Assembly: GCF_020253525.1 (NCBI RefSeq)
Contig: NZ_JADCBK010000070.1
Location: 1 to 52,817 of the forward strand
DNA: 52,817 nucleotides
Source of the DNA: Aquidulcibacter sp.
Lineage (GTDB): Bacteria > Pseudomonadota > Alphaproteobacteria > Caulobacterales > Aquidulcibacteraceae
Direction: 5' to 3'
Position numbers and translations under genes: made by a program. Positions 1 to 52,817 of the stretch are shown here, piece by piece (within the stretch, counting starts at the first letter, position 1; each line of letters opens with the position of its first letter). The notes under the pieces were generated by a model. That model was not told the DNA's origin. It ran no database searches and saw nothing but the letters and a program-made list of their open reading frames with translations.

Positions 1-789
1 ATCCAGGGCGGCCAAGGTTTCTAAGCGCGTGGCTTTGCGGGTGGAGGTAAAGGCCATGACTTGGGCGATGGCATTGTTGCCTAACCCTGCGCCCTTGGTG
101 AAATCACCCGACTCATCCTTGCGGCCTGCGCCCAACAAAAGCTCTACCCCTTCGGGGCCTAAGCGGTCGAGCTTATCGACGGCCCGAAGCACGCCCAGAC
201 GTGTGGCGGTATCAGCCACATCGACGCCGATCTTGGCCAAAAGCCCATCGAGCAGTTTGCGGTTTGAGACATTGACGACATAAAGCCCGCGCGGCACGCC
301 TGCGGCCTCTACAGCGGCAGCCCCCATGGCAATGGCTTCAGCATCGGCTTCGGGCCTTGCAGAGCCGACGCAATCGGCGTCACATTGCCAGAATTCACGA
401 TAACGACCGGGGCCGGGCTTTTCATTGCGCCAAACAGGCCCTGCGGCACAGCGGCGAAACGGCTTGGGCAGGCTGTCCCAGTTTTGCGCGGCAAAGCGGG
501 CCAAGGGTGCGGTTAAATCATAGCGCAAGCTCATCCATTGGCCGTCATCATCCTCAAGCGCGAACACGCCTTCATTAGGACGATCTTGATCTGGCAGGAA
601 TTTGCCCAGCGCATCGGCATATTCAAAGCTGGGGGTTTCTAAGCGCTCATAGCCCCAGGATTCATAGACGCGCAGGACTTTTTCCACGACGCTGCGCTCT
701 GCCAACAGGGCATCTGCCCGGCGGTCAATAAAGCCGCGCGGCGAGCGAGCAAGCGGACGGCTCGGCGCATTTTGTTTGGTTTCGGTCAT
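1..789 (-). CDS. hisS: Histidyl-tRNA synthetase, N-terminal 263 residues (truncated by window edge)
   Basis: Charges tRNA-His with histidine in the cytoplasm. The minus-strand frame is open from an ATG at 789 to base 1 and encodes the start of the class II catalytic core. Residues about 87-97 read [11 protein letters not shown], the form of this block found in eukaryote-like and divergent bacterial HisRS; the common bacterial form is LRPEGT. Motif 2 follows at about 121-133 (R121-x-E123, then GRYREF). The rest of the core and the anticodon-binding domain lie beyond the window. No clear Shine-Dalgarno sequence precedes the ATG, but nothing upstream continues the frame with family similarity. 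It is divergent to the OmpA-family gene. The divergent motifs fit the alphaproteobacterial group in which tRNA-His lost its extra G-1, which is family knowledge and not visible here. Confidence 0.93.
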
Positions 790-1002
790 CGTGAGGCCCG
801 GTGGGAGAAAAGTTGGAGGCGGTGTTTATCGCGACATGGCGCGGGCGGCAATCAATCTGCCTGAATTCACTGCGCCATCCCAAAATGCACACGGTGTTTT
901 GATGCGGGAATCAAGGTGACACTGGGAAGGAGCAGGGTTAGACAAGCGCTTTAAATCCTGTTTTCAGCCGCAAAAGCGGGCTAATCAGAGAAAGATTGCG
1001 TG

Positions 1003-1809
1003 ATGAGCGAAAAGTCGCAACGCCGCCGGAAAGCCCTTGCTTCGGGAACAGGTGTGGCCATTGCGATTTTTGCGGCGCTTGCAGCAACTGGCCTAGCGCT
1101 CACCGGCCCCACCAAGCCCGCCATGCCCGACAAAGCTGCAGAAGCAGAAGCGCCCAAAAAGACCGATTGGCGCGACCTTGCCCGTTTGGCGCTGGATGAG
1201 GAGAAGCTGTCCTTTGCCGAAGTAAGCTTTAAGTCTGGGGTTCTGACCATCTCTGGCGATACGCTTGAAGCCGATGATCGCACCCGGGCTTTTGAGGTGG
1301 TGAAACAGGCCGTGCTGAATGATCCAAGCCATGTGGGCGTTGTCCTCGCGCTGGAAAATGCGATTACTTTGGCGGGCCAAGCCATGGCTGATGCGCCAGA
1401 TGCCGCCTCCACCATGGGTGCCACGCCTGACGCAAAAGCCTGCCAAACCGCCTATGACACCTTGCTGGATGGGCGGGTGATCAATTTTGGCTCAGGCAGT
1501 GCGGTGTTGGCGGAGGAGTCAAAGCCCTTGCTCGATGCCTTGGCAGCGGTGGCCAAGCGGTGCGAGACCTATCGGGTGGAATTGGGCGGGCATACAGATG
1601 CGCGGGGCGATGCCACTGCAAACCAAGCCCTATCCGAACGACGCGCCCAATCGGTGGCTGATTATCTGGTATCCAAGTCCGTACCGGCCAGCCTGTTGGG
1701 CGTAACGGGCTATGGCGAAACCCAGCCCAAGGATGCCCGCGGCAATGCCGAGGCTGATGCGAAAAACCGCCGGATTGAGTTTAAAATCGTGGAAGACGTC
1801 GCCCCATAG
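1003..1809 (+). CDS. OmpA-family peptidoglycan-associated protein
   Basis: Predicted envelope protein of 268 residues that probably binds peptidoglycan. An N-terminal hydrophobic segment (about residues 15-35) is a signal anchor or uncleaved signal. A mixed domain follows (about 50-135) that looks like a BON-type fold. The C-terminal OmpA domain runs from about 155 to the end: FGSGS, GGHTDARGD, NQALSERRAQSVADYL and NRRIEFKI are typical, with the Asp and Arg that contact diaminopimelate. I start at the ATG at 1003; an adjacent GTG at 1000 is also possible. It is divergent from hisS and convergent with the adenosyltransferase gene. Family membership is firm; the specific role is inferred. Confidence 0.85.
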   Translation: MSEKSQRRRKALASGTGVAIAIFAALAATGLALTGPTKPAMPDKAAEAEAPKKTDWRDLARLALDEEKLSFAEVSFKSGVLTISGDTLEADDRTRAFEVVKQAVLNDPSHVGVVLALENAITLAGQAMADAPDAASTMGATPDAKACQTAYDTLLDGRVINFGSGSAVLAEESKPLLDALAAVAKRCETYRVELGGHTDARGDATANQALSERRAQSVADYLVSKSVPASLLGVTGYGETQPKDARGNAEADAKNRRIEFKIVEDVAP

Positions 1810-1831
1810 GGCCCGCGCCACAGCTTGGGGG

Positions 1832-2410
1832 TTAGCGCGTTAGCCCCGGCACCCATTTCACATCCTCTGCCCCATTGGCATTGGCGCGGCGGCCCGCCAC
1901 AAACAATAAGTCAGACAAGCGGTTGAGATAATGCAGAACAGAGTCGGAGACGACTTCGCCTTCGGTCTGCATCAAAGCGGCCACCTGCCGCTCTGCCCGC
2001 CGGGTGATGGTGCGGGCGACATGCAAATAGGCCGATAAAGCGGTTCCACCGGGCAAGATGAAGGAATCAAGGGCTGGAATGGCCGCATTCATCGCGTCGA
2101 TTTCGTTTTCAAGCCGCGTCACTTGATTGGGCAAAATGCGCAAGGCTTCCCAGCCTAAGGGCTTACCGCGTTCGGGCGTCGCCAAATCGGCACCCAGATC
2201 AAACAAATCATTTTGGATGCGACCCAAAATCGCGTCGAGCTCAACATCGGCTGCACTATGCAGACGGGCTACACCAATGGCGGCATTGGCTTCATCGACG
2301 GCGCCATAGGCCTCCACCCGGGCATCAAATTTCGGCACGGTCTCGCCTGTAGCCAGGCTGGTGGTGCCCTTATCGCCGGTGCGCGTGTAAATCTTATTGA
2401 GCGTGACCAT
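1832..2410 (-). CDS. Cob(I)yrinic acid a,c-diamide adenosyltransferase, PduO type
   Basis: Transfers the adenosyl group of ATP to cob(I)alamin, giving adenosylcobalamin for B12-dependent enzymes. The 192-residue protein starts MVTLNKIYTRTGDKGTT, the N-terminal ATP-binding motif of PduO-type enzymes. YGAVDEANAAIG, RRAERQVAAL and YLNRLSDLLFVAGRRAN follow in the usual order. I chose the ATG at 2410, which matches the usual family start, over a GTG four codons upstream. No cobalamin riboswitch fits in the short leader. The adenosylcobalamin-using enzyme it serves is not in the window; mmsA at 21.4 kb is only pathway-adjacent. Confidence 0.93.
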   Translation of the reverse strand: MVTLNKIYTRTGDKGTTSLATGETVPKFDARVEAYGAVDEANAAIGVARLHSAADVELDAILGRIQNDLFDLGADLATPERGKPLGWEALRILPNQVTRLENEIDAMNAAIPALDSFILPGGTALSAYLHVARTITRRAERQVAALMQTEGEVVSDSVLHYLNRLSDLLFVAGRRANANGAEDVKWVPGLTR

Positions 2411-2530
2411 GTCAGTTCCCACTAGCAGACTTAAAAATCTTCGTTGTTCCTCGCTCCCTTAGCGGGCGCCTGAAAAAACGCAACGCACAGACACCTCGAA
2501 CTTGCGCGCAATCGTGCTAAATCATCTGGC

Positions 2531-2860
2531 ATGACCCACCCTATTCGTTTGATCCTGATTGTTTTGGCTGTGGCTTTTACGGCGCTGATTGGCTGGGCCA
2601 GTGTGCGCGGTGACTTTGCGGCAGAGTTTGGTGCCATTACGGCAATGCCGTGGGGCCGGGTATCGCTTTTTGACCTCTATCTTGGCTTTGTGCTCTATGG
2701 GCTTGCGGTTTGGGTGATTGAGCGCGACGTGAAGACGCGGCTTTTTTGGGCCGTGCCCATTATCTTTCTCGGCAATGCGTGGTCTCTCATTTGGGTAGCG
2801 GTACGCTGGAAACAAATCCTCGCCCGTCTCAAGACGGACCCAATTGATCCTAAGTCTTAA
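2531..2860 (+). CDS. Small membrane protein, DUF1475-like
   Basis: A 109-residue protein of unknown function with three predicted membrane segments (about residues 6-24, 50-67 and 75-95). A conserved-looking PWGRVSLFDLYLGF block sits before segment 2, and FLGNAWSLIWV lies in segment 3. This arrangement resembles DUF1475-type or related small membrane proteins, but I give that from memory with modest confidence. It is divergent from the adenosyltransferase gene and overlaps the 3' end of hpt by 11 bases in convergent orientation. Confidence 0.65.
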   Translation: MTHPIRLILIVLAVAFTALIGWASVRGDFAAEFGAITAMPWGRVSLFDLYLGFVLYGLAVWVIERDVKTRLFWAVPIIFLGNAWSLIWVAVRWKQILARLKTDPIDPKS

Positions 2861-3374
2861 CCGCACAAATATCGGGAAGGCCGCGGCCTTTGCCCGCATC
2901 ATCCAAGCCATAACCAACCAAGAAGCGGTCTGGCAGGTCAAAGCCCAGATAGTCCGGTGCGGGCAGTTCTGCGGCCAAAGGCTTGCGCGCCAACAGGCAG
3001 GTCAAAACCTCCCGCGCGCCCTTGGACGCCAGATAGGATTTGGCAAACAGGATCGTCCGGCCCGTATCATAGACATCATCGACGATCAGAACTTGTTTGC
3101 CCCCAATCGGCTTTTGCAAATCTGCCAGCACGTTAATGCGGCCCCCACTTTCTTGCGCGTCACCATAGCTGGATAGCCAAAGAAAGTCTGTGCGCGGGGT
3201 TTTGCCATGGCGGGCAAGGCCACGCACCACATCGGCCATAAAGACAAAAGCACCCTGTAACAGGCCGACCACCACGGCATCCTCGTCCAACCGGCCAGCA
3301 ATCTGGCCCGTCAGCTCTTGAATGCGGCTGTCGATTTCGTGTGCGGAAACCAGAATATCCAAATGTGACGTCAC
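2850..3374 (-). CDS. hpt: Hypoxanthine phosphoribosyltransferase
   Basis: Purine salvage enzyme that converts hypoxanthine (and usually guanine) plus PRPP to the nucleotide monophosphate. The 174-residue length is normal for the family. The PRPP loop is VLIVDDVYDTGRT, and the C-terminal FLVGYGLDDAGKGRGLPDIC is the typical HPRT base-binding and closing segment. The start is a GTG at 3374 preceded by AGGCGGGA; no ATG lies near the expected N-terminus. It is downstream of, and probably co-transcribed with, the DUF3426 gene (21 bases apart). Confidence 0.93.
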   Translation of the reverse strand: MTSHLDILVSAHEIDSRIQELTGQIAGRLDEDAVVVGLLQGAFVFMADVVRGLARHGKTPRTDFLWLSSYGDAQESGGRINVLADLQKPIGGKQVLIVDDVYDTGRTILFAKSYLASKGAREVLTCLLARKPLAAELPAPDYLGFDLPDRFLVGYGLDDAGKGRGLPDICAVKT

Positions 3375-3395
3375 GGGTCCCGCCTCTCTGTTTAC

Positions 3396-4259
3396 TTAAC
3401 GTGCCGCGACAGGGGCGTCATGGCCCTCGCCTTGCTCAACCATTGGAACAGCGGTGGGCTTGGCTGGTGCTGCAGGCTCTGCCCCCATCAAGCCAGACTT
3501 ACCCGTTGCCGGTTCTGGTTTAGGCCGTGGGCCCTTACGCGGGGGATCGGCAAAGGTGATGACCGCTTTCAGGCTGCCGCGTACGGGGTTTGAGCGCGAA
3601 CTGACGAATGCATGCGCCTTGCCGGGGGCTAAGCTCTCAATACCTGGATCCACCATCCAGGACAGGCGCTCAAGGCCTTTTGAATCGACCAAAGAGACTT
3701 TGAGATAGGGAATGAATTCCGGCGTGCGCGAGACCGATTGAAGCACACCCTTCACCTCAATCTTGGGCCCCTTCTCATCCGCAGATGAAATGATTGTGAT
3801 GTCGCGAATATCCACACCATAAAGATTGGCTGGCAAACCAACCGCCGCAAAGGCCGTTGCCGATTTGGGCCAAGCCCGCACAATGTCTGACCGATAAATA
3901 GCTGCTGCCCACACAATACCAATCAAGAGACTAAAGCTGATGGCCCAAGGAATGGTCGCAGCTAATCGGTGGGTGGTTTTGATTTGGTTCAACGCCTTTT
4001 GACGCGCCAATTCATGCGGCTCTAGCTTACCGCGCTTGGGCTTTTTGCTGCCAAGCCCCAGTTTTGCCAGCAATCCGGCCTTTTTTACTTCAGCAGCACT
4101 GGGGGGCCTTGGGGTGGTTGTCGCATAGCCAATGGCCCCCTCTGGCATGGCCCGCCACGAGTTTCCACATGCCGCACAGCGGACAGTGCGCCCCGATGGC
4201 GGAATCGCACCATCAGCGACATTGTACTTCGCAGAACATTGAGGGCATGTGAGTAGCAT
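3396..4259 (-). CDS. MJ0042 zinc-ribbon / DUF3426 membrane protein
   Basis: A 287-residue protein of unknown function. It opens with a zinc ribbon (CPQC near residues 5-8 and CAAC near 28-31) of the MJ0042 type. A basic linker follows, then one membrane segment (about 100-122), then a soluble periplasmic DUF3426-like domain (about 150-245, including IEVKGVLQSVSRTPEFIPYL and SLAPGKAHAFVSS). The C-terminus is rich in Pro and Ala. The layout of cytoplasmic zinc finger, membrane anchor and external beta domain is typical of proteins next to ftsEX in alphaproteobacteria. It is divergent from ftsE across a short shared promoter region. Confidence 0.85.
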   Translation of the reverse strand: MLLTCPQCSAKYNVADGAIPPSGRTVRCAACGNSWRAMPEGAIGYATTTPRPPSAAEVKKAGLLAKLGLGSKKPKRGKLEPHELARQKALNQIKTTHRLAATIPWAISFSLLIGIVWAAAIYRSDIVRAWPKSATAFAAVGLPANLYGVDIRDITIISSADEKGPKIEVKGVLQSVSRTPEFIPYLKVSLVDSKGLERLSWMVDPGIESLAPGKAHAFVSSRSNPVRGSLKAVITFADPPRKGPRPKPEPATGKSGLMGAEPAAPAKPTAVPMVEQGEGHDAPVAAR

Positions 4260-4325
4260 GAAAGAGACGAATCACCCGGCTAGCGCAACCATAAAAAAGC
4301 GCTTATTCGCTGTCAGAGTCTACTC

Positions 4326-5060
4326 ATGAATGAAAAAACTCGCACCCCTGGCTATCGCGAAGGCGGACCCATCGTCCGCTTTGATAAGGTCGGCGTCACC
4401 TATGGCTCCGGCACGCAAGCGTTACGCAATGTGTCGTTTGAGCTGGAAAGCGGTGGCTTCTACTTTTTGACGGGGCCTTCGGGGGCGGGCAAGTCGACCT
4501 TGCTGAAGCTGATGTATTTGGCACTGCGCCCCAGCCAAGGGCGCGCCAATCTGTTTGGGGTCGATGTTGGCAGCGCCAGCCGCGACGATTTACCCATGCT
4601 GCGGCGCAAGATTGGCGTGGTGTTCCAAGATTTCCGCCTTCTGCCGCATTTGTCCGTCTTTGATAATGTCGCCATGCCGTTTCGGGTGCGCGACGTGCCC
4701 TTGGCCGATTATGCAGAAGATGTGGATGATTTATTGCGCTGGGTTGGCTTGGGCGGGCGGATTGATGCCTTGCCAGAGACTTTATCGGGTGGGGAACAAC
4801 AGCGCGTTGCCATCGCGCGCGCCGTGGTGGGCAAGCCTTCCCTTTTGATCGCCGACGAGCCGACGGGCAACGTTGACCCGGATATGGGCGCCCGAATCAT
4901 TCGTTTGTTCATCGAGCTGCATAAGCTGGGTGCGACCGTGGTGATCGCGACCCACGATCTTGACTTGGTGCGGCGTTCGGGGGCCCCTGTTTTGAGACTG
5001 GAGGCTGGCGAATTGACCCAAGCACCCAATTTTGAGCAAGCACCAAAGGCGAAGCGATGA
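4326..5060 (+). CDS. ftsE: Cell division ATP-binding protein FtsE
   Basis: Cytoplasmic ATPase of the FtsEX complex, which drives activation of septal peptidoglycan hydrolases. The 244 residues contain Walker A GPSGAGKST, a Q-loop at VVFQDFRLLPHLSVFDNV, the ABC signature LSGGEQQR, Walker B LLIADEPTG and the switch His in ATHD. The VFQDFRLL segment is characteristic of FtsE among ABC ATPases. The last codons overlap the ftsX start (ATGA), implying translational coupling. First gene of a five-gene envelope operon. Confidence 0.95.
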   Translation: MNEKTRTPGYREGGPIVRFDKVGVTYGSGTQALRNVSFELESGGFYFLTGPSGAGKSTLLKLMYLALRPSQGRANLFGVDVGSASRDDLPMLRRKIGVVFQDFRLLPHLSVFDNVAMPFRVRDVPLADYAEDVDDLLRWVGLGGRIDALPETLSGGEQQRVAIARAVVGKPSLLIADEPTGNVDPDMGARIIRLFIELHKLGATVVIATHDLDLVRRSGAPVLRLEAGELTQAPNFEQAPKAKR

Positions 5061-5968
5061 TTGAACGGCTTAAAGCGCTGTGGAGACTGATTAGCCGCGA
5101 ATCCGACCGCGCGCTATTGCCTGCAGATTCGCGCCAAGTACGACCCCTGACCATTGTGGTTTCCATCATGTGCGCTTTGGGATGTTTGGCGGGCCTGGGG
5201 GCTTCGGCTGGCTTCCGCGCCGCCAATACGTGGACGAGTGACTTGAAGAGCGCGATGAGCGTGGTGGTGCAAAGCCCCCGGACGGATGAAGACCTTGCGC
5301 GGGCTGCCCAAATTGTCGGCCGCATCCAAGGTGTGACGCGCAGTGAAGCCATGAGCCGAGAGCGGGCCAAGGAACTCTTGCGCAATTATGGCACCGATAT
5401 GGGGGCGACGTTGGACGCACTGCCCGTCCCCCGTCTGATCGAAGTGGGGGTGGTTGCGGGCCAAACCAATGTGAAAGCCGATATTGAAAAAGCCCTCAAA
5501 ACGGCGGGCTTTACGGTCGTGGTGGATGACCATAGCCGCTTTACGGGTGAAGTCTTGCGCACATCGACCGTGGTGCGAATTGTGGCCATTATGGCCTTAG
5601 TCTCGTTGGTTGTGGCAGCCATTGCCACCATTGCCTTTGCGGCCCGCGCGGCGCTTGAGACCCGACGGGAAGCGGTCAATATCCTCCATCTGGTGGGCGC
5701 AAAGGATTCTTTTGTCGCGCGCGAGGTTCAAATCCGCTTCTTGCGCCTCGGCTTTGTTGCGGGCCTTTTGGGGGCCAATGCAGCTGGCGTGATCGCTTTG
5801 ATTGGTTCAACCGTATTTGCTTTTGGGGCGTCAGACTTCACCAGTGGTGCGCCCTTGTTGAATTGGACCGATTTGTGGATCTTGCTGGTCGCGCCTTTGG
5901 TTACCGCCTGTGCGAGTGCGGTTGCAGCCGATCTCGCCGCGCGGGCAACTTTGAGGGATTTGGTGTGA
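5057..5968 (+). CDS. ftsX: Cell division membrane protein FtsX
   Basis: Membrane partner of FtsE that relays ATP hydrolysis to periplasmic cell wall amidases or their activators. The 303 residues show the FtsX topology: a cytoplasmic N-terminus, TM1 at about 34-55, a periplasmic extracellular domain (about 58-165), then three membrane segments near 175-197, 225-255 and 270-290. The C-terminal part has the FtsX-like permease fold, and RREAVNILHLVGAKDSFVAREVQIRFL is the characteristic cytoplasmic loop. Translation is coupled to ftsE by an ATGA overlap. Confidence 0.93.
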   Translation: MIERLKALWRLISRESDRALLPADSRQVRPLTIVVSIMCALGCLAGLGASAGFRAANTWTSDLKSAMSVVVQSPRTDEDLARAAQIVGRIQGVTRSEAMSRERAKELLRNYGTDMGATLDALPVPRLIEVGVVAGQTNVKADIEKALKTAGFTVVVDDHSRFTGEVLRTSTVVRIVAIMALVSLVVAAIATIAFAARAALETRREAVNILHLVGAKDSFVAREVQIRFLRLGFVAGLLGANAAGVIALIGSTVFAFGASDFTSGAPLLNWTDLWILLVAPLVTACASAVAADLAARATLRDLV

Positions 5969-5969
5969 G

Positions 5970-6683
5970 ATGGCATGGCTCTGGCGCAAGGCACGTGAAC
6001 GGGGGCTGCACCGCCCATCGGGCACGGTTGTGCGCTCCTCCACCCTCATTTCGCGCCTGATCTTTGTTGTAAGCCTGCTTGGCGGCTTGGCACTGCTGAT
6101 TGGCTTTATCCGCTTTGGCGATCATGTAACCTCGCTCAAGACCCCCACCCAGCCGCTCCGGGCCGATGGGGCTGCGGCTTTGACGGGTGGCTCTGACCAA
6201 AGGCTGATTGCTGGGGTTAAGCTGGTTGAGAGCAAGGCGGTGCCGCGCCTCCTCATCTCAGGCGTCAATCGGATCACAACGGCGCAGGAAGTGCGCGCGG
6301 TAGCCGGTGGGGCTGAAGAAACCTATGCCTGCTGTATCGACATGGGTCGCCGGGCGACCGACACGATTGGCAATGCCGAAGAGGCCGCCATCTGGGTGCG
6401 CGTCCATCAAATCAAAACGCTTGTGGTGATCACAGACGCCTATCACATGCCACGCAGCCTGTTTGAGATGCGCCGCGCTATTCCAGATGTGGTGCTGATC
6501 CCCTACCCTGTGCAGACCACGCGTGAATTTGACGGCGACTGGTGGAAGAATGAACGCCCAACACGGGCCTTAGCCTTGGAATATGGCAAATATCTTGTCT
6601 CCATCGGGCGCGGGCTTTTAGAAGGCGATACAGAAATTGCGTTGAAACAGATAAGTCTGTTTCACAAAGGACAAACGCCATGA
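5970..6683 (+). CDS. YdcF/SanA-like DUF218 protein
   Basis: A 237-residue protein with one N-terminal membrane segment (about residues 25-48) and a DUF218 (YdcF-like) domain. Recognisable blocks are ALTGGSDQRL, LLISGVNR, NAEEAAIW and DAYHMPRSLFEMRR, in the family order. Members have been linked to envelope polysaccharide or lipid-carrier metabolism, but no precise reaction is established. The start is one base after the ftsX stop, and the 3' end overlaps plsC by ATGA, so it is an integral member of the operon. Confidence 0.87.
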   Translation: MAWLWRKARERGLHRPSGTVVRSSTLISRLIFVVSLLGGLALLIGFIRFGDHVTSLKTPTQPLRADGAAALTGGSDQRLIAGVKLVESKAVPRLLISGVNRITTAQEVRAVAGGAEETYACCIDMGRRATDTIGNAEEAAIWVRVHQIKTLVVITDAYHMPRSLFEMRRAIPDVVLIPYPVQTTREFDGDWWKNERPTRALALEYGKYLVSIGRGLLEGDTEIALKQISLFHKGQTP

Positions 6684-7642
6684 CCTTAATCCGGTCGTTT
6701 CTCTTGATGCTGTGGTTATGGGGCAGCGTGCTGATCGTCGGCACGTTGGGCGCGCCTTATGTATTTATCTCCCCTCTGGGCGGCGCGCGCGTCATGGAGG
6801 TCTGGGCCAAAGTCATGCGCTTTGGTGCGAAGTGGATTGCGGGCATTACCTATGAAGTGCGCGGACTGGAGCATTTGCCCGATGGGCCGATCATGATTGC
6901 GGCCAAGCACCAAAGCGTTCTGGATACAATCATCCCTACCCTATTTACGAATATGCCGGTCTATGTGCTGAAGCAGGAGTTGTTGAACCTGCCGATTTTC
7001 GGCTGGTACTGCCGCAAAGCCGGGCTGATTGCCATCGACCGTTCCGGCCATATGAGTGCGCTTAAAGCCATGGTGGCGCAAGCCAAAGAACGGTTTGAAC
7101 AAGGCCGCCCCTTGATTATTTTCCCCGAAGGCACCCGCCAAATGATTGGGGCTGAGCCTGACTATAAGCCTGGGGTGGCCGCCATTTACATGATGCTGGG
7201 CGTGCCGTGTGTGCCGCTCGCGTTGAATACCGGTGTTTCATGGCCTGCGAAGGGCTTTATGCGCTATCCCGGCAAAGTCGTGTTTGAGTTTCTGCCCGTG
7301 ATCCCGCCCGGCCTCAAACGCGGCCCCTTTATGGAATTGCTGGAAAGCCGAATTGAAGAGGCCAGTCAGGCTTTGCTGGACGAGCATGCTGAACGAATCT
7401 CTTTTCAAGAGGCCAACCGAAAGAAGCAAAGCGACGGTGGTGACGGGGGCGGCGGGGCTGCTTCGAGTGACTCCAACAACGCGCCAAAACCCTCGGACAA
7501 ACACGAAAAGGGCGGAGAGGCTGAATTTGACTGGAAGGCTTATGGGGACCGCGCGCGTGAAAGCAACGGGATCAGAGATCGGGGTTTTGACGGCTTTGAT
7601 GGCAGCGGTGGAGATGGCGGTGGCGGCGGTGGCGGCGATTGA
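6680..7642 (+). CDS. plsC: 1-acyl-sn-glycerol-3-phosphate acyltransferase with glycine-rich tail
   Basis: Adds the second acyl chain to lysophosphatidate in phospholipid synthesis at the inner membrane. A membrane segment near the N-terminus is followed by the HX4D motif in AKHQSVLDT and the glycerophosphate-binding FPEGTRQ block. The core ends near residue 240. The remaining 80 residues are unusual: a charged and Ser/Asn-rich linker, a short DWKAYGDRARES stretch and a terminal Gly/Asp run (GGDGGGGGGGD). The core assignment is firm; substrate specificity and the job of the tail are not known. It overlaps ydcF by four bases and the next gene by one. Confidence 0.88.
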   Translation: MTLIRSFLLMLWLWGSVLIVGTLGAPYVFISPLGGARVMEVWAKVMRFGAKWIAGITYEVRGLEHLPDGPIMIAAKHQSVLDTIIPTLFTNMPVYVLKQELLNLPIFGWYCRKAGLIAIDRSGHMSALKAMVAQAKERFEQGRPLIIFPEGTRQMIGAEPDYKPGVAAIYMMLGVPCVPLALNTGVSWPAKGFMRYPGKVVFEFLPVIPPGLKRGPFMELLESRIEEASQALLDEHAERISFQEANRKKQSDGGDGGGGAASSDSNNAPKPSDKHEKGGEAEFDWKAYGDRARESNGIRDRGFDGFDGSGGDGGGGGGGD

Positions 7643-8562
7643 TGACTAAGTCCAAATCCCTCTTCGGCCTGATCCTTCCTTTAGCCACAGGGGCCCTCGT
7701 TCTGGCGGGCTATTATGTCTATTGGAGCCAAACCGCCCTAGCCCTTAAAGACCGTGTGTCGGCTGCTTTGCCGGCCCAGCCGAAAGAGACTATCGCGGTC
7801 AAAGGCTTCCCCTATCGGTTTGAAGCAGAAATTACCGATCTGCGCGTCCAGACGCGCTCGGGCTTTGTGTTTGAAGCCTCTCGTTTCGTGGCGGCGGCCT
7901 CGCCCTTCAACCTCAATCTCTGGGCCCTGGAAGGCGCGCTGGAGCCGAAGCTGAAACTGCCCGGCGGGCCAGTACGGCCGCTGCAGGCCACCGATCTCAA
8001 GGCCAGTCTGCGCTTTAAGGAAGGCCAATTGGCGCGGTTTTCCTTGACGTTTCAAGGCTTGCAGGCCGGTGTCGCCGACCCCTCTGGTCTGGGACCTGCC
8101 CCATGGCGCACGGGGGCTGGCGAGGTGCATTTGGTCGCAGATCCGAAAGAGCCAAGCCGACTGGCCTTTGCATTTGACCTAGAAGGTCTGGAGTTAAGCG
8201 CGCTGCCCGAAGGGCCTGCCGCGATTCTAGGCGCTAAGATCGACAAGCTGCGGATCACCGGCCCGATCAGCCAAGGCCAGACTTTATTGCAATCGACCAA
8301 AGCGTGGGCAAAGGCGCAGGGTGCGTTCACCATTATGGCGGCGCAAATCAACTGGGGCCCCCTGTTCTTTGATCAGGGCACGGGCCGCTTGCAGGCGACA
8401 GCAGACGGGCAATGGCAAGGCGAAATTCGCGGTCAAGGGGCGCTAAAGCCCAATGGGATGGCGGTCCCTGCCCTATCGGCCCCGATTGAAATTGCGATCG
8501 AAAACGGGCAAGCGCGGCTCTTGGGCTTTAACGCGGCGCGCGTGCCAAGGGCGTATGACTAG
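7642..8562 (+). CDS. DUF2125 domain protein
   Basis: A 306-residue protein of unknown function, anchored or secreted through an N-terminal hydrophobic segment (about residues 8-28). The rest reads as a long beta-rich periplasmic domain, including GFPYRFEAEITDLRV and repeated short strands. This matches DUF2125, a family restricted mainly to alphaproteobacteria. I start at the ATG at 7642, whose first base is the last base of the plsC stop (TGATG); a TTG one codon upstream is less likely. Last gene of the ftsE operon. A role in envelope or lipid handling is an inference from its neighbours. Confidence 0.82.
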   Translation: MTKSKSLFGLILPLATGALVLAGYYVYWSQTALALKDRVSAALPAQPKETIAVKGFPYRFEAEITDLRVQTRSGFVFEASRFVAAASPFNLNLWALEGALEPKLKLPGGPVRPLQATDLKASLRFKEGQLARFSLTFQGLQAGVADPSGLGPAPWRTGAGEVHLVADPKEPSRLAFAFDLEGLELSALPEGPAAILGAKIDKLRITGPISQGQTLLQSTKAWAKAQGAFTIMAAQINWGPLFFDQGTGRLQATADGQWQGEIRGQGALKPNGMAVPALSAPIEIAIENGQARLLGFNAARVPRAYD

Positions 8563-8623
8563 CTTTGCTGGATTTTCTTACGCCCAAGGTGCCATAAAGG
8601 GCCGCGAACATCAGCATTCTCAA

Positions 8624-8652
8624 TTGACTTCGAGCGCTTGCGACTTTAAGGA
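8624..8652 (+). promoter_or_regulatory. Possible promoter of rplU-rpmA
   Basis: TTGACT at 8624-8629 is followed after 17 bases by TAAGGA at 8647-8652. The -35 is good and the -10 weak. It lies in the gap between the DUF2125 gene and rplU and would give an rplU leader of about 100 bases that includes the hairpin at 8665-8685. Confidence 0.4.
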
Positions 8653-8664
8653 CACCCTCCCTAA

Positions 8665-8690
8665 CGCTCGCCGTCATGGCGGGCGCTTTC
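8665..8690 (+). terminator. Hairpin in the rplU leader (terminator or attenuator)
   Basis: CGCTCGCC (8665-8672) and GGCGGGCG (8678-8685) form an eight-pair stem with one G-U pair and a five-base loop. CTTTCGTTT follows. It could end transcription from the ftsE operon or act as a leader attenuator for the ribosomal protein genes downstream. Confidence 0.6.
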
Positions 8691-8757
8691 GTTTATTCCG
8701 CGAACCCCATCCCGATCCCCGGTCTGGTCCGTTCGCCCCTTATCAAGGAACAGCGCG

Positions 8758-9069
8758 ATGTTCGCGGTGATCAAAACTGGCGGCAAGCAATATAAAGTCG
8801 CTGCAGGCGACAAGCTTGTGATTGAGAAATTAGAAGGCGAAGCAGGCAGCGCCATCACCTTCAGCGACGTGCTGATGGTTGGTGGTGAAGCAGGCGTCAC
8901 CGTTGGTGCCCCCCTCGTGGCAGGCGCAACGGTTGCTGCAACTTTGCTGGAAACCCGCAAGGGCGACAAAGTGATGGTCATGAAAAAGACCCGTCGCTCG
9001 ACCTATCGTCGTCGTAACGGCCACCGCCAATGGGGCAGTGTCGTTCACATCACCGCCGTCAACGCGTAA
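8758..9069 (+). CDS. rplU: 50S ribosomal protein L21
   Basis: Large-subunit ribosomal protein of 103 residues. It begins [20 protein letters not shown], the standard L21 N-terminus, and ends with the basic [16 protein letters not shown] block that contacts 23S rRNA. AAGGAACAGCGCG precedes the ATG as ribosome binding site. It forms the usual pair with rpmA (23 bases apart). Confidence 0.98.
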
Positions 9070-9092
9070 CCAAGCGCACAGGAGACTGACAC

Positions 9093-9362
9093 ATGGCACA
9101 TAAAAAAGCCGGCGGCTCGTCACGCAACGGTCGCGACTCGCACTCCAAGCGTCTTGGCGTCAAGAAGTTCGGCAACGAAATGGTTGTTTCGGGCAACATC
9201 CTCGTGCGTCAACGCGGCACCAAATTCTTTGCTGGTGAAAACGTTGGCCTTGGCCGCGACCACACCCTCTTTGCGACCGCCAATGGCCAGGTCGTCTATA
9301 CCCGCAAGCGCGACGACAAATGTTTTGTATCCGTCATGCCAATTGCGGAAGCAGCAGAATAA
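9093..9362 (+). CDS. rpmA: 50S ribosomal protein L27
   Basis: Large-subunit protein whose N-terminus reaches the peptidyl transferase centre. The 89 residues start [20 protein letters not shown], and [10 protein letters not shown] and [10 protein letters not shown] follow as in all L27. The N-terminus is the direct, non-extended form, so no cleavage is expected. AGGAGACTGACAC precedes the ATG. It is followed by a strong terminator. Confidence 0.98.
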
Positions 9363-9433
9363 GGCGGTCCTGAACCACTCCGGATCGTCTCCCTGAAAAG
9401 GGGTGATCCGGTCAAACAGACCATTTCCCGCGC

Positions 9434-9460
9434 GGGGGGCCGGATCACCGGCCCCCCGTT
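9434..9460 (+). terminator. Rho-independent terminator after rpmA
   Basis: GGGGGGCCGG (9434-9443) and CCGGCCCCCC (9448-9457) form a perfect ten-pair stem around the tetraloop ATCA, followed by GTTTGC. The T tract is short but the stem is very stable. Confidence 0.75.
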
Positions 9461-9557
9461 TGCATTATGCCCTGATGCAAATAGGTCCTTTGAACCAGAG
9501 TTTGGTTCGGGCCAGTCTCCCCCCACCCCGCGCGGGTTTCCGATTGGAGACTTTGCC

Positions 9558-10124
9558 ATGCGTACCCACATTGACACGAGCCGCCTCACCCTGCGCCCCT
9601 TGCAGATGACTGACCTCGACCGTCTGGTATGCCTGGCAAATGATCTGCGCGTATCGGGCAATCTATCCCGCATGCCCCACCCCTACCGTGAACAAGACGG
9701 CGAAGACTGGTTGAGCAAACAGCCGGACATGTGGGCTGGTAAGGAAAACTATGTCTTTGCGATTGAGCATAAGGCTGAAGGCTTTATGGGGGCCATGGGT
9801 CTGCACTGGATGGACCGCATGACGCTGGATGGCAGCTCTGCCTGGGAACTCGGCTATTGGCTGGGCGTGCCCTATTGGGGCCAAGGCTATGCCACCGAAG
9901 CGGGTAAAGCCCTGATCGCGGCGGCAATCACCGACCTCGACCCTGCCTATCTGGTTGCTGGCTTTGCCACGACAAACACACAATCTGGTCACGTGCTTGA
10001 AAAACTTGGCTTCTACAAGGTCGATGCGATTCGCGACATGAGCGTGCTCGCCACGGGCAAATCCAGGCCCACACAAGTCATGCGGCGCGATATCGCCGAA
10101 GCAGAAAGGAGACCGAGGTCATGA
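9558..10124 (+). CDS. GNAT family N-acetyltransferase, RimJ/RimL type
   Basis: Predicted acetyl-CoA-dependent acetyltransferase of 188 residues. The opening TSRLTLRPLQMTDLDRL is the RimJ/RimL-like N-terminus. WELGYWLGVPYWGQGYATEAGKALI carries the acetyl-CoA pyrophosphate-binding loop, and TTNTQSGHVLEKLGFYKV is the C-terminal alpha-beta unit. GGAG lies upstream of the ATG. A second GNAT gene overlaps by ATGA. Position after rpmA suggests a ribosome- or translation-linked substrate, but the substrate cannot be read from sequence. Confidence 0.88.
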   Translation: MRTHIDTSRLTLRPLQMTDLDRLVCLANDLRVSGNLSRMPHPYREQDGEDWLSKQPDMWAGKENYVFAIEHKAEGFMGAMGLHWMDRMTLDGSSAWELGYWLGVPYWGQGYATEAGKALIAAAITDLDPAYLVAGFATTNTQSGHVLEKLGFYKVDAIRDMSVLATGKSRPTQVMRRDIAEAERRPRS

Positions 10125-10666
10125 CGCCAGCCCTATTGACCCCGCGCCTCTTGCTGCGGCCGTTAGAGCATGAGGATAGCCTTGCGCTCGCCGATCTCTT
10201 GAACCGGCCGGAGGTGGCACGCGGCCTATGCACCATCCCCAAGCCCTTCACGCCCCTGCATGCCAGCGCGATGATCTTGATGATCCGGGCCAGTGAAGCC
10301 CGCGGCCTCGAATTTGTCTGGGCGGTGGAGAATGGCGAAGGTGATGTTGTCGGCCAGATTGGCCTGCGGCAAACCAAACCCGGCTGCGCCCAATTGGGCT
10401 ATGCCTTCTTGCCAGAATTCTGGGGCCAAGGCCTCGGGCGCGAGGCGATGGAGGCGGTGCTGGACTGGGCAACGCGCCAGACAGGCTTTACCGCTCTGGA
10501 AGCAGAAGCCCATCCCGACAATCCGGCTAGTCTGCACCTCTTGGAAAAGCTCGGCTTTGTTCCCAAGGGCGCGGTCCAGCGCTTTAGCTTGGCCCAACAA
10601 GACCGCATCCCCTTAGTGTCCTTCCACAAGAGCTTGGGTGCCCCGGCCCATCTGGCTGTGGCCTAA
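10121..10666 (+). CDS. GNAT family N-acetyltransferase, second of pair
   Basis: A 181-residue acetyltransferase of the same RimJ/RimL-like group. It opens with LLTPRLLLRPLEHEDSLAL. The acetyl-CoA loop is in LGYAFLPEFWGQGLGREAMEAVL, and AHPDNPASLHLLEKLGFVPKG closes the fold. It starts inside the stop codon of the preceding GNAT gene, so the two are translationally coupled, but they are not close copies. Substrate unknown. Confidence 0.87.
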   Translation: MTPALLTPRLLLRPLEHEDSLALADLLNRPEVARGLCTIPKPFTPLHASAMILMIRASEARGLEFVWAVENGEGDVVGQIGLRQTKPGCAQLGYAFLPEFWGQGLGREAMEAVLDWATRQTGFTALEAEAHPDNPASLHLLEKLGFVPKGAVQRFSLAQQDRIPLVSFHKSLGAPAHLAVA

Positions 10667-10672
10667 ATGAAG

Positions 10673-10707
10673 AAGGCCCGCTGATCGCTCAGCGGGCCTT
10701 TTTGTTT
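10673..10707. terminator. Strong hairpin terminator between convergent units
   Basis: AAGGCCCGCTGA (10673-10684) and TCAGCGGGCCTT (10689-10700) form a perfect twelve-pair stem with a TCGC loop, followed by TTTGTTTG on the plus strand. It ends the GNAT unit, and may also serve the chemoreceptor gene that converges from the other side. Confidence 0.9.
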
Positions 10708-10729
10708 GTCAGAGATGGTCGAGGCCTGA

Positions 10730-12883
10730 TTAGGCGGCGCGAACGCGCTCCAAGAATTCTTGCGTCTCTTGATCGAGCTTGGCGGCTTGGACCGAGAGTT
10801 CGCGGCTGGCGGCCAAGACTTGGCTTGCAGCCGCACCAGTTTCACCCGCCGTTTCGGTCACACGCGACACGTCCGAGGCCACCGATTGGGAAGCCGCAGC
10901 CACTTGGGTAATGGCGCTGGCGATCTCTTGGGTCACCGTTGCCTGCATATCGACCGACTGGCCAATCATGCCTGCATTTTGGTTGATACGGGTGATAACT
11001 GCTTCGATACGCGACATGGCATCAACAGCACCATCCACAGCGCCTTGGATCGAGCCGATTTGGGCGGCGATATCCTCCGTCGCATTGCCGGTTTGGCTTG
11101 CAAGGTTTTTGACTTCTTGCGCCACGATGGCAAACCCGCGACCTGCTTCCCCGGCACGTGCCGCTTCGATGGTGGCGTTCAGGGCCAAGAGGTTGGTTTG
11201 GTCGGCAATGCCTTTGATCAGCTCAACCACTTCGCCGATGCGACGGGCCGAATTGGCCAGTTCGCTTACCGCACCTTGGGCTTCCCCGCTCAAGCGGACT
11301 GCTTCAATGGCGACCGAGCTCGATTCAGACACATTAGACTGAATGGTCGAGATGGAGCTGGTGAGGCTTTCAGCCGAACCTGCAGCGGTCGAGGCACTGA
11401 CGGTGCTTTCTTCGGCGGCAGCGGCCACGCTGGAGGCCATCATATTGGTGCGGTCAGCAGCAGCCGTCATGGCTTGTGCGGTTGCTTCCAACTCGGCCGA
11501 GGCAGCAGCCACGGTGCGCAGCATGTCACCGGCCACTTGCTCATAGGCTTGGGTAGCAGCAGCAATGGCTTCTGCGCGGCGCATTTGGATCTTGGTCTCT
11601 TCGCTGGCAGCAGCTTCAAGGGCGATGCGCTCGATGGCATTTTCCCGGAAGACTTCAACCGCTTCGGCCATTTCGCCCAATTCGTCACCACGATCACGGC
11701 CTGGAACCATCAGATCGGTCACACCGCCTGCGAGGGTACGCATCGTGTCAGTGATATCCGAGATTGGCTTGGACAAGCTGCGGGCAAACCAGAAGCCTGC
11801 TGCTGCGGCAGCACCGATGGCAACCAAGGTGGCCAACAGAATGTTCAAGGCCAAAGCCCGCAAGGGCTCTTGCGCCTCTGCGACGGTTTCATCGGCAGCC
11901 ACAACAAACTTCGCACCCAAAGTGGTGAAGGGCACGAAAGCGGTGATTGCTGCATTACCATCCGCGTCTTTGGTCACGGTTGTGGTGGCTTTGCCTTCAA
12001 AGCCTTGCTTCACAAACTCATTGTCGACCTTCTGCTTGAGAATGGTTGGCTCTTTGGCGTGGGGTGAGTTGTTACGCACCAAGAAGTCTTCACCAATCAG
12101 GGTGTTTTCGCCCGTCTTGCCGTTTGCTGGCTGTGGCTGCATCGCCGCGTCAAGCTTGTTGATCGACAATTGGATGGCGAACACGCCCTTCAACTCGCCA
12201 TTCGCACCCTTGATGGGCACGGCAATAAAGCCAGCTGGTACATCGGCTGATGGCGCATAAGGTTTAAAGTCTGCAAGCTTTGGCTCTGCATTGGCACCTG
12301 CGGCGATCACATCGCGGACGAGGACGCCAAGACCGGAATCTTTCCATTTGCCATTTGCCAATTGGGTCGCAAAATCACGCTCTTTGAAGACGGTATAGAC
12401 ATTCTGGCCATTCGCATCGAACAGGAAGATGTCGTAGAAATCGTTCGTACGCAGAATATTGCGCAGCCAAGGATGCAGTTCGGCATGGACGGCATCATAG
12501 GCCGTGCCATTGTTTGCCGCATCCCACTTTTCTTTTTGACCAGCTGGATTGGGGTTCTGATCAATATAGGTGGCTTGAAGTTGGGCTTCCGCGTCGGGGC
12601 CCAATTGCGCATAGGCGGCGGCGAAGCGGTCGAGCGCGGAGGAAATGATCGCGCTGGAAGCCAATTCTTTTGCTTGCGCACCCGAAGTATCGAAGAATGC
12701 CTTGGCTGCATCGGCGCGAGAAATGGCCGTTGCTGTCAACATATTCTGGGTTTCGGTGTTGATATTGTTTTGGGAGTTTAAGTAAGCGGCTCCACCCGAC
12801 ATCGCCGCAGCCAAGGCCGCAAGACCAGCAATCACCATCGGTAGCTTCTTCGAAATCGCTACTTTATTCAGCCCAGACAACAT
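10730..12883 (-). CDS. Methyl-accepting chemotaxis protein
   Basis: Membrane chemoreceptor signalling to CheA/CheW. I start at the ATG at 12883 because GGGGAGAG lies six to eight bases upstream; a longer frame from 12952 has no such site. From that start (717 residues) there is TM1 (about 13-34), a large periplasmic Cache-like sensor domain (about 35-350, with [20 protein letters not shown]), TM2 (about 355-378), a HAMP domain, and a long coiled-coil signalling domain. The conserved hairpin tip reads [20 protein letters not shown], followed by [15 protein letters not shown]. The C-terminus lacks an obvious CheR-tether pentapeptide. No other chemotaxis genes are nearby. The ligand cannot be predicted. 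Confidence 0.93.
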
Positions 12884-13054
12884 TACAACTCTCCCCGGTC
12901 CTGTGCCGACATCTCTATCCATCGAGCCTGCCTCGATAGAACTCAGCGCCATAGAATCTGGGAGCCGTTGTATCCGGTAAGTGGTTACGTTTATGTTTAC
13001 AAATATTGACGGGGTTCAGCTTTCGACTGCTATAATCAATACCTTGGGTCTACC

Positions 13055-13909
13055 TTACTTTGTCTGGCGAATGATCGCTTCAATTGCCGCCCAAGCCTCC
13101 GGTTCTTCCAGGGATGGCGCATGGCCAACATTGGGGACCTCAGCTGTAATCAAGTCAGGCTTTGCTTGCTTCATCCGCTCGACAATTTCAGCCGACAAAA
13201 GATCTGAGAGTGCCCCGCGAATAACCGCTGTTGGGATCGGCGTCAGGGCCCCATATTGATCCCAAAGGGTTGGAATGGCCTCTGTCCCACCAGAACTGGC
13301 TACTTGCGCGATGGCGGGGTCATAATCGAACACAATTCCATCGGCTGTCTCAATACAGGTCTTTCGGGCAAAATCGGCCCAAAAAGCAAGGTCTTTGCCG
13401 GGGAAAGCGGCTTCGCCGATCACCGACATCATGGTCGCAGCTTCATCCCAGGTCTGGGCTCGCCCCATTTTACCAACATAGCCTTGAATGCGCTTAAGGC
13501 CTGCGGGGTCCACTTCGGGACCAATGTCGTTCAAGATCGCGCCCGCCACGGTGGTTTGAGAAAAGGCTGCGACCAGCATGGTGATAATGCCGCCCATGCT
13601 GGTTCCAAGGAATACGGCCCGCTTGAGACCCAATCGGTTCAAAATGGTCAGAACATCTTGGGCATAAACAAGTGGGTTATAATTGCTGGGATTGGGGTCC
13701 CAATCCGAGCGCCCCCGACCACGCACATCAAGCGCCAAAACCCGGCGGCCCATGCGGCGAATCGGTTCGATGACGGCCAAAAAGTCTTTATGATTGCGCG
13801 TCAGGCCATGCAGACACAGAACAGGCGGCCCCGTATAGGCCCCAACTGGGTCGAAATCCGCGACATAAGTCTTCACCCCATCATGGCCGACAATCATATG
13901 CTCGTTCAT
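13055..13909 (-). CDS. Alpha/beta hydrolase
   Basis: A 284-residue hydrolase of the alpha/beta fold. LHGLTRN forms the oxyanion region. The nucleophile elbow is GTSMGG (Ser near residue 107), an acid lies in the RGALSDLLSAE segment, and the catalytic His is in VGHAPSLEEPEA near the C-terminus. RGRGRSDWDP after strand 4 is typical of esterases and C-C hydrolases. The ATG at 13909 follows GGGAGCGGG. The substrate is unknown and the neighbours give no pathway. Confidence 0.87.
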   Translation of the reverse strand: MNEHMIVGHDGVKTYVADFDPVGAYTGPPVLCLHGLTRNHKDFLAVIEPIRRMGRRVLALDVRGRGRSDWDPNPSNYNPLVYAQDVLTILNRLGLKRAVFLGTSMGGIITMLVAAFSQTTVAGAILNDIGPEVDPAGLKRIQGYVGKMGRAQTWDEAATMMSVIGEAAFPGKDLAFWADFARKTCIETADGIVFDYDPAIAQVASSGGTEAIPTLWDQYGALTPIPTAVIRGALSDLLSAEIVERMKQAKPDLITAEVPNVGHAPSLEEPEAWAAIEAIIRQTK

Positions 13910-14060
13910 ACCCGCTCCCTACCGCGCCTTTGGCTCTCAAGAGATTAGTTTAAGGCCTATTTGGCGATACGAAACAAGGTCTGAACGGCCCATGAACCTG
14001 AATGAAGGAGCATAAACGTCATATTCGGACGCAAGCAAGCGCTTATTTTGACGATTTCTC

Positions 14061-14089
14061 TTGCAGACTCGTTTTTTCGTTCCTATCTT
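14061..14089 (+). promoter_or_regulatory. Promoter of the SOS-box small gene
   Basis: TTGCAG (14061-14066) and TATCTT (14084-14089) are separated by exactly 17 bases. Transcription would start about 30 bases before the start codon at 14128. The -10 element sits inside the GTTC-N7-GTTC box described next, the arrangement expected for a repressor-occluded promoter. Confidence 0.6.
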
Positions 14090-14093
14090 GTTC
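14079..14093 (+). promoter_or_regulatory. Candidate LexA (SOS) operator, GTTC-N7-GTTC
   Basis: GTTC at 14079-14082 and GTTC at 14090-14093 are separated by exactly seven bases, the direct-repeat form recognised by LexA in alphaproteobacteria. It overlaps the -10 element. One or two such matches are expected by chance in a window this long, so position on a promoter is the main support. Confidence 0.6.
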
Positions 14094-14127
14094 TTATCAA
14101 TCGCAGTAAGACCAGAAAGGAATGGCG

Positions 14128-14415
14128 ATGCAATTATCTCTTTTGCCAGCCTTGGAGGCAGAACGCCCCCGCACCAAGCCTGTGGCCCCATCCCATCGGC
14201 AGGACTCGCCCTTGCCGGTCGTCAGTCGGCCAACCACGGCCCAAATCAATTATCTCAAGCGCCTGACTGGTATTCGCGCCGATGGGCAATTGCAGCGTTA
14301 TGTGGCGCGTAAAGTCGGCAAACAGGTTCAAGCCACTGAAAAGCTGGTTTTGACGAAGCAGGACTTTGCCCAGGCGATAGACCGTGAACTGAATGAGAAG
14401 CGCTGGGCCGCCTAA
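14128..14415 (+). CDS. Small protein of unknown function behind a LexA-type box
   Basis: A 95-residue protein I do not recognise with certainty. The N-terminal 40 residues are Pro-rich and probably flexible. The C-terminal half, from TTAQINYLKRLTGI through RYVARKVGK to LTKQDFAQAIDREL, looks like a small helical domain of the kind seen in DUF3072-like proteins, where a helix reading qINYLkrL is typical. I prefer the ATG at 14128, with AGAAAGG seven bases upstream, to the ATG at 14122, where the spacing would be one base. No membrane segment or signal is seen. The promoter carries a GTTC-N7-GTTC box, so DNA-damage induction is inferred. It converges on proB with a nine-base gap. Confidence 0.72.
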   Translation: MQLSLLPALEAERPRTKPVAPSHRQDSPLPVVSRPTTAQINYLKRLTGIRADGQLQRYVARKVGKQVQATEKLVLTKQDFAQAIDRELNEKRWAA

Positions 14416-14424
14416 CGTCCCGAC

Positions 14425-16649
<2,225 letters not shown>

Positions 16650-16684
16650 TCACAATGAAAGCCAAGCCATTCAGGCGGCAGATT

Positions 16685-17557
16685 TTAAGCTGCAGGTGCA
16701 GGTGCCAGCGGCACAAAGGGCGCATCGGGGCGGTCGGGCATCACGGTTTCGACATGCTGCTTCAGACGTTCGGTTACCTCGGCTGCATCGCCCAAAAGAT
16801 GGTCGGGTGGGATCGCGGGACCAGCCGATAAGGTGAAGAGCTGGCCCTTCTTGTTCAACAGCTCTTTGAACAAGGTGATGTCGCGCAATTCCTTGGAGAA
16901 GCGATCAAAAAAGTGAAACCAAAAGCTCCAAGGGCCTGTCATATGGATCGGCACAATTGGGGCGCGATTCTTTCGGGCGATGGAGACAGCCGAACTCATC
17001 CACTCGGGATCTCGCAACACCCCATTCACATGGCGGGCAAGTCGACCTGCCGGGAAGATAAAGATCGCCCGCTCTGCCTGAAACGCCTCTTGGGTCAGGC
17101 GCAAGGTCTCGCGCGTTTTCTCCCGGGTCCGCTTATGCTCCTCCCACTCAACCGGTACCAAGACGTCGATAAAGCCCGCAGAAACCCGGTGGGCGTCGGC
17201 ATTGGCATAGAAGATTAAGTCGGGCCGGATGGGCTTGATCGCGTCCCAAGCTGCGATACCGTCGGCAATCCCGGTTGGATGATTGGCCACAATCACACAC
17301 CGACCGCTCTTGGGAATATGCTCAAACCCTCGTGTTTGTGTGCGGACCGACAGAAGATGCGCCACTTCCTCTAATGCAGGTAGGCCCGGCAAGGATGCGA
17401 TGGTGTCGGCCATGGTGACCGCCTGATCATAATCGAGCAATTTGTTGAGAGACGCCCGAATAATCGGCCAAAACACCGATTTTGCGAGGCTGGGCGCACG
17501 CTCTTCGATCAGGATATCGATGATATGTTTGTCGCGATGGGGTTGCTGTTCAGGCAT
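16685..17557 (-). CDS. PlsC-like acyltransferase
   Basis: Predicted membrane-associated acyltransferase of 290 residues. The catalytic motif is VANHPTGIADG (an N-H-x4-D version of HX4D), and the glycerophosphate site is the variant IFPAGRLAR where PlsC usually has FPEGT. This resembles the acyltransferase domain of hemolysin-like and ornithine-lipid acyltransferases more than PlsC proper. I start at the ATG at 17557; a TTG 22 codons upstream lengthens the frame but adds no family sequence. It is probably co-transcribed with obgE. The substrate is uncertain. Confidence 0.8.
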   Translation of the reverse strand: MPEQQPHRDKHIIDILIEERAPSLAKSVFWPIIRASLNKLLDYDQAVTMADTIASLPGLPALEEVAHLLSVRTQTRGFEHIPKSGRCVIVANHPTGIADGIAAWDAIKPIRPDLIFYANADAHRVSAGFIDVLVPVEWEEHKRTREKTRETLRLTQEAFQAERAIFIFPAGRLARHVNGVLRDPEWMSSAVSIARKNRAPIVPIHMTGPWSFWFHFFDRFSKELRDITLFKELLNKKGQLFTLSAGPAIPPDHLLGDAAEVTERLKQHVETVMPDRPDAPFVPLAPAPAA

Positions 17558-17685
17558 CAAACAATCCAACGACGCAAGCGGCCACTGGGGTAGAAGCTGC
17601 CATGGACCAGATGGATTTGGCAAGCCCAGATGCCAAGCCCAAAGCGCGCGGCTTTAGGCTTGGCGATCTATGTACATAGCGTGGC

Positions 17686-20600
17686 TTAGAACGCGACCCG
17701 GACCCGGGCGCGCACTTGTTCCACCCGCACATCGGTGCGGTCAATCGTCGTCTCATAGCTGAGGCCCAAGGTGGCCGACTTGAGCTTGGCTTCAACCCCA
17801 AGGCCGACTTCGCCCCAGGATTCATCTTGAGCAAGGCCCGCCACATTGGCCAAGGTCACGCTGGAGGCCGCAGCAAAGCCTAAGCCGCTGGCACCTGTGT
17901 CGGAAGCTTGGAAGTCATGGGCGAGGGCAACCCGTGCCCAAGGCTTGATGTTGCCGCCCGTGCCAAAGTCGCCATAGGCCGTCACACCCAAGCGGGCCAC
18001 CAGCGCTTCAACCGTACGCGCGCCCACGGTTAGACCAATCGGTCCAGATTCCCGATAGGCATCAATCTCGGCCTTGTCATAGGCGATGGAGACGCTGGGT
18101 ATATAAGAGCCCCACGCGGTTTTATTGGTGGCGCTGAGTGCGGCACCCATGCTGGTCAGTGTGCTATCGGTTGAGCCCGAAGCCGCCAAGGGACCCGCAA
18201 AACGCGTCATGTCGAGATTACCTGCCCCACGTGAGGCATAGGCGTCAAAGGCCAGTACGGGGCCAGACACACTGCCATAGACGGACAGGGCCGCGGCGTC
18301 AGACTTTGTCTTGGCGCTGCGGTTCGACAATTTGCTGGTGCCATTGGCGAGGTGGAGGGCCGCCCCTAAGACATAGTTTTTCTGGCTATAGTCGAGACCG
18401 ACCACCCCCGTCACGGTTTCAGTTCGCGCGCCCAAAAAGCCCTTTTGAGCCTCTGCATTGGCACGCAGGCCACGCACTTCACCAAAGGCGCTCCAGCCGG
18501 GTTTCATCGTCGTAGAACCGCTGGATGCCGGCAAAACATCGCCTGCATCGGTCATCACGCCAGTCCCGCCGCTGAGAGCGGCCATTTGAATGCCGCCCCA
18601 ATTGGCCCCTTGCGCGCCGGTTTGGCGGACTTGGGCCACACGTCCCAGGATCATGGCGCTCATGGATTCAGACGTCCGCAACATGGATTGGGCCGCAAGC
18701 TGGTTATCCCACGGGGTCAAGGCTTGCAGGAAGTTTGCGGCCTCGATGGGATTGAGACGGTCCGAGAAGCGATAGATAGAGGCCAAGCTGTTATAATTGC
18801 TGGCGCGGTTGCTATCGAGCAGGCTTGCCAGCCCCGAACATTGCACACTCGCGCAGGCGGCAAACGAGGTGTAAGGCACTGCCGTAATGTCGAGGATGAC
18901 ATCCCGGCCCGATACACGCGGTGTCGCGCGCAAGACGCCGGGCAAGTTCGACGCAATCAGGGTGAAGGCGCCGCTCGTCGTGCCTGTTGCCGAAGCGATA
19001 TTCCAGCTGGTGCCAAAGTCGGGGACATAGCTATTCAGGAAGTTGGCGGCAAAGCCACCGCCCAGCACCAAATTGCCGGTCACATTCAAGCGGTCAGCCG
19101 ATGTCGCACTGGCGATATCAACGCCAAATGTGCCCGTGCTGCCAAAGCCAGCCCCGCCGCTGATCGACAAGGTCCCGACGCCACCAGCTGCCCCCGGCGT
19201 CAACACGCCGCCAGCAACCAAGACGCCCGATTGGGTCAGGATCGAGCCAGAGCCCGATACCGTGCCGCCCAAAACATTGAGTTGGCGCGGCGCGAAAATG
19301 CCGTCGACATTCAAAACGCCCGCGTCCACAAAGGACGAGATCGTTGTGTTCAAGCGGCTGCCAGCGCGAATATTCAAGCCCGATTGCGCCCCCCGCACAT
19401 TGAGGCGGTCGATTGTGGCGGTAACACCCGTCATCGAGGTGGTACCTGCCGCGCGCAAATTGACTTCAAAATAGCGGGTGGAGTTTTGCACCCCTGCCAC
19501 GCCATCGGTATTATTCGGCGTAAAGCCACTGGTACCAACCCCCGTCAGGGCGCCTGAATTGAGGGACAGGCGGCCGGAGGTCCATGGCAAGGTCGAGGAG
19601 GCTTCTGAGGCGATCAAATCGACTTTTGCACTGGGCAAATCCATGGTGCTCGCTTGGGCTTCAGCGCTGGCACCTGTAAAGCGGCTTGGGGCAACTTCGC
19701 CTGTGCCCGTCTCGGCTTCTACGGCATCAGACACCAAATTCACGATCCCAGCATTATCGGTATGGAGCGGATTGGCGGTGCCGCCCGTTGCCGGACAAGT
19801 GCCCGACAAGGTGCAGAGCTTTATGTTGGCAGGGTTTGGCGTGATGGTTCCAAAATTGGTGGACGCATCGGTTACCCCGGCCGCTGCCGTCGTCGGCAAG
19901 GCATTGACCAAAGTGGACCCAGACAAGGTGAAATAAAGTGGGTCTAACTCTTGCCGCCAGCGCGTAGCGTCCGTCCACTCCCCATCGCCTGCGGCGACCG
20001 TCACATATTTATAGGGGTTATTGATTAGGATTTGATCCCAGAACAGATAGAGCGGATTATATCCGGCAATCGTGCCGAAATTGGCGAAAGGGACGGAGAA
20101 GAAGCCGAAGTTATCGTTCGGATTGCCAACCGCATCAAAGAAGAAGCGCGACCCTTGGCTCAACACGCCCAAAGAAACTTCCCGTCCAAATGCGGAAGTC
20201 ACCAAAGGACTGCCCGAGTCGCCAGCCGCCGTGCTGGCTTCGCCCGCAACCGCTGCCCCGGGAAACACATCGAAATCAAACGTATTGCCGGTGGCGCTGC
20301 GCGTGATGCTGGCCGAGAAGGGGCGCGTGGCGCGCGATGGATCGTCGAAATCGAACCAATACATGTCTTGATAGACAAGGGTTGAAGGGCTTAAGCCATT
20401 GCCGATCGCGCTACCATAAACGCCAAGGTTCAGATCGCGGGAACTGCCCAAAAACTGCAGCACATTGCTGCCCAAACGGCGGAAGAAGGTATCGTCCGTT
20501 CCCGACAGACGCGCACCCGTCAAGCCATTGCCCGCTTGGCCATAGCCGCCAATGGTTACGGGGACAGCACCGCTAACTTGGGAAAACAACAGACCAATCC

Positions 20601-21150
20601 CATTGGCCGCATCCCGGCCCAAGATTTCGGTCGGCGTATCAAAGCCAGCAATCGCAATATCGGCAGGCAGGAAGGTGCCTTCATTGGCGCGCGCATTGGG
20701 GCCATTGCGCGCGCGTGGATCCCACCAAACCATGGTTGAGTTCACCATGGTCCGCCCATCGCCGCGCGGCACGATAAAGTCTTGCCCGAAGAGCCAATTG
20801 CGCAGGTTCACATTGCCAAAAGTGGGGTCGGTTGTGTAACCGACTTGGGCGCGATTGCCGCGCGAATTGCCGTCATACGCGCCTGGAGGCAAAGTATCGA
20901 CGCAATGGGCGGCAAACAAAACGGTGCGAGGATTGATAAGAAGACCCGTACAGGTCCCGCCACCATTGCCAGCTTCATTACGAATGCCCAAGCCGACCCA
21001 ATAGGGCCGCGTATTATTCGTATCGACCACCGCTGCGGGCGAAACGGTATCGGGGGTGACCAGCGCCACCGCTGGCGCGCCTGCAAAAGCACCAAAGCCT
21101 AAAGCCAAGCTGGCCACTGTATTGGTTAAAGTTTTTCTTGAAATCTTCAT
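17686..21150 (-). CDS. Trypsin-like serine protease autotransporter
   Basis: Large surface protein of 1154 residues. A Sec signal peptide (residues 1 to about 29) leads into a chymotrypsin-fold (S1) domain with a complete triad: H82 in AAHC, D164 in PADIAIAGFD and S312 in GDSGSP. C67 and C83 can form the standard disulfide by the His. A beta-helix-like passenger follows (about 400-760), with repeated short strands such as LNVLGGTVSGSGS and GTLSISGG. The last 280 or so residues form an autotransporter beta-barrel ending in the aromatic residue Phe (RVRVAF), as outer-membrane proteins do. GGGGATGAG precedes the ATG. It is monocistronic. The protease target is unknown. Confidence 0.93.
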   Translation of the reverse strand: MKISRKTLTNTVASLALGFGAFAGAPAVALVTPDTVSPAAVVDTNNTRPYWVGLGIRNEAGNGGGTCTGLLINPRTVLFAAHCVDTLPPGAYDGNSRGNRAQVGYTTDPTFGNVNLRNWLFGQDFIVPRGDGRTMVNSTMVWWDPRARNGPNARANEGTFLPADIAIAGFDTPTEILGRDAANGIGLLFSQVSGAVPVTIGGYGQAGNGLTGARLSGTDDTFFRRLGSNVLQFLGSSRDLNLGVYGSAIGNGLSPSTLVYQDMYWFDFDDPSRATRPFSASITRSATGNTFDFDVFPGAAVAGEASTAAGDSGSPLVTSAFGREVSLGVLSQGSRFFFDAVGNPNDNFGFFSVPFANFGTIAGYNPLYLFWDQILINNPYKYVTVAAGDGEWTDATRWRQELDPLYFTLSGSTLVNALPTTAAAGVTDASTNFGTITPNPANIKLCTLSGTCPATGGTANPLHTDNAGIVNLVSDAVEAETGTGEVAPSRFTGASAEAQASTMDLPSAKVDLIASEASSTLPWTSGRLSLNSGALTGVGTSGFTPNNTDGVAGVQNSTRYFEVNLRAAGTTSMTGVTATIDRLNVRGAQSGLNIRAGSRLNTTISSFVDAGVLNVDGIFAPRQLNVLGGTVSGSGSILTQSGVLVAGGVLTPGAAGGVGTLSISGGAGFGSTGTFGVDIASATSADRLNVTGNLVLGGGFAANFLNSYVPDFGTSWNIASATGTTSGAFTLIASNLPGVLRATPRVSGRDVILDITAVPYTSFAACASVQCSGLASLLDSNRASNYNSLASIYRFSDRLNPIEAANFLQALTPWDNQLAAQSMLRTSESMSAMILGRVAQVRQTGAQGANWGGIQMAALSGGTGVMTDAGDVLPASSGSTTMKPGWSAFGEVRGLRANAEAQKGFLGARTETVTGVVGLDYSQKNYVLGAALHLANGTSKLSNRSAKTKSDAAALSVYGSVSGPVLAFDAYASRGAGNLDMTRFAGPLAASGSTDSTLTSMGAALSATNKTAWGSYIPSVSIAYDKAEIDAYRESGPIGLTVGARTVEALVARLGVTAYGDFGTGGNIKPWARVALAHDFQASDTGASGLGFAAASSVTLANVAGLAQDESWGEVGLGVEAKLKSATLGLSYETTIDRTDVRVEQVRARVRVAF

Positions 21151-21396
21151 TTTCTCATCCCCTCAAATCGCTATTACCCCAGCGTACAAGATCGGCGCGG
21201 TCGCTTCTAAGTTGCGGGAAACTAAGGCTTGGCGGGTGGGCGTCAATGCCGAAGCGCGCCGGATCAAGGCTTCGTGATTATCGTTTTGTTAATTTTCTTC
21301 ATGGCGACAAGAACGCTGCCTGATACTGGCTGAACCCATACAGTTTATCTCTGCCGCATCACAGGCTAAGGCTATCGCAAGATAAGGGGCAGGACC

Positions 21397-22890
21397 ATGC
21401 GCGAAATCCATCATTTCATCGACGGGCAAACCAAAGCAGCCACGACAGGCCGCTTTCACAATGTCTATGATCCGTCCACGGGCAAGGTCCAAGCGCTGGT
21501 GGAATTGGCGTCAGCTGAGTTTTTGGCTGAAGCCGTGGCCGGGGCGAAAAAGGCCCAGCCTGCGTGGGCCGCGACCAACCCCCAAAAGCGCGCCCGGGTG
21601 ATGTTTGCCTTCAAGGCGCTTCTCGAACGCGACATGGAAGATTTGGCCCGCCTTTTGTCGTCTGAGCATGGCAAGACGGTCGCCGACGCCAAGGGCGACA
21701 TTCAGCGCGGCCTTGAAGTGATCGAATTTGCCTGTGGTATCCCGCACTTGTTGAAAGGTGAATATACCGAAGGCGCAGGCCCCGGTATTGATATGTATTC
21801 CATGCGCCAGCCCTTGGGCGTGGTCGCGGGCATCACCCCGTTTAACTTCCCCGCCATGATCCCGATGTGGATGTTTGGTGTGGCCATTGCTTGCGGCAAT
21901 GCCTTTATCTGTAAGCCCAGCGAAAAGGACCCCTCGGTGCCGATGCGATTAGGCGCGCTGTTGCAAGAAGCGGGTCTTCCCGACGGGATCTACCAAGTCG
22001 TCAATGGCGACAAAGCGGTCGTGGATGCAATCCTTGAGCATCCCGATGTGAAGGCCGTCAGCTTTGTTGGCTCGTCTGCTGTGGCCGAATATATTTATGC
22101 CAAGGGCGCGACCTATGGAAAGCGCGTGCAAGCCATGGGCGGGGCGAAAAACCACGCCATCATCTTGCCCGATGCTGACCTCGACCAAGTGACCAATGAC
22201 CTCATCGGCGCAGGCTATGGCAGTGCGGGCGAGCGTTGCATGGCGATCTCTGTTGCAGTGCCCGTGACCGACAAAGTGGCAGATGCTTTGATTGAACGCC
22301 TCAAGCCCCGCGTTGAAGCGTTAAAGGTCGGCCCCAGCCTTGATCCCGATGTCGATTACGGCCCGTTGATCAGCCACGAACACCGCCAAAACGTCATCCG
22401 CTGGATCGATAAATCGGTGGAAGAAGGCGCGAAACTGGTTGTCGATGGGCGCAAAGTCTCGTTCCAAGGCTATGAGAGCGGCTTCTATCTCGGCGGCTCG
22501 CTCATCGATCAGGTCAAGCCGCATATGGACAGCTATAAGACCGAAATCTTCGGGCCAGTCCTGCAAATCGCGCGCGCCGAAGATTTTGAAAGCGCGATTG
22601 CTCTGCCCAACGCCCACCAATATGGCAATGGCACCGCCATCTATACCCGCAATGGCCGCGCCGCGCGCGAGTTTGCCAGCCGCGTTGAAGTGGGCATGGT
22701 GGGCATAAATGTGCCCATCCCCGTGCCCTTGGCCTATCACAGCTTTGGCGGCTGGAAACGCTCTGCCTTTGGCGACGCGAACCAACATGGTACCGAGGGT
22801 GTTCGATTCTTCACCAAGGTCAAAACCGTCACGGCCCGCTGGCCCGAAGGCGCGGGCGCGGCAGAGTTTGTCATCCCGACGATGAAATGA
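21397..22890 (+). CDS. mmsA: CoA-acylating methylmalonate-semialdehyde dehydrogenase
   Basis: Oxidises methylmalonate semialdehyde or malonate semialdehyde to propionyl- or acetyl-CoA with NAD and CoA, in valine, beta-alanine and inositol breakdown. The 497 residues are full length. FNFPAMIPMWMFGVAIACGNAF is the highly characteristic family block, and FVGSSAVAEYIY and GAKNHAIILPDAD follow. The catalytic Cys is C281 in SAGERCMAIS. GGGGCAGGA precedes the ATG. No other valine-pathway genes adjoin it, so it stands alone. Confidence 0.94.
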   Translation: MREIHHFIDGQTKAATTGRFHNVYDPSTGKVQALVELASAEFLAEAVAGAKKAQPAWAATNPQKRARVMFAFKALLERDMEDLARLLSSEHGKTVADAKGDIQRGLEVIEFACGIPHLLKGEYTEGAGPGIDMYSMRQPLGVVAGITPFNFPAMIPMWMFGVAIACGNAFICKPSEKDPSVPMRLGALLQEAGLPDGIYQVVNGDKAVVDAILEHPDVKAVSFVGSSAVAEYIYAKGATYGKRVQAMGGAKNHAIILPDADLDQVTNDLIGAGYGSAGERCMAISVAVPVTDKVADALIERLKPRVEALKVGPSLDPDVDYGPLISHEHRQNVIRWIDKSVEEGAKLVVDGRKVSFQGYESGFYLGGSLIDQVKPHMDSYKTEIFGPVLQIARAEDFESAIALPNAHQYGNGTAIYTRNGRAAREFASRVEVGMVGINVPIPVPLAYHSFGGWKRSAFGDANQHGTEGVRFFTKVKTVTARWPEGAGAAEFVIPTMK

Positions 22891-22909
22891 GGGTGGGCGC
22901 GCAAACAAA

Positions 22910-22938
22910 GCCCCTCTCCCCTAAGGGGGCGAGGGGAG
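22910..22938 (+). repeat. GC-rich hairpin between mmsA and zapE
   Basis: A CCCCTC-T-CCCC arm and a GGGG-GC-GAGGGG arm around a short TAA loop form an imperfect hairpin about 20 bases after the mmsA stop. No T tract follows, so it may be a small dispersed repeat or mRNA-stabilising hairpin and not a terminator. It sits just before the zapE leader. Confidence 0.5.
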
Positions 22939-22960
22939 GTAAGCGAGTTGTGTTAGCCCC

Positions 22961-24085
22961 ATGATCACAACCCTCTATCGCCAAAAGGCCGAACAGGGCC
23001 TGATTGCTTTTGACCCCGCCCAAGCGGCGGCGGTCGAACTCTTGGCCGTGTTGCAAAACCGCCTGACAGACTGGCGGCCCGGTAAAGCGCGCTTCCTGTT
23101 TGGCAGGCCAGAGCCCGCGCCAGAGGGGATTTATCTCTATGGCGGGGTGGGGCGCGGCAAAAGCATGCTGATGGACCTCTTCTTTGAGGTCGCCCCGGTT
23201 GAGAAGAAACGGCGCGTCCATTTTCATGAATTCATGGCCGAGGTGCATGCAGCCGTAAATGCCTGGCGGGCGATGAGCGCCCAAGAGCGCAAACAGCAGG
23301 CCCATTTCGTCAAAGGGGCCGGCGACGATCCCATCCCACCCGTCGCCAAAGCCATCGCCAATGAGGCTTGGCTCTTGTGCTTTGACGAGTTCCAAGTGAC
23401 CGATATTGCCGATGCCATGATCCTTGGTCGCTTGTTTGAGCAATTATGGATGCGCCAAGTCGTCGTCGTCGCCACGTCGAACCGCCACCCGCGCGACCTC
23501 TATAAGAATGGTATCAACCGCCAACTCTTTCTGCCCTTCATCGCCATGCTGGAAGAAAAGCTGGCGTTACACGCCCTCGATGGCCAGCGCGACTATCGCC
23601 TCGCGCGGCTTGAGAGCCAGCCCGTCTACCATAGCCCACTCGATGGCCGCGCCTTTGCCGCGATGGATCAAGCGTGGGCGGCCCTGACCCAAGGCGCGCA
23701 ACCCCGGCCCACCTCGCTGACTGTCTCGGGCCGAGAGCTCAAAATTGCCCGCGCTGCTGCCGGCTGCGCCCGCATGAGTTTTGAGGATTTATGCGTCGCA
23801 GCCCTTGGGGCCAGCGATTATCTGGCGCTCGCCAAACGGTTTGAGACCCTGATGCTCGATGGTGTGCCCGTCATGGGCCCTGAAAAGCGCAACGAAGCCG
23901 CCCGCTTCCGTACCCTGATCGATGCGCTCTATGAGAATAAGACCAAACTGATCATGAGCGCCGAAGCCGAACCCGATCGCCTCTATGGCACGGGCGACCA
24001 AGCCTTTGAATTTGAACGCACCGCCTCCCGCCTCTACGAAATGCGCTCCCGCGATTATTTGGCGGCGGAGCGGGGTGGGGATTGA
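22961..24085 (+). CDS. zapE: Cell division ATPase ZapE (AFG1 family)
   Basis: AAA-type ATPase of 374 residues, linked to Z-ring function in bacteria and, as AFG1, to mitochondrial protein quality control. Walker A is GGVGRGKS (61-68). HFHEFMAEVH is the family hallmark between the Walker motifs. Walker B is LLCFDEFQVTD (D142, E143), and VATSNRHPRDLYKNGINRQLFLPFI carries sensor 1 and the following family block. The start at 22961 has a weak ribosome binding site. It converges on alkB. In many alphaproteobacteria zapE precedes mdh; that is not the case here. Confidence 0.93.
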   Translation: MITTLYRQKAEQGLIAFDPAQAAAVELLAVLQNRLTDWRPGKARFLFGRPEPAPEGIYLYGGVGRGKSMLMDLFFEVAPVEKKRRVHFHEFMAEVHAAVNAWRAMSAQERKQQAHFVKGAGDDPIPPVAKAIANEAWLLCFDEFQVTDIADAMILGRLFEQLWMRQVVVVATSNRHPRDLYKNGINRQLFLPFIAMLEEKLALHALDGQRDYRLARLESQPVYHSPLDGRAFAAMDQAWAALTQGAQPRPTSLTVSGRELKIARAAAGCARMSFEDLCVAALGASDYLALAKRFETLMLDGVPVMGPEKRNEAARFRTLIDALYENKTKLIMSAEAEPDRLYGTGDQAFEFERTASRLYEMRSRDYLAAERGGD

Positions 24086-24091
24086 GGGGTT

Positions 24092-24688
24092 CTAACCCAC
24101 CACCCGCATTGTCAAATTAATCCGTCCACCGCCCGGCACCAAGGTGGAGGAGCCTGACAACACCCGGTCGATGCCGTGGTAGAAGTGCCGCGACGCTCCA
24201 CCCAAAACAACCACGTCGCCGGAATTGAGCTTTAGGGACGATGTCGGCCCGCCGCGTGTTGCCCCGCCGAGACGGAAGATTGCGCTATCGCCTAAAGAAA
24301 TAGACACGACCGGGGCGGCGCGGTCGCGCTCATCGGCGTCTACATGCAAGCCCATTTTGGCCCCGTCGCGATAGAGATTGACGAGGCAAGCCTGTGGCGC
24401 AACCGGGTAATGGGCGACGGCCTGCCAAAGGTCGAGCAGGGCTTGGGGTATGGCCGGCCAAGCTTGACCGGTGACGGGGTGGGTCGCCTGATAGCGATAG
24501 CCGCCCTCGCGGTCTGACACCCAACCAAGTGGCCCCAAATTCGTCATCTCCACACTAAAGGGCTTGCCGGTCTTGGGCATGGTCGGGCGGAAGAAGGGCG
24601 CACGCGCAATCAAGGGCGCTAAACTCGCCAGCAGCGCCTCTTGCGCGGGCCGATCGAGATAGGCGGGATGGAAAGACAGGCCATTCAT
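24092..24688 (-). CDS. alkB: AlkB-type 2-oxoglutarate/Fe(II) dioxygenase
   Basis: Repairs alkylated bases such as 1-methyladenine and 3-methylcytosine in DNA or RNA by oxidative demethylation. The 198-residue protein has the complete iron site, H115-x-D117 in GLHVDADE and H171 in HFYHG. The 2-oxoglutarate and substrate motif is R189-x-N191 to R195 in RINLTMR. The N-x-Y-x-x-G-x-x-M-x-x-H-x-D spacing is exactly that of AlkB. No GTTC-N7-GTTC or Ada-type site is evident upstream. It converges tightly with zapE (seven bases). Confidence 0.94.
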   Translation of the reverse strand: MNGLSFHPAYLDRPAQEALLASLAPLIARAPFFRPTMPKTGKPFSVEMTNLGPLGWVSDREGGYRYQATHPVTGQAWPAIPQALLDLWQAVAHYPVAPQACLVNLYRDGAKMGLHVDADERDRAAPVVSISLGDSAIFRLGGATRGGPTSSLKLNSGDVVVLGGASRHFYHGIDRVLSGSSTLVPGGGRINLTMRVVG

Positions 24689-24703
24689 GCGATCAGATCA
24701 ACC

Positions 24704-24732
24704 TTGAAGATTCTACCAGTTACGTCTACTTT
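24704..24732 (+). promoter_or_regulatory. Promoter of the PIN-domain cassette
   Basis: TTGAAG (24704-24709) and TACTTT (24727-24732) are spaced by 17 bases in the divergent gap from alkB. The start point would fall near 24739, about 39 bases before the ATG at 24778. Confidence 0.5.
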
Positions 24733-24777
24733 AGAGGCGGAGTGCGTAAGACGGGACCGCATTGGAAAGCTTTACCC

Positions 24778-25050
24778 ATGAACGCTATCGACGCTGTTGC
24801 GAAGGCAAAAGAATTAGCGATTCTTGTGTTTGGCGAAGACGCTGGCTCGCCACCTCGGCTTGAGGCTGTCGCACCCGTTTCTGCCTCGATCTGGGATGTA
24901 ACCCTTTCCTTCAAGCGTGTCGCGCCATTAGCTTCCGGCAGCTTAGCACTCAATATGGCCCCGCACTTGGTCAATTATCAAAAGCTGTTGCGGATTGACC
25001 TTGAGACAGGGGAACTCATCTTCGTGAAAGATGCGGAATCGGTGTCATGA
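24778..25050 (+). CDS. Small partner protein of a PIN-domain cassette
   Basis: A 90-residue protein of unknown function. It begins with a helix (MNAIDAVAKAKELAILVFG), followed by beta strands with IWDVTLSFKR and YQKLLRIDLETGELIFVKD. That pattern of helix, W-x-VTLSF strand and Y-K-x-x-x-ID-x-x-TG-E hairpin occurs in small proteins encoded beside PIN domains. I recall it as a recurring pair but cannot name it. Start chosen at the ATG with GGAAAG eight bases upstream, not at a GTG 12 codons earlier. It overlaps the next gene by ATGA. The local base composition is more AT-rich than the neighbours, suggesting transfer. A protective or antitoxin-like role is conjecture. Confidence 0.65.
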   Translation: MNAIDAVAKAKELAILVFGEDAGSPPRLEAVAPVSASIWDVTLSFKRVAPLASGSLALNMAPHLVNYQKLLRIDLETGELIFVKDAESVS

Positions 25051-25508
25051 TTTCATTGGCACTGGACACCAATTTGATGGTGTTCTTGTGCCTCGCGCTG
25101 GCAGACAAGCGGCATATTGGTCAGCATAAGCGGATTTCAAATTTCACTGCCCAAGACTTTCGATCTTTGCTTGGTATCATCAGTCAAGCCGACGAATTGG
25201 TTTCCACGCCTTATTCTTTGTCCGAAGTATCCAATCTTTTAAACGTCTCGCTCAAGCGCAAAATCGATCTCACCATCTTGCGAAGTTTTGCCGCTCTCAT
25301 TGCGGATACACACGAAATTGGGGTCCGTGCGTCTGATTGCGCCAAGTCGCCAGAGTTTTCGGTTTTTGGCCTCACAGATGTGGCGTGGCTTTATCATTTG
25401 GACCCAAAGACGGTTTTGGTAAGCACGGATGAAATGCTGATTAATTATGCGCGGTCCATGGGGCGAAACGCAGATTGGTTTCGTCCCTCAAATCAAGCGC
25501 GAGGATGA
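25047..25508 (+). CDS. PIN-like domain protein, probable ribonuclease
   Basis: A 153-residue protein that reads as a PIN-fold nuclease. The acidic residues expected of the active site are all present: D7 in LALDTNL, E60 in SLSEVSNLL, D111 in GLTDVAWL and D128 in VSTDEML, in the right order and spacing. There is no signal or membrane segment. It is longer than a typical VapC toxin (about 130) and has an inserted helical segment between D7 and E60. Its start is inside the stop codon of the small upstream gene, so the two are made together. Whether it is a toxin, an RNA-processing enzyme or a defence effector cannot be told from sequence. Confidence 0.72.
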   Translation: MISLALDTNLMVFLCLALADKRHIGQHKRISNFTAQDFRSLLGIISQADELVSTPYSLSEVSNLLNVSLKRKIDLTILRSFAALIADTHEIGVRASDCAKSPEFSVFGLTDVAWLYHLDPKTVLVSTDEMLINYARSMGRNADWFRPSNQARG

Positions 25509-25567
25509 TTTCGTACAAATCACTGCTTCCCAGTTTGTGGCCACCGCAGCACAAATCACAGACATAC

Positions 25568-25595
25568 CTTGCGGTCCAAGACTGCGACACCATAT
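25568..25595 (+). promoter_or_regulatory. dnaK: Heat-shock (RpoH-type) promoter candidate for dnaK
   Basis: CTTG (25568-25571) is followed after 18 bases by CCATAT (25590-25595), close to the alphaproteobacterial sigma-32 pattern. It lies about 115 bases upstream of the dnaK ATG. Confidence 0.5.
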
Positions 25596-25708
25596 GAGCC
25601 TCAGCGCCCCTCACGGGCATTTTACTGGCAAAACACTATAGCCGTTCTTTTGGGCTTCCGCATGGGGGACAAAAAGATCGGTGTCCGCTTTTAAGGGACT
25701 TGAAGAAC

Positions 25709-27607
25709 ATGAGCAAAGTCATCGGTATCGACCTCGGGACGACCAATTCCTGCGTAGCCATCATGGACGGCAAATCAGCCAAAGTGATTGAGAACTCTGA
25801 AGGTGCGCGCACCACGCCGTCGGTCGTCGCCTTTGCTGCAGATGGAGAGCGCCTGATTGGCCAACCGGCTCGCCGTCAAGCTGTCACCAACCCAGAACAA
25901 ACCTTCTTCGCCATCAAGCGCCTTGTCGGCCGCACGTTTGACGATCCGATGGTCAAGAAGGACATCAATCTGGTTCCCTATAAAATCACCAAGGGCCCCA
26001 GCGGCGACGCCTATGTGACGGGCCGCGACAAGGATTATAGCCCTTCGGAAATCTCGGCCATGATCCTGACCAAGATGAAGGAAACGGCAGAAGCCTATTT
26101 GGGCGAAACCGTGACCCAAGCCGTCATCACCGTGCCTGCTTATTTCAACGACGCCCAGCGCCAAGCCACCAAGGATGCCGGTAAGATTGCCGGTCTTGAA
26201 GTGCTGCGCATCATCAACGAGCCAACGGCTGCGGCTTTGGCTTACGGCATGGATAAGGGCGGCAACCGCACCATCGCTGTCTATGATTTGGGCGGCGGTA
26301 CGTTCGACGTGTCGGTTCTGGAAATTGGCGACGGCGTGTTTGAAGTGCGCTCTACCAATGGCGACACCTTCCTCGGCGGGGAAGATTTCGACATGCGCAT
26401 CGTCGACTATTTGGCTGACGAGTTCAAAAAGGAAAAAGGCGTCGACCTGCGCAATGACAAATTGGCGCTGCAACGTCTGAAGGAAGAAGCCGAAAAGGCA
26501 AAGAAAGAGCTGTCGACCACCGCGCAATATGAAGTGAACCTGCCGTTCATCACCATGGACGCAACCGGCCCACTTCACTTGAACCTGAAGCTGACCCGCT
26601 CGAAGCTGGAAGCTTTGGTCGATGATCTGGTGTCGCGCACGATTGATCCGTGCAAAGCGGCGCTGAAAGATGCTGGCCTGACCGCGGCCGATATTGACGA
26701 AGTCGTACTCGTCGGCGGCATGACCCGCATGCCAAAGGTGCAAGAAGCCGTGAAGCAATTCTTCGGCAAAGAGCCACACAAGGGTGTGAACCCCGATGAA
26801 GTGGTGGCTTTGGGTGCGGCGATCCAAGCTGGCGTGTTGCAGGGCGACGTCAAAGACGTATTGTTGCTGGACGTGACGCCCTTGTCTTTGGGCATCGAAA
26901 CCAAGGGTGGCATTTTCACCCGCTTGATTGAGCGCAACACCACCATCCCAACCAAGAAGAGCCAAGTCTTCTCGACCGCAGATGACAATCAGTCTGCCGT
27001 GACCATCCGCGTGTTCCAAGGCGAACGCGATATGGCCGCAGACAATAAGTCGCTCGGCCAGTTCGACCTCGTTGGCATCCCACCCGCCCCCAGCGGCGTG
27101 CCACAGATTGAAGTGACCTTCGACATTGACGCCAACGGCATTGTGTCGGTCTCGGCCAAGGACAAGGCGACCAATAAAGAGCAGTCGATCCGCATTCAGG
27201 CCAATGGCGGCCTGTCCGATGCTGACATCGAAAAGATGATCAAGGACGCCGAAGCCAATGCCGAAGCCGACAAGAAGAAGCGCGACTTGGTGGAAGCCAA
27301 GAATGGCGCGGAAAGCTCGATCCATATGGTTGAAAAGCAATTGAGCGAATTCGGCACCAAGCTGGAAGTCGCCGATCGCGAAGCCATTGAAGCCGCAGTT
27401 GCCGCAGCAAAAGAAGCGGCTTTGGGTGAAGATGTCGAAGACATCCAAGCCAAGACCCAAGCTTTGATGCAGGCTGCCATGAAGATTGGTGAGGCCATGT
27501 ATGCCGAGCAACAGGCCAATGCGGCCGAAGCCGATGCGAAAAAAGATGCGGGCGATGACGGCGTTGTCGACGCAGACTTCGAAGACGTCACCGACGACAA
27601 GAAGTAA
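25709..27607 (+). CDS. dnaK: Molecular chaperone DnaK (Hsp70)
   Basis: ATP-driven chaperone that folds and disaggregates proteins with DnaJ and GrpE. I start at the ATG at 25709 ([17 protein letters not shown], 632 residues); the frame also contains a TTG three codons upstream. The nucleotide-binding domain carries [39 protein letters not shown] and [14 protein letters not shown]. The substrate-binding domain begins near residue 390 ([11 protein letters not shown]). The lid ends in a Gly/Asp-rich tail with VVDADFEDV, the usual conserved end. AGGGA lies upstream. It is separated from dnaJ by a 192-base gap with a strong hairpin. Confidence 0.98.
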
Positions 27608-27616
27608 TCGAAACAA

Positions 27617-27656
27617 CCCCCTTGCGCATGGGCCACAAGGTTCGTGCGCAAGGGGG
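27617..27656 (+). terminator. Hairpin in the dnaK-dnaJ gap
   Basis: CCCCCTTGCGC (27617-27627) and GCGCAAGGGGG (27646-27656) form a perfect eleven-pair stem with an 18-base loop, ten bases after the dnaK stop. TAAGCTTC follows, so there is no T tract. It may be a partial terminator or an mRNA-stabilising or processing element that sets the dnaK:dnaJ ratio. Confidence 0.6.
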
Positions 27657-27799
27657 TAAGCTTCGGGCCTTGGTTGACGGACGCACCGCCTCTCCCTCCC
27701 TCAAGCCAAGCCCCATGTGTTTGCTAAAAGCCCGTGATCAACACGCCCAGCAACACAGAGCGTTTCTAGCCATTAAACTTGCTCTTATTCGGGGATCCT

Positions 27800-28942
27800 A
27801 TGAGCGACGATTATTATGATCTTCTGGGCGTAGCCCGTGATGCGGACGAGGCAACGCTGAAAAGCGCCTACCGCAAGAAGGCCATGCAATGGCACCCCGA
27901 CAAAAACCCCGGCAATGCCGAGGCTGAGGCAAAATTCAAAGACATTAACGAGGCTTATGCCGCCCTGTCGGACCCGCAAAAGCGCGCGGTCTATGATCGG
28001 TATGGCAAGGCGGGCCTCAATGGCGGCATGGGCGGTGGCGGCGGCGGTGGCTTCCAAGGCGATGCTGGCGACATTTTTGAATCCGTCTTTGGCGACATTT
28101 TTGGCGAAGTCTTTGGCGGTCGGCGCACCCAACAACGCGCAGGCCCCGCGCGCGGGGCTGACTTGCGCTATGACTTTGAAATCACGCTCGAAGAAGCTTT
28201 CCGCGGCAAGGATGCCGAACTAACCATCCCGACCAATCAGGTCTGTGATGTTTGTGATGGCTCTGGCGCTGAACCTGGCACCCGCCCCGAAGTGTGCCCA
28301 ACCTGCAGCGGCACAGGCCAAGTGCGCGCCCAACAGGGCTTCTTCATGATGCAGCGGACCTGCCCGACCTGCCATGGCCGTGGCACCATCATCAAAAAGC
28401 CCTGCAAATCCTGTCACGGCCACGGCACCAAGCAAGTGGAGCGCACCTTGTCGGTCGCGATCCCGGCTGGCGTTGAAGATGGTACGCGCGTCCGCCTTAC
28501 CGGTGAAGGCGAATTGGGGGCCCGCGGCGGCCCACGCGGCGACCTTTATGTGTTTTTGTCGGTCAAGAAGCATGAGCTGTTTGAGCGCGACGGCCCAAGC
28601 CTTTATTGCCGCATCCCCGTCACCATGACGACTGCGGCTTTGGGCGGCAAGATCGAAGTCCCCACGATTGATGGCGGCAAGGCCGAACTGGATATTCCAG
28701 AAGGCAGCCAAACCGGGCGGCGCATCCGCCTGCGCCATCATGGCATGACAACGCTGAAATCAGCCCTGCGCGGCGATATGCATGTCGAACTCTTCGTCGA
28801 AACCCCGCGCAACTTAACCGCCCGACAAAAAGAATTGTTGCGCGAATTTGCCGGCCAGTGCGGCGAAAAAAGCCATCCAGAGCACACAGGCTTTTTCGAT
28901 AAAGCCAAGGGCTTTTGGGACAAAGTGACCGGGACGGAGTGA
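27800..28942 (+). CDS. dnaJ: Co-chaperone DnaJ (Hsp40)
   Basis: Delivers substrates to DnaK and stimulates its ATPase. The start is the ATG at 27800 with GGGGA four bases upstream (380 residues). The J domain (about 1-70) has HPD in [11 protein letters not shown] Gly/Phe-rich linker follows. Four zinc-binding repeats are complete: [24 protein letters not shown] and CKSCHGHG. The C-terminal substrate and dimerisation region is normal. The stop codon directly abuts the stop of the convergent MaoC-like gene. Confidence 0.97.
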
Positions 28943-29404
28943 TCATCCCGCCTTCGGTGGTCGCTTGGCCATCAGGGTGCGGGTCATGACGCTCATCACC
29001 AAGAGGCCATCTTGATCTTGCACTTCGTGGCTGGCGGTCAGCACGCCTTCGCGGTCATTGCGGTCTTCGGTCGCCAAAAAGGTCAGGCGCACCGACAATT
29101 CTTCCCCGGCATAAACGGCTTTATAATAGCGCAGCGCATCTTGGCCCAAGCGCTGCAGCACGGGCCATTCGCGGGTTTCTTCCCACAGCATGCGCCGCCA
29201 CAGGGCATAGACATGGCTTTCCGCCGCGCGCGGCCCTGCCCCTTCGCGCCCCTTCTCGCTGGCCTTTAATGGCAGATTGGGGGCAAAGCGCTCGTGAAAC
29301 AGGGCTATATCCTCTGCGGTTACTAAAGCTGCACCGAAATCATAGGTCCGCCCGACAATGATATCTTCAAACCACCATCCTGGTTGTCTCGGCAAAATGC
29401 TCAC
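28943..29404 (-). CDS. MaoC-like hot-dog domain protein
   Basis: A 153-residue protein with the hot-dog fold of the MaoC/R-specific hydratase group. Support comes from GWWFEDIIVGRTYDFG near the start (typical FEDxxVGxx motif), VTAEDIALFHERFAP, and YYKAVYAGEELSVRLTFL, the beta segment following the central helix. The usual catalytic D-x4-H is not clearly preserved in the central helix (ESHVYALWRRML), so it may bind acyl-CoA without hydratase activity. I chose the GTG at 29404, which follows GGAAAGGA; a GTG nine codons further upstream is possible. It converges with dnaJ with no gap. Confidence 0.7.
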   Translation of the reverse strand: MSILPRQPGWWFEDIIVGRTYDFGAALVTAEDIALFHERFAPNLPLKASEKGREGAGPRAAESHVYALWRRMLWEETREWPVLQRLGQDALRYYKAVYAGEELSVRLTFLATEDRNDREGVLTASHEVQDQDGLLVMSVMTRTLMAKRPPKAG

Positions 29405-29590
29405 GCAGAAGTCCTTTCCGTTTTCGGCCACCCAAGAGGCTTTTCATCCGAAGCCATGACGGTGGGTTATTTCGCACGGATTTTCCAGCCCTAGTTTCCA
29501 TCATCACAGTGTTTTTCTGCGCGACCCAGACCCGCGCCATTGGCCAGAAGTTCGAAGGACGCTAAGTAAGGCTGGAAAAGGACTGTCTGT

Positions 29591-31693
29591 ATGAAACGCG
29601 CCCTCTTGGCACTCTGGCTCTTGCTCTGTTGGGTTAGCTTGGCACATGCGCAAGTGCCCGCTGCGGTCTCCACGCCGATTGGGATCAGCGCCAGCTCGCA
29701 AAATGTCGAGATCACGCTGATTAGTGAGCGGGCAGCAGTTCAGCCCGGCGATGTCTTTCACCTCGCCATCCGGCAGAAGATCGCGCCCGACTGGCATACT
29801 TATTGGCGCAATCCGGGGGATTCTGGAGAGCCAACTTATCTGGCCTGGACTTTGCCAGACGGGGTGAAGGCGGGCGAGATCAAATGGCCAGCCCCTACCG
29901 CCATCCCCTTTGGCCCCTTGGTCAATTATGGCTTTTCCAATTCGGTTGTTTTGCCGGTTGAAGTGCAAATTCCTGCTTCGGCCAAACCGGGTACGAGCCT
30001 CTCGCTGAAGGTCGATGCCACCTGGCTTGAATGCGCAGACGTCTGTATTCCAGGCGAAGGCAGCGTGGCGCTGACCTTACCCGTAGAAGCCTCAAAGCGC
30101 GATGGTGGCGATGCGGCGGCGATCCAATCTGCCCTATCGGGCCTGCCCAAGCCCTTGCCCGGAAAGGCACATCTAACTGATCTGGGCGCGGGTGGCCTGC
30201 AATTGGTGGTCACGGGCGTGCCTGCCGCGGGTAAAGCCTATTTCTTCCCCTATGAGCTTAAGATCGGTGCTTTGGTTGATTTTGCGGCACCGCAAGAATT
30301 TGTGCGCGGCAAGGATGGCTTTGGCCTCAATCTGGTGAAGTCCAAGTCGCTGCCAGAGCCCTTTGTTGGCCCGTTTGAGGGTGTGTTGGTGCTTGGCGAA
30401 GGCGCAAGCGCCAAAGCCTATAGCCTCAGCGCCGATTTGATCGCCGCTGCCCCCATGGCGGCGGTTCCAGGCAAGGCCGCAGACGGCAGCAGCACGGTTG
30501 GTCTTTTGCAGGCGCTGGTCTTCGCCTTTTTGGGCGGCTTGATCCTAAACCTGATGCCATGTGTTTTCCCGATCCTGTCCATGAAGGCCTTGGGCTTGTT
30601 AGAGGCTTCTCACGGCGATAAGGCCGAAGCCCGCACCCACGGCTTGTGGTACGGGTTTGGGGTGCTGGCTTGCTTCCTTGGGTTGGCGGGTCTGTTGATC
30701 GGGCTGAAAGCCGCTGGCTTGGCCATTGGCTGGGGCTTTCAATTACAATCGCCTGCCATCATCGTTGGCCTTGCGGTCTTGATGGTGTTGATCGGCTTTA
30801 ATCTGTTGGGCTTTTATGAAATTGGCACCTCGCTGCAGGGCGCGGGCGCAGGCCTTGCGGGCAAAAGCGGGCATGCAGGGTCGTTCTTTACCGGCGTCTT
30901 GGCTGTTGTGGTTGCCGCCCCCTGTACCGCCCCTTTCATGGGTGTGGCCTTGGGCTTTGCCGCAACCCAGCCCGCGCTTGGGGCCTTGAGCGTCTTTGCA
31001 GCCTTGGGCGTGGGCTTTGCCGCACCCTTTGTGGCGCTGACCTTTATGCCGGGCCTCATGCGCGCTTTGCCCCGCCCCGGGCCATGGATGAGCCGCCTAC
31101 GCGAAGCTTTGTCCTTCCCCATGTTTGCCACGGCCATTTGGTTGATCTGGGTCAGCAGCGCCCAAGTTGGCCAAGCAGGCGTATTGGCGGCCCTAGGTGG
31201 CGTTTTATTGGCAGGGCTTGCGGTGTGGATTTGGCGGACTTGGCAGGGCAAAGCGGGGCGAGCCCTTGCCTTAATGATCCTCACGGCAGGCCTAGTTGGG
31301 GCCGGGGCCTATGTTACCCAAGCCCCGGCAAAAGCCGCCGATGCCGCTGCCACAAGCTTTGGCGGCGAGCCTTGGACCCCTGCCCGCGTCGAGGCCCTAC
31401 AACAAGAGGGCAAGACCGTTTTCGTCAATTTCACCGCTGACTGGTGCGTGACCTGTAAGGTCAATGAAGTCACCGTCTTTGCCGATCCTGAGGTGCGCGA
31501 AGCCCTCAATGGTAAGAAGGCGGTCTATTTGGTGGCCGACTGGACCAGTCGCGATGATGTGATTGCCCAAGCGCTGGCAAGCCACGGGCGCGTGGGTGTA
31601 CCCCTGTATCTGGTCTATAAGCCCGGTGTGGCCGAACCACAAATCCTGCCGCAACTTTTGAGCGCAGACATGGTCAAAGCCGCCCTGAATTAG
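29591..31693 (+). CDS. dsbD: Thiol:disulfide interchange protein, DsbD/ScsB type
   Basis: Carries reducing power from cytoplasmic thioredoxin across the inner membrane to periplasmic partners. The 700 residues comprise a signal peptide (1 to about 20), an N-terminal periplasmic domain with C148 and C152 (ECADVCIPG), an eight-helix membrane domain with C324 (MPCVFP) and C445 (APCTAP), and a C-terminal thioredoxin-like domain with C619-x-x-C622 (DWCVTCK). All three redox pairs are present. The N-terminal domain resembles the ScsB/DsbD-gamma variety more than E. coli DsbD-alpha, so its partner is uncertain. It probably forms an operon with the redoxin gene 11 bases downstream. Confidence 0.9.
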   Translation: MKRALLALWLLLCWVSLAHAQVPAAVSTPIGISASSQNVEITLISERAAVQPGDVFHLAIRQKIAPDWHTYWRNPGDSGEPTYLAWTLPDGVKAGEIKWPAPTAIPFGPLVNYGFSNSVVLPVEVQIPASAKPGTSLSLKVDATWLECADVCIPGEGSVALTLPVEASKRDGGDAAAIQSALSGLPKPLPGKAHLTDLGAGGLQLVVTGVPAAGKAYFFPYELKIGALVDFAAPQEFVRGKDGFGLNLVKSKSLPEPFVGPFEGVLVLGEGASAKAYSLSADLIAAAPMAAVPGKAADGSSTVGLLQALVFAFLGGLILNLMPCVFPILSMKALGLLEASHGDKAEARTHGLWYGFGVLACFLGLAGLLIGLKAAGLAIGWGFQLQSPAIIVGLAVLMVLIGFNLLGFYEIGTSLQGAGAGLAGKSGHAGSFFTGVLAVVVAAPCTAPFMGVALGFAATQPALGALSVFAALGVGFAAPFVALTFMPGLMRALPRPGPWMSRLREALSFPMFATAIWLIWVSSAQVGQAGVLAALGGVLLAGLAVWIWRTWQGKAGRALALMILTAGLVGAGAYVTQAPAKAADAAATSFGGEPWTPARVEALQQEGKTVFVNFTADWCVTCKVNEVTVFADPEVREALNGKKAVYLVADWTSRDDVIAQALASHGRVGVPLYLVYKPGVAEPQILPQLLSADMVKAALN

Positions 31694-31704
31694 GAGGAAA
31701 GCCG

Positions 31705-32373
31705 ATGAGATTTGTTTGGCTGGCAGCTGCACTGGCTTTGGCAAGCTTCACCCTTATCGATAGTCGCGCAGGCGGCATGTTTTCCCCGACAGAGCCCAAT
31801 TCCCACCCCAAAACCAAGGGCGTCCCGCCGGTCCCCGGTGCCATGGCCCCCAGTATTTCCATGCAGGACACCACTGGGCGCAAGTTTAACTTAAGCGCCT
31901 ATCGCGGCAAAATTGTCGTTCTGGAATGGACCAATTTTGAATGCCCCTATGTTGCCCGGCACTATAACAGTGGGTCGATGCAAGCGGTCCAAGCCGCAGC
32001 GCTGAAAGAGGGCGTTGTGTGGTTGACGATCTTTTCCTCTGCCCCGGGCAAGCAGGGCTATCAGGATGGGCGGGGTGCCGATTATTTCACCGCCGAAAAA
32101 GGAGCTAAACCCACCGCCAAAGTGCTGGACCCAACCGGGGTTGTTGGCCGCGCCTTTGGTGCACGGACAACCCCGCATATGTTTGTGATCGATGAGACGG
32201 GCCATATCGCCTATGCCGGGGCGATTGACGACCAACCCCGCGCGGTTCTGCCCGCAGGGGCTGTGCCCCGCAATTATGTGCGCGAGGCGATCACAGCCGT
32301 CAAAAACAAACAGCCCCCCGCAATCCGCGCAACCGCAGCTTATGGCTGCTCCATCAAATATGCAGGCAATTAG
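31705..32373 (+). CDS. Periplasmic redoxin (AhpC/TSA-TlpA-like)
   Basis: A 222-residue thioredoxin-fold protein with an N-terminal signal or anchor (about 1-22). The block [21 protein letters not shown] contains the single active-site-type Cys C80, and [20 protein letters not shown] is the cis-Pro region. A second Cys lies near the C-terminus (YGCSIKY). One Cys in place of CXXC suggests a peroxiredoxin-like role, reduced by the neighbouring DsbD; this is inference from context. AGGAGG precedes the ATG. The last bases overlap the stop of prfA on the opposite strand. Confidence 0.83.
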
Positions 32374-33443
32374 TCGTCGGCTTCTGCCAAGCGGCGGGCG
32401 GTGTCATCAGCGATGAGCGCTTCGATCATTTCGTCCAAGCCGCTGCCTTCCAACAAGGTGTCGAGCTTATAGAGCGTTAGATTGATGCGGTGATCGGTGA
32501 CGCGGCCTTGCGGGAAATTATAGGTGCGGATGCGTTCCGACCGATCACCAGAGCCGACTTGAGATTGGCGGCTGGCAGAACGCTCGGCCGCAAGGGCTGC
32601 GCGCTGTTGCTCATAAAGACGGGCCTTCAAGGTCCGCATCGCATTGGCGCGGTTTTGGTGCTGGGACTTTTCCGACGAGGTCACCACAATGCCGCTGGGG
32701 ATGTGGGTTAGGCGGACCGCCGAGTCCGTCTTATTGACGTGCTGACCCCCAGCGCCTGACGAGCGATAGGTGTCGATGCGAATGTCTTTTTCGTGGATTT
32801 CAATCTCCACATCTTCCCGCGCGGGCAGAACGGCGACGGTGGCAGCCGAGGTATGGATACGCCCGCCTGCTTCGGTGACGGGGACGCGCTGGACCCGGTG
32901 CACACCGCTTTCAAACTTCAAACGGCCAAAGGCCCCTTCGCCAGATACGGAGGCGATGATTTCCTTATAGCCGCCCATTTCCCCGTCTGACACGCTTTCC
33001 ACTTCAACCCGCCAGCCGCGCGTGGCGGCATAGCGCTGATACATGCGAAAAAGATCGCCTGCGAAGAGAGCGGCTTCATCGCCCCCGGTCCCCGCGCGCA
33101 CTTCCAAGATCACATCGGCTTCGTCATCGGCATCCTTGGGCAAGAGCAGGATTTGTAACTCTTGCTCCATGGTCGGGATGGACTCGCGCAGGATTTCGAG
33201 TTCGGCCTGGGCCATCTGCGCCATCTCATCATTGCTGGGCAGATCAAGGATCATTTGTTCCAGTTCTGCCCGCTCAGCGCGCGCCTTTTCCAGGGAGCGG
33301 ATCGCATCAGCTACTGGGGCGAGGCTGGAGCGCTCTTTAGACAGACGCATGATCTCGCCCCCGTCTGAACAAACAGACAAACGGGCGTCGATCTCGTCAA
33401 AGCGGTCGAGAACACGAAAGAGACGATCTTGGGTCAGGCGCAT
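32370..33443 (-). CDS. prfA: Peptide chain release factor 1
   Basis: Terminates translation at UAA and UAG. The 357-residue protein starts [19 protein letters not shown]. The codon-reading motif is the P-x-T form ([10 protein letters not shown], giving PVT), and the catalytic GGQ is in [17 protein letters not shown]. The start at 33443 matches the family length; an upstream GTG would add 17 non-family residues. The methyltransferase gene prmC, which usually follows prfA, is absent here: the convergent redoxin gene takes its place. Confidence 0.96.
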
Positions 33444-33542
33444 GAGACCGCGGCGGTTAGCATGACATGGGAGGGTCGGTCGAGGGATGGACACACACGC
33501 GCGGCACAGAAGTCTGTCGCGCAGCGTGGCTCAAACGAAAAA

Positions 33543-33567
33543 CGCGACCCCGAAAGGTCGCGCTTTT
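33543..33567. terminator. Hairpin terminator after rpmB, between rpmB and prfA
   Basis: CGCGACC (33543-33549) and GGTCGCG (33556-33562) form a perfect seven-pair stem. A T run follows on each strand (TTTT plus; TTTTT minus), so it can work in both directions. A second, imperfect hairpin lies at 33583-33604, between the rpmB stop and this stem. Confidence 0.75.
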
Positions 33568-33582
33568 AAGCCTGTTGGGCTT

Positions 33583-33604
33583 GGGCTGTGGACGTCCACG
33601 GCCC
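33583..33604 (-). repeat. Second hairpin downstream of rpmB
   Basis: GGGCTGTGGA (33583-33592) and TCCACGGCCC (33595-33604) form a ten-pair stem with one G-T pair around a two-base CG centre. It begins about ten bases after the rpmB stop codon on the minus strand, before the terminator at 33543-33567. No T tract follows it. Confidence 0.5.
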
Positions 33605-33614
33605 AAAACCAGAA

Positions 33615-33911
33615 TTAGGCAGCCGCTTGCTCAGCCAGCTTTGCCTTGATGTCGCGGCGGATCTTGCGTGCGCGGTCCGACATCTTGGTCTCGTCGATCT
33701 TCACAATATAGCCATCGAGGCCACCATTGTGATCAACGGAGCGCAAGGCTGCCATGGTGATGCGCAATTTGAACGCGCGACCCAAAGCGTCCGACGCCAA
33801 GGTGACGTCTTGCAGGTTTGGCAAATAGCGACGCTTGGTCTTAATGTTGGAGTGGCTGACGATATGGCCAACCATTGGTCCGGTTCCAGTCAATTCGCAA
33901 CGGCGCGACAT
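33615..33911 (-). CDS. rpmB: 50S ribosomal protein L28
   Basis: Large-subunit ribosomal protein of 98 residues. It begins MSRRCELTGTGPMVGHIVSHSNIKT, the L28 signature, and continues with KRRYLPNLQ and the basic C-terminus. The CXXC pair of zinc-binding forms is absent, as in most alphaproteobacterial L28. It is a single-gene unit with hairpins downstream. Confidence 0.96.
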   Translation of the reverse strand: MSRRCELTGTGPMVGHIVSHSNIKTKRRYLPNLQDVTLASDALGRAFKLRITMAALRSVDHNGGLDGYIVKIDETKMSDRARKIRRDIKAKLAEQAAA

Positions 33912-34296
33912 GGCGATTTCTCTCTTGTTAAAGCCTTGTCACCCTCGAATAAGAGTGCTCATCGGCGAATTCGTGATTTCTGCCTTGTCTTGAACCCACA
34001 GCCCACATCATCATGGACCGGGATAGGATCAGACTAGCCAGAAGAGGGGCGCGGATACGGGTTTGTGAGGATAAAGTCAAGACAAAGGGCGGTTTCAAAC
34101 TGCCAAACCGATCTGAAGCGTGGCGGCTGTGCCAACTGGCTTCACCCGACCGCTTTTTGCCGCTTTCTCATCAGATATTAACTTTATCGCCGCACTGAAG
34201 CCGTATTCCTTTACTAGGTGTCGATTCTGATAGTCTCGTTCCTAAATTCTGTTCGCGCGAGCAGAGCTGACCCATGAACCCATTAGTGAGGCGTGT
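33912..34296. other. 385-base gene-free region between rpmB and tolQ
   Basis: This divergent gap has no supportable gene; the longest open frame (34013-34198) has no ribosome site and no family-like sequence. It must hold the rpmB and tolQ promoters. GAGG lies five bases before the tolQ ATG. A GTTC-N9-GTTC arrangement at 34238-34254 is a near miss to a LexA site. Confidence 0.6.
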
Positions 34297-34989
34297 ATGG
34301 ACGCGGTAGCAACAGTAACAAGCTTTTCCTTCCTCGATTTGTTCCTCAAAGCCGATTGGATCGTCAAGTCCGTCATGATTGGCTTGGCCTTGGCTTCGGT
34401 CTGGTCATGGGCGGTCGCGATCGACAAATGGTTGCAAATCCGCAAGCTGGAAGCCGGTGCGCGTATTGTGGAAGCCGCTTTGGCAGAAGGTCGTGGCATT
34501 GATGCGATTGAAGAAAGCACTAAGCCCGGTGATGCCATGGCCCGGGTGGTTGCTGTGGGTATGGCCGAGGCCCGCCTTGCGCGCCGCATTCCCAACCAAA
34601 CCGAAGTTGGCTTAGGCCGGGCGATTGAGCGCATGGAACGGGTGATGCAAGCAGCCACCGCGCGGGAAATGGCGCGTGCCGAACGCGGCCTTGCCATCCT
34701 GGCGACCATTGGGTCTTCAGCCCCTTTCATCGGACTATTTGGTACGGTGTGGGGCATTATGAATGCCTTCCGTGGCATCGCCCAATCGCGCGATACCAAT
34801 CTGGCAGTGGTCGCGCCTGGTATTGCAGAAGCTTTGTTTGCCACCGCCCTTGGCCTTTTGGCTGCGATCCCGGCGGTGATTTTCTACAATTGGCTGGCAG
34901 GCAGTTTAGACCGCTTTGCCACCCGTCTGGACGCGCTGAGCGATGATGTGATCGCGCGGGTTTCCCGCCGCTTGCAGGACCCGAACTAA
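34297..34989 (+). CDS. tolQ: Tol-Pal motor protein TolQ
   Basis: Inner-membrane proton-channel subunit of the Tol-Pal system, which constricts the outer membrane at division. The 230 residues have three membrane segments (about 18-40, 140-162 and 172-195). IGSSAPFIGLFGTVWGIM is the hallmark MotA/TolQ/ExbB loop. GAGG lies five bases before the ATG. The usual upstream ybgC thioesterase is absent, and this gene heads the tol operon. tolR follows one base after its stop. Confidence 0.96.
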   Translation: MDAVATVTSFSFLDLFLKADWIVKSVMIGLALASVWSWAVAIDKWLQIRKLEAGARIVEAALAEGRGIDAIEESTKPGDAMARVVAVGMAEARLARRIPNQTEVGLGRAIERMERVMQAATAREMARAERGLAILATIGSSAPFIGLFGTVWGIMNAFRGIAQSRDTNLAVVAPGIAEALFATALGLLAAIPAVIFYNWLAGSLDRFATRLDALSDDVIARVSRRLQDPN

Positions 34990-34990
34990 G

Positions 34991-35431
34991 ATGGCGGCCG
35001 GTTTAGGAGCACGGCGCGGCGGCGGGCGACGTGGCCGACGGGGTCGACGCTTTATGGGCGATATCAACGTGACGCCCTTTGTGGACGTGATGTTGGTGTT
35101 GTTGATCATCTTCATGGTGGCAGCCCCTTTATTGACGGTGGGTGTGCCGGTAGATCTGCCCAAAACAGAGGCCAAGAGCCTGCCGACAGAGCAAGAGCCG
35201 CTGACAGTCACCATCCTCGCCAATGGTCAGGTCTATTTGCAGAATGAAGTGGTAGCCTATGACCAATTATTGCCGCGTCTGACGGCGCTGGCGGGTGAAG
35301 GCTATGATCGCAGAATCTTTATTCGCGCTGCCGAGAAAGCCCCGTATGGGATTGTGATGCAAGTTATGGCCCGGGTGAATTCTGCGGGCTATCGCAATCT
35401 AGGCTTGGTGACCGACACGGTCGAGCAATAG
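34991..35431 (+). CDS. tolR: Tol-Pal motor protein TolR
   Basis: Inner-membrane partner of TolQ that couples the proton gradient to TolA. The 146 residues carry a basic Gly/Arg N-terminus (RRGGGRRGRRGRRF), then MGDINVTPFVDVMLVLLIIFMV, with the essential Asp in the single membrane helix, and a periplasmic ExbD/TolR domain. Length and order are normal. Confidence 0.96.
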   Translation: MAAGLGARRGGGRRGRRGRRFMGDINVTPFVDVMLVLLIIFMVAAPLLTVGVPVDLPKTEAKSLPTEQEPLTVTILANGQVYLQNEVVAYDQLLPRLTALAGEGYDRRIFIRAAEKAPYGIVMQVMARVNSAGYRNLGLVTDTVEQ

Positions 35432-35447
35432 GATAGGCCCCGAGCGC

Positions 35448-36389
35448 ATGCGCGCCAGTGACCCCCCATATGCCAGTGTGAAGTGGCAAGAGCCTGGTTT
35501 CTTTGGGCCGGGTGTTGCTGTGTCAGCCCTTGTGCATGCAGGCATTATCGCGCTGGGTCTGGTCGTGTGGCAGAACCCACCTGCCTTCACGCCCGAAGAT
35601 GTCATCCCGGTTGCCATTGTCGCCGATACACCCAGCGCCATTGGCCCTGAAACGGCGGCAGAAACGGTGCGAACTGGGGAAGAAAATAGCCCGTTGACGG
35701 TTGCAGAAGCCCCGGTATCGGATGCGGCCCCCACCCCAGAGCCTACCCCCCTGGAAACCCCTGCCCCGCCAGCTGCGCCCGCGCCACAGCCTGTGCAAAA
35801 GGCACCCCCGCCCAAGCCTTCTCAAGCGCCTGCCCAAAAAGCGGCCACACCCCCGCCTGCACCAACCAAGGCCAGCACACCCAAGACATCGCCAAACCAA
35901 CCCGCACCCAGCCTACCCAGCAAAGCCAAGACCACACCATCGGCCAGACCCGAACCGGCTTTTGACTTTGCCGCCGCCAGTGCGGCGGCAAGTGGGGCTG
36001 ATTCTGGTGGGCGCAGAGCGCCCAAACTTGCCGCAGCGGGCCAATCGGCCAAGCAAGGGCGCGCCGGGGGCGGCACCCAGCTGGCGGGCGATCTTGAATC
36101 CGCCCTTCGCGCGCAGATTTATGAATGTTGGCGCTTACCGGCTGAAAATTCACCCCGCTTGGTGGTCACGCTACAAATCGAATTAAGGCCTGATGGATCG
36201 CTGGCACGTGATCCAAAGCTAATCCGTCCATCCAGTAAGGCAGGTGCTGACAACAAGCTGTTACTGGCGATTGAAGATGCGCTGCGCGCCGTCCGGCAAT
36301 GCGCGCCATTTTCCTTGCCTGCCAATCGTTATGAACAATGGCGCTTGGTCAATTTTGACTTTGATCCCCGCAAGTCTGATCGGCCTTAA
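35448..36389 (+). CDS. tolA: Tol-Pal energy transducer TolA
   Basis: Spans the periplasm and links the TolQR motor to Pal and TolB. The 313 residues have a cytoplasmic N-terminus, one membrane helix (about 24-44), a Pro/Ala/Lys-rich periplasmic spacer (about 85-175), and a compact C-terminal TonB-like domain (about 210-305) with YECWRLPAE and VRQCAPFSLP, whose two Cys probably pair. The membrane helix carries SALVHAGIIA, with the conserved His and Ser of energy transducers. Sequence is divergent, as is usual for TolA, so the call rests on context and architecture. Confidence 0.9.
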   Translation: MRASDPPYASVKWQEPGFFGPGVAVSALVHAGIIALGLVVWQNPPAFTPEDVIPVAIVADTPSAIGPETAAETVRTGEENSPLTVAEAPVSDAAPTPEPTPLETPAPPAAPAPQPVQKAPPPKPSQAPAQKAATPPPAPTKASTPKTSPNQPAPSLPSKAKTTPSARPEPAFDFAAASAAASGADSGGRRAPKLAAAGQSAKQGRAGGGTQLAGDLESALRAQIYECWRLPAENSPRLVVTLQIELRPDGSLARDPKLIRPSSKAGADNKLLLAIEDALRAVRQCAPFSLPANRYEQWRLVNFDFDPRKSDRP

Positions 36390-36464
36390 CCGAAAGCTGT
36401 CTATAACGAAAAATTGTTTTTCCTTGCCGCAAAATATTCATCTTCTAGGGTCAAGAAACCGGTA

Positions 36465-37787
36465 ATGACATCACACTTCCTCTCCTTCCTGCCCCTGAGC
36501 CGCGCGGTCCGTGCGCTGGTGACGGGTATTGTGCTGGCCCTCGCCTGCCTGACGCCGGCCTTTGCGCAACTGAATGTGAGCGTGACCGAGGGCCATCGGC
36601 GGCCCATGCCGATTGCCATCTCTGATTTTTCTGGCCCGCATGGCAGCTCTATCGCCAATGCGGTGCGCGATAATTTGGCCCGTTCCGGCCTGTTCCAAGT
36701 CCAAAACCCCGACTCCTTCTTGCAGCGCGATATGGATGTGAATGTTGCGCCGCGCTTTGCCGATTGGCGTGTGATTAAAACCGAAGCGCTGGTGGTGGGG
36801 CGTGGTGGCGTGAATGCCGGCCGACTGCGCGTCGAATTTCGCTTGTGGGACGTCTATGGCGAGAGCCAGATGCTGGGCCTTGAGTTTTCGACAACCGATG
36901 AAAATTGGCGGCGCATTGCCCATAAAGTCTCCGATGCCATTTACCGGAGACTGACCGGGGAGGCTGGCTATTTTGATAGCCGCATCGTCTTTGTTGCCGA
37001 AAGCGGCAGCCGCACCAATCGGGTCAAGCGATTGGCCGTGATGGATCAAGACGGGGCTAACCCAAGCTATTTGACCGATGGTACTGAGCAAGTGTTGAAC
37101 CCGCGCTTTAATGCGCAAGGCCAACAGATCGTCTATTCGGCTTTGACAGATCGCGGCATCAAAATCTGGGTCGTTGATATTGAGACCGGGCGCAAGGAAG
37201 CGGTGGCCATTCCTGGCAATATGGCGTTTGCGCCGCGCTTTACCCCCGACGGCCAGTCGATCATTTTCAGCGCAGATCGCGATGGCGATGTAGATGTGTT
37301 CATCAAAAGTCTCCGCACGGGCAAACTGACACAATTGACCCGCAATCCCGCGATCGACACTTCGCCCGACATGTCGCCCAATGGGGATCGGATTGTCTTT
37401 ACCTCAGACCGCGGCGGCAGCACCCAAATCTATGCCATGAATGCCGATGGGTCGGGCGTGCGCCGCCTGACCTTTGGCGAAGGCCGTTATTCTACCGCCG
37501 TCTGGTCACCCAAGGGCGATTTGATTGCCTTCACCCGCCAATTAGGTGGGCAATTCCAGATTGGCGTGATGGCGGCCGATGGCTCCAATTTGAAAATTTT
37601 GGCGGAGGCCTATCTGGTTGAGGGGCCAACTTGGTCTCCCAATGGCCGCGTTATCATGTTCCAACGCGAAGGTGGTCCGGGCCAATCGCCCAGCCTATGG
37701 ACTGTTGATGTCTCTGGCACCAATCTTCGCAAGTCCCCTTGGTCCGGTCCCGGTTCAGATCCGGGCTGGTCTGCGATCCTTCCTTAG
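36465..37787 (+). CDS. tolB: Tol-Pal beta-propeller protein TolB
   Basis: Periplasmic protein that binds Pal and releases it for recruitment to the septum. I start at the ATG at 36465 (440 residues); the frame also reads back to a TTG at 36414. A signal peptide ends near AFAQ. An N-terminal alpha/beta domain (about 35-170) is followed by a six-bladed WD40-like propeller with repeated units such as [28 protein letters not shown] and [11 protein letters not shown]. Normal length and order. Confidence 0.96.
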
Positions 37788-37847
37788 TTCCTTCCCCTGT
37801 CACTTTAGACCCTAGCCTTTGACCATCCTTCATCCCAGGAGCCTGTT

Positions 37848-38492
37848 ATGACCCCTTCGAAAAGCCTGATCCCGCAAGTCTCCGGTGCAAAGATTCGCTC
37901 GCTCTCCTTCATGCTTGTCTCCAGCATTGCTTTAGTAGCTTGCGCCAGCACCAAACCGGCCCAGCCAGTCGTGCCAGAAACCGTCGCACCCGTGGCGGCA
38001 GCCAATGCTGAAGCAGCACCAACGGTCGCACCAACCGCACCTGCCGCTAGCAGCGGTGTTGCGTCAGCCCCCTTGGCTCCAGCTGCCCCTGCGCCCGACG
38101 CGGGCCAGTCAGATGCCATGAACGCGGGCGAAAACCTGTCTCCGTTTGCCTCCATTGCCGAAGCGGGCGAGCGGGTCTTTTTCGAGACCGACCGCTTTGA
38201 CCTGACAGACGAGGCCCGCTCTATCCTGACGCGCCAAGCTGCTTGGATCAGAGCCAATCCCGGCAAGCGCGTTTTGATCGCCGGCAATTGCGACGAGCGC
38301 GGCACGCGCGAATATAACTTGGCCTTGGGCGCCCGCCGGGCCAGCGCAGCGCGCGACTTCCTAACCAGCCTTGGCATCAGCCCAGACCGGATTGAAACCG
38401 TCTCTTACGGCAAGGAACGCCCGATTGATGATCGTCCAAATCCAGAAGGCTGGGCCGTCAACCGGAACGCGCATACGATGCTGCTGGATTAA
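37848..38492 (+). CDS. pal: Peptidoglycan-associated lipoprotein Pal
   Basis: Outer-membrane lipoprotein that ties the outer membrane to peptidoglycan. The 214 residues have a lipobox at residues 29-32 (LVAC; lipidated C32), a flexible Ala/Pro linker (about 35-95), and an OmpA-like domain with VFFETDRFDLT, GNCDERGTREYN and ARRASAARDFL. NCDERGTREYN is diagnostic of Pal. AGGAG lies six bases before the ATG. Confidence 0.97.
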   Translation: MTPSKSLIPQVSGAKIRSLSFMLVSSIALVACASTKPAQPVVPETVAPVAAANAEAAPTVAPTAPAASSGVASAPLAPAAPAPDAGQSDAMNAGENLSPFASIAEAGERVFFETDRFDLTDEARSILTRQAAWIRANPGKRVLIAGNCDERGTREYNLALGARRASAARDFLTSLGISPDRIETVSYGKERPIDDRPNPEGWAVNRNAHTMLLD

Positions 38493-38494
38493 TC

Positions 38495-39367
38495 ATGGCT
38501 AGATTTCACCTCGCCCCTTCGATCAAGCGCCAGATGGCAAAACCCTCACGCAAGGCGGCAAAGCCCCGCGTGTCGACTGGGGTATGCCTAAGCCTATGGA
38601 TGGTTGGGGCGGGCGTGATGGTGATGGCTGAACCCGTTTGGGCGCAGGCGCGCGGTGCAAACCCGCCGCCTGTGGCCAAGCCAAACGGGCCTACCCCGGT
38701 TGTGATCCCGCCCGTTTCAGCCGAACCAATCTCAGCGCGCTTGATTATCCGCCTTGAACAGGTTGAGCGCCAAGCCGCCGAATTGACGGGCCGGATTGAA
38801 GTTCTCGAAGCGGAACTGGCCAAGCAGCGCGAAAGCCACGCCCAATTGGTGCGTGAACTTGAAGCCGAGCGTGCCTCAAAAATGGCGCTGGCGACAGCAG
38901 AGCCTGCGACGGTTGAGACCAGCGCCCCTGCGCCAGCCGAAGCACCAGCCCTGACCGCAGAGCCTGCCCCACCGCCCAGTGCCGAAGCTTTGTTCAATGC
39001 CGCCCAATTGGCGTTACAGCGCGGCGATTATCAGACGGCAGAAACCAATCTGAACACGCTGGTCAGCACATTTCCAACCGCGCCTGAAGGCATTGAAGGC
39101 CGCTGGCTTTTGGGAGAAGCCCGTTTCGTCCAGTCGGCATGGGGACCGGCAGCAGAAGCCTATTTAAGCTATTTGGATGCGGCACCGCAGGGGCGGCGGG
39201 CTTCAGAATCGCTGGTTCGGTTAGCAGGCGCTTTTGGCCAATTGGGCAATTCGAAAATGCGCTGCCAAGCGCTGGCGGAGTTTAGACGCCGTACGCCAAG
39301 TCCAGACCCAACTTTGAAAGCGCGGGCAGATGCCGAAGTGGCGCGGTCGCCATGCCCGACCACCTAG
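38495..39367 (+). CDS. cpoB: Cell division coordinator CpoB (YbgF)
   Basis: Periplasmic regulator that coordinates peptidoglycan synthesis with Tol-Pal constriction. The 290 residues have a long basic n-region and a signal peptide ending near VWAQ, a coiled coil (about 85-130, rich in Glu/Leu), an Ala/Pro linker, and TPR repeats (about 165-260; EALFNAAQLALQRGDYQTAE and WLLGEARF). An internal ATG 13 codons in would give a more typical signal peptide. Its 3' end overlaps tilS by 16 bases. Confidence 0.93.
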   Translation: MARFHLAPSIKRQMAKPSRKAAKPRVSTGVCLSLWMVGAGVMVMAEPVWAQARGANPPPVAKPNGPTPVVIPPVSAEPISARLIIRLEQVERQAAELTGRIEVLEAELAKQRESHAQLVRELEAERASKMALATAEPATVETSAPAPAEAPALTAEPAPPPSAEALFNAAQLALQRGDYQTAETNLNTLVSTFPTAPEGIEGRWLLGEARFVQSAWGPAAEAYLSYLDAAPQGRRASESLVRLAGAFGQLGNSKMRCQALAEFRRRTPSPDPTLKARADAEVARSPCPTT

Positions 39368-40533
39368 CGGCCAAAGGCGTGGAAACGGGCCCTTCTTGCC
39401 CCATCGACCAAGCCTTACCCGCCCTCTTCCGCAAACTGGATGATTGGCACCTAGATTTCGGCAGCCCTTTCCTGATTGCCCTGTCGGGCGGCGGCGACAG
39501 CATGGCCTTATGCCACTTTGCCAGCCAGTGGGCGAAGGCCCGCAATGGGGCTGTGCACGCGGTCTCGATCGACCATGGATTGCGGCCCAGTTCGGCCGCA
39601 GACGCCGCCCAAGCCATCCAATGGGCTGAGGCGCTAGGCCTCACGGGTGAGGTGATCCGTCTGGCTCAGAGGCCTGCCACAGGCGGTCTACAAGAATGGG
39701 CGCGCCATGCCCGTTATGAAGCTTTGGCCAAAGTTGCCGCCCGTCTCGGGGCAAAAGTGATCTTGGTTGGCCATACGTGGGACGACCAAGTGGAGACCCT
39801 GTGTTGGCGGCTTGCCCGGCAAACCGGGTTGGATGGTTTGGCCGGCATGGCAGAGCTGGCGATAAACCCCGGCGCTGCCCCTGAAGCCCCAAATTTGCTT
39901 GGAAGGCCGCTTTTGGGGCTGAAACGGGCCGATTTACGCCAGTGGCTTCGCCGTAAGAGGCAAGACTGGCTGGAAGATGAGAGCAATCAGAATCTGGACT
40001 TTGCCCGCATTCGGACCCGGAAACTGGTTCGAGCCATGGCCGAAAAGGGGGTCAATCTAGACCGAATTATCCGCCTTGCGGCCACAGCCGACGCGCTGCG
40101 CACGCTTCAGGAGCAAGCAAGCCGAGCGCTTCTTGCGCGCTGCAATTTGTCCAACTCTGCCGCAGGCTGGCAGCTGGAAGCGGCAGGTTTTTGGGATGCA
40201 GAGGCCGTGATCGCAGAGCGGGCCTTGGGCTGGTTGATCTATAGCCTTACCCCAGTTGATCGCCCGCCAGAGGCCGACAAACTCAAGCGTTTATGGAGCG
40301 CGCTTGCGGCTAATCCACAGCGGGCACGAACGCTGGGCGGTGTCTTATTCGTGCAGCGGGGGGCGTATCTTCACGCCAAACTGGCCCCGGTCCGTCGCGA
40401 CCAGAACCCCGCCAAAAGCCCCTCATCCCAGGGCCTATGGGCGCGTCTTTTTGCCGTTTCACGCCAACCACACGAATTTGTAACCCAATTAAATTGGATT
40501 CGCGCAGAAGACGGGCTTACATCATTGGATTGA
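39352..40533 (+). CDS. tilS: tRNA(Ile)-lysidine synthetase
   Basis: Converts the wobble cytidine of tRNA-Ile(CAU) to lysidine so that it reads AUA codons. The 393 residues carry the PP-loop ATP-binding motif SGGGDS (45-50), SIDHGLRPSS, and the following family block VGHTWDDQVETLCWRLARQTG. The C-terminal half is shorter than in E. coli TilS, as is common in alphaproteobacteria. Its ATG lies inside cpoB. The position between the tol genes and ftsH is conserved in this group. Confidence 0.95.
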   Translation: MPDHLAAKGVETGPSCPIDQALPALFRKLDDWHLDFGSPFLIALSGGGDSMALCHFASQWAKARNGAVHAVSIDHGLRPSSAADAAQAIQWAEALGLTGEVIRLAQRPATGGLQEWARHARYEALAKVAARLGAKVILVGHTWDDQVETLCWRLARQTGLDGLAGMAELAINPGAAPEAPNLLGRPLLGLKRADLRQWLRRKRQDWLEDESNQNLDFARIRTRKLVRAMAEKGVNLDRIIRLAATADALRTLQEQASRALLARCNLSNSAAGWQLEAAGFWDAEAVIAERALGWLIYSLTPVDRPPEADKLKRLWSALAANPQRARTLGGVLFVQRGAYLHAKLAPVRRDQNPAKSPSSQGLWARLFAVSRQPHEFVTQLNWIRAEDGLTSLD

Positions 40534-40544
40534 ACGACTATGTT
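40517..40544 (+). promoter_or_regulatory. Candidate ftsH promoter
   Basis: TTACAT (40517-40522) and TATGTT (40539-40544) are separated by 16 bases and overlap the end of tilS. The resulting leader would contain the hairpin at 40582-40606. Confidence 0.35.
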
Positions 40545-40581
40545 AGACTCACCCGCGCTGAAATAAGGTGCTGGGTAGTTG

Positions 40582-40606
40582 ATCACCCCCCATCGGGGGC
40601 GGTGAT
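40582..40606 (+). promoter_or_regulatory. Hairpin directly upstream of the ftsH ribosome site
   Basis: ATCACC then CCCC pair with GGGG then GGTGAT around an ATC loop, with a two-base bulge on the 3' arm. It ends about ten bases before the AGAGA ribosome site of ftsH. It could affect ftsH translation or mRNA stability. No function is established. Confidence 0.5.
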
Positions 40607-40623
40607 TTCAGAAAGAGATAACG

Positions 40624-42543
40624 ATGAAGCTGCGCGATCTTGCAATCTGGGGATTTTTGGCCTTGGCACTGGTGACAGTGTTCACCTTAATGAACCGTCC
40701 TTCCCCTTCTGCCTCGATGACGACGATGGCCTATTCTGCTCTGTTGGACGAAGTGGACAATGGGCGGGTGAAGGAAGTCACCATTGTTGGCGACCAAGCC
40801 CGTGGTCGTCTGCAGGATGATAAGCCTTTCGTTGCCATGGTTCCCGCTCAAGCGACGGATTTTGTTGCACGCCTTGAGAAGGCCAATGTCGAAATTCGCG
40901 CAGAATCTGTGCCCCGCACGCCATTCTTGAGCGCGTTGATCGCGAACTTGTTGCCTTTGCTGATCATGGTCGGCCTGTGGTTCTTCCTGATGCGCCAAAT
41001 GTCGGGCGGCGGTGGTAAGGGCGGGGCTATGGGCTTTGGCAAGTCCAAGGCAAAGCTTCTGACCGAAAACAAGAACAAAGTGACCTTTGACGATGTCGCT
41101 GGCATTGATGAAGCGCGCGAGGAATTGCAGGAAGTCGTGGACTTCTTGAAGGATCCGTCGAAGTTTCAACGCTTGGGCGGCAAAATCCCCAAAGGTGCGC
41201 TGCTGGTTGGCCCGCCAGGCACGGGTAAGACCCTGACCGCGCGTGCGGTTGCGGGCGAAGCCAATGTGCCCTTCTTCACCATCTCGGGCTCTGACTTTGT
41301 TGAAATGTTTGTGGGCGTTGGTGCAAGCCGCGTGCGCGACATGTTTGAGCAAGCCAAGAAGAATGCGCCCTGCATCATCTTCATCGACGAAATTGATGCG
41401 GTCGGCCGTCATCGCGGGGCCGGTCTCGGCGGCGGTAATGACGAGCGTGAGCAGACCTTGAACCAGCTTCTGGTCGAGATGGATGGTTTTGAAGCCAATG
41501 AAGGCATCATCATCATCGCGGCAACCAACCGCCCAGACGTGTTGGACCCAGCGCTGCTGCGCCCCGGCCGTTTTGACCGCCAAGTCACCGTTGGTCTGCC
41601 CGATATTTCAGGCCGCGAGAAGGTTCTGAAAGTCCATATGCGCAATGTGCCGCTGGCGTCTGATGTGGATGCTAAGACCATTGCCCGTGGTTGCCCTGGC
41701 TTCTCGGGCGCAGACTTGATGAACCTCGTCAATGAAGCGGCCCTGTTGGCTGCCCGTCGTGGCCGCCGCTTGGTCACCATGCAAGAGTTCGAAGACGCCA
41801 AGGACAAAATCCTGATGGGCGTTGAGCGCAAGACCATGGCGATGACGACCGAAGAAAAGAGCCTGACGGCCTATCATGAAGGTGGGCATGCTTTGGTGGC
41901 TTTGACCGTCCCCCATACCGACCCCGTCCATAAGGCCACCATCATTCCACGTGGCCGCGCCTTGGGCATGGTGATGCAATTGCCAGAGCGGGACAAATTG
42001 TCCTTTAGCTACCGCCAAATGATGAGCCGCTTGGCCGTGATGATGGGTGGCCGCGTGGCCGAGGAATTGGTGTTCGGGAAGGACGCCATCACCTCTGGTG
42101 CGTCGTCAGACATCGAACAAGCCACCCGCTTGGCGCGCGCCATGGTCACACGTTGGGGCTTCTCTGACGAATTGGGCACGGTTGCCTATGGCGAGAACCA
42201 AGAAGAAGTCTTCTTGGGCCATTCGGTCTCGCGCACCCAGAATGTGTCGGAAGCGACTGCCCAAACCATCGACAAAGAGGTTCGCCGCTTGGTCGAGTGG
42301 GGCAATGCCGAAGCAACCCGCATTTTGACAGAGCGCCGCGCCGATCTGGAAATCTTGGCGCAAGGCTTGTTGGAATATGAAACCCTGTCGGGCGAGGAGA
42401 TCAAGATCTTGCTCGAAGGTGGCTCCATCAAGCGCGATGACGCCGTGACACGGCCACCGGCCGGGCCTTCTTCTGCCTTGCCAACCATTGGCAAGAAAAG
42501 CGGGGGGACAACCTCCACCGGCCCTGAACCCTCCCCGGCCTAA
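40624..42543 (+). CDS. ftsH: ATP-dependent zinc metalloprotease FtsH
   Basis: Membrane-anchored AAA protease that removes misfolded membrane proteins and specific regulators. The 639 residues have TM1 (about 7-22), a small periplasmic domain, TM2 (about 100-120), the AAA module with Walker A GPPGTGKT (196-203), Walker [16 protein letters not shown] and the second region of homology ending RPGRFDRQ, and the peptidase with HEGGH (418-422). The C-terminus is Pro/Ser-rich. A strong terminator follows. Confidence 0.98.
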
Positions 42544-42551
42544 CCCCATCA

Positions 42552-42580
42552 AACCCCTCCCAGATTGGGAGGGGTTTTTT
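42552..42580 (+). terminator. Rho-independent terminator after ftsH
   Basis: AACCCCTCCCA (42552-42562) pairs with TGGGAGGGGTT (42566-42576), followed by TTTT. A classic intrinsic terminator ending the tol-pal-ftsH run. Confidence 0.92.
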
Positions 42581-42606
42581 GTAGGTAGCAGCTAGATGAG
42601 GACGAC

Positions 42607-42900
42607 ATGGCACGCGATTTGACGAAATTCACCCCGGCAGAAGCCATCGCCACCCTTTCAGGCTGGCAAGAGGTTGCCGGGCGCGCCGCGATCGAAAAAA
42701 CCTATCATTTCGCCGATTTCAAACAGGCCTTTGGCTGGATGACACGCGTGGCCCTAAAGGCCGAGCAGATGGACCATCACCCCGAATGGTTCAATGTCTA
42801 TGCGAAGGTCCATGTCCTTCTGGCAACCCATGATGCCGATGGGGTGACGAATTTGGACGTGGAATTGGCCAGCTTTATGGATGCCTGTGCGGCGAACTGA
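42607..42900 (+). CDS. phhB: Pterin-4a-carbinolamine dehydratase
   Basis: Recycles the oxidised pterin cofactor produced by aromatic amino acid hydroxylases. The 97 residues are full length. The diagnostic active-site block is MDHHPEWFNVYAKVHVLLATHD, which contains the H-H-P motif, and GVTNLDVELA closes the fold. No phenylalanine hydroxylase gene is nearby, so its physiological partner is not known from this window; in some bacteria this protein serves other pterin-linked roles. Confidence 0.94.
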   Translation: MARDLTKFTPAEAIATLSGWQEVAGRAAIEKTYHFADFKQAFGWMTRVALKAEQMDHHPEWFNVYAKVHVLLATHDADGVTNLDVELASFMDACAAN

Positions 42901-42929
42901 GACTTACGGCCCCTAATTTCAGAAAAAAA

Positions 42930-42944
42930 GAGTTAATTTAACTC
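42930..42944. promoter_or_regulatory. Palindrome upstream of ftsK
   Basis: GAGTTAATTTAACTC is a perfect seven-base inverted repeat around a central T. It sits 85 bases before the ftsK start, in an otherwise AT-rich patch, and looks like an operator for a dimeric regulator. The regulator is unknown. Confidence 0.5.
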
Positions 42945-42985
42945 GGTGATAACCACGCAAACCCTTTGTATCCCTTAGGACAATG

Positions 42986-43005
42986 GGGCCCCCTTGGGCC
43001 CTTTG
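42986..43005 (+). promoter_or_regulatory. GGGCCC hairpin in the ftsK leader
   Basis: GGGCCC (42986-42991) and GGGCCC (42996-43001) pair around CCTT, followed by TTTGC. It may be a weak terminator after phhB or a leader element of ftsK. Confidence 0.45.
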
Positions 43006-43028
43006 CTATTGGCTTATGGGATTGTGAC

Positions 43029-45470
43029 ATGGGTGCGCGCACACGGTCAAAGATGGATGGGTTGCATTGGCGTCAGCGCGTCACGCGTGACGCGCTGTTA
43101 GGCGCTGGCATTGTGGCAGGATCGGCCATCAGCCTTGCAACCCTAACATTCAACGCCCAAGACCCCAGTTGGAATGTCGCGGGCGGCGAGAAAACAACCA
43201 ATTGGTTGGGTGAGCCCGGCGCGGCATTGGCCGACTTTGTGCTGCAAATCCTGGGCATTGGTATTATCCCAGCCCTCTTGGCCCTGATTGGCTTTTGCTT
43301 CCTCGCGCTCTTGCACGGACCAGGTGGGGTTCCCCGCTTGCGCCTGCGCGCTTGGCTGGCCGCCCTTGGCGTTGTGATGTTTGCGGCCGCTGTTTCGGGC
43401 CTGCCCCATGCGCCATCTTGGCCGATGCGAACCGGGCTTGGCGGCTTGATTGGTGACGCCATCTTGCACGTCCTTGCCATGCCCTTTGCCGGGGCACAAA
43501 GTGGCGAAGGCTTTGGCGCCGTCATCGCCTTTGCGATTGCGCTGGCATGCGGGGCGGTAGCGATGCAATTAAAGCGCAGCGACCTTGATGCTGCAATTGA
43601 TGCGGCGACCTATGGCTGGGCCAGCCTGCGGGTTGCCGCCGATGATGTGATGGCGCGCTTTGGTGGCACCAAAGCTCCGGCCCGCAAAAGCACCAGCACT
43701 GCCCGCAAAAAGTCTGAGCGCCCTGTCGCGACACGTGACATCGACCCCCATGATGTGGCCTCAATTGCCGCCCGCTTTGCCCCAACAGACGCCAAAGCCG
43801 GTGTCGCGCGCGATGTCTGGCGGGAGCCCGAGGTTCACACCACCACCTATGAAGCGCCCGGCTATCCCGCTGGCGATATTCCTATTGAGCGGCCCAAAGC
43901 CCCCCGCCAGTCCGAACGTGCAGGCCGCGAGGCACAAGGCGTTCTGCCCATGTATCCGGCAGGGCCAGACTTTGAATTGCCGCGCCTCGACCTTTTGGCC
44001 AAGCCAAAGCCACGCGTAGCCCATCATGATGAGGCTGGGCTTAAACAAAATGCCCGCCTGCTGATGACCGTTTTGAGCGACTTTGGCGTTAAGGGCGAAA
44101 TCCTCAACGTCCGCCCGGGTCCAGTTGTCACCCTCTATGAGCTCGAGCCCGCTGCGGGGGTCAAATCGGCCCGCGTGATTGGTCTGGCGGATGATGTCGC
44201 GCGTTCCATGTCGGTGCAGGCCTGCCGGATTGCGGTCGTCCCTGGCCGCAATGCGATCGGGATCGAACTCCCAAATGCCCGGCGTGAAACCGTCTATCTG
44301 CGCGATCTGTTGTCGACCCAAGATTATGAAAGCGGTCGCCAAGAATTGCCGCTGGCCTTGGGCGAAACCATTGGCGGGGAGCCCTCGGTCGCAGACCTTG
44401 CCCGCATGCCGCACTTATTGATCGCAGGGACCACCGGCTCAGGTAAGTCGGTTGGTATTAATGCGATGATCCTGTCGCTTCTCTATAAGATGACGCCGCA
44501 GCAATGCCGTTTCATCATGATCGACCCCAAAATGCTGGAATTGTCGGTCTATGACGGTATTCCCCATTTGCTCGCCCCGGTTGTGACCGACCCGAAAAAG
44601 GCTGTCGCCGCCCTCAAATGGGCGGTGCGCGAGATGGAAGATCGCTATCGGAAAATGAGCAAGATCGGGGTGCGCAATATTGGTGGCTATAACCAGCGCG
44701 CCGCTGAAGCCCAAGCCAAGAATGAGACCTTCTCGCGCACCATGCAGACCGGCTGGGACCGCGAGACTGGGAAACCCATCTATGAGACCGAGACGTTTGA
44801 GTTAGATCACATGCCCTATATCGTCGTGGTGATCGACGAAATGGCCGATCTGATGTTGGTGGCGGGCAAGGATATTGAAGGCGCGGTGCAGCGCTTGGCA
44901 CAAATGGCCCGGGCCGCCGGTATCCACTTGATCATGGCAACCCAGCGCCCGTCGGTCGATGTCATCACCGGCACGATCAAAGCCAACTTCCCAACCCGTA
45001 TCTCCTATTCGGTGACGTCGAAAATCGACAGCCGCACCATTCTGGGTGAACAGGGTGCCGAACAACTCCTCGGCCAAGGCGATCTGCTCTATATGGCGCA
45101 GGGCGGGAAAATGCGCCGCCTGCACGGCCCCTTTGTTGCCGACAAGGAAGTGGAAGAAATTGTTGCCAGCCTGAAAGCGCAAGGCGCGCCGGAGTATTTC
45201 GACGAAATCACCGCCGATGCAGACGACGACAATCCCTATGCCGATGGGGCTGATCTCGATGGTATGGCAGGTTCTGGCAATGATTTGTTTGACCGCGCGG
45301 TTGCCATTGTGGCGCGCGACCGCAAGGCCTCGACCTCCTACCTCCAGCGTCGCCTATCCTTGGGCTATAATCGCGCGGCAAGCTTGATTGAACGCATGGA
45401 GCAAGAAGGCATGATCAGCCCCCCCAACCATGCCGGCAAACGCGAAATTCTGCTGCCGGATCATGGGTGA
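43029..45470 (+). CDS. ftsK: DNA translocase FtsK
   Basis: Septal membrane protein that pumps chromosome termini to the daughter cells and activates XerCD at dif. I start at the ATG at 43029 (813 residues), as the frame upstream begins only at a TTG and lacks a ribosome site. There are four N-terminal membrane segments (within about residues 20-185), a short Pro-rich linker, the alpha/beta motor with Walker [11 protein letters not shown] and Walker [14 protein letters not shown], and the DNA-reading gamma winged helix at the end ([19 protein letters not shown]). The linker is short, as in other alphaproteobacteria. Confidence 0.96.
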
Positions 45471-45548
45471 GGCTTGGGGCCATCCCAACCGCAGTCACGT
45501 CTTCCACTTGGCCGCAAAATCGCCGTATCGGAAAGCTAGAGCTTAGCC

Positions 45549-46172
45549 ATGAACAGACGTCACCTCCTCCTCGCAGGACTTGTTGGCCTGATGCCGGGCA
45601 TTGGCCAAGCACAAGCCTTATCCGGTGCCCAGCGTAGTGCTGCGATTGCCTCGCTGACCCAGTCGATCAATGCCATCACCCGAATTCAGGGCCGGTTCCT
45701 GCAGACCAATCCCGATGGCAGCACGGTCGGCGGGCGTTTTTGGCTGCAGCGGCCCGGTAGAGTGCGGTTTGAATATGATGCGCCCTCACCGCTCTTGCTG
45801 ATTTCCGATGGCGCCACCGTTAGTTTGCAAGACAGGCGCTTGCGCACAACCGACCGCTATCCCTTGCGCAAAACCCCCTTGTATTTCCTGCTTAAAGCCA
45901 ATGTGAGCTTGGAAAAGGACGTGCTGGTGACGGGGGTGGAAAAACGTGGCGGCATGACCATCATGGCCGTGCGCGATAAGGCCCGGCAAGCCGATGGCGA
46001 ATTGACCATCATTTATGACGACACCGCCAAGCAATTGCGCGAATGGGCGATTGCGGACCGTCAAGGCCGCGTCACGCGCGTGCGCTTGGTGGAAGCGTCC
46101 ACCGGGGCTGCGATCAATCAGAGCCTGTTTGCCACCCCAGGCCCCACGCGCAAATATGATCCCAAAAACTAA
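45549..46172 (+). CDS. lolA: Outer-membrane lipoprotein carrier LolA
   Basis: Periplasmic chaperone that ferries lipoproteins from the LolCDE exporter to the outer membrane. The 207 residues have a signal peptide (to about residue 22), then QSINAITRIQGRFLQTNPDGSTVGGRFWLQRPGRVRFEY, the standard LolA opening with conserved Phe, Gln, G-x-x-W and P-G-R-x-R-F-x-Y positions. The ftsK-lolA order is conserved in the class. The window lacks lolB. Confidence 0.93.
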   Translation: MNRRHLLLAGLVGLMPGIGQAQALSGAQRSAAIASLTQSINAITRIQGRFLQTNPDGSTVGGRFWLQRPGRVRFEYDAPSPLLLISDGATVSLQDRRLRTTDRYPLRKTPLYFLLKANVSLEKDVLVTGVEKRGGMTIMAVRDKARQADGELTIIYDDTAKQLREWAIADRQGRVTRVRLVEASTGAAINQSLFATPGPTRKYDPKN

Positions 46173-46226
46173 AGCTCGCGGAATTGTGACAATTGCGTCA
46201 CACGCAACAATTAAATACTTTTAATC

Positions 46227-46255
46227 TTGCTTTTGTTTTGGAATGTGTCTATCTT
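46227..46255 (+). promoter_or_regulatory. Promoter of the intergenic small RNA
   Basis: TTGCTT (46227-46232) and TATCTT (46250-46255) are spaced by 17 bases. A TTAA-N6-TTAA pair (46211-46224) lies just upstream. The expected start is near 46262. Confidence 0.6.
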
Positions 46256-46261
46256 GCAACT

Positions 46262-46404
46262 CATGGATGCAGGTCATCCGGACTGGCGTCGTCCCCCCGC
46301 TTTCAGTCCGCGACCGCAAGACCATCGCCGGCTTTCTCCCCGGCGCAGACCCGGCGTGCCCTGCGCTGATCGTCTGAACGCCCGGCCTTCATGGTCGGGC
46401 GTTT
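46262..46404 (+). ncRNA. Candidate small regulatory RNA with C/U-rich loops
   Basis: About 143 bases between a well-formed promoter and a strong intrinsic terminator, with no supportable gene. Predicted stems: GGATG/CATCC (46265-46279, overlapping the next by one base); CGGACTG (46279-46285) with CAGTCCG (46304-46310), whose loop has a run of six C; CGCCGG (46326-46331) with CCGGCG (46340-46345), whose loop reads CTTTCTCC; and the terminator at 46377-46404. Loops rich in C and U that resemble anti-Shine-Dalgarno sequence are typical of trans-acting RNAs in alphaproteobacteria. It does not match the 6S, SRP, tmRNA or RNase P patterns that I know. A 47-codon frame from 46263 exists but has no ribosome site. 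Confidence 0.6.
46377..46404 (+). terminator. Terminator of the small RNA (or of lolA)
   Basis: AACGCCCGGCC (46377-46387) and GGTCGGGCGTT (46393-46403) form an eleven-pair stem with one G-T pair around TTCAT, followed by a short T run and TTTGACGTTT. Confidence 0.8.
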
Positions 46405-46422
46405 GACGTTTCAGGCCCTCGG

Positions 46423-47106
46423 CTAAAACGGTTTAACCGCGCCAAAAAAGGCGGTGGTGGCGATCCCGATCCAATAGCAATAGGCAATCATCCGGCCACG
46501 CCCGATGGAGATTTCCAACTGGGTTTGGGCGGCCTGATTCGGCCCTTCGGCGAGCACGCGAAACAAAGTCGTCCATTCCCGCATGATAAAGCGTAGGCCC
46601 AAGCCAAACACCAGCATCAGCGAATAGGTGAACATTTTGGCGGGATACCAGTAAGAGCCCGTCTCAATTGCCAGAGGGCCATGGCCTAAAAAGGCAAGAA
46701 TCGACACCGCGAAGAGAGCGGGGATGAGGGCAAAGCGAACTTTCTCATCGAGCTTGGTCAGGGCGATACCGGCATCGGTCTCGCGCTTGATGAAGGCTGC
46801 CCAACACAGCGCCAACCAAGTCAATGCCAAGGCCCACATAATGCCCAAGCCAATCCCATCCAAGAAGGGCACAAACCCATAGAGATGGCCCATGTGCAGC
46901 CCAAGCGGCAACAGGAGAATAATGCCCGTGCGCGCCAAAATATCGATGCGATAGGCGGTCTCCATATGGCGGCGACGCTCGTCCAAGCTGAGGTCGCGAT
47001 TGGTCACATGGTAGGAAGTTTGGAACACCCCCCACTCGCCACCCAACCAATAGACCATGGCCAATATGTGCAGCCAGCGAACGACATCGACTTCATTGAT
47101 GACCAT
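46423..47106 (-). CDS. Multi-pass membrane protein of unknown function
   Basis: A 227-residue inner-membrane protein with about six hydrophobic segments (near 8-26, 55-75, 82-105, 125-148, 160-178 and 205-225). Conserved-looking features are WLHILAMVYWLGGEWGVF with an in-membrane His, LGLHMGHLYG, and a C-terminal IGIATTAFFG. The His-rich first helices are reminiscent of DUF2269- or CopD-like haem or metal membrane proteins, but I cannot assign a family. GGGGAAAC precedes the ATG. A GATATATC-centred element lies 45 bases upstream. Confidence 0.7.
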   Translation of the reverse strand: MVINEVDVVRWLHILAMVYWLGGEWGVFQTSYHVTNRDLSLDERRRHMETAYRIDILARTGIILLLPLGLHMGHLYGFVPFLDGIGLGIMWALALTWLALCWAAFIKRETDAGIALTKLDEKVRFALIPALFAVSILAFLGHGPLAIETGSYWYPAKMFTYSLMLVFGLGLRFIMREWTTLFRVLAEGPNQAAQTQLEISIGRGRMIAYCYWIGIATTAFFGAVKPF

Positions 47107-47150
47107 GTTTCCCCTTGGCCTCCCCTTTATGGTTTAGCCTCAGCTTAAAT

Positions 47151-47158
47151 GATATATC
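47151..47158. promoter_or_regulatory. GATATATC motif, copy 1
   Basis: Read on the minus strand, GCGAAAGGATATATCATT lies in the promoter region of the membrane protein gene and overlaps a TTGTCA-N16-TATCAT candidate promoter. A near-identical block occurs at copy 2 (49114-49121) in the same orientation relative to its gene. Confidence 0.45.
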
Positions 47159-47194
47159 CTTTCGCACAAGTGACAAAAGCGCGCACCTTGGCTG

Positions 47195-48199
47195 CTATTC
47201 GGGCGCAACGCCGACCACGGCTTTGCCAATGTTTTGGCCCTGCATGAGCCGCTCAAACAGGGCTGGGGCTTGGTCTAGGCCGGTCACGCGGTCCTCATGA
47301 TAGATGAGGCTGCCTGCTTGGATCCATGCGCTTGCCTCTTTCACAAAGGCATCCCACAAAGGATAGAAATCATAGACGACAAGGCCCATGACTTGCGCCC
47401 GCTTGCCCACAATCAGCCCCGCATTCAGGCCGGGCGGGGGTTGGTCTGCATGATATTGATCGACAAGCCCGCATAAGACCATCCGCCCATAAAGCGCCAA
47501 GCGCATCAGCGCTTTAGACGCCATGTCGGTGGAGACATTTTCGAAATAGACGGTCGGGGCCTCTGGTAAGGCTTCTGTCAGCGCCTGCTCCCAGCCATCG
47601 CTTTTGTAATCGATACAGGCGTCAAAGCCGTAGGTCTCTGTCACCAAAGCACATTTTTCGGCGCCACCGGCAATACCGACAACCCGCTTTGCCCCTTTGA
47701 TGCGCGCAATCTGGCCGACCGTGCCACCGACTGGGCCTGCCGCAGCATCGACCAGCACCACGTCGCCCGGGCCCACTTTGGCTAATTGCGTCATGCCCGC
47801 CCAAGCCGTCAGGCCCGGCATGCCCAGAACACCCGCATGGGCCGCCAAGGGGGCGGCTTTTGAGTTGAGCAGGCGAAAGCTGCCGGGGCCGAGATCGGCC
47901 ATTTCCCGCCAGCCCACTTCCATGGCATGCACCCAATCCCCAGCCTTGATTCCTGCAGCCTTACTTTCCACGACCTGACAGACTGCGGCGCCCGGGATCG
48001 GGTCGATACCCGGCCGTGGGGCCGGTTCGCCCATATGCTTGCCGCGCAGGCGCGAGCCGACATAGGGATCAAGCGAGAGATGAACAACGCGCCCCAAAAC
48101 GCCGCCTTCTGGACAGACGGGGGGATCCATCTCCACCACCGCAAAATCATGGGCGCAGGGCCGTGCCGTCAGGGCGTGCTTCAGGACGACCTGCTTCAT
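47195..48199 (-). CDS. NADP-dependent MDR oxidoreductase (CurA/LTB4DH-like)
   Basis: Medium-chain dehydrogenase/reductase family protein of 334 residues without the structural zinc site. It resembles the NADP-dependent alkenal/one reductases: LSLDPYVGSRL near the N-terminus, AAAGPVGGTVGQIARIKGAKRVVGIAGG as the NADP-binding turn, and FENVSTDMASKALMRL. Likely reaction: reduction of the C=C bond of an enone or enal. Its ATG overlaps the stop of the VOC gene, so both are made from one mRNA. Confidence 0.85.
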   Translation of the reverse strand: MKQVVLKHALTARPCAHDFAVVEMDPPVCPEGGVLGRVVHLSLDPYVGSRLRGKHMGEPAPRPGIDPIPGAAVCQVVESKAAGIKAGDWVHAMEVGWREMADLGPGSFRLLNSKAAPLAAHAGVLGMPGLTAWAGMTQLAKVGPGDVVLVDAAAGPVGGTVGQIARIKGAKRVVGIAGGAEKCALVTETYGFDACIDYKSDGWEQALTEALPEAPTVYFENVSTDMASKALMRLALYGRMVLCGLVDQYHADQPPPGLNAGLIVGKRAQVMGLVVYDFYPLWDAFVKEASAWIQAGSLIYHEDRVTGLDQAPALFERLMQGQNIGKAVVGVAPE

Positions 48200-49089
48200 A
48201 GCTCCACCACTTCAAACAAAATGCCATCAGGGCCGCGCAGGGTGGCCGCCCGCTTGCCTTGATAAATCTCGCCCTGATGCACGGTCGGGGGCGTAATCAG
48301 CCATTTGGCATGTTCGCGTACCCGCTCATGGAAGTCTGGCAGCACAATGGTCGAAAGACTAACCCCCTGTGGCAATCGGCCTTTCCAGCCCGGGCGCGGC
48401 CCTGCGGCTGGTGGCAATTGGTCAAACTCAAAGAAGACATCGCGGGCATGGGTTAGGGTTGCGATGGTGAATTTCTGCTCATAGGGCACACCAAAGGCAT
48501 TGGCCAGCATGGTGTAGACAATGTCCATATCCCGACCAAAGCTTAAGCCCAGCACATTCTGACACCAGTTCAGCGCGCCTTGAAGGTCAGAGACCGCGCA
48601 GACATGGATGAATTGGCGGTCAATCAAGCTGGTGGCACGCGGCAGATCATACATGGGCAGATCGTCGCGAATTTGCGTGAGATAGACGATCTCATCATCC
48701 GGGCCTTGAACTTGCATCGGATAAATGGCTGGCATGCCATCCAATTCACGCGGCGGACCTATGATTTTGAACGGGCTTTGCAGCATCCGCTCATTCACTT
48801 TCAAAACGTCCTCGACGCAGATTTCAATGGCCGCCCAGCCATAGGTTTTAAGGGCCTCATAGTCGGGATGGGGCTGATCCTCGATCAGGCGCAGATAAAT
48901 CTCAGCCCCACTTTCGGGCTGCATCACCACATAGGGCAGGCCCGCACTCTCGGGTGCGCCCCACGAACAGGCAAGGTCGCGCGCTAAGACACCGCTTTCG
49001 ACCGTGCGATAAAACAGCCAGTCACGGTACAAGGCCTCAGACCGTTTCAGATCACGGACGTTTAATGTGGCAGCGCGCAAAAGTTTCAC
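48196..49089 (-). CDS. Two-domain VOC (glyoxalase/dioxygenase) family protein
   Basis: A 297-residue protein with two paired beta-alpha-beta-beta-beta modules (about 1-130 and 145-297), as in glyoxalase I and extradiol dioxygenases. Segments such as ATLNVRDLKRSEALYRDWL and FIHVCAVSDLQGALNWCQNVLGL open each module, and GPDGILFEVVEL ends the second. The metal ligands do not stand out clearly (only a few His and Glu are in expected strands), so activity is uncertain. The start is a GTG preceded by AGGGAGGAAG. First gene of the minus-strand unit; divergent from the DUF1330 gene. Confidence 0.82.
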   Translation of the reverse strand: MKLLRAATLNVRDLKRSEALYRDWLFYRTVESGVLARDLACSWGAPESAGLPYVVMQPESGAEIYLRLIEDQPHPDYEALKTYGWAAIEICVEDVLKVNERMLQSPFKIIGPPRELDGMPAIYPMQVQGPDDEIVYLTQIRDDLPMYDLPRATSLIDRQFIHVCAVSDLQGALNWCQNVLGLSFGRDMDIVYTMLANAFGVPYEQKFTIATLTHARDVFFEFDQLPPAAGPRPGWKGRLPQGVSLSTIVLPDFHERVREHAKWLITPPTVHQGEIYQGKRAATLRGPDGILFEVVEL

Positions 49090-49113
49090 TTGCTTCCTCC
49101 CTATAAAGCAATG

Positions 49114-49121
49114 GATATATC
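49114..49121. promoter_or_regulatory. GATATATC motif, copy 2
   Basis: Read on the minus strand, GCAAAAGATATATCCATT lies 25 bases before the GTG of the VOC gene, in the divergent gap to the DUF1330 gene. TTGCTT sits 17 bases before GATATA, so the motif may overlap the -10 element. Confidence 0.45.
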
Positions 49122-49169
49122 TTTTGCTGAAATTATGGAAGCAAGCAAACCAAGAGTCGAGGACGGACC

Positions 49170-49463
49170 ATGCCAGCCTATATGATTGTCACCGTGCGGG
49201 TTCACGATCGCGAGCGGTTTTTGGAAGTCTATGGCAAGCCCACGGCAGCCCTGATTGCCCGCTTTGGCGGCAAATATCTCGTCCGCGGGCCGGGGTGTGA
49301 GAGCTTTGAAGGCCCGCGTGCCAATGGCCTATCGGTTGTTGTGTCGGAATGGCCGAACAAAGCCGCCATTGAGGCCTTTTGGAATAGCCCTGAGTATCAG
49401 CCCCTGAAAGCGGCACGCCAAGCCATTTCAGAGGCCGATGTGCAAGTGGTGGAGGTGGCCTGA
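49170..49463 (+). CDS. DUF1330 family protein
   Basis: A 97-residue protein with the dimeric alpha/beta-barrel fold. PAYMIVTVRVHDRERFLEVYGK, GGKYLVRGPG and WPNKAAIEAFWNSPEYQPLKAAR are the DUF1330 signature blocks. Function unknown; members often sit in catabolic clusters. The ATG follows GAGGACGGA. Its stop codon shares a base with the start of the next gene (TGATG). Confidence 0.88.
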   Translation: MPAYMIVTVRVHDRERFLEVYGKPTAALIARFGGKYLVRGPGCESFEGPRANGLSVVVSEWPNKAAIEAFWNSPEYQPLKAARQAISEADVQVVEVA

Positions 49464-50254
49464 TGCGCGCGCTGGCAGCCTTTACGATCGCCCTTATCGC
49501 TGCTGGATCGGCTTGGGCAAAAGGCTTACCCCCGCCGGGGCCGGACCAGCCCTTGATTGGCGCGCGGATGGAGAACCCGGCCTTAAGTGCGCGGACCATC
49601 GTTGAACGCGCAACAGCCCAAGCGGGCGGGGAAAGCTGGCGTCGCCCCACGACCCTCTATCTGGAAGGCTATGGCACCTTTTATGCCCCAGACGGCACAC
49701 CCTTGATTAATGAAAGCCACAAGATGTGGCGCGTCTATCCCGAGTTCAAACCCCAAGCCCATAATGCCGATGGTAAAGTGCGGATTGAGAGCCGTCGGGG
49801 CGGCAAGATCGTGACATTCCTGGCCTTTGATGGCGCGCGAACCTATGGCCCAGACGGGGTTTTGCCCCCGTCGGCGGCAGATAAGCAATGGGCGGAAAAT
49901 TTTGGCTTTGGCGTCATCCGCTTTGCCCTGGACCCGGGCTTTACCCTTGCCCGTCAGCCCGATGATCTGGTTGATGGCCAGCCCGTCTATCGGATCGAAG
50001 TCACAGACCCCACTGGGGCCAAGACCTTGTTTGGCATTTCGCGGGCCGATTATGCGATCCTGTCGGTCGGCTTTGCCACGCCACGCGGCTGGCATGAGCG
50101 CATCTATTCCGATTTCTATCAAAAGCCCGGCCTATCGTGGGTCCAGCCCGGCCGCATCCGCCTCTATTATAATGGGGTGAAGCAGAATGAGATCGTCTGG
50201 CGCGATTTCAAATTGAATGAGCCGATGGCGGATGGTCTTTTCACCGGACCATGA
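49463..50254 (+). CDS. Periplasmic LolA-like beta-barrel protein
   Basis: A 263-residue secreted protein with a signal peptide ending near SAWA (about residue 19). The mature part begins with a helix (SARTIVERATAQAGGESW) and continues with successive strands (TLYLEGYGTF, KMWRVYPEF, GKVRIESRRGGKIVTFLAFDG, PVYRIEVTDPTG, GRIRLYYNGVKQNEIVWRDF), the pattern of a LolA/LolB-type half barrel that binds hydrophobic ligands. I cannot name the family. It is translationally coupled to the DUF1330 gene and precedes the acylase gene, so it may handle the same lipophilic substrate. Confidence 0.75.
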   Translation: MRALAAFTIALIAAGSAWAKGLPPPGPDQPLIGARMENPALSARTIVERATAQAGGESWRRPTTLYLEGYGTFYAPDGTPLINESHKMWRVYPEFKPQAHNADGKVRIESRRGGKIVTFLAFDGARTYGPDGVLPPSAADKQWAENFGFGVIRFALDPGFTLARQPDDLVDGQPVYRIEVTDPTGAKTLFGISRADYAILSVGFATPRGWHERIYSDFYQKPGLSWVQPGRIRLYYNGVKQNEIVWRDFKLNEPMADGLFTGP

Positions 50255-50290
50255 TTAGGCTGCCCGTTTAGCGCAGACGGAGAGCGTGCC

Positions 50291-52609
50291 ATGAAGCCTT
50301 GGATGATGCGGCCTATCTTACTGACCTTGCTGGCCGCAGGCCAAGCCCATGCGCAAAGCTTGCCGCCCAGCGTAACGCAAGAAGCGCGATCTTTACCGGG
50401 CCTATCCCAATCGGGTGAGATCATCATAGACCGCGCGGGCATTCCCCACATCTATGCGGCCAATGCGCGCGATGGCTTCTTCCTGCAGGGCTATGCCGTG
50501 GCGCGCGACCGGCTGTGGCAGATCGACTTGTGGCGCAAGCGCGGCCTCGGCCGCCTCGCCGCCAGCTTTGGCCCAAGCTATGTGGAACAAGACCGCGCGG
50601 CCCGCCTCCTCCTTTATCGCGGCGATATGGCCGCCGAATGGAAAGCCTATCCATCGGACGCCAAGGATTGGACCGAAGGCTTTGTTGCAGGGATCAATGC
50701 CTATATCGCAGAGACCGAGCGCGGGCAGCAAAAGCTTCCCATCGAGTTTGTCGCAACCGGCACACGGCCAGAGCGCTGGCAGGCCGATGATGTGGTGCGC
50801 ATTCGCTCGAATGCTTTAGCCTCAAACCTCACCTCGGAAGTGGCCCGTGCGCGCGCATTATGCGGTGGGGATGTGAAGCTAGAGCCTTTGCGGCGCAGGC
50901 TAGAGCCCGCCACAGACGTCAAAATCCCGAAAGGCCTCGACCCCTGCAGCATTCCCCAAAAGGTCCTCGACACTTTCACGCTCGGCACCAGCGACGTGAA
51001 GTTTGACGGCAAAGTCTTGGTCATGGCCCGTCGCGATCATGAAAGCCAAGAAGGCTCCAACAATTGGGTGATCGGCCCAGAGCGCAGCGCCACCGGCAGG
51101 CCCATCCTGGCCAATGACCCCCATCGCGCCCAATCCATCCCCAATCTGCGCTATCTCTCGCACATTGATACGCCCGAATTGAAACTGGCGGGCGCAGGCG
51201 AACCAGCCCTACCCGGCATCAGCTTTGGCCATAATGGCGAGATTGCTTGGGCTTTGACGATCTTTGCGATCGACCAACAAGATCTGGTCGTCAACGATTC
51301 CAAAGTCGCCTTAAAAACAGTCCGCGAGACCATCGAAATCAAGGGCCAAGCCAGCCAAGAAGTCGTGCTGAAATTCAGTGCCGATGGGCCAATCCTCTAT
51401 GAAGACCCCGCGACCCAAGCCAGCTTTGCCTTGCGCACGACCTGGAGCCAGCCCGGGGGCTCTGCCTATTTCAACGCGGCTTGGGCCTTTAAGGCAAAGT
51501 CGTGGGATGAGTTTTTGGTTGCCCGCAACCATTGGGGCGCGCCGCCGCTCAATCTGCTCTATGCTGACAAGAAGGGCGAAATCGGCTGGGCGCCGGGTGG
51601 CTTTGTGCCCACGCGCAAGGCGGGCGATGGCCTGTTGCCCGTACCGGCTGGCGATGACTACAGCTGGACAGGCTTGCTCGACCCCAAGCTCATGCCCGTC
51701 CAGCACAATCCGAAAGAGGGCTTCATTGCGACCGCCAATGAGATGAATGTGCCCGCGGGCTATCCCCACTTTCTGGCTTTGGAATGGGCCGACCCCAGCC
51801 GGGCGACCCGCATCCATGAAGTGATCCGGTCCAAGCCAAAATTCGGCCTCACCGACGCCATGGCCCTTCAGAATGATGTGACCTCCCCCTTCGCGCGGCG
51901 GACCGTGGCGCTGCTGAAAGACCTGAAAGGGCGAAGCCCAGCTGAAGTCTCTGCCCTGTCGCTCTTGGCCGGGTGGGATGGCACAATGGGGGCGGACTCT
52001 GCCGCTGCGGCCTTGTTTGAGATTTGGGTGGGCCGCTTTGTGGGCGAGAGTGCGGTGAAGCATGTGGTGCCTGAAGCTGCCCGCGCGACATTTGGCCGTC
52101 CGCCTGCAATCTCGGTCATTCCCGTGCTGGAGGCCGGATCCTTATTGGGCGCAAACCCCGCCCAAAAGCGGGGCGAAATCCTGCTTGAGTCGCTAGGCCT
52201 TGCTTGGGCTGAAGCCGAGCGTCTGATGGGGGCAGATGCGCGCCAATGGCGCTGGGGAAGCTTGCATGTCGCCGATTTTAGGCCCGCTTTGCCCATTCCC
52301 GGCCGCGACGCAGAGCGCCGCGTCGGCCCATTCCCCATCGGGGGCAGCGGCACAAGCCCCAATGCGACGAGCTGGACTGGCGACTATAAATTTGCCTCTG
52401 GCCCTTCGGTGCGCTTGGTGATGGACGTGGGGGCTTGGGATAATAGCGTCGTCATCAATAATCCCGGCCAATCGGGCGATCCTGCCAGCCCCCACTATCG
52501 CGACCTCTTCCCACTGTGGGCCAGCGGCCGTTACGTGCCCTTCGTCTGGACCCGTGCGCGTGTTTTGCAAGAGGCCGAACACGTCATCAAGATCGCGCCG
52601 GGGCAGTAG
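50291..52609 (+). CDS. Penicillin acylase family N-terminal-nucleophile hydrolase
   Basis: Exported amide hydrolase of 772 residues, made as a precursor and cut by itself into alpha and beta subunits. The signal peptide ends near QAHAQ. The alpha chain contains IIIDRAGIPHIYAANARDGFFLQGYAVARDRLWQ, the standard family opening. The beta chain begins at the Ser of EGSNNWVIGP (near residue 256), the catalytic nucleophile, and further blocks are NDPHRA, SFGHNGEIAWALT and VWTRARVLQEA at the end. Homologues act on beta-lactams, N-acyl homoserine lactones or acylated amines; the substrate cannot be read from sequence. GGAGAGCG precedes the ATG. Confidence 0.92.
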   Translation: MKPWMMRPILLTLLAAGQAHAQSLPPSVTQEARSLPGLSQSGEIIIDRAGIPHIYAANARDGFFLQGYAVARDRLWQIDLWRKRGLGRLAASFGPSYVEQDRAARLLLYRGDMAAEWKAYPSDAKDWTEGFVAGINAYIAETERGQQKLPIEFVATGTRPERWQADDVVRIRSNALASNLTSEVARARALCGGDVKLEPLRRRLEPATDVKIPKGLDPCSIPQKVLDTFTLGTSDVKFDGKVLVMARRDHESQEGSNNWVIGPERSATGRPILANDPHRAQSIPNLRYLSHIDTPELKLAGAGEPALPGISFGHNGEIAWALTIFAIDQQDLVVNDSKVALKTVRETIEIKGQASQEVVLKFSADGPILYEDPATQASFALRTTWSQPGGSAYFNAAWAFKAKSWDEFLVARNHWGAPPLNLLYADKKGEIGWAPGGFVPTRKAGDGLLPVPAGDDYSWTGLLDPKLMPVQHNPKEGFIATANEMNVPAGYPHFLALEWADPSRATRIHEVIRSKPKFGLTDAMALQNDVTSPFARRTVALLKDLKGRSPAEVSALSLLAGWDGTMGADSAAAALFEIWVGRFVGESAVKHVVPEAARATFGRPPAISVIPVLEAGSLLGANPAQKRGEILLESLGLAWAEAERLMGADARQWRWGSLHVADFRPALPIPGRDAERRVGPFPIGGSGTSPNATSWTGDYKFASGPSVRLVMDVGAWDNSVVINNPGQSGDPASPHYRDLFPLWASGRYVPFVWTRARVLQEAEHVIKIAPGQ

Positions 52610-52616
52610 AAGCACG

Positions 52617-52735
52617 CCACGATGTCATCAAGTCAATTGTCATCCCGGACGGCGCAGCCGATCCGGGATCCCCTGCCGCAAAGTCCCACGAGGTCCCCGC
52701 TCGCAGCTCACGCTTCGGCGGGGATGACATCGTGG
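52617..52735. repeat. Inverted-repeat (MITE-like or REP-like) element
   Basis: A 119-base element bounded by a perfect 13-base inverted repeat, CCACGATGTCATC (52617-52629) and its reverse complement at 52723-52735. An inner pair GTCATCCC (52639-52646) and GGGATGAC (52721-52728) lies inside. The left part folds as ATCCCGGA with TCCGGGAT around a small CGGC/GCCG hairpin. It codes for nothing. Such elements are common intergenic repeats in alphaproteobacteria and often break assemblies. Confidence 0.6.
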
Positions 52736-52752
52736 GGGGGGGAAGACGGAGC

Positions 52753-52770
52753 GCGCAACAAGGGTTGCGC
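52753..52770. repeat. Short GC-rich hairpin near contig end
   Basis: GCGCAAC (52753-52759) and GTTGCGC (52764-52770) form a perfect seven-pair stem with an AAGG loop. A third GCGCAAC copy occurs near 52790, followed by TTTTG. Confidence 0.5.
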
Positions 52771-52801
52771 ATCTGCAAGCGCCAACAAGCGCAACTTTTG
52801 T

Positions 52802-52817
52802 AGATCGGAAGAGCACA
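52802..52817 (+). other. Illumina TruSeq adapter sequence (assembly artefact)
   Basis: The final 16 bases read AGATCGGAAGAGCACA, identical to the start of the Illumina TruSeq read adapter. They are not genomic. The contig therefore ends at untrimmed read sequence just after the inverted-repeat element. Confidence 0.95.

What the first reader, a model, noticed from the sequence alone, without database searches (positions are those of the whole stretch)
24704..25508. Two-gene PIN-nuclease cassette with an uncharacterised small partner
Seen: a promoter, a 90-residue protein and a 153-residue protein overlapping by ATGA, inserted in AT-richer DNA between alkB and dnaK. The second protein has all four acidic positions of a PIN nuclease (D7, E60, D111, D128). 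Known: PIN nucleases are toxins (VapC), RNA-processing enzymes or defence effectors. The small protein does not look like a ribbon-helix-helix, AbrB or Phd antitoxin; its helix, VTLSF strand and ID-x-x-TGE hairpin suggest a separate small fold. Inference: an unnamed toxin-antitoxin-like or defence cassette. I regard it as the best candidate for an undescribed system here.
Basis: partly seen in the sequence, partly recalled or inferred. Interest (0 to 1): 0.65.

Follow-up and report, generated by a model that had tools for sequence, protein, structure and literature searches.

The report
Undescribed two-gene PIN-nuclease toxin-antitoxin-like cassette
A small mobile gene pair, found always together in bacteria from many phyla and on prophages and plasmids, encodes a predicted RNA-cutting nuclease and a small inhibitor-shaped partner, and probably acts as a toxin-antitoxin module that at times serves inside anti-phage defence operons; no family library or paper searched here describes it.

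Summary
Window 24778-25050 encodes a 90-aa protein and 25047-25508 a 153-aa PIN-type nuclease, overlapping by ATGA. They lie in an 893-bp low-GC stretch between alkB and dnaK, absent from six same-genus genomes that have an empty site. Neither protein matches Pfam, NCBIfam, PHROGs or PADLOC. A public genome scan returned 80 nuclease homologues from at least nine phyla, and all 80 have the small gene directly upstream. In 30 whole genomes the two families occur 1:1 (32 and 32 copies). AlphaFold gives a VapC-like PIN fold (Z 11-12.5) with all four acidic residues conserved. The partner is one helix on a four-stranded sheet, a cystatin/PepSY-like fold without a DNA-binding domain, so this is not canonical VapBC. 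Most copies stand alone. Some are embedded in Hma (DUF499/DUF1156/helicase) defence operons in two separate lineages; sister operons hold MazEF or VapBC there. Others sit at moron positions of prophages. Best explanation: a mobile type II toxin-antitoxin-like family with a PIN RNase and a cystatin-fold antitoxin, sometimes recruited into phage defence. Toxicity, neutralisation and defence are untested. The main rival is a sensor-effector defence pair.

The parts
24778..25050 (+). small upstream partner gene (90 aa), predicted cystatin/PepSY-like fold (helix 3-22, four antiparallel strands)
   Evidence: dN/dS 0.034 against G007
25047..25508 (+). PIN-domain nuclease gene (153 aa), predicted VapC-like fold; overlaps the first gene by ATGA
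   Evidence: dN/dS 0.088
25047..25050 (+). ATGA stop/start overlap (translational coupling); -4 is the commonest spacing in the family (26 of 89)
25065..25067 (+). codon of catalytic Asp7
   Evidence: 88/88 homologues
25224..25226 (+). codon of catalytic Glu60
   Evidence: 88/89
25314..25316 (+). codon of Glu90, an additional invariant acidic residue of this family
   Evidence: 89/89
25377..25379 (+). codon of catalytic Asp111
   Evidence: 89/89
25428..25430 (+). codon of catalytic Asp128
   Evidence: 87/88
24674..25566 (.). inserted cassette (bounds approximate): replaced by about 46 bp in same-genus genomes with an empty site; it also replaces the native alkB 5' end, so alkB here starts at a new ATG (24688, - strand)
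24703..24731 (+). possible weak promoter-like sequence TTGAAG-17-TACTTT; not significant
   Evidence: read by eye; hexamers unchanged in G007; consensus scan finds nothing on the + strand

Best explanation
The cassette is a mobile type II toxin-antitoxin-like module of an undescribed family. The downstream gene encodes a metal-dependent PIN endoribonuclease (toxin or effector). The upstream, translationally coupled gene encodes a small cystatin-fold protein made first, which binds the nuclease and keeps it inactive; I propose that conserved Arg/Lys residues of its sheet act near the acidic active site. When the partner is lost or inactivated, by plasmid or prophage loss, stress or phage infection, the nuclease cuts cellular RNA (tRNA or rRNA, by analogy with VapC) and stops growth. 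Genomes, plasmids and prophages carry it alone as an addiction or defence element, and some Hma/BREX-related defence operons have taken it in, probably as a backup abortive effector. Shown: the genes, obligate pairing, conserved catalytic residues, predicted folds, horizontal mobility, and occurrence in defence operons and prophages. Inferred: RNase activity, toxicity, inhibition by the partner, the trigger, and the defence role.
For: Obligate pair: 80/80 loci have the partner immediately upstream, mostly at -4 or +4 nt and rarely beyond -20 to +17. Copies match 1:1 in 30 genomes, and the same 5 of 385 class genomes are found with either profile. PIN fold with the VapC quartet intact. Partner is one small alpha-beta4 domain; matches include cystatins, the PepSY protein YpeB and the colicin M immunity protein, Z 6-8; several such proteins are inhibitors (established knowledge). 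Order (small gene first, overlapping start) as in type II TA operons. Mobility: empty sites in six relatives, low GC3, plasmids, prophages at spanin and late-activator/endolysin positions, and a duplicated 5' end of the DUF1156 gene flanking the pair in two Nostoc plasmids. TA-slot equivalence: the pair sits between Hma genes where a sister operon carries MazEF between the same genes, or others carry VapBC one gene further along. The Hma link arose in two tree-separated lineages with opposite gene order. Both genes are under purifying selection.
Against: No toxicity or neutralisation data exist. The partner has no DNA-binding domain, so classical autoregulation is unlikely. Between close relatives the partner is often at least as constrained as the nuclease, whereas TA antitoxins usually evolve faster. 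Low copy number (1-2 per genome) is unlike many VapBC families. A published two-gene PIN system, DS-5, needs both proteins for defence and is not a TA (PMC13092281). The partner's fold matches are weak (best Z 8.2; Foldseek E above 0.01).
Confidence: 0.6

Rival explanations
1. A two-gene anti-phage system in which the small protein is a sensor or activator needed for PIN nuclease action, not an antitoxin (as reported for DS-5: PIN plus DUF5830/AcrIF4-like protein).
For: Precedent for a non-TA PIN pair (PMC13092281). The pair is embedded in Hma operons and lies in prophages. The partner has strongly conserved charged residues (E29, E30, R66, K69, R86) and strong constraint.
Against: DS-5's DUF5830 was not found in five genomes that carry this pair, so it is not the same system. 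Most copies are solitary two-gene units, and the Hma slots are otherwise used by ordinary TA pairs.
Confidence: 0.27
2. A housekeeping RNA-processing or RNA-decay enzyme with an accessory subunit.
For: PIN folds also serve in rRNA and tRNA maturation; weaker fold matches include Utp24, Utp23 and HARP RNase P. Strong purifying selection.
Against: Patchy distribution (about 1% of 385 class genomes, 2 of 9 in the genus), empty sites in close relatives, and plasmid and prophage carriage.
Confidence: 0.08
3. A divergent VapBC: a canonical PIN toxin whose antitoxin is a degenerate VapB.
For: Top PDB fold matches of the nuclease are VapC-type proteins; operon order and overlap as in vapBC.
Against: The partner has no DNA-binding domain in the model and no Pfam or NCBIfam antitoxin match. 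No VapB fold appears among its matches, which is inconclusive.
Confidence: 0.05

Closest known systems
VapBC type II toxin-antitoxin systems (PIN toxin VapC)
   Same: PIN fold (Z 11-12 to many VapC structures), four acidic residues, small partner gene first with overlapping start, mobile, patchy distribution
   Different: Partner is a cystatin-like alpha-beta4 domain without a DNA-binding domain. The PIN sequence falls outside Pfam and NCBIfam PIN models and carries its own motifs: [HF]-[KR]-R-x3-[FY]-x3-D-[YF]-x2-L and invariant E90.
PIN-associated predicted antitoxins COG2442/DUF433, COG2886, COG2880, COG1753 and MerR-like (Makarova 2009, PMC2701414)
   Same: Small gene next to a PIN gene; also common in cyanobacteria and Chloroflexi
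   Different: All those families have predicted HTH, AbrB or RHH DNA-binding folds; this partner does not
DS-5 of DefensePredictor (PMC13092281)
   Same: Two genes, one a PIN nuclease; defence context
   Different: DS-5's partner has DUF5830 plus an AcrIF4-like domain; DUF5830 not found in five genomes with this pair
Hma / DUF499-centred BREX-related systems (PMC8565338, PMC12839542)
   Same: The pair lies between Hma genes in cyanobacterial plasmids and in Gemmatimonadota-type loci
   Different: The pair is an optional cargo, not a core gene; most copies, the window's included, have no Hma genes nearby
Cystatin, PepSY and colicin M immunity protein (fold relatives of the partner)
   Same: One helix packed on a four-stranded antiparallel sheet; several are protein inhibitors
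   Different: No sequence relation detected; weak Z (6-8)

Membership tests
PIN-domain nucleases | PIN fold (alpha/beta/alpha) | tested here: met
   AlphaFold pLDDT 92.8; Z 12.5 to PAE0151, 11.8 to an M. tuberculosis VapC (5x3t)
PIN-domain nucleases | conserved acidic active-site quartet | tested here: met
   D7 88/88, E60 88/89, D111 89/89, D128 87/88
PIN-domain nucleases | match to curated PIN sequence models (an aid to recognition, not a defining trait of the fold) | tested here: inconclusive
   No Pfam or NCBIfam PIN hit for the window protein; sub-threshold PIN/PIN_9 for one relative. The family is placed by fold and active site; NCBI names plasmid relatives 'PIN domain-containing'
VapBC toxin-antitoxin | VapB antitoxin with an N-terminal DNA-binding domain | tested here: not met
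   Partner model is helix plus four strands, no RHH/AbrB/HTH/Phd; no antitoxin family match
VapBC toxin-antitoxin | antitoxin gene first, coupled or overlapping with the toxin gene | tested here: met
type II toxin-antitoxin (general) | obligate two-gene module | tested here: met
   80/80 loci; 32/32 copies in 30 genomes
type II toxin-antitoxin (general) | toxin inhibits growth, antitoxin neutralises it by binding | not testable with these tools
   needs wet-lab work
type II toxin-antitoxin (general) | mobile, sporadic distribution | tested here: met
   empty sites, plasmids, prophages
Hma / DUF499-centred BREX-related system | DUF499 ATPase, DUF1156 methylase and helicase in the operon | tested here: not met
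   present around several relatives; the window's neighbours are zapE, alkB, dnaK and dnaJ
DS-5 defence system | partner with DUF5830 | tested here: not met
   PF19148 absent from five genomes carrying the pair; control rang in Haloferax
cystatin-like superfamily (partner) | one helix across a four-stranded antiparallel sheet | tested here: met
   (predicted model; Z 6-8, which is weak)

The most novel reading that the evidence does not exclude
A widespread, unnamed anti-phage module in which a cystatin-fold protein both inhibits a PIN RNase and senses infection or failure of a companion defence system, releasing the nuclease. It would be the first type II module known to me with a cystatin-fold, non-DNA-binding antitoxin, and it is reused as an embedded backup effector in Hma/BREX-related operons.
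Probability: 0.35. Interest if true: 0.78.

Novelty: new variant of a known kind. Interest (0 to 1): 0.62.

Why it matters
The pair is conserved across at least nine bacterial phyla, on plasmids and in prophages, yet neither gene is in Pfam, NCBIfam, PHROGs or PADLOC, so annotation and defence-finding pipelines miss it. If the partner is the inhibitor, it adds a new antitoxin fold for PIN toxins and a case of toxin-antitoxin-like modules used as interchangeable cargo of BREX-related defence operons, which makes the role of such embedded modules directly testable.

Tried and rejected
Pfam, NCBIfam, PADLOC and PHROGs scans of both proteins gave only chance-level hits. Profile searches of PDB sequences gave no relative of either protein, so the fold comparison carries the PIN assignment. 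The viral structure library gave no clear match for the partner. The first genome-contig query failed for lack of conserved stretches and was replaced by a closer alignment. tblastn against named phages found none; prophage copies came only from IMG/VR. The promoter claim is not supported by the consensus scan. Considered and rejected: chance ORFs (dN/dS and homologues), a canonical VapBC, DS-5, and a core Hma gene. A statistical enrichment of defence genes around all 80 loci was not attempted, because the family tally is by model, not by protein; I cite only specific embedded cases. Placement of the 'Gammaproteobacteria' locus L079 is doubtful: its flanks match the Gemmatimonadetes locus L076, so it may be a binning error. 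Mirror-tree correlation of the two proteins (r 0.66 against a shuffled maximum of 0.24) fits co-inheritance but does not prove binding.

Full report
OBSERVATION. The 90-aa protein is encoded at 24778-25050. The 153-aa protein is encoded at 25047-25508, with an ATGA overlap. Neighbours are an AFG1-type ATPase, an AlkB-type dioxygenase, DnaK and DnaJ. The stretch is AT-richer than its flanks, with GC3 0.53-0.56 against about 0.70. Against the homologous cassette of a sister species both genes are under strong purifying selection, dN/dS 0.034 and 0.088, so they are functional genes. The claimed promoter is weak and not supported by the consensus scan.

THE CASSETTE IS AN INSERTION. Seven other genomes of the genus lack it. 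In six of them with an intact site (L094-L099) the alignment leaves the window inside alkB and resumes just before dnaK: in five it breaks at window 24673 and resumes at about 25566-25567, with about 46 bp in between; in L099 the left arm ends earlier, inside alkB, and the right arm starts at 25552. The partial locus L100 of the seventh (G008) shows the same break. The insertion replaced the native start of alkB. Only the window genome and G007 hold it, at the same site. This fits a gain in their common ancestor.

THE PAIR IS OBLIGATE AND WIDESPREAD. Relatives of the nuclease in the family and class all had a small gene of one family upstream. A scan of 84,980 species genomes returned 110 relatives, of which 80 loci were kept; every one has the partner directly upstream on the same strand. 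The phyla named in the record titles include Pseudomonadota, Chloroflexota, Cyanobacteriota, Gemmatimonadota, Acidobacteriota, Latescibacterota, Tectimicrobiota, Actinomycetota and Bacteroidota. Spacing is mostly -4 or +4 nt. In 30 genomes searched whole, 21 of them with both profiles, the partner profile gives 32 hits, each adjacent to a nuclease hit. In 385 genomes of the class both profiles pick the same five. Neither gene was seen alone. Only 11 loci have a third co-directional gene within 40 nt downstream, so the module is normally two genes.

STRUCTURE. The nuclease alignment keeps D7, E60, D111 and D128 almost without exception, plus an invariant E90 and a family motif around H27-D37. 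AlphaFold (pLDDT 92.8) gives a PIN fold; best PDB matches are PAE0151 (Z 12.5) and many VapC toxins (Z 10.5-12). No Pfam, NCBIfam or PDB sequence profile recognises the window protein. The partner (pLDDT 86.3) is a 20-residue helix followed by four antiparallel strands. Structural matches are cystatins, monellin, YpeB (PepSY), VirB8/NTF2-like proteins and the colicin M immunity protein, with modest Z 6-8. It has no DNA-binding domain. Its most conserved residues are E29, E30, W39, T42, R66, K69 and R86; the window copy lacks E30, R66 and R86 and is a divergent member.

CONTEXT. In cyanobacterial plasmids and one contig (L006, L053, L125, L126, L127) the pair lies between a DUF499 ATPase (HmaC) with a 142-aa companion and a DUF1156 methylase (HmaB), with the helicase downstream where the sequence extends that far. 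In Gemmatimonadota-type loci L068, L073 and L079 the order is helicase, DUF1156, pair, DUF499. The two sets fall in different parts of the nuclease tree, so the association arose at least twice. Related cyanobacterial operons without the pair carry MazF with an RHH partner between the same genes (L132) or a VapC with a small partner between DUF1156 and the helicase (L128, L129). In two Nostoc plasmids about 50 codons of the DUF1156 5' end are duplicated upstream of the pair, a footprint of insertion. Hma is a phage-defence system class (PMC8565338; reclassified as BREX-related in PMC12839542, which mentions PIN nucleases only in passing). Prophage-like contigs carry divergent pairs directly after Rz/Rz1 spanin genes (L121-L123) and between a late transcriptional activator and an amidase (L124), typical moron sites.

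INTERPRETATION. The best reading is a toxin-antitoxin-like module: a PIN endoribonuclease held in check by a cystatin-fold partner made first and coupled in translation. For this speak the obligate pairing, the gene order, mobility, the slots shared with ordinary TA modules, and the inhibitor-like fold. It is not VapBC by membership, because the defining DNA-binding antitoxin is absent; it may still work like VapBC. The main rival is a sensor-effector defence pair. DS-5, a published PIN plus DUF5830 pair, needs both proteins and is not a TA (PMC13092281). DUF5830 was not found in five genomes with this pair, so it is a different system, but it shows that the rival is realistic. Between close relatives the partner is often at least as constrained as the nuclease, which is somewhat unusual for an antitoxin and keeps the rival alive.

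NOVELTY. Full-text searches for cystatin or PepSY with PIN and antitoxin found nothing, and the 2009 catalogue of PIN-associated antitoxins lists only HTH, AbrB, RHH and MerR-like families. The libraries are incomplete, so 'undescribed' means not found here.

Noticed in passing
G007 locus L093:449-1440 and G005 locus L094 (about 2158-3116): An insertion of about 1 kb between zapE (AFG1) and alkB in two same-genus genomes, coding a 192-211 aa membrane-like protein and flanked by a duplicated alkB 3' end; absent from the window genome.
   Followed up: partly
L126:7508-7657 and L127:7496-7657: Relic of the first 50 or so codons of the DUF1156 methylase gene upstream of the pair, an insertion footprint.
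   Followed up: yes
L126, L127, L128-L132 (cyanobacterial plasmid Hma operons): The positions between Hma core genes hold interchangeable cargo: MazEF, VapBC, DUF433 plus an endonuclease-domain gene, ubiquitin-like/ThiF cassettes, or this pair.
   Followed up: partly
L079: MAG labelled Gammaproteobacteria whose pair and flanks match a Gemmatimonadetes MAG (L076): likely a binning error.
   Followed up: partly
window 24688 (- strand): alkB of this genome starts at a new ATG created at the cassette junction; its original N-terminus was replaced by the insertion.
   Followed up: partly
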